From assembly GCA_010645155.1 (NCBI GenBank), contig CM021313.1, forward strand, positions 4,705,542-4,769,541: a stretch of 64,000 nucleotides of DNA, given 5' to 3'. Below the pieces are notes generated by a model that was given only the letters and a program-made list of their open reading frames with translations, ran no database searches and was not told where the DNA came from. Shown here piece after piece: positions 1-64,000 of this stretch (position 1 is the first letter of the stretch; the number at the start of each line of letters is the position of its first letter). Source of the stretch: Tigriopus japonicus (lineage: Eukaryota; Arthropoda; Copepoda; Harpacticoida; Harpacticidae). Both the position numbers and the translations under genes were made by a program.

Positions 1-1005
1 TTGGATCCTGGGGAGCTGTACAAGGTGGAGTTGAAGAGCAAAACCGGCAATGTGACTTGTCGATCCCCGATTCAAGAGAACATCATGACCATGCCCATTC
101 CGGTCAAGGGTCTCATGATCAGTCAAGTCAAGTCTGCGTCTTGCTTGATCCAGTGGCTCAGTCCTAGCGGTCATTCCTGCTTAAAAGGCTATCAAGTAGA
201 CGTGACATTGCAGGATGGGAAACTCTTCAAAAGTGCCACCGTATCCAAAAATACATGCGTCTTACGGATCAACGACATGATGTCTGCCACGGATTACGTG
301 GTAAGGGTCACCACACTCTGCGTTCACATGGATCAACGGACCGAGAGTGTCCCCGTGGAAATGTCCCTAAGTACTTTGCCTGAGCCCGTGAATAATATCC
401 GCATCGAAAATGTCACCCACAACTCGGCCGTTATCAAGTGGGACTCGGTGACCACTTTCGGCGCTCTGAATCCCTCCAATTGCATCTACAATCTGACCAT
501 CCAATGCCACGATATCGACTTCTTCTTCTGTGTCGACGTCGGTGGAGACAAGAATCAGTACCTTCTCTCCAAATTGCCCGACCCTCAGGGTTCAGGCAGA
601 AAGTTCAAGGTAGAGATGCGGGTCTCCATGTTGACGGTACAGGAGATTGAAGTCCAATCCGAAATCGTCGAGGAGGATTTCTACACGCCTCCAGTCAAGC
701 CCACTAATGTGAGGGTGGATTCGAAGAAGAACGAGATCATTTGGACCCCTTCTGAAACGACAAGTGTCACTGGGTACAGGGTTCGATGGAGGGCGGATGA
801 GGATGGTGGCAAAGCCCAGGAGATTATTGTGCCAGGCAATTCCGTCATTCTTCCAGATGTCAAACCCAACACCTTGTACAGACTCAATATTTTCGCCATG
901 GTGAACTTTGGCGGGCGACTCCTTTTGGAGTCCAAGGAACTTCATGAAAAGATTGAGTTAGATGAGAATGGGGTTATGAAAGTTCATGACGACGATCCAA
1001 GCTGA
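1..1005 (+). CDS. Partial LRRC8/pannexin-like FN3 protein, paralog 1 (3' end only)
   Basis: The reading frame is open from the window edge and stops at 1003-1005, so only the C-terminal 334 residues are visible. They align by eye, segment by segment, with the C-terminal parts of the genes at 7661 and 11995. The first residues match the end of the second fibronectin-III-like domain (DPGELYKVEL), and three further FN3-like domains follow, at about residues 33-125, 126-230 and 231-315. Shared signatures are GHSCLKG, LPDP-GSGRK and ESKELHEK near the C-terminus. The pore domain must lie upstream, outside the window. A polyadenylation signal AATAAA lies at 1156-1161. The role is inferred from the complete paralogs: the C-terminal part of a four-helix channel-like membrane protein. 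The tail (HDDDPS) is acidic, as in the paralogs. Confidence 0.85.
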   Translation: MDPGELYKVELKSKTGNVTCRSPIQENIMTMPIPVKGLMISQVKSASCLIQWLSPSGHSCLKGYQVDVTLQDGKLFKSATVSKNTCVLRINDMMSATDYVVRVTTLCVHMDQRTESVPVEMSLSTLPEPVNNIRIENVTHNSAVIKWDSVTTFGALNPSNCIYNLTIQCHDIDFFFCVDVGGDKNQYLLSKLPDPQGSGRKFKVEMRVSMLTVQEIEVQSEIVEEDFYTPPVKPTNVRVDSKKNEIIWTPSETTSVTGYRVRWRADEDGGKAQEIIVPGNSVILPDVKPNTLYRLNIFAMVNFGGRLLLESKELHEKIELDENGVMKVHDDDPS

Positions 1006-1155
1006 CCACAAGAACCTTCGTCCAGATATATTTCCTGAGGAAACAAGAAAAAAAAGAATCGTGTCAATGGAAAGATACTACAATTTTTATCCAATGTTAT
1101 CTCCTTAATTTAGTAAGCCGTTGTTTCGAAGTATTTTCATTGTCCCTTAGATGTG

Positions 1156-1161
1156 AATAAA
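1156..1161 (+). promoter_or_regulatory. Polyadenylation signal of paralog 1
   Basis: AATAAA lies about 150 bases after the stop codon of the partial FN3 gene on the same strand, where a canonical poly(A) signal is expected. Confidence 0.6.
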
Positions 1162-4100
1162 AGCAGTCCCCCGTTCCTGGGAGGTTGAGCGTCATTTTTT
1201 CCTGTGATTCCGTCTAATTTCTTAAGCAAAACTTGCCATCTTCTGTAAACAGGAATGTTGTCCACGCTCGAGAAAAATCCATTAACGGAAGTCAAATGTT
1301 ATCGTTCCTAAGCAGACTTCTTGCCGTTTTAGCCGATAATTAATGACAACAAACCCTTGAATTAACTTTTGGTACATTTCTCCCCTAGAAACACGAGCCG
1401 GAGAACAAATTCCAAAATTATCTCCCAAGCATGACCGATTTTTAAGGAACTTTGAAAGCAATGCATTTCATCTCTACCGAGAACGGCAGACATTGGAGAT
1501 TGTCGAGGACTGAGCGTATGTATGTACTTTCCTCACCTCACCTCCAGTCCACAGAAAACTGCCTTCCTCACCTCTGTCACTGAGGTTTATGAGTAGGAGG
1601 TCTCGGTCGCTCTTGACTCAGGGAGTTCTCCGAGCTCACTTGCATTGAGGTACAAGAGCGGATCGCACTGTTTGTAGTAGGGAAAGATAGAATAAGTTGC
1701 CTGAGGAACAGGAGAACAACGGGTGCCCAAGTTGCAGTCATGGATCGGGTTGAAACGAGATGAGTCGTCCAAGTTTGTCCTTCTTCTTGGCATCCTCAAA
1801 AACATAACAACAGCAACCTCGACCTGAGTTCGACTTTTTTTCCGACAAAGCGGTGAGTGTCAACATTTTCTATTTCTTTGGAAGCGGCATGGAGGTTGTA
1901 ATTTTGGGATCAATATTTGCTTGGGAGAGCAAACGACACCTATGTTGTAAGCCTGTTGAGCACATGTTTTGGGAGATAATAGTGTTTGGTTTATGAAGGT
2001 TAAAAGGCGCAATGAAAGGTGGCTGAATCGCTTAAAATTTGATGAAAATAGAAATATGCTGTTTGAGCATTTCCTTGCACCGAGATGGAATGTGAAATAT
2101 TCCTTGAGAGAGGAGCACAATACGAAAAAACGTTACTGAGATACAAACCATGAATGACTGACTCAACTCAACAGGATTTCACAAAAAGCAGGTCAGAACA
2201 GAGACATGTCCATTTCCGTAAAAACGTACTTTTAGTGTCAAAAGGAAGTTTTTATACCATCGATCACATTTCTGTACTATAATTTTTCTTTCTGAATCAT
2301 CTTATGAATAATAACAGCGACTTCAAGCGAATCGGTTTGAGGTTGTATCAATCTCATGCCCGTGAAATACAAAGACTCGCAATTTTTCCTAAATCATATA
2401 TCGGGAATTGCTAAGAGGACAAAAGTTCTTCTGATATCGAGTACACTTAAAAAGGCCCAGATAAACTCAGACTAAGATAAATCGAAATTGATTGACTCAC
2501 CGAAAATATAACTGCTTATCCAGTGACGAAACTTTCACTTAAAGAAGCTTCTGCTTCTTTCCTAATAAGAAGCTCCTACATTCTGCAAATTTTTGCTCTC
2601 CGTATTTTTAGGCAAAAAAAATTGTCAAAGTTACAATCAATGTGACTTCTTACCTTTAATGTAACTTCTCTATGTCTGATTTCACATGCTCAATTTCTTT
2701 TAAATCTAGTAGTCAATCTATCCAAGGATGATTATTCTCCAAATGGATGAATCAGATCAATGATGAAACAAATTCATTTTCACGTTTTCTCTTGTCATAT
2801 TGTAAAATTGTAGGGGAGACTGAATAATGACACTCCTGTTTGTCAGCATTTTTCCATTCATGTTGCTTCTTGGGGAGACAAGGTTTTGAAATCAGGGGGG
2901 TACCAACTGGTTTTATACCCACTCTCAGGCCTTAAACGTAGGCATGAAATGACAAATGAGCATTCCTTTATCATGTCTCCAAATAAAGTGGCACATATCC
3001 TGCATCTCATCTGTCTTCACCTTGGCTCATTTCTTCCACGTCGAACTCGATTTTGATGAGGTTTGCAAGATAGAAGAAGGCCTTCTCCATCACTTGAAAA
3101 TCTTGCATGCCAATTGTTTTTATAGCTGATGTAAAAAATGTGGCCAAAAGTTGGCCTCGCTCTCGCTTGGAGTGGTAGCAATTACCGATTGGCATGAATA
3201 CTAGGTATATAACTTGAAGGCAAGGCATTGCATGTACTTTTGAGTAAGGAGAGCTGAGAGAGGAAACATCGTCGCCTCAAATTATGGGGGTTCAGCATCC
3301 ATCTTCTCAGAAAATGGGCTACACCAACCAACACAATTGGGCAATGAGATGAGTCTACCTGGAGAATCCCAACTGATGAAGAAGCATCGCTTTGGACAGA
3401 CGATTTAGGTTCACTGCGTTGTTGCTTTGGGATGTTTTCGAAAAAACTTACAAGCTAGGCAATGAAACCTCGATCGAATCACTAGTAATGTTGTAAGAAA
3501 ACGACAGAAAAACACGAATGAAGAAGCTTGCTGTGAATGCTGTCAACTATCTTTTCACAAAATGTCATTCTATTTAGAATGATAAAAGCTTCCAATATGG
3601 AGAAAGTTCACGTTTTCAGAAAAAATCATCAGCTTGGAATCAAACTAAGATTTAAGGCAGACTCAAGTAAACAGAGATCGATAGTGCGATTTTCATGACA
3701 CATTCTAGAAATAAAAAAAAAGTTATGCTAGGTCAAACAATCAAAGACCTATTGCAACCCTGAGGCGCCTCATTATTTGGCTTTCACTCCCAAAGCTGTC
3801 ATTACACGAAACGATTTACATCGAACTTTAAGACAAACTTCGACATCACAGATGTAAAACCTCCTTACAAGCCAAGGGGAAAAAGTGTATCTAACTTCGA
3901 AGTTTGTCACGTACTTTGATCTAAAATGTGTCGTGTAAATGAGCCTTTAGCTAAAATTTTGCCAAAGTTCCAAACCTAAAATGAGAAAATAAGATTCCCT
4001 TACCATTCAGGGCCCAAACCCTGGCGCCTTAAGACTCCTATGAGTATAATTACACAATGCATCCGTCATTCCAAAAAATACCTCCAATTGAAGAAATCTA

Positions 4101-4836
4101 CATCGAGCAATAATTCAGTCTTTCCTTCTGTGCAAGTCTGTCTAAAACACAGATTGGCAAACAATTAAATGATGATACCCTGTTAGAGAACTCACACAAA
4201 AACAATATGTGGTTGCCTTTTTTTCAATCTTGACCGTCCTTTTTCGTTTCTGTTGGATTTTGAAAATGTTACTCCTATTTGCCAATTTCGTAGGATTTCC
4301 CATCTATTGCCAGATAAAAAAACCTTCAGGCTGAGTCCGTGGTGTGATGAAGTTCGGAGTTACTACCTGCTGTCATGGATTTTTCTTTGAGAGCATTTTC
4401 TATCTATTTTTTTGAGTTATTCCGCGTTCCCTTCTACATAAAAAACAGATTGATCATAACTAAGGCTGAGCCTGGGCATTTTTTGCAAGCAACAAGTTTC
4501 TTGATGTCCTCTAAAATTCAGACTTATAGAACACGTAATGAGAAAATGAGAAAATGAGAACCATTTTTTATTTATTGAAAAAGCACTTGGGGCATTCTAG
4601 ATTGATTTACCAATGGCCGGATATGGAATTTGACGCACATAACTTTCATTTGTGTATCGTGCCTTTTTGGATAATTGGTTCTTTTTGCGTTTTGATGCTT
4701 TTTGGATCATAAAAAATAATCGTGCTATAACACAAATACATTTAGTTGCCTTTACGATTAAACGTGTGTTTGTAAAGCGTATTCCTAAAAAAACTGCAAG
4801 ACCGAGTAAAGTCCTAGGTTCGATTCTCCTCCTCAA

Positions 4837-5051
4837 CCTTTCTCAAGGAAACTTTGGACGTTAGTACATGAGACATGCATTTCATGCTGATGAAAGGGAA
4901 GCTTACTTTTTGTTTTTACCTTTATCAGTCGTCGCAATGTCTATGTATTTAATCGAGCTAGCTATGTTTAGTGGTATGAATTTAGAATAGAGCAATAAGT
5001 GTCTAATACCTTTCTCAAGGAAACTTTCGGACCTTAATACACGAGACATGC
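4837..5051. repeat. Dispersed direct repeat pair, with a tRNA-like B-box in front of the first copy
   Basis: The segment beginning cctttctcaaggaaacttt occurs at 4837 and again at 5009. In both copies it continues through a shared stretch ending gagacatgc, and both are followed downstream by a tttatcagtcgt segment. Just before the first copy, aggttcgattc (4816-4826) matches a Pol III B-box. Together these suggest remnants of a tRNA-derived SINE family. Confidence 0.4.
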
Positions 5052-7084
5052 GTCTTTATCAGTCGTTGTAAGTTCTTTGTTTGGCATGGAACACTAGAAC
5101 TACTCCCAAATATGATCCATAGATCACTGAAGTGATTCAAAGGATCCTTGCACAATCACACCAAAAGCCAATATTACAAAACTATGCGATTCCCAAAAAA
5201 AATCATTGTTTATGCATTATGAACCCTCAAATCTGCATTTCGAAGGATATTATGTTACTCCTTATTTTCCCTTTTCTCAAGTCTTTTTGTTCAACGATTT
5301 GTAAACAATTAAAACAATTTGTAAGCGCAGTAGGCTTGCGGGGATTCTGGGGCACGCATTTCATTATCTCTAGAATTTTCTGGTGCAATTATACGAGTGT
5401 TGGAAAAGTCTTGCATCAATGGTATCAGCTAAAATATATATAATAATGGGTCTACCAAGGAATTCGTGATTGCAGATCTGTATTATTTCGATTTCCTTGA
5501 TCGCAAACAGGAATATTTGTTTGTTCTTTCACATTACAACATTATAATTTTTGAACTTTTATTTCTCCTTTGTTCTTTGAGGCCAATCCTTCTTTTTGAT
5601 TAAGGAGTCACTTCAAAAACACGGATTGGGCCTTATTGTTTTGTCTTTGGTCCAAAAGTGGAACAAAAACCGTACAAACTCAAATGAAACAAGAATGCTG
5701 ATAGAGCCATATATTGTAAATACAAGTTATTTGCATGAAATTCCCCTACCACTGACTGCTTTTTAAAAGACATGTCTTATCCTTCCTTACCAATCCTTAG
5801 CTTGGTGAGCCCTATTACGTATATTTGAATGATAGACTCAGTAAAGTTGCTGTCTTGGGGTTCATTCTTTGTGGAAAATGTCCAAAAAGAACACACCAAA
5901 CAAGTGATGCTAGAGGAATATTTAATGGATCCAGTTTTAGTAAAAAAGGCATGAGAGTCAATGCCTTGGGTTTTACTCGGGTTACTTGGCAACTGAGAAA
6001 CACAATCTTGAGACTGAATCGCTTAAGTAGAAGTGTTTTTACAGCGAGCCCCTTGATTCGATTACCATGGCTGGGTATTAGAAAATAAAAGTTGAACATT
6101 GGTAGTAAAATTTTTCTTTTTTAAAGGTATTCAAATCAATCAGGTGTTTCATTTTTTACATCATGATTTTTCAAGATAATTTGTGTACCTAAATCTAAGA
6201 CCAAGATTGCAACCAAGATTGCATTGTAAATGGTTCAACGAATCACTGTTAAGTAGTTGGTAGAATTCCAAAGATATTTGAGACCAGATTTAAGGTTTAG
6301 GGATAATGCCACATTTGAATTTGAGTTCTAGTAATTAGGTCACGGACCAAATTTTGAAGTAATGTCACTTAAAACATTCTTTGACAACAATTGTTAGGCT
6401 CAAGCGGGTCACGGGTTGTCTTAACAATTGGTCATGTCTATTTTGCCGTGGAATTTTCAATGGCTATTTTTGAACAACATTCTCCAAGGGCGAAAACAGA
6501 CTTGGTTAAGCCATATAAAATAATGCCTCAATAGAGTTCGACAATCTTTTAGGTACCATGAGACCACCTTAGGAATGGAAAATTCAGAAGGTTGTTTTCT
6601 GATGTATTTTAAGTGACTTTATATCTTTTTTTAGTCGTGACTTAATTAATAGAACTCAATTACTTGTGCAGCATTGTCTCTTCATCTCAAAACTAGTCTC
6701 AATTGTCTTTAGAACTTACAAATGACTTCTCCAGCTCAATTAAGCACCGTGGGTGCTCTGACTATGAATGACTTTTTAAGTCCAAATGCAAGTTATTTGC
6801 GCTTTTTTCGACATTTATTTACACTTTCAACCCTTTTCTGCACTTTGTTTTGCACTTTTGGGTACATTTTTATGCAACTTTTGGGAACTTAGAGGGTAAA
6901 TTTATTTGCACTTTCTGACTGTCCCTAGCACAGGGCGGATATACGGAAATTTTTGCAGGACGAGTTACAGTTGTTGAAGAGCAAAGTTTGCACGTTGAAA
7001 CTTGATATTTCCGAAGATTATTACCTAAGTTGTGCCCAAACAAAATTCCCTTCATGCCAAAGTTGTGTTCGTTTTGAAATGTTA

Positions 7085-7132
7085 ATAAATTATTTATTTA
7101 AATTATTTATAAATTATTTATAAATTATTTAT
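7085..7132. repeat. AT-rich minisatellite
   Basis: The unit taaattattta recurs about four to five times with small variation. Confidence 0.7.
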
Positions 7133-7660
7133 GTGATTAAATAATGTGAAGTTAACGTGCAGAATCAAGCCTCTGGTCTGACAGGTTATTCTTGACAGGC
7201 CCTGACCACTTGGGGCATTTGGAGGCTGGACAAATGACCATGACTTCAACCCTACAAACGAACTTGTTTGGGCACAACTCCTTAGCAAACGTCACAACCA
7301 AAGGTCAGCTGAGGCCTGAAAATTGTCCAACAAATCGTTAGCCGAGTCTGGCTGAACATACCCACTCTGGAACTCTGTGGTCCCTAATATTGACTCAATG
7401 AGTAAACTAAAGTTAAATAACTAGCGCCCACCTCTTCCTCTCTCTGATGGAAAAGAGTTCAGCAGAAGTCTGTTATTCCTCCTTGATCAAAAACACACAT
7501 TAAAAGTCTTCCAACACTTGTGGCATTCATGTTATTGGTTTCTTCAAACGAACAATTAACTGCTTCGAGGTTGCGCGATCGCTTTGTCATGTACATTTCC
7601 CCGCGAAAGCCCTAATTTATTTCTTCTTTTCCGCAGAAAAACCAATAAACTAATCAAATT

Positions 7661-10270
7661 ATGGATGGAGGGATGGAGAAGGTGGTGAACTCGTGGCTCA
7701 TCGACCCAGCTTGGCAGAAGGTCTTTAAGCACACTTTGGACGTAATCACGGATTATGTGTCTTATGTCTTGGTCACTGTCGGGGCTGTGGCCTTAAGTGT
7801 GCGACTCCTTACAACTGTAGGAACTGGTGACCTCGTTTGTCTGATTGTAGGCGTCAAAGATGCTGAAATAGGCACATTGGGAGCGTATCCAGGGGGTGGA
7901 ACCTTGGGTCTCATCTCATATGCTCAAACTGAACAGTCATGCATCAATTCCGTGTTTTCACCGTTTAAGGAGTATCTCCCGTTCATCATGCTCTTACAGA
8001 CATTGATTTTGGTGATAGTGGAAAAGTTTACGTTCAAAATTCCACGAATTGCGCAAAAAGTGGAGCGATTCTACAAGAACATTGTGGAGGAATCTCTCTT
8101 TGGAAAAGATCCCGATGTGACAGAAGATATGACGGACACTAAAACAAGTACAGAGGCCATTTCCAGGCGAAGACAACGCAACGAGATTTGCGTCTCATTG
8201 AAAAGAAGCAGTATCATTCATCGGGTATATATTGGTAAAAACTTTGTCGAAATTATTCTGGGGATTATCTTCCTCTTGGTCAATTTGAAACATGCCCTTT
8301 TGCCTATGGATCCTAATACAAGATGCGAAGTCGAGATCCAATCGTTCCCCGGGATTGTCGATGAAGAAGGAACAGTGCTATTTCAATGCCGGGGCAAAAA
8401 GATGGCATTTTTTAACTTGGCTCTTTGGGCCCAGGTTATCTTGATCGGGATCCACGTGGTCCTCTCCTTTGGGTCCCTCATCTGGTGCTGGAGATTTAGA
8501 TCTGTGACAAGACTCCTCAAAACCATTGAGGCCATGCAAAAAGATTGGGAGCCGGATATCGTAAGTGGCGTCGAAGGTGCAGACTTTTTGTTCTTGTTTG
8601 ATTTACTCTCTCACAGTTGCGGTATCGAATCTACCCTCAGGGTTTTGACCCATTCCGATGATACATTCTACAATATATGTCGACCCAAGATCAATGCTAA
8701 GGACTTTCTTCACCTTGAAGAGGATCGTTTAAAAGTAACTTGGAGACCGGCCGACATTGAAAAATGGCTCCATAATGGAAAAAGGAAAAGCAACGCTGAG
8801 AAAATTATCACCGTTGATTGCTACGAAATCACCATTTTCCCTGCTGAATCCGTAAAGAACTCTCAATCTGTGGTCCCCAAAGAGTTGGGATTAGAAGGAG
8901 CTGAATACTCGGCCTGGTTTTATGATCTCCAAGGAGGTCGAACGGAATATGTTCTCACCGTCGCCACAATGATTGGAAAATCTCGAATGAAAGGAACCAA
9001 AATTATTACAACACTCATGCCCTATGGCCCCGAGCGTCCCAGAACTGGAATGCTGAAATCAGCTGGCACTCATCAAGTTGAAATATTTTGGGATCCCCCC
9101 AAAGGTGAATTCACAAAATATACATTGAGCGTGGAGCAACTGAGAGATATGTTCTCCCCGATTGGATCAGAATTTGGATCCATGGTTTCCACTTCCAGTT
9201 TAAACTCAACTGGAGAGACAGTGCGAAATCTACAGAATCTCAGTTACAAGCTCACAAACTACACAATCTTGGGTCTCAAACCTGGGGAATTGTACAAAGT
9301 TGAGCTTGGCACTAAAACTGCAAACGTGGCTTCTCGACAACCCATTATGGAATATATTCTCACGAAACCTCTTCCGTTGTCCGGATTAACCGCCAGTGAC
9401 ATTCACCCAAATTCTTGCGTAATCCAATGGTTCAAGCTCCACGGTCACTCTTGCCTGAAAGGATTTCACATCATCTTGACTACTAATGATGGCAAGACCT
9501 TCAAGAATATCACCATTCCGAAAATGGTCAAATCCTTCCGTTTCACGGATCTCGCACCAAGCACGGATTATGACTTCCACGTGACCACATTGTGCGTTAG
9601 CGGCGAAAAACGAACTGAAAGTGAACCTGCCGTCCTTCCTTTTAGTACCCCTCCCGAGCCCGTGAATAATTTGCGGCTAGAAGCGGCTTCATCCAATTCC
9701 CTACACGTCAAATGGGATCCTGTGACAGCACTCACGGCCAGTTTAGCCTACAATCTAGCAATTGAGTGCAAGGAGATCGAATACAGCTTCAGTGTCGACA
9801 TTACCGGAGACAAGTCACAGTATATGTTCTCAAAGCTCCCTGATCCTGATGGAAGTGGGCGGAAATATCAGGTCTCCATTCGAGTCTCTCTTCTGACCTT
9901 CAAGGAGAACGAAATCAAAAGCGAGACCTCCAAGGACTATTTTTACACACTACCCATTAAGCCCAGTAATCTGCGTGTTGGATCCGAACCAAACCAGATT
10001 GAATGGACGAAATCCCCAACCGCGACTGTAGAGAGCTACAGAATCAGGTGGAAAACGGAGGAAGAAGCCCCGATCAAACTGGAGGCCACTGTCGAGGACT
10101 GCAGTTATACTTTTGAGGATCTCCGACCTGGGACTGTTTACCGAGTAAATATCTACGCCATGGTCAGGACCCTGACTGGTTTTGTTGAGAGTAAAGAGCT
10201 CCATGAGAAGCTTGTGGTCGATGAAAACGGCCAATTATTTCTCTATGAGGATGAAGAAGGAAAGAACTAA
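7661..10270 (+). CDS. LRRC8/pannexin-like four-helix membrane protein with five FN3-like domains, paralog 2
   Basis: Single-exon 869-aa protein, probably a plasma-membrane channel subunit (inferred). Seen: TM1 at about 31-52 after DVITDYVSYVL, TM2 at 105-124 in EYLPFIMLLQTLILVIVEKF followed by TFKIPR, TM3 at 195-210 after RVYIGKNF, and TM4 at 249-277. Putative extracellular loops hold cysteines 60 and 94 (loop 1) and 222 and 243 (loop 2, CEVEIQSFPG...FQC). From family knowledge, LRRC8 proteins show the same order: TDYIS in TM1, YFPYLVLLHTLIF then FWFKFPR in TM2, YRLYMRQ before TM3, and a DCTVDIESLTG...YRC loop. LRRC8 then has leucine-rich repeats; here residues 350-850 instead form about five FN3-like units (PPKGEFTKYTL, GHSCLKGF, LPDPDGSGRKY, PGTVYRVNIYAM). 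The ATG at 7661 is chosen because it aligns with the start of the next paralog. If LRRC8 topology holds, the FN3 units are cytosolic. Confidence 0.85.
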   Translation: MDGGMEKVVNSWLIDPAWQKVFKHTLDVITDYVSYVLVTVGAVALSVRLLTTVGTGDLVCLIVGVKDAEIGTLGAYPGGGTLGLISYAQTEQSCINSVFSPFKEYLPFIMLLQTLILVIVEKFTFKIPRIAQKVERFYKNIVEESLFGKDPDVTEDMTDTKTSTEAISRRRQRNEICVSLKRSSIIHRVYIGKNFVEIILGIIFLLVNLKHALLPMDPNTRCEVEIQSFPGIVDEEGTVLFQCRGKKMAFFNLALWAQVILIGIHVVLSFGSLIWCWRFRSVTRLLKTIEAMQKDWEPDIVSGVEGADFLFLFDLLSHSCGIESTLRVLTHSDDTFYNICRPKINAKDFLHLEEDRLKVTWRPADIEKWLHNGKRKSNAEKIITVDCYEITIFPAESVKNSQSVVPKELGLEGAEYSAWFYDLQGGRTEYVLTVATMIGKSRMKGTKIITTLMPYGPERPRTGMLKSAGTHQVEIFWDPPKGEFTKYTLSVEQLRDMFSPIGSEFGSMVSTSSLNSTGETVRNLQNLSYKLTNYTILGLKPGELYKVELGTKTANVASRQPIMEYILTKPLPLSGLTASDIHPNSCVIQWFKLHGHSCLKGFHIILTTNDGKTFKNITIPKMVKSFRFTDLAPSTDYDFHVTTLCVSGEKRTESEPAVLPFSTPPEPVNNLRLEAASSNSLHVKWDPVTALTASLAYNLAIECKEIEYSFSVDITGDKSQYMFSKLPDPDGSGRKYQVSIRVSLLTFKENEIKSETSKDYFYTLPIKPSNLRVGSEPNQIEWTKSPTATVESYRIRWKTEEEAPIKLEATVEDCSYTFEDLRPGTVYRVNIYAMVRTLTGFVESKELHEKLVVDENGQLFLYEDEEGKN

Positions 10271-11994
10271 AGTCTCGGATCAAGCACCCACCGACTGATT
10301 CTTGTTAATATGTGAACCTGATTCATATTTTTGTATGAACGTTGTAAAACCTAGTATACTCGCTAATCACGCAAAAGCGGTTTGTATTCATCATTTCAAG
10401 TTCGATATCGATTTAATGTTTTCATTCACACATTGAGGGCCTTCTTTGTTTAGTTCTGGTTGGATGATGGTAAGTTTTACTTCATTAAATTGGTCGACCC
10501 AGTCAGCCAACGGGCAAATGGTTTGAAATTGTCACGGTCTCATTGGTCGATTTAACAGAAACAGGTTAATGCAAATTAAACAATAGAAACCGGACGTTAA
10601 AACAAGTGCAATGATGTGTTGGACGTACTTCGAGACACCAAGTCAAACCGCAAGAAGTGTGATTAAAAATAACTTTAAAACGTACGGCGGAGCGTTTGCT
10701 GTTCACAAAGGTCATTGGAATCCAGCCCATCATTTCTTTGAAAATTGAATGACGTGAGTCCCTTTCTGATACTTTCAAAATCCAGTTCAATCCGCTCTAC
10801 GAGGAATCTGGTAAAATAAGCGTTGGAGCGAACTCTCCAGTTGCATGACTCAGGTCGTTGGTTAGTTCATAACGGAGAACCTGGAGGGCTTGAAGTGCAT
10901 GGAACAAGGGCCTCTTATCGAAAGACGCAACTTCCAAAGCACATGATAGATTTAGCTGGCCCGCTTCAACGGCAGATGTCCACCTCCATGCAGAACATTC
11001 ACGGGAGGGTTTGGGCACTTGCAAGTACTGTTCACTCAAGGGGACTAGGACTAATCATGCTGTACGTAAACAACTGCAGAGTTTGGAGGGAAGGTGTATT
11101 TTCTGTCCATACCTGACTCTCCTCTCCGTTCAAAAAGTACTCACTTACACTCTATCCCTCATTTCTTGGAGATATCTAGCCATAGCAGTTGTTCGATATC
11201 ATAACTCTCGATTTGAAACGCGACAAACGTGTTCGACAACGACCGCAAAGTGAAAATCCATCTAGGCGGTAAGTTTTGCACATGCCAGTCTCGTCAGGAA
11301 AAGAATTTGAAGTTCTACTTATCAGTTGAGCCGTTTCCAAACATAAAGAATCAACGAGTGCAGTGCTCTCTCTGGTTTATGGAACATGCTGCAAAGAACC
11401 CCAATCAAGGAGCAAAATTGATTCAAGTAAAGCATCAAACTTCTAAATTTCACCATTGCTGCATGTCTTAGAGTAATTCTGGCCATTTCTTGCGTGTTCA
11501 AAGTTTTTAGTGAAAGATTTCAAACACTCAGTGAACATAGACTATCTCGAAGGGTGAAAAATCAAGGTATTTTGGCTCACTTCTGGAATTTTACCAAACC
11601 GTAGCTTAAATTAGTGAATTGCGCGAGAAAAATCTGAGAGCACTGTAGTAGTGAGTATCTATGTTGCTATCAATAATCCAATTATTTGTGGCGCCAAAAT
11701 AAGAGGTTGATGAGAAAGCTTGCATGTGTGCCAACGAGCTGGCATTTGGAGTGGTTGCTTTCTTCATATGGCTTTGACTAACGACCAAGATGGTTAGAAA
11801 GGAGAGTGCGATTGTGAACGTATTATGCTGTAAATGCTTTCCTTGTCTATTGTACCTTTTGCTCAAGCCTGAAGTTTTATCGCATTTCAGGACGATGATT
11901 TAAGAAGAAGTTGCCTCACTATCGGCGGTCACCAATTGCAACATCCGCTCAGCTCTAGTTCGGATTTGGACGAGTTCGACATTACTATCGCATA
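10271..11994. other. Intergenic region between paralogs 2 and 3
   Basis: No convincing gene. The short frames at 10797-11471 have no recognisable domain. A splice-acceptor-like catttcag ends at about 11890, roughly 105 bases before the start of paralog 3, so a 5' UTR intron is plausible here as for paralog 2. Confidence 0.55.
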
Positions 11995-14670
11995 ATGAGT
12001 ATTGAAGAGATCGCCAAATCTTGGCTCTTGGATCCGTCTTGGATCAAGGTGTTCAAACATACGTTTGACGTCCTTGAGGACTATGTGAGCTATGTATTAG
12101 TGTCCGTGGGCGCCATTGCCCTCTCAGTGAGGTTATTGACCACTTTAGGGACAGGTGATCTTATGTGCATCCTCATCGGTGTGCGTCACAACAATGAAAC
12201 CTTGGAAGATCTCGGCCCATATGCGGGTGGCGGAACCATCGGTATGATCAATTATGCCCAGACCGACCAGAGATGCATCCGTGAGGTCTTCACACCATTC
12301 ATGGAGTACTTGCCCTATCTGATGCTTTTGCAAACACTCATCCTGATTGTGGTGGAGAAGTTCACCTTCAAGATTCCGAGGATTGCACAAAAAGTGGAGC
12401 GGTTTTACGCCAACATAGTGGAACAGTCCTTATTTGGCAAAGATCCCGATGTTGCCGAGGACATGACGGACCCTAAAACGAGTACGGAGGCTATTTCTAG
12501 ACGGAGGCAAAGAAATGAGATATGCGTCTCACTGAAACGCAGTAGCATCATATATTCCGTGTACATTGGCAAGAACTTTGTCAAAGTGTTCTTGGACATA
12601 TTTTTCCTGACCGTGGATATCAATTATACCCACGAGGGTACGAGATCCTCCGCAGCTTGTGTAATAGAGATTGAAGACTTTCCCGGAATTGTGGATGGAC
12701 CAGGATTGGTACATTTCCAATGTAGAGGCAAGAAATTGGACTTTTTCATGATTGCCTTGTATACTCACGTTGTTTTGCTTGGCCTACATCTCCTGTTGTC
12801 GTTGGGAGCCATCGTGTGGTGTTTTGGTTTCCGATCCGTATCCAAGCTATTGACCACAATTGAGAACACGAGGAAGGAATGGGAGCCAAGTATCGTATCA
12901 AAACAGGATGGATCCGACTTCTTGTTTCTCTTCGATCTTTTGGCACATAGTTGTGGGATTGAGTCAACACTCAGAGTACTGACACACTCTGACGACACGT
13001 TTTACGAAATTTGTCGGCCAAACATGGCATCCCCTCAAGATCTCCAGTTGGAAGAGGACAAACTAAAAATTACATGGGAACCCGCAGACATTGAGAGATG
13101 GCTTCATAGTGGTAAACATGGAGCACGAATCTCGAGTTCCATTGAAATCGACAGCTACGAGGTGACAATATTTCCAGCAGAAACTGTGAACAACTCTCAA
13201 ACGGTCTCCGCAACGAAGTTCAAAAACAAACCCGCATACTCAGTTTGGTTTTACGACCTTATTGGAGGCAAAACTGAGTATGTGATTACAATTGCTTGCA
13301 TGATTGGAAAGTCGCGAATGAAGGGCGAAAAGGTGGTCACCACCTTGATGCCCTATGGACCTGAAAAACCTAGATCTGGCATGCTGAAGTCATCGGGCAC
13401 CAATCAAGTGGAAATATTTTGGGACCCACCCAAAGGAGATTTTACCAAGTATACCCTAATGATTGAAAAGATCACTGATGACGTGAAAGACAAAGACCAA
13501 AACAAAGAAATCGTCACGGACAATCTACCCATTGTACGGCTAAATTCGGGCAGGTCAAGAGAAACTCTACCTGATGGTAGCGCCTATTTTGACAAGTCCA
13601 ATCTCCGGCACATGGAAAACCTCAGCGCAAAATTGACAGAGTACACAATTTTGGGATTGGATCCAGGTGACAAGTATAAAGTTCAGCTTGGGACCAAAAC
13701 TGGCACCGTCTCCACCCGTCAATACATCTATGATACAGTTATTACCCGTCCAGCTCAGGTCTCTGGCTTATTGGCCAGGGATATCAAGAATACGTCCTGC
13801 ATAATTCAATGGTTCAGTCTTGAGGGGCATCCATGTCTGAAAGGCTTTCAAATCCAAGTAAAGACCCATGATGGCAAAGAGTTCAAGAGTGTGGCAGTGC
13901 CGAAGAGTGCCAAGACTTTCAATGTGTATGGGATGTCCCCTAGCTCTGACTACGACGTCAGCATTACAGCCCTCTGTGTTTACCAAGATCGCAGGACACA
14001 AGGTGACCCAACCACAATCCCTGTGACAACTCTGGCTGACCCTGTGAAGAATCTCCGCATGGAAAACTCGACCCCGAACTCCATCTTTGTGAAATGGGAT
14101 GCTCCCACGGGAGTCATGAACCCTCAGAATGCCAAGTATAAAATCACCATTTCAGCGCCTGAACTGGAATTCTCCCAAACTGTAGATCTTAGCGGAGACA
14201 AGACGCAATACAATTTCTCCAAACTTCCCGATCCAGAAGGCTCAGGCCACATGTTTAAGATTGACGTTCAAGCCTCCATTTTGACAATTCGAGAGCACGA
14301 GGTAACCAGTGACCCCTCCACGTTGAATTGTGCCACCCTGCCGCACAAGCCCAGTGGCTTCAAAATCGGAACGAGGCCATTTGACATTGTTTTCACTAAA
14401 TCTCCTACCCCTACGGTGTCCTCTTACAAAATCAAATGGAAGTCCATTGAAGAAGGATCCAAACCAGAGGAAACCATTATTCCCACATCTCAGTCTGAGG
14501 AACAACACTTTAAGCTGAAAGGGCTCACTCCAAATCTAGTTTACAAGGTGAATGTTTACGCACTCGTCACTCTGCCCAACGATGTTGTCCTGGAGAGCAA
14601 AGAGCTCCATGAGAAAGTGATCCTAGATGAGGCCAGCAAGGAGCTCAAAGTATTTGTTGATGAAATGTAA
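11995..14670 (+). CDS. LRRC8/pannexin-like four-helix membrane protein with five FN3-like domains, paralog 3
   Basis: Single-exon 891-aa protein, collinear with the gene at 7661 over its whole length. Seen: TM1 in EDYVSYVLVSVGAIALSVRL, TM2 in EYLPYLMLLQTLILIVVEKF followed by TFKIPR, TM3 after SVYIGKNFVKV, and TM4 at FFMIALYTHVVLLGLHLLLS. All four putative extracellular-loop cysteines of paralog 2 are kept. The TM2-TM3 cytosolic loop (SLFGKDPDV, STEAISRRRQRNEICVSLKR) is nearly identical between the two and is the most constrained segment. The main length difference is a charged insert of about 20 residues in the second FN3-like unit. The C-terminus keeps ESKELHEK and an acidic tail. It lies 1.7 kb downstream of paralog 2 on the same strand, as expected of tandem duplication. 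Channel function is inferred; the chimeric architecture is read directly. Confidence 0.86.
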   Translation: MSIEEIAKSWLLDPSWIKVFKHTFDVLEDYVSYVLVSVGAIALSVRLLTTLGTGDLMCILIGVRHNNETLEDLGPYAGGGTIGMINYAQTDQRCIREVFTPFMEYLPYLMLLQTLILIVVEKFTFKIPRIAQKVERFYANIVEQSLFGKDPDVAEDMTDPKTSTEAISRRRQRNEICVSLKRSSIIYSVYIGKNFVKVFLDIFFLTVDINYTHEGTRSSAACVIEIEDFPGIVDGPGLVHFQCRGKKLDFFMIALYTHVVLLGLHLLLSLGAIVWCFGFRSVSKLLTTIENTRKEWEPSIVSKQDGSDFLFLFDLLAHSCGIESTLRVLTHSDDTFYEICRPNMASPQDLQLEEDKLKITWEPADIERWLHSGKHGARISSSIEIDSYEVTIFPAETVNNSQTVSATKFKNKPAYSVWFYDLIGGKTEYVITIACMIGKSRMKGEKVVTTLMPYGPEKPRSGMLKSSGTNQVEIFWDPPKGDFTKYTLMIEKITDDVKDKDQNKEIVTDNLPIVRLNSGRSRETLPDGSAYFDKSNLRHMENLSAKLTEYTILGLDPGDKYKVQLGTKTGTVSTRQYIYDTVITRPAQVSGLLARDIKNTSCIIQWFSLEGHPCLKGFQIQVKTHDGKEFKSVAVPKSAKTFNVYGMSPSSDYDVSITALCVYQDRRTQGDPTTIPVTTLADPVKNLRMENSTPNSIFVKWDAPTGVMNPQNAKYKITISAPELEFSQTVDLSGDKTQYNFSKLPDPEGSGHMFKIDVQASILTIREHEVTSDPSTLNCATLPHKPSGFKIGTRPFDIVFTKSPTPTVSSYKIKWKSIEEGSKPEETIIPTSQSEEQHFKLKGLTPNLVYKVNVYALVTLPNDVVLESKELHEKVILDEASKELKVFVDEM

Positions 14671-14827
14671 TAATACAAATATGTACTTGTGTATAGCCAC
14701 CTCACCAAAGATGCTGCTTGAGCATGGTACAATCTCTAAAGTTTACATTGACAATTGTGATTGATTTATACATTAATTCAGAATTGTATCTGGCCATTGG
14801 ATATTTTTGCAACCATAGATTCGGTGC

Positions 14828-14833
14828 AATAAA
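14828..14833 (+). promoter_or_regulatory. Polyadenylation signal of paralog 3
   Basis: AATAAA lies about 160 bases past the stop codon at 14668-14670 on the coding strand. Confidence 0.6.
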
Positions 14834-15334
14834 TATGTAAAAACATGAACTAGACTTGTTGGTTTTAAACTTTGTTAATAGTTTTCGGCTGATCCTTTTC
14901 TTCGAAATTCTTCACGACAAAAGAGACAAAAAGTTTTTTGGAAAAACCTTTTTATATTTGGTCCCAAAATCAGACTTCTAAACAATTTTTTTTTCAACTG
15001 TAGTAAAAAAATTCAAGTTTTAGTCATAATTTCGTACCCAAAACTATACAATACCATTCTGCGGCAAAATAATTTTATTGTTCAAAAAATAATGATAATG
15101 ATAATCTTTATTGCGAGATATTTCTCATTGGATACAATAATACGATACATGAAGTTCGGATGTATAGAGAGTACGTTTAATCTTTTTTATGAATAAGTGT
15201 ACAGAGGGGTTCATTTGGGTTTGGTTTGGCGCCAATCGAGGCGAGAGTATCCACTACTCCAACTGCGCTACAACCATCTCCCCTGGAAATGGGAACACTA
15301 AAAACGAGTTACAGAAGAGATGACAGGTGTACAC

Positions 15335-15381
15335 TTGGTTAAGCTTAGACCACGTAATTCGCCGGTTCATGGGTTCGATTC
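15335..15381 (+). repeat. Possible tRNA-derived SINE relic
   Basis: An A-box-like ttggttaagc (15335-15344) is followed by a B-box-like gggttcgattc (15371-15381) at roughly tRNA spacing. The segment does not fold into a cloverleaf that I can defend, so it is listed as a relic and not as a tRNA gene. Confidence 0.3.
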
Positions 15382-18300
15382 AAGGAGGTGAGCAACCATT
15401 GGACTCTGCCCAGTCACCACTCATCAGGTTCTTTTTGGTGTTCCATTGCTTGGTCCAACTTAAATTTGAAAAGCCTCCTCCCCAAAAGTAAGTATTGTTG
15501 GCCCTAATTATAAAGCCGATCCGTTGAATCAGTGCTTCTAAACCCAGAATGGTCCTATTTAGTTACCAAAGAAATCTTTGAAAGTCACCTAATATTAACT
15601 CATTTTTTGACAACAATTTGGCCTTTAGAAATGTGTTAAAAGGCCATCACACCTAGCGTGAAAGGGATAGTGGGAGAATTTGGAGGGGACTCAGCTTAAA
15701 TTGTTCAACCAAATCCCTTTCGCTCAATATTTCGTCACAGTCTGTCCCAACTAACATCTTTGAGAAAAACAATTAAACAATGTGTGACCTCAAGACTACC
15801 ATTTAAACTCATCGCCGTTTTGTCTCTTTTTATAACGACAAAAAAGATTTCCATACTTATCATAATCCAATTTTGGAGACAAATTTGATGTTGATGCATT
15901 GGAATAAACCAATAATACTGACATTATCCTTTCTAAGACCAGAGGGCGCTTTTATGGCGATTTTTTGAAACTTTTGAACCTCTCGTTGACCACCCTAACG
16001 AGACTATTTAACCGTTCTTAAGTTTACGATATTTCAACTTCAATCTGACCTATTCTTGATTTCATACCGTCGCCAAATTAAGACCCCAAATGTTCAGTCA
16101 CCACTGCAAAACACTTGGGGCATAGGTCACGGCCCTCAAGGCACTTCCGCAATGGTACGAAGGAGGGGTCTGTGCAGAAAGGGCACTACTCTGAACCTTG
16201 CTACGGAAGTGTTACTACACATTGGTGCACTATTCACTCCTTACTTTTCTGTATGTACCTTCAACGCCGTCCAAGAAGTCATGTTTGGAATGCTCGGCGT
16301 TTTCTTCGACAATGCCAAAGCAATGAAATAATTTCTAAAAATCGCTTCAAGGGCGACCAAAGCTAATAAAATCGAGTTTGTTCTTTTTTTTGCAACCATT
16401 AATTGGTGGTTGAGCACAAATCGTGCTGCAAATGTTTGAGTTCAGGTCCGAAGGATGTTTTTTTGGAATGTGACTTCCACCCGGTAAGGAACTCAAAATA
16501 AGATGATGGTGTCTTCCAAGGAATAGGTTTTGGTGTTGGTTAGTTCCTGGTTGAAGAGGAAGCACAAGTTAATGAGACATTCAAGATTGATGAACGGGGC
16601 TTAGCCTGGAAGTAACGCCCAAACTTGTATTTCAGGTTGTGCTAACTGTTGCCATGTAATAAAAAGATACTTACCATTAAAAGTTTAAAAGATACATTCA
16701 AAGCAAAATGGACTCTGTGATGGTTGATTTATTGTTCTAACCAAGTGTTTACGCAGACATGGCTGACAACCGCATAATTTTGTGGCCAAGATTGACAATG
16801 TGGTTGAATCAGACTTTTTCTAAATAGGGACGCCTAAAGGACTGGTTGGTATTGATAGCGTAAGCATATTTTTCCTGAATTCAAAAATGCTCTTTTTAAA
16901 TGGGTCAGATTTAAACTAATAAAAACCATTTTTACAATTTTAACAGATTGGATCATATTTGAAGACGAAATGCTGCAAAAGTTCGATTTTTTGGATGTTA
17001 ATAATGTATGTAAGTAATACTAGAATCCTATGTTGGCCAACTCAAATTTCATCAATTTTATTAATAGGAAGAACTCCCATATCCATACCAATTTTGAGAT
17101 TTTTGAAGCCGAATTTAGTAGAAAGCCATTGCAGTCTTTCATGGTAAAAAGTGTTTTAGTGACTTTTTAAGCTTTGTCAATGCAGTCAAATATTCATGAA
17201 GTCAACACACTTTGCAGTATATTCAATAAACAGGATGGCAAAGAAATAATAGTAATAAAGCAACAATGGTTAATTGATTGAGAGTTGAATATTTCTTTCA
17301 ACAAATAAAAATTGATTTTCATAAGGGAAAGTAATGTTCAGTTCTCAAGCTGTTAACATGTCCAGAAATTGAGTGGTCCACGATGACTTCACTGATGACC
17401 CGTTATGGTGGAGAGGGCTCGTGATGGTAAAAACAAACCAAAGATCCTGATTGCTGCTCCAATACTCTTCTTTCAAAGTTAGTTCCTCATCCGATTATTC
17501 TACGATAAGAGCCAAGTAGTGACAATGAAACAGGGCGTTCGAAGTTCGTCCGCCGAATACTGCACGTACGTACGTATATGCGTCAACCTCGTTTATGTCT
17601 AACTTAGACTTCAGGAGCGGTATACTGTACTGTGCAGATGTACTACACAATGCGAAACGATCGAATCGGCTTATTTCTAAGTAATCCATTCAAAGAGAGG
17701 CTTCAAAACTGTTGCTTGAATTCAGACCTCAGTTGCCTTCCGAATCTGAACAAGTGAGCACCTCCTTTTTGGAACAGGTATTGTCGACCTTAAACATGTT
17801 TTCTCTTACCTTTTTTTTAAATTCTACTTTTGAAAAATTAAGTTTGATACTTTTAAGTTATTGTGCGTTGGATCGAGTTTATTCAATTGAGAAAAGTATT
17901 TCGTCCTTCATCAGATAATTTCACAACTACATCTGTTTTAATTGTTTTTTTATGTTTTGGGGTTAGTCAAGAAAACCTCAATTTTGGAAAAACTGATTAC
18001 TTTGCTGAATGAATCTAATTGAAGATATGAAATTTCAGAAAAAAACTACAAACTTTTAATAGAAACGCACAAAGCTCCCACAACAACGACAACAATGATT
18101 TAGAAGAGGGTCTGTCAAAACTTTTGCATACATTTGAAGTGAAGATTTTTTTTTTTGGGGGGGGGGAAATTTAAGCAGCTTTTCAGAGGATTTTTTTTTC
18201 TTTTGGGACGAAACAGGCTTTTTTTGTCCAAAATTTTTACAACCGAGTTCTTATATTGATGGAACACGTTTGAAAATTGCCTCCAAACAATCGAGTATGA

Positions 18301-18672
18301 TCTTTTTTCCAAAATCACTTTTCACATTTGACTTTTTTGTCTTCGCTGGCATTTTTTTTTCATGCAGCTTTTACTTCTTATTTTTTCTCGTTGCTTTCGG
18401 ACACTCATTGACTATGTTTTAAAAGGGTTTGTAGCCATTGAAATGAGTTGTACTTATTAAGTACTACAAAACACTACTTTGATTTCAACCAGGTGGGTTT
18501 CAAGCAACCTTGCTTGAGAGCCGCAATATAAAACTGAAATAATTTTTTTTTTCCATTATAACACAACCGAATACCTTTGAATGCCTAATTTATCCCGCCA
18601 TCCCTTTAGAGGTGTCTAAAGTCGTACACCCTTTTTCAATTTCAGAACCTGACTTGACCCAAACATTACAAC

Positions 18673-18996
18673 ATGAAATCCTTACTGGTTGTGCTTACTG
18701 TGGTGGCCTCTGCCGTATCTGCTATCCCTCTGGCTGATAATCCCTACCAACCTCGCCCCGCTCCCTATGCTCCAGCTCCATATCAGCCCCGACCCTACCA
18801 TGAAGAACCTCAGTATGCTCCAGTGGAGCTTTGTCCCAACTACCCTTACTGCGATGAGGCACCCCATAATATCTATCACCTTCAGGATGAGATCAATCTC
18901 TTGAGGCAACGAAACCAAGCCATCGTGGCTTTGGGCGAAAAATTGAGATACCAGGAACCCAATGTGCCATTTGTCGGGGGTTACCAAAGATACTAG
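18673..18996 (+). CDS. Small secreted Pro/Tyr-rich protein with CPNYPYC box
   Basis: A 107-aa protein. Residues 1-17 are a clear signal peptide (MKSLLVVLTVVASAVSA). The mature part begins with a Pro/Tyr/Ala-rich stretch with imperfect repeats (YQPRPAPYAPAP, YQPRPY), then the CPNYPYC box with two cysteines, then a short charged helix-like segment (DEINLLRQRNQ) and a Gly/Tyr end. CPNYPYC boxes occur in small cuticle-associated proteins of arthropods (established knowledge from memory; not checked by search). It is probably extracellular, possibly in the cuticle or its epidermis; no enzymatic role is suggested. The 5' UTR may contain an intron ending at tttcag just upstream. The complete single-exon frame with its own stop supports a real gene. 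Confidence 0.75.
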   Translation: MKSLLVVLTVVASAVSAIPLADNPYQPRPAPYAPAPYQPRPYHEEPQYAPVELCPNYPYCDEAPHNIYHLQDEINLLRQRNQAIVALGEKLRYQEPNVPFVGGYQRY

Positions 18997-19993
18997 GTGA
19001 TTTGTTTGTTTGTTTGTGTAATTTTTTATGGTAAATACATATTGTAAATATGTGAGGTATTTTTTTAACTTATTTAGTCAACTTGAAAGGTGGGACGTTG
19101 TTAGGTAATTAGCTGATGCATATTTAGGCAATTACTAAGTCACAGGCAAGAAAAAGGTTGCAAAATACACTGTTCATTGTGCAAAAATGGCAAAACTTGT
19201 TAAGTCAGACATTGGAGTGTATGTGTCAAAAATTGAGTAGTTGCCAAATAAGTAACATTCAAGGGAAAAAAGAGCGTCAAAAATGTTTGCAGTATTCTGT
19301 GTTTTCCAATTTTGATTCAGTTTTCCCAAATTTTGCCAAATAAAAAATCAAATGCATTTTGCATTTATATAAAAGACACTCAAAACACGAAGTATGAAAA
19401 AGAGTGCAATCACCCGAAAAAGATGTTGAAATAGGCAGTAAAAAAAGTATAAAAAGCATAAAATTGTTTTTTAAACAAAAAGGACAACCCAAAATTTTCT
19501 TAAATTTCAGAAGTTGGAAAATTTGACAGACACTTTTGAACACCACCATGCCTTTCATATTCATCCATCAAACCCTTTACAATTGTGAAGTTCCATAGAA
19601 CACTGTAAACTGGAGACCGCTCCTCGTTTCGCCGTTTACGTTAGTAGGAACGTCTTTCCCAAGCACGTTGGATTGCATAGCTCTCACAAATGAAATACCA
19701 AGACTTTAAATACACTTTTCAACGTGCAGGTGTCAAAATGAACAACTTCATTAAACCAATTATTACATGTTGGGTTAAATAAACTAATCAAATCCCTAAA
19801 ACCAATTGCTAACAATACCAAAACTGGTGTGATAGCTATCAAAAGAGGCTATACATAGACCAAGACAAAAAAATTATCTATATATCCACGCAGATGTTCA
19901 GGCATTTTAGTTCAATAAAATCCAAAATAATGTTCATTATTCATGTAAAGACATATATTGTTATTTCTAGATCTTTCAATAATTTCCCAAATC

Positions 19994-20118
19994 ATTAGAT
20001 GTAAACTAAGTTTGTTGGCTTGATGTAGGATTTTTTGATGTCTTAATTAATCATTATTAGATGTAAACTAAGTTTGTTGGCTTGATGTAGGATTTTTTAA
20101 TGTCTTAATTAATCATTA
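19994..20118. repeat. 62-bp tandem duplication (two copies)
   Basis: The block beginning attagatgtaaactaag and running through gatgtaggattttt to taattaatcatt occurs twice in direct succession with a 62-base period and about one substitution, which suggests a recent duplication. Confidence 0.8.
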
Positions 20119-20399
20119 TTAGGCATCTAGCAAGGTTCATAGACTCTAGCTCGTAAGCAGACTCATGAAATATAATTTTCTGAAATTTCAAATTCCACCC
20201 CCAAAAATATGTCTTTCTTCAGGCAGTTCAAACCTAGAATATTTTCTCAAGATATTTACATTTATATCAACATTTATTACATGTGTAGTCAATACAGCAC
20301 TAAGAATCCGGCCAAATAATATAGCACAATATAGCACTTCCAGGCTATGAAGATGTTGTGAAGGTTCAAAATTCCTAAATGTTTTCCACTTCAAGAGCT

Positions 20400-23300
20400 C
20401 TTGATGACTTCTTTTTCTGATGTTGTAATTACTCCAATATTTCCATCACATCTTTGTAGTTCATATTGGAAAATTTCACCAAAGATATCACAGTTGTCAA
20501 TTCATTGGATTCCAGCAAATGTCTTCAAAAGATGTAACAAATTGCACATGAAAGCTGCTTGAAGTCCCAAAATGTACCTTCAATTTTGATGAAATGACTT
20601 TTACCCATTAACACATATTGAACCTCATTTGTTGTTAACTAGCCACAAGCAAATTCTTGAAGTTTCTTTGAAGTGAAGTGTCTTGAAGTTTGAAGTGTCT
20701 TTGTCAAACTATGACCCACATAGTTTGAGGCGTAAAACCTGGTTATTGAATTCCTCGACCTCAATTATTTTAAACCCAAGAGACTTCTGAATTAAACGGC
20801 CTGACCCGCTGGATCATCAATAATGGTCAAAACCTGTGAGCACTAAGATCACATTAGTTTTTTTTTGATGGACTTGGGTGCAATTTATCACTGGATATTG
20901 AGCCACCATATCCTCAAAAGAGTTGGGTAATGAGAAATGGGAAAACCTAGCACTTTTTCAACAACTTTTGGTTGGATTTTGAGCGCAATTGTTCTCTGAT
21001 TGGAGATAAAATAACACCTCAGACTTGGATGGGTTGATTCACATAAATTTCGTCACATGCCATCACAGTTGTTCTTTCTTGGACCAAGTCCTTAATATGC
21101 ACTTTGGCATGTGTATGAAAATGCCATCAGGAAGATTGTTGGGGTCCAGCAAAAACAGTGACAAGCAAGGGAGCATGGTACCATTGCTCTTTCTCCATCA
21201 AGCAATTATTTTACTTTCATATTCTTCCCGATGAGATTGAGCTTTGCCCCTGGGCATTCATTGGCTGGGGACTTTAAAAATCCTTTCTTCATTTTGAGTC
21301 CGTCCACCCCATTCATCCAGTCTGATTTCAAGCTTTTCAGTCTTTTTAGAGACATTGAGATGTCTGGGATCTCAAACCCAAATTAAGGTCATTTAAATGA
21401 AAGGACCTCACAAGAGCATGTTTCGTTGGGTTCTAGTTGTTTGGCAGATAGCTTTTATCCATTGATTGAACAAAATTGAATCTCCAGGAATTTCGAGTCT
21501 TGCTTGAAATCGATGGGCTTGATTGGGGTCTCAGATGGCCGGAGCTCAACTTTGGCCAGTGTGAGGCCTAAACGACACTTAGGGGCTGCACACCTGAAGA
21601 CTATTGACAGAGGCACGCCGCAATACGGGTTACAGGTCCAATTCATGGTTACAGGTCTAATTCATGAACCGTTGCCAGAAAACGTAGTCCACTTCTGTTG
21701 CTCTTCAAGACAAACTGATGCCTCTTCTTGCAAATCAGCTGTCGTTTCGGCGTCAAGGTTGCTGTCCTTCTTTGGAGATGTCCTTGGACAGACATACAAT
21801 CACGTGGCTCAGATTGAAGTTGTTACTAATTCTCAGTGGTGGTGTGGCTTTTTTATTTTTTAATTAGTTCCACTAATACATGCCCAAAGGTTCTTACATA
21901 AGGAAAGCTTGGCTTGTGGGTTCAACCATTCTTCTTTTATTGAACGTTCATCCTCCCCAATAATTAGCCTGCATTCACTTTTCTTTTTGGAGAGAGGTCG
22001 GATTTGCAAATTTTCAGGACAAAACATTGAAATTTAGGGATCAGGAATCAACTTCCACACTTCCTGAGGGTAGCCAGTGTTGTGACATGGGGCTGAGCAC
22101 TTAAAACTCATACTCAAAGGTGCTTAAAATCACTTTTCTTGGACGGTTGCGTTCTCCCGCCAGATTCTGTTTTTCCCTACTGATATAAGAAATTCTGATG
22201 ATTGGCGGCGGCGGCAGGGCAGTCTAGGAATTCAGTGGTCTATGTCCGTTCCTATCATTGAGATCCATTAAGTTTGGGAGGGAGTGTAATCATAAAAACC
22301 TGTCGCCCGTCGCCAACTGTTGAGCGGACAAAAGTGCGGAAACATTTGAAATGTGTGACCAGGCAAATGACAACCATGCAGTTGATGATCAAAGGTGGTA
22401 TTGTGTAATGTTTTTGGGTCCTTTTTGTATTTGCTAGTGGTCATTTTCTTGAAAGAACCAATACTTTTCTAGGTGACCATGCCTTGAATTTGAATACTAC
22501 AACTAGGAACTTTTTTGCCAATACATTGAATTAGAGGGCTAGCAGAAAAATGACACACCAAAAATATTTGTGAGTCACCAAGCCTGCACTGTGTGAGCAA
22601 TGGGATTGAACATTGCACAAACCAGGAACCCCTGAAAGGGGTGGACACGAACTCCGATTTTTGAAAAAATGGTATGAGGCCGAGGCTATATTTTGACACA
22701 ATGTCATTTATTCCTTATTAACGAGTAAAACTGTTGAACATGCATCTTGAAAGAATCCGTCAAACTTTTTGTGTTAATATTTATTGACTAATTGTTCTTC
22801 ACCTTGATTTTAGAGGTCCCAGCACTCCTTTTACTCGTCTCATGAACTTTTGACATTCAGCTCTCCAAAGGATTTTAGTCCTCTTAACAATCAGGAAAAT
22901 ACATAGATGGAATCTTGCTTCACCCATTAGTCCAACTTCTGTGAAACAATGCTAAATAGAAGTATCTGTGGTGATATCTGGAGGGTTACTCCTCTCCAAT
23001 CCTCTTCAACACCTCCACGATGCAGGAACCATTTTTGTAGGAAAATGAAGGATTGAGAATAGTCTCATTTTGAAACAAGATGTAGTCCAAGTCGGAGATG
23101 TTGTTTGGCTGTAACAATTGAAGGGCACTTTTGACGGTTCTGGATCAGATCAGCCATCTGATCCGGATTGGAATTGGAACAAAGGCAATCACGACGTCCT
23201 TGAGACAAAATAAGTGAAAAACATTAGGATTAAATCCTTGATTATGGATTTGATTGAAAATGTTTCAAGTCTTGGGGCTCGAGAAGGTCAGGACCATGCA

Positions 23301-23600
23301 GGACTGGGGCTAAGGGTTCTTCAGGACCAGAGGATCATGTCTTTTCATGGCAGCGATAGGCTCTACGTGCTTGATAGGGTTTGATTGATCTTCTTAGTTC
23401 TTAGATCCCTTTGTCCAGGAATTAACAATCAAATTGAGTCAAAAAATCCACACAATTCAATCTTGGTGGGAGCATTTCATTCTCAAGACTTTGAGAGGGT
23501 CCATGTAATCCGGGTTAACCTGTCAGATCACCAATTTGGGCTGACTGGGTCGAAAGGCAAATCAAAATATTGAGCCCTTCCATTGCTAGTAGGCACACCT
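20400..23600 (-). pseudogene. Decayed transposase-like coding remnants
   Basis: Minus-strand reading gives coding-looking patches broken by stops and frame changes. Near 21010-21100 the peptide ERTTVMACDEIYVNQPIQ resembles the catalytic-Asp strand found in THAP-type/P-like transposases. Near 20430-20520 there is SNELTTVISLVKFSNMNYKD, and near 22990-23150 LLQPNNISDLDYILFQNETI leads to a stop. No continuous frame exists. I infer a degenerate THAP/P-like transposon, possibly related to the one at 56.5-62.1 kb. A decayed host gene is the alternative. Confidence 0.35.
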
Positions 23601-26600
23601 GATATGTTTCGAAGTCATCTTAATTTGTTCTTCATTTGATCGAATTCTTGACACTGAGGACTTCTTCTTTCTTTGTTCTATGTGGAGCTTAATGCGAACG
23701 CAGATTCCTCTTGGAAAGGAACCAAATTTACCCCAGAAACTCTCCTCCGGATCAATTTTATTGATTTTTTTATTATTTTTTATTATTTTATTGATTTATT
23801 GCGCTCATCCATTAGACAACTTGAACAACCTAAGAATATCTTACCTGTCCTTGAATTATCCTGAACTAAAAGACACAACAAAAGACACACAAAAATAAAT
23901 ATAATATAAGAAATTCGAGGATGGACCATCACTTATAGAACAATGCCAAGGTAACACAACCTAAAACAAACTTGGTTTCATACAAAGTTTGGCATGTATT
24001 AGTTAAGTTCAGGATAATACGTGGATGGGTTCAATTGTAAGTTCAAAGATATTACTGAGACGTTCAAATCGGATAATAGATAAGCTCGAAAAACCCCGCT
24101 ATTTTGTTGTTGATAATTCAAGGAATGGTAAGATATTCTTAAGTTGTTCAAGTTTTGTAATGGATGAGTGTAAAGAAAATCCCCGTTTTGGTCCGCGGGA
24201 AAGTTTGTTCTTAATCCTTTTGCGGAAAAGAGGAATTTGGGCTCAGATTCAGGTCTATATTCGTTCTTTTTGCTTTAGTTAGGTCTATCACTTCCAAAGG
24301 TTGTAGCCGGTAACCTAGTCATCATCAGATTTCATTCCATCACTTTGATCGTCATCTTGTAGAAAAGACACCTTGTGGAGGGGTTCATTCGCACTCCATG
24401 ATGTGGTCATTCATTCATTCACTATTTCATTCACTCGTTCTTGGCTGAACTTAATGTCTTCGAAACACCCAAATCAGACTGATTTTGGGGCGTGGGGTTG
24501 ACCTTTACTAAGACTTGGCTGGACCCGCTTGAAACACAGAAAACCCCGATTGGCGCACTATCTTTTGGACTCTTGGTCGATTTCCGTTTGATTTTCCGCT
24601 CCCAACATGGCCGTTTGTACTTCTTGTTTACGAACTCTCGGCCTCATCCGTGTGAGGTTGCGAGCTAGGAAATTCCGCGAGTTCGGATCCAGTAGGGACC
24701 CTCTCAGAGATTGGCATTCAAATCTATGATTGCCCGACCCGGCACGGACTGTCTGTGACGTCATTCATCATGCGGGAAGCCGACGTTCATGATTAAAGGA
24801 ACCTTTACTTCTAAGAAACACATCTAAACTATTTCACTCATTTGATAGGGCAGTTTGGTTATTGAAAATCCTCAAGTCTGCTGGAAATGTGTCTAAGGTA
24901 TTTACCTGATATGAAAAAAGTGAATTTGAATTAGTCTGGAGTTGAAACAAGGGCCATTTAATGTCACATGATCGGGTGATTGACAACAAAATCTCAGTGA
25001 TGTGAAATCTCGGCTTGCGCAAGTTTTTTTACGGGAGGTTGCAAGGTAGGGTTACTGCTTGGAGAATGGGTGCTTTGCTCTTGTTTATGAGCGAACACGA
25101 ATGGGAGTTTGATTTGCAACCCTGCTCAGAAGTCACTACAGTCAGGGATGCCATGCCTTTTGGTGCTCTTTAAAGAAAAAACGGGTTTATAAATACTGGT
25201 AGACAGAGGGGAATTTGATTTCACATAGGTAAATTGGCAACCCCATCACCAAGTAAAAGCACTACAAAATCAACAAAGAAGAACTACTCTTGTTTATTAT
25301 TGAACTTTGTGAGAATAAGCTGAATGTTCAACTGAATGCTCTTGACCAATCACCAGCGTGAATCATCGGCACCGTGTGTTAGCCTACGAATGCCAATCTC
25401 TGCCTTTTAGTATTTCTAGGATCCAGTATTTATACTATTATATAGGTTATCCTTGCACAAACTAAGTTTAATGCTTCAAAACCAGCACTTGCGTTTTCAG
25501 GGAGTCAGTAGCAAAATTGCTCATACAACTGGTTTGGTCGAACAAGAGCAATGCATGATGTATTTAGGCACTTGGCACCCTAGCTGCCGGACTACTGAAG
25601 CATGTTCAAAACAAATCTCCACCGGCTGAACTGGAGTGACATTTCTCTGTTAGCCCTCTACATTGAATAAGTCACTGATGGGAAGAACACAAATTGAAGC
25701 TTTTGCCTTATGTAGGGTTAATCCAATGCATACATGGACAAAAACTAACTTGTGGCTTCAAGAACTTAAAAAATGGTCCAGATACGCATGTTTGGTCACA
25801 CTAACTGTCCGCTCAACAGTTTTTAGGGCGATATTTTCCTCCCAAATTCAACGCATCCTGCCCCCTTTGCCAAATCAGCCTGATTAAAGCTTGCACGTTA
25901 TCTAGTGATTAATAAACGATCTATGTTGCCTATTCCAAAATGTTTACGTCATTACATGAAGAATTATGAGATGCATCTTCATACAGCTGTGTGCAAATAT
26001 CATTTTTCCAATTTATGTATTTAACAATTAAAAAAATGTACAAGGAAAACATGGAAAAGAACAAGCAACATGTTACTGCACTTTCTTAATTTTTTGTGCA
26101 AATTTATGTTTTATTTCTCGGCAACTTTGAAGAAGGATTTCCAGTGCTCATTTTTTTTGATATCGATTGCACTGAAGACCATATTCAGCGTCGTAAACCA
26201 AAACGCAAGGACTACTAAAAATGGGCTGTGACGCCAAGAAAGAGAATTATCATTTCTGTCTCAATCTACCGAACGAACTTTCCCTCGAAAGAGTTAGTGT
26301 TTGTATTACGAAGAGCCCATATCTTAGTTTACCTCACAATATTTAGAGGTTGACCAAATTTGCCTCTTGGCTGTTTGGATATAAAGAAGGAGCCTTTGGC
26401 TCCATTATCTTATTTTGCTAAAATTTATATACTTGTTAAACAAAGCACGATTTGTAGAACGACGGAATTATATTTTTCGAGCTTAATTTTATGATTTTCA
26501 TTACAGTACATGTCCTGTTAATATATTGGTCGTTCTTGTAAATGATATATATAGAGAGAGATTATTTTATTTCAATAATGTTTTAAATCAATAACCTCTG

Positions 26601-27843
26601 ATTCGGTAATACTAGCTTCTTCTTTATATCTTTGCCAACATCCAACTAAAAACCTGATTTATAATCGAAATAAAAAAATAGCTCTAGATATGTAGCCGAA
26701 AGAAAGGAATGCATTTCTGTTTTCTTTAGAAATTTATTTGGGTAACATTGCTCAAACGTTCGGCACTTGGTTAACATATATTCGCATTTTCACTTCATCT
26801 AAAACATTCAATTAGGGCAACCATTTGGGATGAGAAACTGAGACAAACTCATTTTAGCAATGTTGCAGCTTTTCATACTAAATTTCGTTTCACTGGCATT
26901 AATCGCTTCAATGGTCAATTATCATTCCATCATTCCATGAATCAATTTCATGGCACCAATTAAAAATCAAAAACATTCATTGCATCTCGAAGTCCAAGCC
27001 TTTTTGAAACCCAACTAAAATGTGTATTTTGGTTTTCCTAGGGGGAGGGGAAGAAGCAAGGCGTGAATTGTATTTAAAAAAAGATTGTTCCATTGAGCTG
27101 TAATCGAAATTTGACCAGATTGTTCGTATAAAAATGGGAATGCCAAATAAAATTAGTAAGTATTGAGTGTGATTGGATAGCTCAATTTTGTATCCAAATC
27201 ACATGACAATTCATCATGCATGGTACGTTTTGTTGTGTTGGGACACAAATAGAGGCTCTCCGAAGACTCAAGTTCCTCCATTGCAATAATTTGGTTAGAA
27301 CTCATCTGGTCCAATTGAGCGAGACTCTCTTATGCGTTGGTCTCGGTGGTAGATTGGATTTATCGGGGGTGCCTGAAAGATTGAATCACAAGTTAAAAAG
27401 GTTGAACAAATACCCATGATAGGGTTGTGAGCTCTAGATTGGTTAAAGTCGTAAAATTAGCTTGATTTGTAGGTGGTCGATATTTTAGGCGGACATGTCG
27501 CTTAAAATGTCGACCATGGAGTTATTATTGAAAGTCGTCTGACCTGGAAGGATCCCAAGGGAACTGTCGTGGCAACTTGTGTAGGTATAGGACAGGGGGG
27601 TACGGTAAACATTTGGGGAGGGAAGGGGCCAAACACAGACAGGAGGTTCATGCAAAATATGGGATCACAGTGATAGTCTCAAGATTGTTCGTCATATGGG
27701 AGCTGGTTAGCTCGGTGTTTGTTTTAACACACTTTGTCCTCACAGTCACCAGAGTGTCTTTGAGAGAACCCCAAGATTTAGGCTACCACAGGCAAGCAGG
27801 CAGACACACACTAGGGAAGGGAGCTGGACCCAGGGCAATGCTA

Positions 27844-30800
27844 CTACTTGTTATAGTCAACGTAGACACGAATATTCTCGCCACTGTACTTTCTCTGCGA
27901 TGGCATGAAGTAGTGATCAGGTGGGATGAAGTCGCCTCCGGGTCTCCCCGAATACCCGCCATTGGGGGCACGTCGGTCATAGGACCCATAGCCTGGATTG
28001 TAGCCAGGAGCTGGCGCACTCGAATAGCCTCCGCCATTTGAGCCATTCCCGCTGGCTCTTGGTAGGCTATAGGTACGCGGATCTTGCGGCGGAGGTCCAT
28101 TGGGGGGACCTGGAGGCCTGGGATACCCATTGGAACCACGGGAGCGACCGTTGGTTGCGGTAGGATAAGGCCCGACAGGACCGGGCATGGCGCTTCGGGC
28201 TTGTCGCTTTGGGTCTTCATTGGGGTCAAAAGTTTCGTAGGCGTAATTGGTGTGATGCCCTTGGGCACTGTAGTCTCTCCACGCAGATTGCGCCATAAGT
28301 TTATCCTAGAGAGAGTACAAACTAGACAACACGAACACAAGAAAACAAATAACCCAGTAGATCTAGGATGGTGCAACTAATTTGGATGGTGAGGATCGGT
28401 GATTGGGAATGAGTGCAGGAAATAGGGTGGTTCTCATGCGGGAAATCAGGAATGAAGGAAGGTTCCAAAACCATTTTGTTTACCTTTTTGGATGATGACT
28501 TTTTAGACATTCTGTAGATTGTACAGGAGGCCTGGATGATGGCAATTATGATCAAAGCAACAATGCAAGCAATGACAATGTACAGTTTTGTACTTGTCAT
28601 GAAACCAGCTCCCTCAACATTCACATCTTCCTCTGTGCCAGGCTCAGTGGTGACTGAAAGATTTATGAAAAATGTATATTTTTTTTCAAATGAACCATCA
28701 ACAACATTTCTTGTTTTTCAAACCTTAGTCACACTCCCAAGCTAACCTTATTGAATTGAAACCAGTTTGACTGGAAACTTACTGGGTGAACGCAACACCA
28801 GAGATTGCGGATCAACTTGAAGTGCCCCAACCATGCCATCCTTGACTGACTCTTCAATGGCTTTCTCCACTGTCATGGCTTCAGGTTCTTTAGCCTCATA
28901 CTCATCCTTGTCCACTACAACAAACATGTCGGCCTCAAACTCTCCAAATATCTTGTCCGTTCTAAAAAAATGCAAATCTTTTTCCAAGCGCTATTGCTCT
29001 GACAAGAAATTTACTTTCTGATGTACCCTCTAAATTTATTGATCACAATCTCTTGGAATCCAGGGACTTGTGAGATCATGGTTCCCTTTAAGGCCCTTGA
29101 TATTCTTGTCTTCAACTCGGTGTACTCTCGCGACCCAGACACGGGTAGACGATACTTGTCTCCAAGTTCAATGAATTTCACTCTGGCTTGATATCTTAAT
29201 TGGGCTGGTCTGGGTGTTGTGGTAAACGTAGGCGTTCCATCGTCTGGAATTTGCAATTGTCATTGAATATTACATGCGTTTTTAACAACCTTATGACAAG
29301 TAATAATTTACCATTTCTACAGGCCTTGATGAAGATCCTTTGGGCTGAAGGGGTAGGAGTCTGTTCGTGCTTTCGGATCTTTTTATTGGCTCCGTTAAAG
29401 TCTCCACCCTTGACAGGGAATATCATGAACAAGCCTTGATCATCAGTGAAGACCACGTCTTTGTTGATATCACTAGTGTTACGCTTTCTCGAAAACTCCA
29501 TAGTTAATATGCCGTCTTCGACACTCGCTTTCGGATTGATGAGATCTTGATTTGCATCTAATACGGGGCTTAAATAAGAGCTTGTCCACATGTCCATAAC
29601 ACGAGCGCGGCCATTAGCTTCCACGAAACCCACAACAACATCAGTTTGGCTCTAAAATGATGAAAAATATTTACTTTTTGAGGCAAGGACTCTTTGTATC
29701 AAGGTCTCTCCAAGAACTCTTTGTTAATCAACTCACCATTTGAGGAGTGTCTGAGAATCCAATACCAGTCCATTTCGTGGGGTCATTGCTTTTGATAGTG
29801 AAATGAATCATGTCTTTAATCTCCTCATATTTCCACTGAGCTCTATACTCGCAACTTTTATCGTCAGGATTACAATCTCTAGGATATTTCCATTCACCAC
29901 CACAAAATCCGAGAGTGTCACCAGAGTCGGCTCCAATGCTTTGTTTGATTTCGTCAAAGAAGTTCATGAGAACCACGCCTCGATTCTTCTTTCCGTGGTA
30001 TTTCAGCTCATCAGCACGATAGAAATCTTGAACATTAGCTGGGCCTTTCTCCAAACCAGATCTATGAAACCAAAGTAGAAGTTAAATTTCCGGAACAAAT
30101 TGCACGTCTTTGAAGACCTACTCAGGGCTGTGGTAAAAGTTCTCTGGTTCTTGTCCAATGGCCCAAATGATGTGCATCTCGTCGTTCAAGACTTCATGAT
30201 CTGAAAACCCTTGGGGTGTAAGCTTCTTCCTGAACAGGATTGTGGTTTCACCGTCGCGTTCAAATCCCAAAGCTGCTGTAAGATCATCACTTCCGCCCCA
30301 GAAAGTATCTCGCCGGGGAGTGGATCGATCACGAGAGTAATAGTCAAAGATGCGGGAGGCACTTCCTCGAGCCATCCCTATTACCATATCTGTGCAATCC
30401 ATGGCATGGAATTCGCCTTTAGGGGTATACCCTGTGACACCTTTGCCACTGGCTGCAGGCTCGGCTGCAATCTCGGGGGTTGATTCGGCCTCAGCTTCGG
30501 ATTCAGCTTCAGCTTGAGCTTCCCCTTCAACTTCAGGCTCAGATTCACTCTCTGCTTGAGACTCAGAATCAGCATACTCTGAAACTGAAGGATCATTTCG
30601 TTACACCCTCGACGATTTTACGCCAACAATGCAATTCTTTACCTTCGTTATCCTGATCAGTGTGATCTGAGGACTTCTCTGGCTCAGCTTCACTTTCGGC
30701 TGTTGCTTCACTTTCAGCCTCTGCTTCAGCCTCACTTTCAGGCTCGGATTCACTTTCGGCTTCAGACTCTTCTTGATCACCTGAAAAAGGAGACTCTGTT

Positions 30801-33800
30801 CTAACGGGGTGTATTTCACGATCGAGGAGAAATATGCCATCACCAAGGAAATATGGACAAACAAACTGGTGCATGCAGAATGCGCAGCGGTCGTGAAGCT
30901 ACAAACCTAGGTATGGTACATCAGTCCCCTGGTTTGAGGGCTCAATTTCGTTGCCAGAGTTGAAGTCAATGGCCCGGGGTTGTTGTGACTGAGACTTTGG
31001 AACAGCTTCCGTGACAGCTTCACTTTCGGCCTCACCCTCGGGATAAGGTTCGGTGGTGGAACTATCCAACTCTGGCTCAACCTCTGGCTCACTGTCTGTG
31101 TCATCATGCGTTTCTGGCTCAGACTCAGCCTCTGGCTGGTTGGTAGTAGTCTCTTCCAAAGCATCAATTCCTTGAGTGGTAGGTGTCTCAGTGTTGTCCG
31201 ATGGCTCTGCGGAAGACTCAGCCGTCGCTTCAGGGGTCTCTGTAACTTGAGACACATCTGGTTCAGTCGTTGTGACTGTAGCTTCAGCTTCGGCCTCAGG
31301 CTCGATTGTGGTCTCTTGTTGACGCAGAATCGATTCAACAAGGGTTGAATCGGCTTCCACATCGATTGAGGTGTCTGGGAAAGCTTCAGACTCAAAAGAA
31401 ATTTCTAAGACAAAGAGAGCAATGAGGAAACCGGAATAAGACAGAGAAGTGCGAATGAAGTATGGATACATTTTGTTCAATGCGAAAGCGTGCTCAAATC
31501 AACAATAATGGACAGACATTCTTGTAGTTTTAAAAGATAGAAGTAATACTAGCTACCAACTATTTACACCGTAGAAGGATTGATTGATGGATTGACACAA
31601 AATGACCATTCTAATCGACTCGTAATCTCAGTCGACTTACCTTCAAGCTCTGAAGATCTCTTCTTTCTGTTTCCAGTACTAACGGAGGTCTTGACAAAAC
31701 CAATGCTCACATCAATGCTCTTCTCCACACGTCGACCACTCCGACTTTGAGACAGAGCCTCAGCCTCAATGGCTTCATTATCAGAATCAGGCTCTGCTTC
31801 AGAATCGGCATGACTTTCGGCCTCGGCTTCGGCCTCGGATTTACCCTCGGGTTCGGATTCGGCATTAGACTCCGGCTCGGATTCTGATTCGGCTTCACGT
31901 TCTCCTTCAGGCTCGGTATCGGCGGAATTCAGTTCACTGGATTCGTAATCCAACGATTCATTCTCAGGATCGACGATTCGGGGAAACCGTTGGCAACTTT
32001 TATCGGCAGTCTTGGGCCTCCACCCGATGGCAGCATAACCAGTGCCTTTGATCTGCATGACCACTTCGATTTCTTGAACATCGCGAAGAATTCTCCACAT
32101 CAACTTGTAGTTGGGAGCGATTTCTCTTGAAGTGTACAGACCCTCTTGAATCTCATTTGATTTCACGGGGGATTCTGAAAAGTATTTCATTTCAAATCGA
32201 CATTAATTCACTTCTTTCTAAAAAAAAAACCGCATTAACAGAGGTCACAAATCGGTATGGAGACTTCCCAATCTATTATAAGCTTAATNNNNNNNNNNNN
32301 NNNNNNNNNNNNNNNNNNNNNNNNNNNNNNNNNNNNNNNNNNNNNNNNNNNNNNNNNNNNNNNNNNNNNNNNNNNNNNNNNNNNNNNNNNNNNNNNNNNN
32401 NNNNNNNNNNNNNNNNNNNNNNNNNNNNNNNNNNNNNNNNNNNNNNNNNNNNNNNNNNNNNNNNNNNNNNNNNNNNNNNNNNNNNNNNNNNNNNNNNNNN
32501 NNNNNNNNNNNNNNNNNNNNNNNNNNNNNNNNNNNNNNNNNNNNNNNNNNNNNNNNNNNNNNNNNNNNNNNNNNNNNNNNNNNNNNNNNNNNNNNNNNNN
32601 NNNNNNNNNNNNNNNNNNNNNNNNNNNNNNNNNNNNNNNNNNNNNNNNNNNNNNNNNNNNNNNNNNNNNNNNNNNNNNNNNNNNNNNNNTAACAATGAGA
32701 ATTATGATTTCCAGAAGGATTAATGCGTTCTTCTGCAACCGAGACCTGGCTTGTTTTCAGTGGACGACGTTTTTCAATTTTTAGCTTAATCGAATGCCAG
32801 AGTGAAAAGTTATGCTTTCTCAAACTAATGTACCAAAGAGAGCATAAAATGAATGAGTTCGCCCCCTTTTGTGGTAGAACAATTGCCAGAAAAGGGCTAG
32901 TTCATTCGTTCTCGGTAGGACATGCACTGAACTTTGACAGAGCATAACTTTTGACTCCGACGTTTGATTGAGCTAAAAATTGAAATACATATTCAAGTCA
33001 ACATAGACAAGGTCTCACTTGCAGAAGAACGTAGTTGATCAGTTCCTGGTGGAAATAATGTCTCTTTTCGTTAGCCTCCCAGTCCAGTGAAATTCAGTGG
33101 TTCTTGATTAAAGTAAGGGCTTCATCTACACGAAAAATCGAGCTTCACGTGTTTCAGCCACCATTAATTCTAACCTTATGAGGACAATTGCACCGCTAAA
33201 TGGCCACCCAATTAAAGTTTGAGACAAAAAAAGTCTTTCCCTTTCCGCCTTACCCTTTGTGCATTCATCACCAAAATAACCGATCTCGCAGAAGCATTGC
33301 TTCCGAGGTGCAGTGGTGGCATCCACATCCACACATTGGCCCCGTCTTCCACAATCTTCGTCCTTTTCGCATTCATCCTTATATTGGCAACGTTCGCCTA
33401 ATAGAAAGCGGAAATATTTGCCCATTGCATTACTCCGTCCTTGTTTTGAACCTACCGAAGTAAAGCCTGTCGCATCGACAACGACCGGCCAAAGCACGTC
33501 CATGCCCATTGCAGTCTTCGCTGTATTTTCCGGGATGCACAATGTCCACATCGGCGCACGACCAAAACAAGTAGCGTTTACTCCACTCCAAAGCTTGACG
33601 CACCAATCGAATCGAACAGTCTTCACACTCAAGATCCACAGGTATTTCCAAGAGATGACTCTGGGCACTAAAATGGTAACCCTTAAGATGATGAATCTAT
33701 GGTAAAATGAGGAAGATTATGGTCTTTACGTGGTGTCTCCGGTAACGTATTCATTGTCAGATTGAGGGGTCAAAGCTTGGATGACTTCCTCATTTGAATT

Positions 33801-36800
33801 TAATAGCTCCAATTTGTATCCACCCTGATGTGGATAACCAAGATGCCATGTGATATTTATTGAAGTACCGGCTTTTAATCGAGTCCGCTCTTCGCCTGTA
33901 AAAAAAAAGAGAGGGAAGACACTTTATTGCGAGGTCATGGAAAATACAGTTTTATCTTGGGCGGTAGATTACGTAATCTCTTGCATAGCAACTTTACGAT
34001 TCAAAGATTGCTTCATGGACAAACACAGAGTCGTTGAAGTTTCCAAGAGTAGTTAAAAATATGTTGTGGTTATTTGTCTTGGCAATTGCTGTGGTGGTTA
34101 TTTGTGTTCGACATCTGTTGGAATCATGGAACTTTCCTCCAGGACCTCCTCGATTTCCAATCATTGGTAGTTTGCTCTCTATCGAGAAATATGGAAGTCA
34201 CCTCATCTTACAGGCAACAAAACTGATTCCACAGTATCCCAAGATGGTTGGCTTTTTTGCCGGGCGAATGAGGTGAGGTTTTAAAACTTTTTTAGGAGAC
34301 AATCCATTGTTCACTGCCTTACCAGTAACTCAACAATGACAACCTTTTGACTTTTACGGACAAGGTCTTGCCTAAAACTTGACTTGTGTGCGTTTGTTAC
34401 AAACGTACGTTCGTTCATAAGCTCTAGCATGGATCAAAGTCGAAAATACATTTAATGATGACTTAGACAAGTAACAGTGTTTAATGTATGAAGGATGCTT
34501 TTAAATGGTGTATACATGTTCTTAGTTACTTGAGTTTATCAAAGTAAGCTTTGTCAGTTTCTAAGATTTGAATAAAACTGTTCTCATCGCACGGAATCAG
34601 TTTCTCTGAAAGCATGACTACTAAATTTAGTGGCGCCATCTGCTCTCAAATCTTGAAAATGATGACTTAGACAAGTAACGGTGTTTAATGTATGAAGGAT
34701 GCTTTTAAATGGTGTATACATGTTCTTAGTTACTTGAGTTTATCAAAGTAAGCTTTGTCAGTTTCTAAGATTTGAATAAACCTGTTCTCATCGAACGGAA
34801 TCTCTGAAAGCATGACTACTAAAATTAGTGGCGCCATCTGCTCTCGAATCTTGAAAACAAACTATCGACATTGAACCATTCAACACTAGTACAGATATTC
34901 TAACATTTTCCAATTGCTTTTGATGTATGTCATCTCTTTGATGATTTTAGAGTGGTTATCATCAATGACTTTGATTTAGCCAAGAAAGTGGCATTCAGTG
35001 ATACATTTTCGGGTCGGTTGATTGGTATGTACACTGAGACCATGCGAGGGTACAATCGAAACATTGGCGTGATCAGCACTCAAGGTCAAATCTGGAGGCA
35101 CAATAGAAGATTCTCTTTGAGTACGCTTAAAGGTATGACAACCAAGATCATGCGTATTTGGAATTAGTTTTGAGGTCAACCGTCTATCTGTCTCTTGTGG
35201 GCATTTTAGAGTTTGGTTTCGGTAATAAGGGGATGTGGTCAATTATTGCTGAGGAGGCTGCGATAATTGTGACAGATTTGAAAACCAAATGGGACGGCCA
35301 GGATTTCGAAGTGAATCAGACCTTCAATATTTCGGTCTTGAACATTTTATGGAAAATCGTGTCTGGAAAACGATATCACGTAAGTAATCCCAACAATTAT
35401 CTTATCATTTGCTCAGTTCCTCCACTTTAATTATCATTAAGTTATTACTTCAAATCCGAAGTCTTATAAATGGCACCAAAAAATTTTATCACATTGTTTC
35501 GTACTTTCATTGAACATTAAAACATACCAAAAAAACGTCCTAGAAGATTTTGTCCATCCATTCAAAAACTGGAACTTTGGAGTCTGTACTGGGACTTTTT
35601 TTAAATCTTTGATCTCCTTCACGACGTCCTAAAACAATTTTCAGCCTGATGATCCGGAAATGAAGGAGCTCATGCGAGTTCTAGCTTTGGTGTTCCAATC
35701 TGCCTACATCGAGGAGGTGTTTCCGATTCTTCAATACACAAAATTTACCCAGGAATGGTACGGACACTCGCAAAAGCAATTGCTGACCCAAACGTTTAAA
35801 TCCATGTTCGAACAGGTTATTCGAGAACATGAACAAAAACTGCATACCAAGGAATCACCCGAGGTCATTTCCGCTTTAACAATACTGAATACCTGTCAAA
35901 TTGCCTTTTTTCACCTAACGTCCAACATTTGTAGGACTTTATTGATGTCTATCTGGAAGCCAAAAAAGGAAACGATCTGTTCACCAAAGAGGACCTAATT
36001 GGTATCTGCATGGACTTCTTTGAGGCTGGAGGGGAAACGGTCGGATCAACCCTTTCCTGGGTCCTTTTGTACATGGCATTACATCCAGAGGTTCAGGAAA
36101 AATGCCGGCAAGAGATTTTTAATTGCCTCGGTGTGTTCAAAAGATACATTAACCCAAGAACCACCGGCATTTTTGGACGACGAAGCTAGCGATATTTTTC
36201 TTGATTTCCGGAAAGAAGAATTCAATTGAGCTCTTCTGCAAATGAGATCGCTCGTGTTACTTCAATTTTCAGTCCAATTGAATGCCTTAGTGTAAAGTTA
36301 TGCTCCCTCAAAGTTATGTAGTGAGGAGAGCATAAAATGAATGAGCTCACCCTTATATGGCAAGAAATGACCAAGAGAGAGCTAACTCAATGATACTTGT
36401 ATAAGGTTATGTAGAATTGAGAGAGCATAACTTTCCACTGTTAGTCTAAAATCAGAAAACGACGTCTAACCTTTTGCAGAAGAACATATTTGATGTGTTC
36501 CTCCTTGAAATCACAATTCTTATCGCTAACATCGTTGTCCAGAGACATTCAGTGATTCTTGAGTAACCCAAACCCAAGGTTCTTATTATACCGACTGTAT
36601 GGCCTTCAGGCGTGCGAGAACCTACTATGAACGATAGAGGCACCGTTCCTTACACAGAAGCCACAATCATGGAAATCCAAAGATGTTCTTCAGTGGCTCC
36701 CAGTGGGTTAGAGCATAAAGCCTTGGAGGACACCGAGTTGGACGGATACACAATCAAGAAGGGTAATCGGATTGAATGAATTAGTAGCATCCGAATTTTT

Positions 36801-39800
36801 GAAATGATCATGGATGGCTCGCTCGTTTCAGACACCCTATTGTTTTACAACATCAATAGCTTCTTCTTGGATCGCGATTATTGGGGTGATCCGGAAAACT
36901 TTCGCCCTGAGCGATTCCTCAACGATGACGGCTCAAAAACTCTCAAGTATGAACGGTTCATTCCTTTCGGATTTGGCAAACGAGTTTGCATGGGCGAGTC
37001 CTTGGCCAAGGCAGAGCTATTCATCTTTACCATCATGATCCTTCAAAATCTTAGGATCAAGATCTCGGCCAATCATGCCAAACCTGATCCTGGCCAATAT
37101 GAGGCTGGTATCACGCGATCACCTCTCCCTTTCCATGTCACGTTGGAGGCCATATAGTAAAATACACACACTTAGGATTTGGTGAATGAACCACCGAGAT
37201 TGAGTGTTCTGGCTACGATGTTTCCCTACTAATTAAGTCTGAATGGCATCAAGCAATGCTTCGGGTGCCTCCACAGCAATTTGTTTCAAGCTCAAGCCGA
37301 CAATGTTGTCCTCACAAACAGGAAGAATGAAAAAGTGGGAGCGAAACACACACTAAGATGAAGGTGTGGCCGCCGTCGTTACATTGGTAGACACTTCCTC
37401 ACGGATTCAAAAGACATGTTTTTCACACAGTCAAGAAGTATTCTCAGCAAATTAAGGACCTGATAGGAGGTTGTACGTAGTTGGTATTTGCCAACTTCTG
37501 TACGTACAGTAGCCGAGTGGAATCGCTAAAGTGTTTTATGAAATAATGAGGGCAACTATCACTTTTTTGATGGCAAACTCGTGCAAAACGCCGTTTATTG
37601 ATTCTCAAATATTTTACGAACTACTTTGGAACTCTGACTGATTGGTAAAATGTATGTAGTTTGTGCATAATTTGGTGTGTTATTGGGGCACCAATGAGTA
37701 AAAAGCCGACCATTGAATCATTATTCAGTTAAGTTTCATAACCTAACGTGTATTTAGAGTTTGTTAGTGTTGCTTTTTGCATGAACCACTAAGGAGGTCT
37801 TTAAAAACACTCAAAAACTTGAAAATGATTTAAAAGGATGATTTTTCCGAGCAGACTCTTTCTGGGCCTATAGCCAATACTCTTTATACACGTTTGTGAT
37901 GTTTGACTGAACATTAATAATAATACAAAATGTACAAATATGCAAAATTTAATGCACTCTGATCACACTTCCTAATGTCCTTGGATCTTCACCCTCAATC
38001 AAGGTACTCAAAGATTCAATTAGAGTACGTTTAGAGAAGAATTTGATCGAAACAAGCAATTTATTTTCATGACTGTGGGTTGAGTTGATAGTTTTTGGCA
38101 TTCCCTAGCTCTTTTCGTCGTCTTCCCCGTCATTTTAAAAACCTTTGGCAAGCGGATGTTTCAAAGGAAATGGGATATTAAAGAACTTGCACTTCTTGCT
38201 TCTCAGCAATCATGTCATCCGCGTGTCAGGAGGGGTAATCGTGAGTCAATAAAATCTCCAAGATTTCGTCAATTTCCTTAAGGCGAATTCTCGAATTCTT
38301 TTTTGTCTCAAACTGAGAACGGGATAGAAAGATTGGCCATTATCTCGAGTTCAAGGCCGACCTGTCTAAATCAATAGAGCGAGAAAACGACTTTCAGCGT
38401 CCATCACATCACTATTCCACGTTCAAATATTATTGGAAATGTGAAGAACAAGATTCAATCCTTGTTAAAGGTGCTGGCAGGACAGAAGAAGGCAATCAGT
38501 GGTGTATGAAAAACGCTGATATTTTCTTCATGACCTGTCAATTAGGTCCATTCAAACTCAATCAAGCACGAGTATTTTTCCTTCCTCCCATTGAGATTCA
38601 AACGTCCGAACACGGCCAGATCACATTGTGGAGATACAATCTTGGATCTTAGATCCATATCAGACTCAAACTTCAAACTTCGGTCACCCTGTTGGCGGTT
38701 AATGTCAACTTTTGTTTGAAAGTAAACAAATGTGGTTCTTTCATTAAAGAATTTTAGCGATGATAGTTTGATTTTTTCTCAGAATTATTGTCAGACGTTC
38801 AGTCTTCGTTTTTTATCATCACAATGCATTAGTTTTTGGAAATTAGATTGCTGGGCCTCCTTCTTTGACCTTGTCAGCTGTTGACTGATTAGGATTGTTT
38901 TCCAAGAGAGATGAGCGTGACGAGAGTCTGCTCTTAATCAATCTCCTTGTGTGGGAGACCACCTTAGTTGCCATGGTCTTTTGGTTCAAATCTTTCTCCA
39001 ACAATATGTTTAGGATTCTCGGTTGGTCTACATTCGCTGCAAGAATAAACGATTTTAACTTTGCCCTTTTGCATTCACTCAATGCACGCGCATGTCCAAC
39101 ATCTAGAGCGAGCCAATGGTTCGGGTCAACTCATCCAATTTCAAATAGCAAGACGTACTCTTTTAACCTTGATATTTTGAATTTGAATGGGCGGTTGAAG
39201 CCGTCCATTTGAGTTGATTGCCTTGAATTGGCAGACAAACGAAGTTTGAGTTTGCATATTTTCCGAGCCATTTGCTTCCAAGTCTGGTCCTGAGTGTCCA
39301 CCCTGAGGTGCATGCTTGCTGCATTACAAGGTTGCTGAATTACTCTGGAAACCCCAATAGAATTCCAGTTATTGAGCTCCTCAGAATGTGGCCATCGACC
39401 TTGAACAAGGATCTTCCAATTCAATACAATCCTCTAAACTTTGCTTTTGCCATCAGCGAGAGAAAATGGACACCCACACACCGTGATCGCATTCAGGGTC
39501 TTTCAAAATTGGTTCGAGATGCTCTTTACACTTCAATTCATACTAATGGATGATGTTACTTTTGAAAGATACAAAAGAAGCTCTGTACTTTATCTTAAAA
39601 GCATATTCATAAATTACTATAGAAACCTCCTTCCGGTTCGAGGATAATCCGACCTCTCTATTACGTACATCAAAGGCCATCAACTTGTGGGAAGATTCAT
39701 TACGCCCAAAAGCCGCCTCGATATTCGAATATACAGCAGGTGAGAGAGCGAAAGAAATTCTAGGTCGTCCTACAGATCAATTTAGCCGACTACAGGGCTC

Positions 39801-42800
39801 TAATTAAATCCTCTTCCTTTTCAAACACCTTGAGCAACCAAGTTTAGGGATCTTGCAACCGTTCATTCAGACCGAATTGCATTACGCAATTCTTGGCATG
39901 CGCTCTTGTTTTCTGGCTCAAATGATGGTGACGACGCTGTACTACTTGGTTGGTTGGTTGGTTGGATGGATGGTTGTGGGTTGGTTCTTGCCACTTGGTC
40001 GGTATATTTGGCTGTGTCCTGACGGTTTCTTTCTGCTTCCCGTCCCGTACTTCCAGGACATTCGTGAAATAGCAAGGAGCTTTAGGCTAGTTTGTAAGAC
40101 CTGACATGCCTCCAAGATCCCTCCAAGTACAGTAAAAATAATGATGGTGAAGAGGAAAGAAAAAAATACATCTTTTGACTCGACGTTGAGGTAAATTAGA
40201 GGCCGACAAGATGAAATTGAGCAGGGTGATCAACGACGAGGCAAAATATTTTGGAGACTCACTCAGGAAGCATTGAGAACATCAATAACTGACCTTGGCA
40301 TTGCTCCCTTTAACTATAGGCTCCTTATCGCAACAGCTGCATGAGTTATGATGTCGTAGGTAGTCACTTGTAACCAAAAGTGACCTCCCAAAAAGTCGGC
40401 TGTCAACGATCAATTACCGGTTGTTAAGTTCAAGATAAAAAACCTGGCCAATTTGTCAGAAACTGTTCTACCAGTTCCCTATCAGAGCAATCCCAAACGA
40501 ACAAATGCTGCGGAAAAAAACGAGATCTCACAATTGGACCGCATCTTATCCGTGGGAGATGTGTTGTCAATACACAACTTGTCCTGTTATGTTCAGTTAC
40601 ATGTGTGAGCAACAGGCATGGTGTGTCAGTTGGATGTCGTATAATACCATTCTTTGAAGAGTAATAAACATGGCTACTTTTACCGCTTCGTGCTTGAACA
40701 GGTTCCCTCAATATGTTGAGGTTTGATCCAGTTCTTGTGTACGTACAATTGATGTTGATGAGCTTGCATTCAAATCAAAGCTGCATTTTTGTTGGGAAGG
40801 CCTAGTCGATACAATTTAGTTGGTTCCAGACTCTAGCCAAGTATTCATGGCATTCTGCACAGAAATGTCGCTTGTCCCTTTGAGTTATCATTAATTATTC
40901 GTCATGGGCCATAAATTATAACAAAATACCATTGAACCACAATATGATGCGACGGTATTTGCTTCCTTCTTCTTGAATTTAAAAACAAGCCCCTCGGGCA
41001 ACCAAAACCATTATCAAATTAAAGATCAGTGAGAGGATTGGTGTGGTGAGACTACCAATCTTCTTCAAATTTATTGACGTCGCCCTTCGCTAAACATTCA
41101 TATTGTTATTTAGGAGACTGATTTGAAACCAATTGTTCTGTACAGAAATGACTCCAAGAAGTCCTGAATTTGCGTCAGAGGACCAATGGAAGAAAAATCT
41201 CCCTCACATGCCTCGAATTCATTTCCTTTTTCAATTTGAATTCACACTGGGGTGGTCTTTCTCGTGATTTAATAAAGGGCAATTTTCAAGCAAGCTGGGC
41301 GTTTCCCGAGCTTCCTCGTAAATTTACTGGCCCGCATTCGCAGAATATTGGTCATTTGAATGCCACACTTGTCTTTGCTCTAGGAATAGTGAATGTTTTC
41401 GACCTTTAAGTCTGCTGCTTGAAAAGATCAACCCAGAAATTGCTGTCTCGCTCTGAAATATTACAATGGACGAAACGTACTCGTACATTCGCATTTTGTA
41501 GACATGTAAACGAACAGAATTGCAGCCTTGAAATGAAGGCCCAAAAGTAACGGAACCAGCTGAGATTCAAAGGATAATACGAGAGGTAATATCGTGACGC
41601 TTCTTGAGGATTGAGGCAAACCACTTTCAACTGTTCAAGCTGGAGTATAGAGATAAGTGGTGGCGGTATTATCTCACGACTTGAAATATGAACATGACAT
41701 TGCAGTTTTGGAGACGGCTCCTTCATGATATTGACTGACTGTACAGTATGCACACATTGTACAATGCTTATGCAATGTACAAATCCATGTGGTTGACTTA
41801 TCATCATCCATTATTGACATTTACACATAAGGCTGAATTTACATATCCAGGAAACATTTGGTCTTGGCAAAAAGTACAGTGCTTAAAAACCATGAACCAA
41901 CAATGCGACGCATCTTCTGCTGGTTTTCCTGGCGAGGAACACCCTTCCAGGCTGAATTATCATCTCTCAAATCCATCAACGCCATGAAAAGAGCGATTCA
42001 GATTGCAATTGGGCTCAGAAGTGGCTCTATTAATCAGCAAAGTACCGGGCGGCGTGGGGGAATACTCCACTCTGGAATGATTGACCTTGAGGAGTCTGTC
42101 GATTAGGGGGGCTGACACCGAAAAACCGGTCAGAATTCTGCTTCCGTCTTGACTGGCCCATCTGACGTCGTTTGAAAACTCAAATTGTCCTAGACTGGAA
42201 GGTGCCAATCTAAGGATAGTTATTAATATTATTACATTTCGCTTTAGGGTTCCAAAAATGTAGTTCCCTCTATAAGTTTTAAGCAAGACCTAGAAAGAGA
42301 AATCGAGGGAAACTTTCTGATCTTCCTGGGCTACTTCCGCTTTTTCTTCATTAAGATGTTTTCTGGGTCAGGCACGTTAGGCTTCTGGGTTTAGAAGCTT
42401 AACGGTTTTGATATCTGTTTCAGTGTTGGATGATCACCGTTTCAATTGTACTCTCTGATTTGAAAGAGCAATGATCCTACATTCCTTAAACAATGCAAGA
42501 GAAATGGATATTGTCTTGTCATTGCTAAGATTCCCAACTTTCAACAACTTTCATTCACAAAAAGAACTTGTCAAAGAGGGAAAGTTCAGTGCACCTGGTT
42601 GTGATGAGGTTTTGGTCTTAATCGCCTTACGAGGGTGACCACAAAGCCATTAATGTTAGTACATGCCTCTTGCGATATATGTACGACTAGAGGACTAGAG
42701 ATTCTATGCAGTTATACATGAAGCCGCTGAGAACTGGGCCTAACGTAGATTTCGGAGTGAAACGGTTTTCCCAACGTGCATCGTTTGCCAGAATATCGAG

Positions 42801-43264
42801 TTGACCTTTTGGCGGAAATTGGTTCTTGCTTGAAGATTGGTTCTCTAATTAATTCTCCTGTCCAGAAGAAAAGGACTAGTGCAAGGTTAAGCCCTTCAAT
42901 TAGAGTTGATTTGTTTCAAGTCGTCGTGATTGTGAAATGGTCTAACATCAACAACAGTAAGGGTGACCACTAACCTTTCTGCCTTAAAGGTTGAAGTTTA
43001 ATCATTGAATGGCAAACTCCAACTATCTTGTCCCAGGTTTCGGTTAGTTGAGCCAACTGCGTTGTAAAATATTTTTTGTTTCATGTTGCACTTGAATTAG
43101 TGGCCTGACTTACCTTTGGGCATACCACAAGGTGGCTTTGTTCTGACATTGTCCAAGAAATCCAAGTCATACTTTCTGGCTGGTGGGTACGTCAGTCCCA
43201 CGTGACCATGGCTGACACTCACACAAAAGGCGAGGCACCACAACAAATACTTTGTGAGGACCAT
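27844..43264 (-). CDS. Histidine-brace/EGF/DOMON/SEA single-pass membrane protein, 14 exons, 1334 aa
   Basis: Reconstructed exons: 43264-43114, 33895-33730, 33667-33456, 33397-33254, 32174-31641, 31404-30907, 30780-30643, 30578-30122, 30061-29737, 29651-29312, 29243-29015, 28961-28783, 28653-28484, 28305-27844. All introns are GT-AG and all phases agree (4005 nt). Residues 1-20 are a signal peptide; the mature chain would begin HVGLTYPPARKYDLDF. Residues 21-150 look BIM1/X325- or LPMO-like: N-terminal His, WHLGYPHQGG (about 67-76), and FWSCADVDI (about 140-148), which would supply copper ligands (inferred). EGF-like modules span about 158-224. The first DOMON is split (about 237-300 and 672-766) by an acidic Glu/Ser insertion; a second lies at about 836-985. 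A SEA-like domain (about 1003-1090), a TM helix (about 1145-1166) and a 153-aa Pro/Gly/Tyr-rich cytosolic tail follow. Intron 1 encloses the P450 gene. Cell-surface redox or copper binding is inferred. Confidence 0.85.
30420..31925 (-). repeat. Acidic Glu/Ser/Ala low-complexity coding repeats inside a DOMON domain
   Basis: Exons 5 (3' part), 6, 7 and 8 (5' part) of the DOMON gene encode runs of E-S-E-A/E-P-E type units, for example EAESESEPESNAESEPEG. Exons 5, 6 and 7 all end after the first base of a codon (phase-1 introns), so exons 6 and 7 are symmetric and could have been duplicated or skipped without shifting frame. The block separates the first half of a DOMON domain (ends near SCQRFP) from its second half (begins near HAMDCTDMVIG). 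Confidence 0.85.
32289..32689. other. Assembly gap (Ns)
   Basis: 401 Ns lie inside intron 4 of the minus-strand DOMON gene, between exons at 33254 and 32174, next to a MITE-like repeat. The coding frame is unaffected. Open frames drawn across it are artefacts. Confidence 0.99.
32700..33115. mobile_element. MITE-like element with long inverted repeats, copy 1
   Basis: The core ends are aaagttatgc near 32806 and gcataacttt near 32951. The inverted symmetry extends outward: ttttcaatttttagct near 32772 pairs with agctaaaaattgaaa near 32975, and cgttcttctgcaa near 32724 pairs with ttgcagaagaacg near 33020. It sits in intron 4 of the DOMON gene beside the N gap. A second copy lies in a P450 intron and an end fragment lies near 53141. 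Confidence 0.7.
34061..37157 (+). CDS. Cytochrome P450, CYP2-clan-like, 7 exons, 482 aa
   Basis: Membrane-bound haem monooxygenase. Reconstructed exons: 34061-34272, 34951-35132, 35210-35379, 35645-35863, 35935-36130, 36619-36762, 36832-37157; all GT-AG, phases consistent, 1449 nt. Seen: N-terminal anchor (MLWLFVLAIAVVVICVRHLL), proline hinge FPPGPPRFP, C-helix WRHNRRFSL, I-helix FFEAGGETVGS (oxygen-activation AGxxT), K-helix EIQR (ExxR), FRPERF, and the haem loop FIPFGFGKRVCMGE with the cysteine ligand. Length is near the family norm. The PPGPPR hinge and overall pattern suggest the CYP2 clan, which in arthropods covers ecdysteroid and xenobiotic enzymes; the substrate cannot be told from this sequence. 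The gene lies wholly within intron 1 of the opposite-strand DOMON gene. Intron 1 carries a tandem duplication and intron 5 a MITE copy. The ATG at 34061 is the first that gives a membrane anchor. Confidence 0.9.
34454..34856. repeat. 204-bp tandem duplication in P450 intron 1
   Basis: The block starting aatgatgacttagacaag at 34454 repeats at 34658, through gtggcgccatctgctctc and tcttgaaaa, with a few substitutions and a short deletion in the second copy. Confidence 0.85.
36190..36570. mobile_element. MITE-like element with inverted repeats, copy 2 (in P450 intron 5)
   Basis: The core runs from aaagttatgctccctcaaa (36294) to ttgagagagcataacttt (ending 36434). Flanking blocks (ctcttctgcaaatgagatc on the left, gcagaagaacat and attcagtgattcttga on the right) match the copy at 32.7-33.1 kb. 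It makes up most of the 488-bp intron between P450 exons 5 and 6. Confidence 0.7.
38843..39424 (-). pseudogene. Broken minus-strand frame, possibly retroelement-derived
   Basis: Two minus-strand frames in the same phase (39424-39131 and 39082-38843) join through VDPNHWLALDVGHARAL, separated by one in-frame TGA. The peptide is Lys/Arg-rich (FNRPFKFKISRLKEYVL, TRRLIKSRLSSRSSLL). I do not recognise a domain; a decayed retrotransposon gag is a guess. The interrupted but otherwise open stretch of about 190 codons suggests former coding. Confidence 0.3.
39946..39976. repeat. TTGG microsatellite
   Basis: Tandem ttgg units grade into ttggatgg. Confidence 0.85.
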
Positions 43265-43849
43265 TGTCTTCGGTTTGGGAAAGATTGCACTCAGAAGATC
43301 ACAATTTATCACTCAATCACGGGCTCATAAGTGTCCGTTGTAGGATTCTTTAGATTCGTAGGGGAGTCTGAGTTGACATGGTTGCGGAAGCTGCTCACCT
43401 GGAAGAAAAACAAGTATTCGGTGGGAACAAGCAAGAAACCCCATAAATTCCCTACCAAACGTCAAATTTGACCTCTTCAACTTGCAACCTGAAGGTGATA
43501 CGTCCAGAAGGGAGTAGTTCCTGGTTTCAAAGTACGACTTACACATGTAAACCTAAAAAGCTGCCTCTGTTACATACAAAAATAGAGGCTTTATACCGTT
43601 ATTCCCTGATCATGAAGTGGTAGTAATCTTCCCAATGGCAAGCAAAAAGATGCCCTCGCCTCTTTCACGACATCACGACGGGATAAAATCAAACCCAAAA
43701 ATAGCGCCACGTCTCTACCAAGGTCAGGGTGACGGCGACCTTGTCAGGGCCTATTCAGCCGTTAATTTTCCTCACCTCTATTCTTTCCTTCATTCCTTTC
43801 CTAGTCCTCAGCTGGACATGGGAATTTGGGGTGGCTATTCCTCTCTTGG

Positions 43850-43857
43850 TATAAAAA
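43850..43857 (+). promoter_or_regulatory. TATA box candidate
   Basis: TATAAAAA lies on the plus strand about 50 bases before an ATG at 43901, a spacing that allows a transcription start near 43880. It lies about 590 bases upstream of, and divergent from, the start codon of the minus-strand DOMON gene. Confidence 0.4.
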
Positions 43858-43900
43858 GGCAAATATTCATTAAAGCTCCTATCGGAAAGATCTTCGGAAC

Positions 43901-44179
43901 ATGGCTGCTGCCAAAGACTTGAAGGAATTAGCGACGCGACCAGAACTCGCTTCAAAGCCTGCAGGACAGTCGTTGAATCATTGCACAAGTACCTCATGGT
44001 ATGCCTCCCTATCTGGACATGACTATGCAATGGCCGAAGAACTCACTTTGGCACCCTCTTCTCAATCTTGCTTGGCACTTTGGTTGGAGTGGTCAAAATG
44101 CTTATGTAGTATGTACAACTTTCACTCCTCGGATACTTTGATGGCCACTTGGAATGAGCTCACATATCGTGTGCCTTGA
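43901..44179 (+). CDS. Hypothetical 92-aa ORF behind a TATA box
   Basis: The frame runs from ATG to TGA and begins MAAAKDLKELATRPELASKP. No domain, signal peptide or membrane helix is seen. The only support is the TATA-like box 50 bases upstream. It could be the first exon of a larger gene, a lncRNA or chance. The neighbouring frames at 44327-45016 overlap on both strands and show no recognisable family. Confidence 0.25.
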   Translation: MAAAKDLKELATRPELASKPAGQSLNHCTSTSWYASLSGHDYAMAEELTLAPSSQSCLALWLEWSKCLCSMYNFHSSDTLMATWNELTYRVP

Positions 44180-47100
44180 TGCCGGGAATAAACCTGGGGC
44201 ACGAATGCCATTCACATTGGCCACCGCAGACCATTGGGATCCTCTTGAAGGAATGCTAAATGTTGCAGCACTCACTCACTCACTCAACCCACCACGGCTC
44301 AGTGACTTTTCTGGGAACCTCAAAGTTTAAGTGCTACACTTAAAGGTCACCATCGTCTCGCAAGGAACTTTGAGAAGTGTTGACGAATTTATCAAATGAT
44401 CTTCCTTCCTCCAACTTGAAAGCGTTTCATATTTTCCTGTGCCTCTAGCCATAAAGGAACAATGAAAAAAGAACCTGCATTCCAGTCCACCTTGTTCATG
44501 TGCCTGGAGTACGATTTTCTGCCAAACAATCCGTTGCATTCCTGGCCGGAGGGCCTTGAACGAAACGAAACCCCCTCCACAGGCAACATCATGATGGTGA
44601 TCATTCGGCCAACCAATGCACAAAACGAGCGAACAATCAGTTTTCGAATTCCAGTTCTGGGATGCAGGTCAAGCGTGAATAGTTTATGAACATTCGGCCA
44701 AAAGTTTCCGCGACTGAACGTACATTTACAGGGTTACGTCGAGAGCGACAACGACACAACCAGAATTGGCCAATTTCTCAGTCAGGGTCAGTTCTACGTA
44801 CCACTCGAAATAAACTTGACTTGATTGAGCGACGGACCAGAGCTTCACGGTTACATTGGCAAATCCAGGAAACGTCAATGGAGGAGACACAATTCTTTTG
44901 GGAAATTGGAGAAAGAGATAGAGGCAGGGATTCGGAGGAATCGAAATACTCCATGGACATTCCACAATACGCGAGCATACTTTTCAGATCGAATGTTCAA
45001 TCATAGGTGGGCTTGAATAATTGAAAATCTAATTGACTTTGGAGAAGGTTCAGCACACGAAAGCAAACATTTTTGTTGCTTCTATCATTTCTCTTGATTG
45101 AAAAAATGTGTTTTTAGAATTACAAAAGTATACGAAGGTATAATGTTTTTGAAATTAGGAGGACATGTTTTCAATCATGTTCAATGTGTTCAAAATGGGT
45201 TACAAAAATAAGAGAAACATTTGTTTGGAAGTCACCAGCTGAGATTCAAAACGCCCATCTATGATTCTATCTTTATTTTGTGTATTGCGGTGCATTTTTC
45301 AAGTTGTACTAGGATGTGCAAATATTGAAGAGCAGGTTTTTCAGCCGATTTGCATCAATTTTGTTCCAGTTTGTTACATAAAAGTTCTCTTTGTCAAGTC
45401 GCCTTGTCGCCAAAGTTGCGAATTTTTTGGTAACCAAAAAGTCTACACAATTTAACCTGATTTTTAGACTTGGCCTCATTTCCTTTTTTTGTTTCAATCG
45501 AATTCAATGTTTGTACAGGCAATGCATACATTTATTAGATAAAAGTCCCTGAAGGGATTATCCAACAGACGAGAGAGATAAATGTTTTAGAAAAATTGGT
45601 TGTTTAAACTCAGAGTTGTTGGCTTAAATACGATGATAGAGTTATTCAAAGATAAAAGGAAGGAGTTTTTCCACAGAGTAATAGCGTTTTGGCACCAGAT
45701 TGCCAATTTTTTCTATTCCACTAATGTTATTAGGCTTCACTTCCATCATTTCACGTTTTATTTGGTTTGATGAGATTTGACGTTAAGTGTGGCAGAGCCT
45801 TTAACATTTGGCAAGCAATTTAAGTAATGCTTTAGGATTTAGGAAAAGGGTTTCCGTTAAAGTTACCGAATTGTCCGTTCACAAAGATAATCCAATCACT
45901 TTCTTTTCATCAACTGATTTACAACGCACCTGAATTGAATTTAATACTATCTCGAGACGATTAGTAAAATGTTCCGTTCACTTTGTCTCAATATTGTATA
46001 AACCATTTAGATTTTGTCGAAAGTATGTGAAAAAGTGTCAAAAAGCGAAGGAAACATGCAAAGCAAGATGGAGCACTTGAAACTTGATATGTTTTCCCTT
46101 ATTTTCCCCCGTCGAAAACGACAGTAGACCATAATCAAGTCAATCTTACCACTAACATCCTGTGAACAGTTTCCCATGGAAATATTGCCAAATCTTCAGA
46201 AGGGAGCCTTCCTTCTCGGTCCAAGCACTTAAAGAGGTCAAAAGTTTCACAAGACTAAATGCTTCAACATTTTTGAGGGAGGGGAGACACTCTCCTGATT
46301 TTCCGGATCATTATCAACTCGTTTAAAATCAGGTCGTTGCTTTTTGATTGCCTGACCCTTTATTGAAAAATTGAGCCAAGGACTCCAGTTTTTGGATTCA
46401 TAAAAAGTTCATCGCCCTAAGGCATTGGAACTACAAAGACGAGCTTATTAAGGTCAAACAAAGCTTTGATCACGGTGGCTTGAGCTCAATATTTTTAAGA
46501 ATAATTTCTAAAATTATGTTTTTTCCAGCACTTTGCTTTTCGGTGGATACTGAAAATAATTGCTAGTTGGTTTGGTCAAATATGTTCATGTCAAAAACAT
46601 GGTTGGATGGCAAAGATCGAATTGAAGGTAGGTTGGAAGTTATTACACGTGAATTTGGGTGTGCCTGAACATGTTTTGGGATTTTGATGTCAAATTGGCC
46701 TTCAATCATGAAAATCTGTCCGGAACGCCCGGCCAAATGAGTAGACACACGCATGCAGATTTTGAATGAATGCTGGATTTGAATCACCCTTGAAAATGAG
46801 ATTTGAATAGATCTAGTGTCAATAGAGAGTCTTTAGTCAGAGATTGTGACTTGGCTTAAGAAAAGGTCAAAGGAAAATTTGCATCATGGCAAGAATCACC
46901 TTACCTTCCTTGCACGTTCTTGGCCAGATGCTTGATTCACCCCACCATAAAAATCACTCTGGGGGGGTTAACACAACTAAAAGCCTGGTCACGAACTCGT
47001 TTTCTGAAACGATGTTTTTCACTAATTAGAATCACCAACAACCCCTTCACTATAGGGAAACACGACCACCACCTACGAGATCACTGCAAACGTCTTGAGT

Positions 47101-50081
47101 ATTAAGAGTATGAAATAATTCCTCCTCCTCTAGCTTCATACCCAGTTGGCTGCTTGGAAAACACGTCAAAAACTGAAGTCGAATTATTGTTCGGCTCTCA
47201 AACCCAACGAACGACCAACCAACGAGGGCCCTTTACATCCAACTTCAGGTGGTTGGGAGTATTTTTTGGCTTTGGTTGTAGTTGTGGCTAGTCGACAAGT
47301 GACTCAGGCCATGAGGGCGCTTGAATTGTCTCGGAAAGGCGTTCGTCAAGGTAGAATCCTCGAGCCCTCCTCGTTCTCAATCACCACTGGGGATTGTCGA
47401 TCCGCAAGCAAAACCACCCTTTCAACCAAGATGCTTGGCAGGCTCGTAAGAAGAACCTGATTGGTTCTACCACGCATATCGAGACTAATGCCAGTATGGA
47501 TGGATGTCTTTGGAATTCTCGTAGGAAGACGTAGCTAGAATTGACCCATAGGAATATGTCGCTACAGTACTTGGTAGAAGGCCTTCAAAAGTTTCTTAAT
47601 ATAGGTAATATTTGTACGGCTCTTTACTTCCAATGGTTGAATAACCAGAAAGATAAAATGCGAGCCTGAAAAAAGACTTGGGAGACGGTTCATCTTCCTG
47701 TCTATGCATGCAGGGTGACTCCATTTTGTGCGTGTTCATTGCTTTGTGGTGAACCAGACTATGACGAATGAGGATATTTTTTTAGGATTTTTCAACGCTG
47801 TTTCAATAACGGAGCCTCTCTTTTAAGAACCACAATTCGACTCTTAATACCAGGAAACAAGTGAAGCAAGAATGCACTTCTTCGTGTTGCTCATCACATC
47901 CTTTAGATGGGTTCTTGGGAATTTAAGGGTTTCGTATTTTTAAACCACATAGACTTTTTGCTAGGAAGCTCGTAAAAAAGAAGCCTGAAAAACGAGTTGG
48001 ATGGTACAACTTGGTGAAGGAAAAAATGGGTAACGCTACTTCATCAAGTTGCGGAATGAATTCACCTTGAGCTCAATGGACCAAAAAAGGTTGAGAAAAA
48101 GAAATAGTTCGTTGATCTCAAAAAGTATGAACTGTAGTAACGTCCAGGGTAAAACTGTTATAAGCTCAAGATTTATTTACAATAAGATATGAAAGAATCC
48201 AAAAGAATTCCATTATGCATCTAAAATAGCTCCTTTGTCGAAAGAAAACTGAATTGTTCCTGTCTTCAAGTGTTAGTTCATCTCTCTTTGTCAACTTGGG
48301 GAACTGACACTATTTATGCACCAAAATAAGTTAGGTTGATCAGTGAATCGCACACTGGCAAATCAGATCCCATGCTCAGACGGGATAAATAGCAATCTGC
48401 AACCAAAATATCTAAAATAGCACGCGCACACACGAAAATACATCAAGAAAGGAAATTGGCACACAAAACGAAAAAAGCAACATATAGAAATCCAAATTGC
48501 ATGGAAGGTCTAAAGAAAGCAAACTTTCTAAAGAATACTCACACATTTAACAACAAAATGGTCAAACTTTGCAACAACATTAAGTCAAATTATGTTTCAG
48601 TGATTATCAAACACAGTGGTTTCTCGGAACAGACCAATACTCTCCAAGTTTCATTGGATTTTAGCCATAAAAATAAAAAAGGCTCGAGCTAAAGAGTAAA
48701 TGCAAGTCACAAAAAAGTAGTGGTAGTTTGAGCATTAACAAAAAAGTCTAAAGAAGGCAAACTCTCTAAAGAATACACACACTTTCAACAACAAAATGGT
48801 CAAATCTTTAACTCGAGAAGATCTTTTTGTGTGTTACATTACACATAATCACATAAACTAAATAACTGTAGGTTATGTGAGCCAAAATTAAAGTTCCGTT
48901 GTATCAAACTGATTTCTGTTGTTATGTGAAGCTTTCATTTAGTTTTAAATATTTAAGGAGCTTTATATATATTTATCGAATGAAATGTTGATTTCAAATA
49001 TCTGAAAATTTCTCATAACTCTCAATCCAAAGTGAATATTATTGTTTGAAATAGTCGTCCTACTTTAAAGCAAAGCCCAAATATTTCTTTACTGTTTGAC
49101 CAATTAATATTGATCTTTAAGTAAAAGAAATGTCTCCGTCCTTGCTGATTGGAGGATAGGTATCGGAAAAAACATTTCTGATGAATGATCACATACTGCA
49201 ACTTTCATCTTTGTGGGATTTAACGTTTAACGGAAATGGCGAACTTAATCCCTAACTGTTCGTTGGTTATGTATAAGAATCAAGTCAGGATCTAACGGAG
49301 GAAGTTCATTGTTTGCAACAGATTTTTCCTCCCTAATCATTGAATCTCATTTAGTTTGTGCAATACATTCCACCTCCTGTTGTGGAGTTAATTTACTAAC
49401 ATATATTCGTCAGTTCTATTTCGAGTCCATTGATGGTACCATTTGATGCTTTGAAATTCCTCATTTTTCTCTGTATTGAGTTACTTTGCCTTTTGTGCAT
49501 CATATATTTCTCATTTTGCTTCTTCGAAAAAGTTTTTTTTTTATTTTGGCAATGAATTTCCATATGCAGTGCGCTTTTTGTTTTTATTTTTGGGATGTTG
49601 TTCTTCTGATTGGTAACAAAATTGAAGGAACTCTTAATCAAACCAATAAAGGGCTAAGCAGAAACGAAAAGCAAAAGCAATTGACATTCACTTAAAATGT
49701 CTTGGTGCTCATTTCAAAGACCAATGGTATTCCTTAAATTTGAAAGTAAGTATTTCAGGAGTAGGGACGAAAAAAAGCGATCATTCCCCCCAAACTTCGT
49801 TCTTCAGATTATCTTTAAGTCAGGTTGTGTTACACTTTTTGACACAAAAACCTAAATTTTTTATTTGTTTAGTCATACAAACCCTGGGCACAGCAATAGA
49901 AAATGTCAGGAATTCTAATGTAAAATGAAATGTTAGAACCATGTCAAAGTACAGACGTCTTTATCTTAAATTGAACAATTTCTAAGTTTCATAACACAAA
50001 ATAATAACATCGGGTAAGATGTGTTTCAAATAATGTTTATTGTTCAATCCACTCCAACACCAGAAGGCGATAGAGAAAACA

Positions 50082-50180
50082 GAGGCTAGTTTTATAGACG
50101 CAAAAGATCGATCTCAAGATCGTACTTTAGTACTGGTAGTCCGATCTTGAGATCCATCTTTGCGTCAAAAAACCAGCCTC
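50082..50180. mobile_element. Foldback/MITE-like hairpin
   Basis: About 40 bases starting gaggctagttttatagacg are followed, after a loop of about 20 bases, by their near-perfect inverse complement ending ttgcgtcaaaaaaccagcctc. The arms pair through gatctcaagatcg. This is a strong DNA or RNA hairpin of about 99 bp. Confidence 0.75.
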
Positions 50181-51070
50181 AGGACTCAGCCAGAAGCGAT
50201 TAAATATGTCCATCGAACAAACTACGAGTACTTTCATGTTGATACATCAGCCATATCATTTTATTTCTTCAGTATTCTTAGTTCTTGTTTTTTTGGTTAT
50301 CGACATTAGTGTTTGAAAACAAGACACAAAATTCCCGAACAAAAAGAACACCCAAATCAAACGATTCCTTGACCTTTGATTTTTTGGAGTTCTTCAACAC
50401 ACATTTTCAAGCTTTCGGAGAGTTGAGAATGTGATTGATGGCTGACAGTTCTTCTTTATTTCTTGTAATCTCCGATTGAAGAACATCAATTCATGTTAGA
50501 AGGACATTTGATTGTTCCTCAGGTATGGAATCTGATGATGAAATCTGAGTAGAGATTAAAAAGTGAACATGTCAACCACGCACTTTCCACGAATTTCATG
50601 ATCAACAGAAAAATGGTAATTTTGTTGAGTGGCTAACTCGTATGTTTCCTCAAGCCAATCAGATATCAAATTTACCATACTTTCATATCATCGCATTGTG
50701 GTATTTTTTTAAGAAAAGTATACAACTCTTCAGATTTGGATACTTGCTGAATATTATAACCTCCATTGTCATTTTCACCAACATCTAATTTTGACGGTAC
50801 TTACGTCAATGAGCAAAATTTCATCCCGTTTAAAGCAATCTTACTCTCGCCAACCTAGGGTCTATTTTAAAAACAAAAAAATGTGACGTTCTCAGTAGGG
50901 ATGAGCCAAGTTACATTTCTTGACATAGGTTCTTTGACGTAGACGTAGGTAATACTGCGGGTTTTACTCTTCAAACTAGGGACAAGCAGTGCGAACTCAA
51001 TCCTTTACTCTTGCTGAACACATGTTTGGATCATTCCAAGCAATGTGTAGAACGTATTATGTCTTAACTA

Positions 51071-51374
51071 GTGATGGGTTTCGAGTTCTGAGTGCTGCCA
51101 TTTTTGACTCGAAGTTTATTACTGTTCAAAAGGGCAGGTTAAATTGAACCTTTCAAAAAGACCTCAACTAGGACTAATTTGGCAGCACTAGAAATAAATC
51201 AAGTTCGACTTCCATCAGTGGTTATGCTTATGGATTTCGAGTTGGCGGTGTTGCCATATTTTATGGCAGATTAGGTCCATTGCTTGTTGAGCAGTTTAGT
51301 TGTGGTCAGTTTTTTGACCCTAAAGACCACAATGGCAAAACTCTGCCAAAAATCCAACTCGAAAAGCATCAGTA
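51071..51374. repeat. Nested inverted repeats, MITE-like
   Basis: gatgggtttcgagtt plus tgctgcca near 51073-51101 pairs with tggcagca and aagttcgacttccatc near 51181-51221. A second, related pair runs from gcttatggatttcgagttgg near 51229 to ccaactcgaaaagcatcag near 51354-51373. Confidence 0.5.
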
Positions 51375-51911
51375 GTCTAAACGTCTAAATTGAGGCCTCT
51401 TGAAGCTATGGGATGAACTTCAAAATGTAATGGTGCGTGCCACCGGTCTAGGGTTCTAACACACTTCCGCACCAGCAGAGACAAACACATTGGATAAATC
51501 ACTTCAGGTTTTCAACGTCGATGTGATATGTGTTCTATAGGCAAATTTCAGCTTTAAAACTTTGGAGTTTAAACTTACGAGTTTGAACACAACTTTTGAT
51601 CCACCCTGTAAAATGTTGTACTTAAAAAATAGCAATGCCAAGGTTGTAAATTTATACATTTTAAAGAATTATTGACGATTTTCTTCTAAAGACATAGCCT
51701 AATATTGTAAAGTCAACTTCTCGAGTATCGATTTCGATACTGACTCGATCGAGTCATACGTTTTTCCAACCACATCCATCGCTATCGTCTAAAATGTCAT
51801 ATTTAAAAAAAATCACAAACACCCAAGGCTGTACACTGTATTTATATTTTCAAGATTCCGTTGTCCCATGCGAAAACCCAGTTATTTTTCTAGCCTCCAA
51901 AAGTCTCTTTT

Positions 51912-52895
51912 TCAGACTTTGACAAGTTCCAGAAGAGCGGTTCGCATTTTCTTATTACGGATATATATAATAATAGGACTGATCAGTGATCCCACAAAGT
52001 AGTACATCAAGTGAATGGAGGGGATCAGTACAAATTGCATGGTTTCTTGAGAGGATTCGGATTCGGTTCCGTTGGGAAACCGCAATCTTAAGATGACACT
52101 AGGAATCACGGCAATAGTCAACAAACAAAACACACTTCCAGCTGTTGAAAATAGATCGGCAACTGCACTGTGATTGCCCATTGCAGCAAAACAGTTATGA
52201 GACCGATTTTGTTGTTCCTTCAAGCATTGGACCTTGTTCTTTTTCAGGTCAGATTTTCGTTTCTCTACAAACATCTTCATATGTAAGAATAAATAGAGAA
52301 TTCCGGTAAGTAGACAAAGGATTGTTGAAGGGCTTTTAGGGTAAACTTTGGGATATTCTTCGTAACTTTGAGGGTCTTCTCCGGTACACAATGCATAATC
52401 CAATCGATAGATGTTGTAAACCAAGAACTGGCACATGGCATACATGCCACCAAAAAAGGTGTTCAACACGGTTAAGAACTGTTCAAAGAAGTCGTCGTTC
52501 AAGGCTCCGACGTTCTTCCACTTGAATGCGTATAGATAACGAAAAATCACGGATTCGTTAACGCTTAATAACGCCGAAAAGAAGGTCCAATGTTGGATGG
52601 AACTCTGGATGATGCACACGAATGGAGGATAGGGTCCCAGGGAAAATCGGAAGCACATCACATTAACACTGATGATATTGTTGAATAAAATGCAGATACA
52701 TGTGTACGAGTTCAAACTATTTAGTAGAGTTCGCTCGTAATTGGTGCCAAAACGCTCGTACCAAATCATTCCTAGGAGGAGTCCGTTGCCAATGACTTCA
52801 AGAAAAGTCCAGGATATCATGAAAAAAGCGATGTTATATGGGTTCAAGTAGAGATCTTTGAAGTAGTCGGTTGTTCCATTGATCTCCCCGACCAT
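51912..52895 (-). CDS. Orphan seven-transmembrane receptor, rhodopsin-like
   Basis: Intronless 327-aa membrane protein with about seven hydrophobic helices: about 18-42 (FMISWTFLEVIGNGLLLGMI, with the GN pair typical of class A TM1), 62-82, 93-115, 140-162, 190-210, 248-272 and 290-312. An Asn-glycosylation site (NGT) lies in the N-terminal tail. The end of TM3 reads VIFRYLYAF, where class A receptors have DRY, and TM7 reads SPIIIYI where NPxxY is usual, so both activation motifs are degenerate. A cysteine in CIIQSSIQHW before TM3 and one in YALCTGED in loop 2 could form the usual disulfide. The C-tail is short and basic (RNKKMR). Plausibly a chemosensory or peptide receptor of a lineage-specific family; the ligand is unknown. 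It lies about 600 bases downstream of the PGAP4-like gene, same strand. Confidence 0.7.
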   Translation of the reverse strand: MVGEINGTTDYFKDLYLNPYNIAFFMISWTFLEVIGNGLLLGMIWYERFGTNYERTLLNSLNSYTCICILFNNIISVNVMCFRFSLGPYPPFVCIIQSSIQHWTFFSALLSVNESVIFRYLYAFKWKNVGALNDDFFEQFLTVLNTFFGGMYAMCQFLVYNIYRLDYALCTGEDPQSYEEYPKVYPKSPSTILCLLTGILYLFLHMKMFVEKRKSDLKKNKVQCLKEQQNRSHNCFAAMGNHSAVADLFSTAGSVFCLLTIAVIPSVILRLRFPNGTESESSQETMQFVLIPSIHLMYYFVGSLISPIIIYIRNKKMRTALLELVKV

Positions 52896-53140
52896 TTTTC
52901 TTCAACTGATACAAAAAATCGTAGGTACTTTTTGAGAGAAATGAGCGCTGCAATCAAGAGAAGTCGGAGAAAGAAAAAGGGTACACGAATCCACACGAAA
53001 TTCAACGCATTTCGTCTTTGATGGGGAATATTCAGATCAAAGTGCTTAGTATTATAACTTAACAAAGCATGCCTAGCTCTCGTCAAGAAAGGGATCAAAT
53101 GTCAGCTTCTTTGTAGCTATTACTTCTATTTCGTCTGCTT

Positions 53141-53185
53141 GTTGTACCACTAAATTTCACTGGACTGAGAGGCTAACGAAAAGAA
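53141..53185 (-). repeat. Fragment of the MITE-like repeat
   Basis: taaatttcactggactgagaggctaacgaaaag is the near-exact inverse complement of the outer segment of the copy at about 33065-33110 (cttttcgttagcctcccagtcc and onward). Confidence 0.6.
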
Positions 53186-53500
53186 CCAAGAAAATAAAGT
53201 AAACGGGATAGTAAAAAAAAAAGGTTGCAAACGTGAGAGTTGTATGGAATGCTATTAGTACTAATAAGAATATTTTTGCTAATGAATATAATGGACTAAA
53301 TCCTATTCGTAACAAACAAGATTTATGACACTAAAATTCTGAAAATGGACACCATAAGCAATATTTCGTTATCAAAAGATTACACACTGTAAGTTACTTG
53401 ATGCTCTGCGTGGCCTTATTGCGGTTCACTATGATGATAAACAAATTCCGGATTTAGTTGCCCAACTCTTTAAATTTAACCATAAATGCCGAGCTTCGAT

Positions 53501-55381
53501 TTATGCATAATAGAGGAAATGCTTGGGATCTCTTTTTCGACCAGGAATAGAGGATGAAAATCCAACATGTGCGAAGAGGCTTTTTTGAACCAAAAAGGCA
53601 GATTCATTGGGATTGTCACGGAAATAGTCTCTAAGAATGAAGTCGATTGGTAATGTGGAGGTGAACATCCTTTGATGCAAATACTGGATGATTTGGAACA
53701 ATTTTTCCCTCGAAAATACAATGGCACCTGTTGATCCTGCAACGAAATCAGTTAAGGGTTTCAATGTGTCATTCAGTCGTAGAAAAACAGTAGGATTAAA
53801 TGATGAAAGGAAAGCTCTTTTCTTCAAAATTTAGTTTCGCAAAACCTAGAATAAGAAGTCATAAGCATTGAAAAAATCAGATTTAAAGGTATCGTCAAAA
53901 CAAGGATTGAACACTAGGTGAGAACAACAACTTGTATTAGACCAAACGGATCGAAAGGTCTTCTTGTGCTTTCCTCTAATAAAGAGGCTCTCAATGCCAC
54001 AACATGTGAGTTAATTTTAACCACGAGAAGGTTGTTTTCGTTGCCATTTGTGTGTTGTCAATTTGAAATTGTTTTGTAATAAATATTGCAAGAAGCGAGT
54101 CTGCAAAACTGCCCATGAATTGGGGTCGTTTTGGTTCATCGACAACTAACTTCGTTAACTGTTGTTTGTAATCCCTAGTGAGAAAATCAAACCACTAGGA
54201 ATTCAAAATGTGTTCGGTTCTTTAGATTGTTTGATTTCGGTCCATCACTCATCAATAGACTTAATGGGCTCATACCAGAAGGAAATGGGATCAGAGCGTT
54301 TGGTGCGAAGTAATGGTAAATCACCAAAACGCTATGTTGTCGTCCCAGGAGCAAAAACGTCCCAACAACAAATGGCACGGTAGTCAATGCCAAATAGATC
54401 AGTTGTTTTCGAGTCCGACGCTTTCTGTATTTTAAGCAATAAATAGCGATCACAAACCCAGTGATCAAGGCTGAAAACATGGCAATTTCGAGCACATGCA
54501 ATAAGGTTAGTTCGTAGCCCTAAAATTAGAAAGATACAACTCCTATTATTAAAATTACACTTTTTCCGAGGTCATGATACCTGATACTGTAACGGATAAA
54601 ACAACTTCAAAGCAGTCCAATCGGTTCCATGTAGATGACCTAAGATACTCTTCAACCTTCTTGCCGAATTTTTAAGAACAATCATGTCATCTTCCATGAC
54701 AAGGAACATTTCTGAACGAAAATAATTCAATGATTCGTTCAAACAAACCCTGAAATCGTGAGTTTCCTTCTGCCTAAAAAAACAAAGAAAGGAAGGCTAT
54801 TATTTCGTAATTCTCTCATTTTTTAGCTGGTACAGTACTTACAGATCATTTGAAAATGAATTTCTTTGCCATTGGTAGACATTATAGGTTGTCATGGCCA
54901 CTGAGAGGGATTGAGCAGACACATGCGATTCAAAATCAAGGTCCGTGTTACAAACCAAGACTCCCGTCTTGATTTCTGACTGAACGATCAAATTCTCATT
55001 GATTGCGGCTAATGTCCTCTACTCATAAAAATGCACATGAATACTAATGCAAGGTCGAAGCAATCGTCTTTTACGTACTTTTAAGTAATCCATGTCATGC
55101 CGTTTCATGGTGATGACAACAACAGCCACTTCACTCGCTGGATTGGACATATTCCAACTATTATGTTTCAACTCATCTATCCAATAAGAATCAGCGATTT
55201 GATGAGCAATTTCTTGCCGATCCAATACTTGTTTGTGCAATATTTCAGGTTTTCCCGCGAAGTAAAAGGAATAGGGACAGTGCTGCCTAGCGTATGGAAA
55301 AATGCCAAAAGCGTGGAGACATACCAATATTGTGTTTAGTCTAACAAAGTCGATTGTAATGCTTTTATTTAACACTGACAT
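53501..55381 (-). CDS. PGAP4: PGAP4-like GPI-glycan glycosyltransferase, 5 exons, 392 aa
   Basis: Reconstructed exons: 55381-55079, 55018-54843, 54773-54581, 54519-54249, 53736-53501; GT-AG with consistent phases (1179 nt). PGAP4 (TMEM246) is a Golgi enzyme that adds GalNAc to the first mannose of GPI anchors. Its GT-A fold is interrupted by a tandem pair of membrane helices, and human PGAP4 is about 400 aa. Seen: weak N-terminal anchor (NTILVCLHAFGIF); EVAVVVITMKRHD (first strand of a GT-A fold); MFLVMEDDMIV with the acidic EDD motif at about 190; WTALKLFYPLQYQGYELTL; then two helices (IAMFSALITGFVIAIYCL, ALTTVPFVVGTFLLL) exactly where PGAP4 has its pair; then STGAIVFSREKL and SLFAHVGFSSS. 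The last intron donor (GA|GTGATG) is weak and is the least certain junction. A non-LTR element lies about 110 bases upstream of the start. Confidence 0.8.
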
Positions 55382-55489
55382 TTTGTTACTGGTTTATGTT
55401 TTGATTTTGCTGCCATGAATCCTCGTGGTGAGAGAGATAAGGAGGATTAGCCTCTTTTCCATGGTGCCAGTCATTGTAAAAAAAGATAA

Positions 55490-56479
55490 TGAAAGTAGAG
55501 TGACCCAGTGGGCTATGACAAATACAAAAGCATTTTTCTCTTTCGCAAATATAAAGAGAAAAATGAAACAACCAGTAGGACCTTTTGAGGTCGACGGTAA
55601 AACTGTCAATGATAATGAAATAATGGCCAATATGCTTAGAGTTCAGTTCTTTGGTATATTTTCAATTTCGAAAAGGGTAGAAAAAGCAGGCCATGATGCT
55701 ACGAGTAATGTTGTTACTGAAACAGGCATTCATGGTCAGGATAATCGATTGGAGGATCTGGTAGTCACAGATCAAGATGCTCTTGAAGCCATCAAGAGCT
55801 TAAAGCTCTCGAGTTCTCATGGATTTGATGGTGTGACGTCTCAGTTTTTTGATAAAATGTTCACAAATACTTAACCATGTTTTCTCCTTTTTGATGCGTT
55901 GCATCTTAGATCAGGGCAAGTTTCCCTCTTCTTTAAAAGTAGCTCATGTCGTTCCAATTTTTAAGGGCGGAGATAAGTCACTCCCTAGTAATTATAGGCC
56001 CATTTCTCTGACTTCCAGTATTGCAAAGGTGTTTGAGAAGATCATGAAGTCCAAGCTTGTTGAGTATTTGGAAGCCCATGATATCATTCCCCCGGGGCAG
56101 CATGGGTTTCGAGCCCATTTTAGTACTGTCACCCAATTGGGTGACCATATTGAGCAGATCGCTGAAGGGCTTGAAAGTCACGAGTCAGTAGTTGATGTAG
56201 TCTATCTTGACTTTGCCAAGGCCTTTGATGAGGTAGATCATGGTCTTTTGCTCGATCAACTCAAAGAGTTTGGGGTCCAGGGTAAGGTCCTGAATTGGAT
56301 TGATAGTTTTATAAGTGAAAAGAAGGAAATAGTTAAAGTTGAAGGATCTTTTAGCAGCATTTATAATGTCAAGTCAGGTGTGCCGCAAGGTTCAATTTTA
56401 GGTCCGCTCTTGTTTATTCTCTTTATTGCTCCTCTCCAGAAGTTTAGAACAAAAGCCAGTATTTCTTCATATGCTGATG
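55490..56479 (+). pseudogene. Non-LTR retrotransposon A, 5'-truncated left part (RT up to YAD)
   Basis: The peptide aligns with ORF2 of element B from AFFSFANIKRKMKQPVGPF onward: AIKSLKLSSSHGFDGVTSQF, YRPISLTSSIAKVFEKIM, QHGFRAHFSTVTQL, VVYLDFAKAFDEVDH, SGVPQGSILGPLLF, SISSYAD. A frameshift lies near 55855. Everything upstream of the RT (endonuclease, ORF1) is missing, as in typical 5' truncation. Homology stops within the YADD codons at 56479, where another element is inserted; it resumes at 62074. It is dead and older than element B. Confidence 0.85.
56473..56479 (+). repeat. Target-site duplication, left copy
   Basis: gctgatg lies directly before the left inverted-repeat end and matches ggtgatg (62074-62080) directly after the right end, with one mismatch. 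In the uninterrupted element these bases encode A-D of YADD. Confidence 0.65.
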
Positions 56480-56578
56480 CAAGGAGATCTTCAGACTCTG
56501 GAGACTCAGTCACGCTGGGAAACGACAGTTGAGAGACAGCGGGAGTGCAGTCTACTTTATAAATAGAAACTAGGTGAT

Positions 56579-57346
56579 TTGTGTTTTGGAAACGTAGAAT
56601 TTCTCACGTCGAATAATTGGAAGATGGTGAACACTTGTGCTGCACCTGGTTACAGGTCTGGCTACTGGTCAAGATACGGAGACCCACCTCCAGATCCGCA
56701 GATGTCCATGCACAAGGTTCCAAGTGACCCGTTCAGCGAGTTTCAAGATATCTTTCGATCACGCCAAAGCCATCACGGAACCAGACAGAGGCTCGCTACT
56801 TCAGGAGCCCGACAAGCCCTTCAAATTTAAAAGGAGGAGGCTTAGTATGAGGCGTTTCTTGAGGATGAACGCTTAAAGTTCCTTGAGGATATCAGGTTCA
56901 AGCAACACACCCTTGGCTTGCCAGAAGGCATCTCAGTCGTCAAAAAACCAAACGGTCTCCTCTTTCTAAACATTGAGGAAAGAGGAACTGGCCAGATCAA
57001 TATCTTGTTCATTTAACAAATATTTCAAGATGGCACCTTTAAATTGCAAGTCCAAAACGTGATCTTCTCCCAATCCTCTGTTGCAAGTGTGACAACCCGA
57101 GATCACATCGAATACTCATGGGAAATACCAAATATTTTGGCAGCCTTGAAGAGCTATGGAGAATACTTTAATGAAGATAAAAACAGTCTTAACCGAATAG
57201 TCCAAGACTTTCAATACGGTGAACACAAACACGTGCAATTTTACATCAACAATACAGATAAACCGTGGAAAGTGGTGAACACTAAAAGTGCCGTCCTTCA
57301 CACACAAAAACGTGCCCCATCCCGTGCCCCAATTTATTCAGTTTAG
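56579..57346 (+). pseudogene. THAP-domain transposase N-terminal part, degenerate
   Basis: MVNTCAAPGYRSGYWSRYG and MSMHKVPSDP are typical of a THAP zinc finger (C-A-A-P-G-C-x-S-G-Y ... H-x-F-P-x-D-P), with the second zinc cysteine changed to Tyr. In the same frame follow FLEDERLKFLEDIRFKQHTL, GLPEGISVVKKPNGLLFLNI, and after in-frame stops QVQNVIFSQSSVASVTTRDH and NILAALKSYGEYFNEDKN. Stops lie near 56828, 56843, 57013 and 57344. The last part (57044-57346) might instead belong to ORF1 of element B, since it shares that frame. Probably non-functional. Confidence 0.5.
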
Positions 57347-57355
57347 GATGATTAC

Positions 57356-58051
57356 TTGAAATTTCTTTCGAAATTTTCTACCAAGCCTCTATTCTCAATA
57401 AATGGTAACGCGCTACTAATTGAAGACGACACAAATTCCTCCGGGAACGCGGAATCTCTTGAATTAATTGAAAAAGTCGAGTCAAATGGTGTATTGCTGG
57501 AATTGAATAAGGTGACTCCGATATGTAACGTACACCGGAGGCAGTTTTGCCCAAACAGAAAGAATGGTTGTTTGCTAGACCACCCTAAGTGGTGTCCTAA
57601 ACTAACTCAGTACGGACTGAAAAAACATAACAGCAAAGGATGTAGTAAAGACAATTGCGAGTTATTTCACCCCTTCATGTGCCTCAAATCAATGAAATTT
57701 GGAAACTGCTACAATCCCAAGTGCAAGTATGCTCATGTTAAAGGGACGCAACGCAAGCGCCCAGCCTTTGTGAGCTTCAATCCCCCGGCACAACCCTCAA
57801 ATCCTATCTGTATTCCTTTCCCTCCCCCTTCCGTCCACTACCCTCGGTTCAGTCAGTTGGGGGCCCACATCGGCAATTCACCTCAAACTTATTCAAATGT
57901 TGTTACTTCCCACTCATCTCGACCTACGGTCCCCAGTGTGGGAACACAAGAAAATCCCAATGCATTTGTAGCAAAAGTGGATTTTTTACGGCTCGAGGGG
58001 ATGGTCCAAAACCTAATTTTAATGATGCAACAGAAAAACCAAGTTACTTGA
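57356..58051 (+). CDS. Non-LTR element B ORF1, triple CCCH zinc-finger protein
   Basis: A 231-codon frame with no ATG at its 5' end; the upstream sequence in the same frame is closed by TAG at 57344, so the true start is unclear. Three CCCH-type fingers are visible: C-x7-C-x6-C-x3-H (CNVHRRQFCPNRKNGCLLDH), C-x15-C-x4-C-x3-H, and C-x8-C-x4-C-x3-H (CLKSMKFGNCYNPKCKYAH). A Pro/Ser-rich stretch and a short helix (FLRLEGMVQNLILMMQQ) end the protein. This ORF normally binds the element's RNA in a ribonucleoprotein (family knowledge for non-LTR ORF1). It overlaps ORF2 at its stop (ttga). A slippery heptamer lies 60 bases before that stop. Confidence 0.7.
   Translation: MKFLSKFSTKPLFSINGNALLIEDDTNSSGNAESLELIEKVESNGVLLELNKVTPICNVHRRQFCPNRKNGCLLDHPKWCPKLTQYGLKKHNSKGCSKDNCELFHPFMCLKSMKFGNCYNPKCKYAHVKGTQRKRPAFVSFNPPAQPSNPICIPFPPPSVHYPRFSQLGAHIGNSPQTYSNVVTSHSSRPTVPSVGTQENPNAFVAKVDFLRLEGMVQNLILMMQQKNQVT
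57982..57988 (+). promoter_or_regulatory. Candidate -1 ribosomal frameshift site (TTTTTTA)
   Basis: ORF1 is read ...GAT TTT TTA CGG..., so the heptamer T TTT TTA is in the exact X XXY YYZ phase used for -1 slippage. The -1 frame from here is free of stops (TTT TTT ACG GCT CGA ...) and runs straight into ORF2. No clear stimulatory hairpin is evident by eye downstream. Confidence 0.55.
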
Positions 58052-61002
58052 AAGGAATTTACCTTAACACTCAATGTCTCATTTCAAAAAAAGACTCTTC
58101 CAAGATCAAACTGCTCGAAGAATTGGCCATAGCCAAACGGATCATTTTTATTTCCCTCACTGAAACTTGGCTAAGGAACGGGGTACTTGATGAAGAGTTG
58201 AAAATAAAAGGCTTCACATTATTCCGCTGTGACAGAGAGAGGCCCAGTAATCCAATTTTTCCCCACGGCGGAGTATGTCTTTACATCAAAAATGAATACA
58301 TAACGTCTACCACCAAAATGTCTAACGGAGAAGTGGAGATTTTGATAGCGCATGTAACGTCCATTGATTTAACATTAATCACCGTCTACAGACCTCCCAA
58401 TAGCTCTCTTAGTGCATTTAATGATGGTCTTGTATTTATTCAAAACGAATTAGCAAAATCTCTTTGCTCACAGTACATCATCATGGGAGATTTCAATTTT
58501 TCAAAAAACACGGTTGAGTGGCACCCTACCCCACTAGGTTATATCCCACTTCCGAAATCATTTTCCAAATACTTTCAAAGATTTGAAGACTTTATGCGAG
58601 ATAATAACCTCTCTCAGCATGTTGGAATGGCTACACGGGAAGACAGTATTCTCGATTTAGTGCTTTCCAGCGATCCAGACTTGGTAACAAGTGTTCAAGT
58701 GTCGCAGACTAACATCTCGGATCACAATATACTTGAATTATGTACACATATTGAAAATGTCAAAACAAAAGGTAAAACTCTTGGAGTAGTCTCCAAAATT
58801 GGATTAACCAAGTACCGGTTCAAAGAGGAGCATTGGCCCTCTATTAATATAAGCCTAGAATCACTCGACCTTGTTTATAAAATGGAAAAGATTGATAAAA
58901 TTGACGAAGCTTATGATGTCCTGATATCAACTTTTGATGAAGTGTGTGCCAATACGGGGGTACCCATTTTAAAAAACAAAACAGGGGGCGTGAAAATACC
59001 CAAAGAGAGGCAAAAACTTTTCAAGAAGAGAGTTTCCTTGACAAAAAGACTAAAATCATGCGGTAGTCATTCATTAAGGTATCGTAGTATAAACAAACAG
59101 ATCACCACCATTGATGTTCTTCTCAAATCCTCTTTTGAACGGGACCAATTGAGGAAGGAGAGGAAAGTTGTTCAGGATGTAAAACAAGACCCTAAAGCTT
59201 TTTACTCTTATGCAAACTCCAAACGGAAGAACAAACCTCCAATTGGTCCTTTTCGTTTGGCGGACAAAGAAGTATCCGACCCATCTGGTATGGCGGACAT
59301 TCTTAGCAATCAATTTACCTCCGTGTTCTCTACCCCTACCCATTGCAAATTGAACCACCCTAGTTCATACGACAATTCTTTCTCGCTAGAAGACATAATC
59401 GTCGAAGAAAAGGACGTCATTGAAGCAATTAGATCTCTAAAGTCGTCCAGCTCTCCAGGACCTGACGGCGTGACGGTCCAATTCCTTAAGCGAACCGCCA
59501 AAGTTATTTACCCTATGCTTGCATACATAATGAAACGGTCATTAGTGGAGGGACTCATTCCTGATCAACTTAAAACCGCCCACGTTATCCCTATTTACAA
59601 GGGTGGCGCTAGGGATGAGCCTGCCAATTACCGACCAATATCCCTAACCTCAAATATTGCCAAAGTCATGGAAAAAATCGTAAAGGTTAAGCTTGTTGAA
59701 CACCTTAACAGAAAAGAGGCCATTCCTCCACAACAACACGGGTTTCGTGCTCATTTTAGCACATTGACACAATTAATCCAACACTTTGACAACATAATTG
59801 AGGGACTTCAGCACCATGATTGCGTAGATGTTATTTATCTAGACTTTGCCAAGGCTTTTGACAAAGTAGACCATGTTCTACTGCTTAATTGTTTAGCTGA
59901 AAATGGAGTGGTAGGAAATGTTTACTTGTGGCTTAAAGGGTTTTTAACCAACCGGACTCAAACCGTGAAAATTGAAGGGAGCTTGGGAAATCCCAGCCAA
60001 GTTGTGTCCGGTGTCCCACAAGGGACAATACTGGGACCAGTGTTGTTCACATTATTTATCGCTTCCTTACACAGATTGCCCCTACACTCGTCTATCTCAT
60101 CATATGCCGACGACACCAAGCTAGTGTTTGGTAGAAAATCCCATAACACCACTGACTTGCAAAACGATTTAAACCTGGTTTACGAATGGGTAGCTGGACG
60201 GAACATGTCATTAAACGGAGATAAGTTCCGAATGATGACCTACAATCCAGCTGGAATTGATGCACCCACCTATACAGATAATTGCCAGAACCCTATTGTG
60301 TATGAAAGTACTATTAAAGACCTTGGAATAACAATAGAAGACAACGGGAAATTTGATAAACACATACAATTGAAAGTGACTAAGGCTTATCAAACATGCG
60401 GTTGGATCTATCGCACATTCAAATCAAGGGACCAATACATAATGAAAACCCTTTATAGGTCGATAGTCCAGCCACATTTGGAATATGCCTCCCCCATCTG
60501 GGCGCCACTAACAGCGGGAGGGCTGAACAAAATTGAAAGTGTGCAACGGAGCTTTACTAGATCTATTGATGGCATGAGCGGCCTAAATTACTGGGCACGC
60601 CTCAAGGTTTTAGATTTATATAGCATTCAACGAAGGTATGAGCGTTACCTGATTCTTTATGTTTTCAAATGTCTTCATGACTTGTGTCCAAACCCAGGAA
60701 TAACACATAATCAAAACGATAGGAGAGGCATTACTTGTAATACGAGGTTCAGAATTCACCCAATAGACAAACAACTAGTCAAGAACTTGAAGTGTTCTTC
60801 TGTCTTGAATCGAGGACCAAGCCTATATAACTTGCTCCCCAGTTCTCTCAGACGATTCTATAAATTAGATAACCCGTTGTTCAGCTTTAAACGCGATTTA
60901 GATTGTTTCTTACAATCTATACCGGACCAACCAAATGCTCAAGGTTGCATGAGAGCGGCAAATTCAAATAAGTTGTGTGACCAAATATTTTATCAAACAT
61001 AA
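58048..61002 (+). CDS. Non-LTR element B ORF2, endonuclease-reverse transcriptase
   Basis: A 984-codon frame without internal stops. The APE-type endonuclease spans about 1-230, with LTETWL (catalytic Glu), GGVCLYIK, TVYRPPNSS, IIMGDFNF and ISDHN. The reverse transcriptase spans about 440-760, with SSSSPGPDGVT, YRPISLTSNIAKVMEKIV, QHGFRAHFSTLTQL, VIYLDFAKAFDKVDH, SGVPQGTILGPVLF and the active site SYADDTKL. The C-terminal region holds QPHLEYASPIWAP and YERYLILYVFKCLHDLCPN, common in CR1/Jockey-type elements. It nicks target DNA and copies its RNA in place. No ATG precedes the endonuclease (the first Met lies in TKMSNGEVEI), and the only start-like codon, TTG at 58048, overlaps the ORF1 stop. 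Translation as an ORF1-ORF2 fusion or by reinitiation is therefore likely. Confidence 0.88.
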   Translation: MKGIYLNTQCLISKKDSSKIKLLEELAIAKRIIFISLTETWLRNGVLDEELKIKGFTLFRCDRERPSNPIFPHGGVCLYIKNEYITSTTKMSNGEVEILIAHVTSIDLTLITVYRPPNSSLSAFNDGLVFIQNELAKSLCSQYIIMGDFNFSKNTVEWHPTPLGYIPLPKSFSKYFQRFEDFMRDNNLSQHVGMATREDSILDLVLSSDPDLVTSVQVSQTNISDHNILELCTHIENVKTKGKTLGVVSKIGLTKYRFKEEHWPSINISLESLDLVYKMEKIDKIDEAYDVLISTFDEVCANTGVPILKNKTGGVKIPKERQKLFKKRVSLTKRLKSCGSHSLRYRSINKQITTIDVLLKSSFERDQLRKERKVVQDVKQDPKAFYSYANSKRKNKPPIGPFRLADKEVSDPSGMADILSNQFTSVFSTPTHCKLNHPSSYDNSFSLEDIIVEEKDVIEAIRSLKSSSSPGPDGVTVQFLKRTAKVIYPMLAYIMKRSLVEGLIPDQLKTAHVIPIYKGGARDEPANYRPISLTSNIAKVMEKIVKVKLVEHLNRKEAIPPQQHGFRAHFSTLTQLIQHFDNIIEGLQHHDCVDVIYLDFAKAFDKVDHVLLLNCLAENGVVGNVYLWLKGFLTNRTQTVKIEGSLGNPSQVVSGVPQGTILGPVLFTLFIASLHRLPLHSSISSYADDTKLVFGRKSHNTTDLQNDLNLVYEWVAGRNMSLNGDKFRMMTYNPAGIDAPTYTDNCQNPIVYESTIKDLGITIEDNGKFDKHIQLKVTKAYQTCGWIYRTFKSRDQYIMKTLYRSIVQPHLEYASPIWAPLTAGGLNKIESVQRSFTRSIDGMSGLNYWARLKVLDLYSIQRRYERYLILYVFKCLHDLCPNPGITHNQNDRRGITCNTRFRIHPIDKQLVKNLKCSSVLNRGPSLYNLLPSSLRRFYKLDNPLFSFKRDLDCFLQSIPDQPNAQGCMRAANSNKLCDQIFYQT

Positions 61003-61072
61003 CATGACTTACAGGGAATTCCATTCCCTGTATCGGTTAGAAATCCGAAAAATGTAAAAAAAAAAAAAAAAA

Positions 61073-61730
61073 TCAGTGTCCGAAGGTGAAACCATCCATA
61101 ATGGCGCTATAAAACTTCGATTGATGCTCAAGTTTCTTCCCGTTACTCATTTGGAGTCCATTGAAGACAGCAGTATTGGTTTCTACATTGCTGGTTATCT
61201 TGTGCGATCGTCGAGTGAAGCATACCAAATGCCCAAGCTTGGTGTCACAGGGCAAAACCTTAATAGTTTTTAACCTTGAAGATGAAAAAGCCTCAACTTC
61301 CAATGGCCCTCGAGAGAGCTTTTTGGAGCAAACCAACTGTGGAGGTTTATCCGAACCAACCGATTAAGTCTACCTGACTTGTATTCATACCTGGGGTATA
61401 TTCTCGCAAATCATGGCAAACCAGGAAAGCAAGAAATTTCTTTTAGAATGCCAACACCCAAGAGAGGTGTTTGCCAAAAGCTTTTGTTTGATCATTGGAA
61501 GCTCATTTGATACAGCTTCCATTTTGGAAGCCTCCTGTGGCAAAGGTCGCTCTTATGAAGTTATTTGTGAAGAAACAGCCAAGAGAATGTTCAACTTTTT
61601 TGGCAAAATTTTTGCCAAAGAACAGAACACTGAAATTTACGACAGCAAGGAAAAGACAAAACAGTTTGACGCCTCCAAATCCAGCCCAGGGGCCAAGATA
61701 ATAAATAAATTGCAGTCTCAGTACTAAGAA
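61073..61730 (+). pseudogene. P-like transposase C-terminal part, degenerate
   Basis: After element B's poly(A), the plus strand reads LKFLPVTHLESIEDSSIGFY and IAGYLVRSSSEAY, a pattern I associate with the C-terminal region of THAP9/P-type transposases. After a frameshift near 61265 come CGGLSEPTD, an in-frame stop at 61365-61367, VYLTCIHTWGIFSQIM and a 104-residue frame ending at 61727. One frameshift and one stop make it non-functional. The catalytic middle of the transposase is not found, so it was lost or deleted when element B inserted. Confidence 0.5.
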
Positions 61731-62066
61731 AAACATTCGTGGACAATGGAATATGTACTTGTTTTTGTTATGTTTTGTTGCTAAAATATACTGTTGTTTT
61801 GTCATGTTCCTTTCTTTATCTTCAAGTTTTGTAAGTGTCCAGTTTTACTTTCTTGGTATTTCGGGACATTTACTTGCTAGAAATAATCTACAAATATATA
61901 GCAATTAATTTTTGATTGATTGATTTTAATTGATATTTTATGAATTTTTCAGTCAGAAATATCGCTCGAATTGATTTTGAACCTCTTTTTCTGTAAAGAA
62001 ATGTCTTGCTGGCATCGCCCTTTCATTGCCTTGACCTTGCGCCCAGTCTACCTCCAGGGTAGAGTA
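61731..62066. other. 3' non-coding part of the THAP/P-like transposon
   Basis: AT-rich sequence with no open frame, between the degenerate transposase end and the right inverted repeat. It contains a ttgattgattgatttt stretch near 61913. Confidence 0.5.
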
Positions 62067-62073
62067 CTCCTTG

Positions 62074-63034
62074 GGTGATGATACAAAATTAGTTTGTGGA
62101 AGGAATGGTCAGGACTGAAAATGTTTAGTTGAGGACTTGGAGAAAGTCCACTCTTGGGTTGGCGAGAGTAATATGGCATTGAACGGGATGAAATTCCGCA
62201 CAATGAAGTATGGGGCGTCAAAATTAGATGTTCCGCTCAAAGACAATGGAGGTTGTGATATTGAGCAGGTATCGTCCATGAGGGATTTAGGAGTTGTCAT
62301 CCAAGATGATGGAAAGTTTGATGAGCATATCCAGTTGAAAGTGAGGAAGGCATTTCAAACATGTGGCTGGATCTATCGCACTTTCAAGTCCAAGTCCAGA
62401 GATAGTATTACGATGCTAACTGGTACAAATCGATTGTTCAACCGCATCTTGAATATGCTTCCCCCATTTGGGCTCCAATGAGTTCAGCAGGTTTGCAAAA
62501 GGTCGAGCAGGTCCAAAGATGTTTTACTAGGAACATCACAAGAATGAGAGAGCTTTCGTATTGGGAGAGGCTCCAGAAATTAGGGCTGTACAGTACTCAG
62601 AGAAGGTATGAAAGGTATCTGATACTGTATGTTTTCAAGAGCATTCATGGGCTCTGTCCTAACCCCGGATTTGAGATCAGTTGTAGCGATCGTAGAGGTA
62701 TTACGTGCGCTCTGAGAGCACCTCCAAATCTTAAGGAATCAAGGCTAGTTCGAACAATGAAGTGCTCCTCTTCTTTATCGGGCTCCTTCATTGTTAAATT
62801 TGTTGCCCATTAGTCTTCGTCGGGAACATGTAGGAACTGATCCTCTAACGGCTTTTAAAGCAGGGTTAGATAAATTCTTAAATGGAATTACTAATTAACC
62901 CAGTATTCAAGGGTTGTGTGTACAGATCTGCCAACAGTGGCATGTTGGTAGACCAAATTTCGTATAATTGTTACTTGTATAAATTATGTTTTGTAGAGTT
63001 CAATATTGTGTATTCCAGTAGATTTAAAAAAATG
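62074..63034 (+). pseudogene. Non-LTR retrotransposon A, right part (RT from DDTKLV to 3' end)
   Basis: The reading resumes exactly where the left part broke: DDTKLVCGRNG, then an in-frame TGA near 62115, LEKVHSWVGESNMALNGMKF, MRDLGVVIQDDGKFDEHIQL, and after frameshifts near 62400 SAGLQKVEQVQRCFTRN and RRYERYLILYVFKSIHGLCP. It ends in an A-run at about 63026-63034. The order and spacing match ORF2 of element B, so this is the continuation of the copy at 55.5-56.48 kb and not an independent fragment. Confidence 0.85.
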
Positions 63035-63146
63035 TCACATTCTGGGTTTCATATCGGCAAAATATATAGGGAACGCAGTCTAACTTGACGTGAGCAAGAG
63101 CTCAATTAGTAGTCTTCAGCTACACCTCCCTCCTAGTTTGGAAAGC

Positions 63147-64000
63147 TCAATGCTTCACCTGCGTTTTCTTCATCTCCAAATTCCATTTTTTCTTCTTTCT
63201 TCTCATCCACAATTTGCCTCGTCCAGCATCAACCACCATTCCATGCTCTCGTAAGAAATCCATTCCCAGCACCGGGGTCTCGACTTCACCTATCCAGAAG
63301 GGGTGCAATATCTTGAGGTCTCCGTACTCGACTAAGCATTTCTCTCGACCCACCAACTTTATGGGCGCGCCACTTATTGTCCGACACTCCAATATCCAGC
63401 CATCTTCCCCATTCTCCCCATCTTTTGACTTAGGTATGACACTCACGGTTGCTCCCGTGTCCACCAGCACCGACGTCTTCTGCCCATGGAGTTTAATATC
63501 GACCATGAATTGGTCATTTCCTATAATTGCATCCACGTGCTCTTCTTTCTTGATTGGACACTGTCTTGCAAAATGTCCACCACGATTGCAAATGAAGCAT
63601 TTCAATTCTATTCTTCGGTCAATCTCCGTAGAACGCACTTCTCGCAGATTCTCTCCGTAGCAATGCTCCGCATATCCTCGTCCCAATGTCTCATTCACAC
63701 CTTGAGCCATCAACGCAGTCTGAACGGCCTCTTCCAATTTGGCATTCCTCCCGTTTAAGGCGACCTCCTTCAAATCCATCCGTAGCCCAAGTACAAAACG
63801 ATCTCTGACAAGAGCATCGCGGTTTGATTTCTCAAATTTGGGATAGCACTCCTTGACCACCCCTTTCACCCGTTGCACGAAGTGTTGTACCGTTTCTCCC
63901 TCTTTCATATCCAGGTTCCAGAAGAAACTCTGCACAGAGGCCTCTCTATAGACTTCTTCAGACGGAAGAAGGGATGACTTGATCAGTTCAAAACTGCTCA
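63147..64000 (-). CDS. LTR-retrotransposon-like gag with zinc knuckle and aspartic protease (partial)
   Basis: Minus-strand frame open from the window edge (upstream residues SSFELIKSSLLPSEEVYREA) to a stop at 63147. Seen: a gag/capsid-like region (FFWNLDMKEGETVQHFVQRV, then RDRFVLGLR), a CCHC zinc knuckle (CFICNRGGHFARQC, C-x2-C-x4-H-x4-C), and a retropepsin-type aspartic protease with VLVDTGATVSVIP and VLGMDFL. The frame then stops after a Lys-rich tail, with no reverse transcriptase downstream; the old non-LTR element A ends about 110 bases away. It could be a Gypsy-like element whose pol lies in another frame or has been lost, or a domesticated gag-protease gene. Open and uninterrupted over more than 280 codons. 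Confidence 0.8.
   Translation of the reverse strand, partial: SSFELIKSSLLPSEEVYREASVQSFFWNLDMKEGETVQHFVQRVKGVVKECYPKFEKSNRDALVRDRFVLGLRMDLKEVALNGRNAKLEEAVQTALMAQGVNETLGRGYAEHCYGENLREVRSTEIDRRIELKCFICNRGGHFARQCPIKKEEHVDAIIGNDQFMVDIKLHGQKTSVLVDTGATVSVIPKSKDGENGEDGWILECRTISGAPIKLVGREKCLVEYGDLKILHPFWIGEVETPVLGMDFLREHGMVVDAGRGKLWMRRKKKKWNLEMKKTQVKH

Follow-up and report, generated by a model that had tools for sequence, protein, structure and literature searches.

LRRC8 proteins are described, in excerpts of published work, as restricted to chordates (PMC9851909), and as having probably arisen when a pannexin pore was combined with leucine-rich repeats (LRRs) at the origin of that group (PMC5064130). 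The window analysed here, a stretch of 64,000 nucleotides from the copepod Tigriopus japonicus, carries two complete genes for which a preliminary description proposed an LRRC8-type pore followed by fibronectin type III (FN3) domains. This locus raises the question of what kind of pore these proteins carry, how it came to be joined to FN3 domains, and what such a protein might do.

Genes and loci

The complete genes, A and B, share one architecture (Table 1), and both reading frames are open over the positions at which they were originally placed. The window also contains the end of a third tandem paralogue, gene C, whose complete ORF (872 aa) starts shortly before the window in this genome. 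A protein of Tigriopus californicus shares 94.5% identity with gene A. A profile search of the genome (194.85 Mb in 158 contigs, with the window on contig C10), in which all 10 first-look candidates were scored, identified five loci matching PF12534 (Pannexin_like, the LRRC8 pore): the tandem group of C, A and B, and single loci on contigs C9 and C7. FN3 lies downstream of the pore at all five, and no PF12534 locus without it was found in this search. Gene C scored 42.6 bits against PF12534 and 91.1 bits against fn3, and the C9 paralogue 42.8 and 93.8 bits. The latter is an 891-aa ORF identical to the database protein P0003. It occupies positions 6657768-6660395, about 7.5 kb upstream of innexin exon matches (6667851-6680596), a closeness that is probably coincidental.

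The fifth member of the family (contig C7, L008 1626-4141) is split between a 378-aa ORF matching PF12534 (44.2 bits) and a following 412-aa ORF matching fn3 (62.9 bits); the split may reflect either a short intron or decay. The relative of this member in T. californicus, P0021, has a long branch (1.34). Divergence between the paralogues falls mostly at third codon positions (0.311/0.197/0.606 for A and C). Given the open frames and this purifying pattern of substitution, we rejected pseudogene status for A, B, C and the C9 paralogue.

Table 1. Features of the gene cluster, in positions of the window; residue numbers are those of the encoded protein.
Feature	Position	Strand	Basis
Gene C, third tandem paralogue: 3' end, last part of FN3 array and stop	1..1005	+	Pfam; ORF reading
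Gene A, 869 aa, intronless ORF: pore module, beta domain D1, four FN3	7661..10270	+	ORF, Pfam
Gene A pore module and post-TM4 linker (1-349)	7661..8707	+	PF12534, 44.8 bits; boundaries transferred from B
Gene A D1, divergent beta domain, FN3-like at most	8708..9028	+	no fn3 profile match
Gene A FN3 domains 2-5	9029..10207	+	fn3 singly 30.2, 41.6, 20.9, 43.2 bits; cut-off 25
Gene B, 891 aa, intronless ORF, architecture as gene A	11995..14670	+	ORF, Pfam, structure model
Gene B pore module (1-349): N-terminal helix, four TM, post-TM4 helical linker	11995..13041	+
Gene B TM1 (23-53)	12061..12153	+	structure model; alignment
Gene B extracellular loop 1: C58, C94, hydrophobic residue 84	12154..12309	+	alignments
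Gene B TM2 (106-126), then FKIPR	12310..12372	+	structure model
Gene B intracellular loop (128-184), most conserved region of family	12376..12546	+	alignment
Gene B TM3 (185-214)	12547..12636	+	model helix; under hydropathy threshold used
Gene B extracellular loop 2, invariant C222 and C243	12637..12735	+	model, alignment
Gene B TM4 (248-278)	12736..12828	+	model, hydropathy
Gene B post-TM4 helical linker (279-349), collinear with LRRC8A to about residue 399	12829..13041	+	structural comparison
Gene B D1 (350-455), beta-rich, weakly FN3-like	13042..13359	+	structure model; fn3 profile; pairwise comparison
Gene B FN3 domains 2-5 (456-873)	13360..14613	+
Gene B low-confidence insert in second unit (496-535), with IVRLNSGRS	13480..13599	+	pLDDT <50

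The rest of the window contains a non-LTR retrotransposon, recognized by its domains (57356-61002, + strand), in which a 231-aa ORF with no Pfam match comes before a 984-aa ORF for endonuclease and reverse transcriptase. A second reverse-transcriptase ORF lies upstream of it (55849-56532, +), and a Gag-like ORF with a zinc knuckle and a retroviral-type aspartyl protease (63147-63998, -) is open at the window edge. A 327-aa ORF (51912-52895, -) has many hydrophobic segments and looks receptor-like by eye, with no Pfam match at E ≤ 0.001. Glu/Ser-rich repetitive ORFs occupy about 30899-32190 (-), one of them matching only a low-complexity acidic-repeat model below cut-off, and are followed by unread bases (X in ORFs) at about 32290-32700. 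ARAGORN found no tRNA.

Identity of the pore module

The motifs on which the first assignment to LRRC8 had been based are all present: FTFKIPR after TM2, RVYIGKNF or SVYIGKNF before TM3, and CEVEIQ...FQC and CVIEIE...FQC in loop 2. PF12534 matched gene A with 44.8 bits and gene B with 59.8 bits (cut-off 25), as well as all ten pore slices of a diverse set, and of the three models proposed for checking the pore, the others being innexin and CALHM, it was the only one to find a match within the E limits given below. A profile built from the pore slices retrieved 31 matches among PDB sequences, comprising 26 LRRC8A/C/D entries, three of pannexin-2 and two sorting nexins that were not significant. 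The best match was to LRRC8 (55.9 bits, E 2.9e-14), with pannexin-2 reaching at most 24.5 bits, and on these statistics we rejected a chance resemblance. Comparison of profiles with hhalign gave a probability of 97.9% for LRRC8A (E 6e-13, 26% identity over 286 columns) and of 0.3% for pannexin-1.

In the structure model of gene B, the pore fold and the helical linker are collinear with LRRC8A up to about residue 399 and, as judged from sequence and model together, end where the LRRs of LRRC8 start. LRR families had no match at E ≤ 1 in A or B, nor in the ORFs of C, C9 and C7, all of which have fn3 instead. A search of NCBIfam returned no match. The profile evidence supports an LRRC8-type pore, as opposed to one of the innexin or CALHM type. 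Because LRRs are a defining feature of LRRC8 and are absent here, we do not file the proteins as LRRC8 and regard them as relatives of its pore with a new tail.

The region following the pore

Over the whole proteins, the search for FN3 domains returned PF00041 matches above cut-off in both genes (115 bits in A, 91.8 bits in B). When the units were tested singly, four of five in B and three of five in A exceeded 25 bits. The earlier count of about five FN3 domains holds for four of them by profile (all four in B above cut-off; three in A, the other reaching 20.9 bits). The fifth is D1, which no Pfam FN3 model matches and which in gene B resembles the other four units weakly (E 0.003-0.015). 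Sequence and model together delineate an LRRC8-type four-helix pore and helical linker, after which come the single divergent beta domain D1 and the four FN3 units. At the position of the insert in the second unit of gene B, the motif RL(N/T/S)S occurs in 5 of 25 rows.

Distribution and history of the architecture

A database search with a single protein, which admitted only candidates of 0.55-1.75 times the query length and therefore favoured long proteins, found 63 proteins at E ≤ 1e-3, among them P0002 and P0008, which are the window's own genes B and C. Precomputed domains placed fn3 in all 63. The five genomic loci, these 63 proteins, the invariant loop cysteines described below and the third-position divergence show that this is a real family and not a chance assembly. 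Searches with alignments found 59 proteins and 163 proteins, the best 120 of the 163 being listed. Most rows carry no species name; among the matches listed, the pore-matched rows with a species name or locus tag belong to T. californicus, Lepeophtheirus salmonis, Caligus rogercresseyi and Eurytemora carolleeae, all of which are copepods. On the sequences listed, the family appears restricted to copepods, which describes the matches and is not proof of absence elsewhere. Some members bear misleading database names ('similar to COL7A1', 'receptor type, J'). Four further proteins, P0103-P0106, two of them carp receptor phosphatases, look FN3-only and were dropped as relatives of the array alone.

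With midpoint rooting only, a tree built from 32 rows resolved two subfamilies. The first contains sequences from Tigriopus, the salmon louse and Eurytemora; GFUD transcripts, presumably from Neocalanus, occur in both. A probe from the second subfamily (P0067) gave six matches in the T. japonicus genome, at the same five loci only. From the spread of rows across the subfamilies, the pore-FN3 architecture seems to predate the divergence of the main copepod orders. In a further tree including LRRC8A, PANX1 and INX-6, LRRC8A fell among the copepod rows, and innexin and pannexin lay outside them at 85/92; this tree was rejected for placement, being saturated, with end branches of 8-10 changes per column.

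The profiles and the copepod relatives bear out an LRRC8-type pore joined to FN3 in an arthropod lineage. The further proposal that FN3 replaced the LRRs fares less well, since an ancestral pore without LRRs may have gained the two modules separately. The LRRC8-type pore would then be ancient, with LRRs added in chordates and FN3 in copepods, and FN3 would have replaced nothing. We consider this history plausible, if just short of probable. It is favoured by the presence of FN3 after the pore in both deep subfamilies and at every genomic locus found, none of which lacks FN3, and by LRRC8-like genes reported from Nematostella in an excerpt of PMC9399500. Against it, no clear full-length relative lacking both LRR and FN3 was present among the matches listed, in searches that reach close relatives only. 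Among 12 short rows that we read, 11 continue into the next domain, whereas P0107 (352 aa) stops shortly after the pore. This history opposes only the order of events first proposed and leaves the mechanism unchanged, so that it is compatible with the channel reading that we prefer.

Comparison with innexins and CALHM

Innexins also have a large-pore fold and are abundant in this genome, where PF00876 has 91 matches, mostly exons, showing that the model works on it. The proteins could be arthropod innexins that have grown LRRC8-like and become fused to FN3, forming gap junctions or hemichannels. An excerpt of PMC6086657 indicates that innexins and LRRC8 share a fold, and hhalign aligned a post-TM4 motif, and only that motif, with innexin-6 (1.5% probability, E 0.035). 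However, PF00876 had no match in A or B at E ≤ 1 and none in the ten pore slices at E ≤ 10, a limit at which the filters of HMMER already remove most matches with E higher than about 0.1. Contig C10 carries none of the 91 innexin matches, nor do any of them overlap the C9 or C7 loci, and innexin-6 is absent from the 31 PDB matches even though it was present in the library searched. The CALHM models, run with no positive control, likewise had no match at E ≤ 1 in A or B, nor at E ≤ 10 in the pore slices. The absence of both families from the best 50 rows of a structural comparison excludes nothing. On the profile evidence, we rejected membership of either family and consider an innexin origin improbable.

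Membrane topology

The model of gene B contains four TM helices. A plot of hydropathy (19-residue mean, threshold 1.6) detects all four in A and C, and fails to detect TM3 of B and TM1 of the C9 paralogue. No hydrophobic segment follows residue 345 in A, B, C or C9 (best 0.86-1.21). Lys and Arg number 12 (A) and 11 (B) in the TM2-TM3 loop, compared with 2 and 3 in loop 1, a bias that fits both termini being cytosolic, as they are in LRRC8. The linker after TM4 has a net acidic composition (K/R 8 and 7, D/E 11 and 11) and neither helps nor decides the topology. As the model has four TM helices and no later hydrophobic segment follows, the FN3 array is predicted to lie on the side occupied by the LRRs in LRRC8, in agreement with the original proposal.

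Very unlikely, and the least probable of the explanations, is that the four helices merely anchor an adhesion or scaffold protein with its FN3 array perhaps outside, as database names such as 'similar to COL7A1' and 'receptor type, J' and the prevalence of FN3 arrays in extracellular proteins might suggest, since the four helices of the model, the LRRC8-like linker directly before the array, the conserved cysteines and loop-1 residues, and the distribution of Lys and Arg all speak against it.

Conserved residues of the pore

Across the family, the four loop cysteines are invariant (38/38, 44/44, 45/45 and 45/45 rows with a letter), and TM1 residue 46 is Arg or Lys in all 37 rows with a letter. 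With two invariant cysteines in each of loops 1 and 2, at most two disulfides, predicted only, could form. LRRC8A has four and two cysteines in these loops, and C58 of gene B falls on LRRC8A C57 in the hhalign comparison. For LRRC8, three extracellular disulfides are described in an excerpt of PMC6086657.

At residue 84, 43 of 44 rows have Leu, Met or Ile, and the remaining row has Tyr. In the PDB profile search this residue aligns without a gap to LRRC8C Leu105, whereas hhalign places a six-residue gap there and leaves LRRC8A Arg103 unpaired, so that residue 84 probably, though not certainly, corresponds to the L105/R103 position. Excerpts of PMC9851909 and PMC10049205 indicate that LRRC8A Arg103 sets anion-over-cation selectivity and that Leu in LRRC8C widens the pore.

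In the intracellular loop, the commonest residue has a mean share of 0.82 over 25 rows. In gene B, this loop (residues 128-184, window 12376-12546) carries the stretches DPDVAED and RRRQRNEIC. The intracellular loop of LRRC8 is long and variable.

Proposed working of the channel

We consider it likely, from the sequence and model evidence above, that these proteins serve as subunits of a copepod large-pore channel of the LRRC8 type. By homology to LRRC8, the N and C termini would lie in the cytosol and six or seven subunits would form a ring, with the tandem paralogues allowing mixed rings, and the channel would conduct chloride and organic osmolytes. Because the outer constriction is probably lined by Leu or Met, as in LRRC8C, and not by Arg, as in LRRC8A, the pore would be wide. 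With less certainty, the FN3 arm may take over the job of the LRRs. Neighbouring arms could pack against one another and thereby keep the channel closed, to be loosened by swelling or low ionic strength; alternatively, the arm could link the channel to partners in the cytosol, and swelling would then exert a pull on the linker. The way in which LRRs gate LRRC8 is itself unsettled. In LRRC8, according to excerpts of PMC9851909, PMC10049205 and PMC12795811, activity goes along with LRR conformation and mobility, and pore lipids close the channel. The low identity to LRRC8A (26% over the hhalign columns), room for at most two disulfides compared with three in LRRC8, and the weak likeness of the post-TM4 motif to innexin-6 count against a channel of this type.

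Relation to known systems and significance

With LRRC8A-E, the subunits of VRAC, the copepod family shares the N-terminal helix, the four TM helices, a strand and helix in loop 1, strands in loop 2, four loop cysteines, FK(I/F)PR after TM2 and the helical post-TM4 linker. It differs from them in having an FN3 array and no LRRs and four loop cysteines as opposed to six; its intracellular loop is short and highly conserved, whereas that of LRRC8A is long, and its constriction is probably hydrophobic, like that of LRRC8C. Pannexins (PANX1-3) have no FN3, and the profile match to PANX1 was not meaningful; innexins share the large-pore fold and the weak post-TM4 motif, and their PF00876 profile gave no match. 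Integrin beta-4 is a membrane protein with a cytosolic FN3 array that binds cytoskeletal linkers. It is a single-pass receptor and not a channel, and serves as a precedent for cytosolic FN3 only.

As the preliminary description had supposed, no FN3-bearing LRRC8 relative is described among the literature matches listed. Full-text searches, which covered few subscription papers, gave nothing for LRRC8 together with copepods, and the matches listed for LRRC8 with FN3, crustaceans, chordates or large-pore families contained no report of the copepod family. Rock-pool Tigriopus meet strong salinity swings, and a volume channel would therefore have a plain use in these animals.

An excerpt of PMC10049205 describes the detection of volume by VRACs as a longstanding problem. 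The copepod family would extend the history of the LRRC8-type pore outside chordates and offers a natural domain swap for asking what LRRs do. It is possible, though we would not count on it, that this pore is older than chordates and that copepods run a volume- or force-gated anion and osmolyte channel without LRRs, its gate worked by a cytosolic FN3 arm. If so, LRRs would be one interchangeable gating arm among others and would stand outside the core volume-sensing machine.
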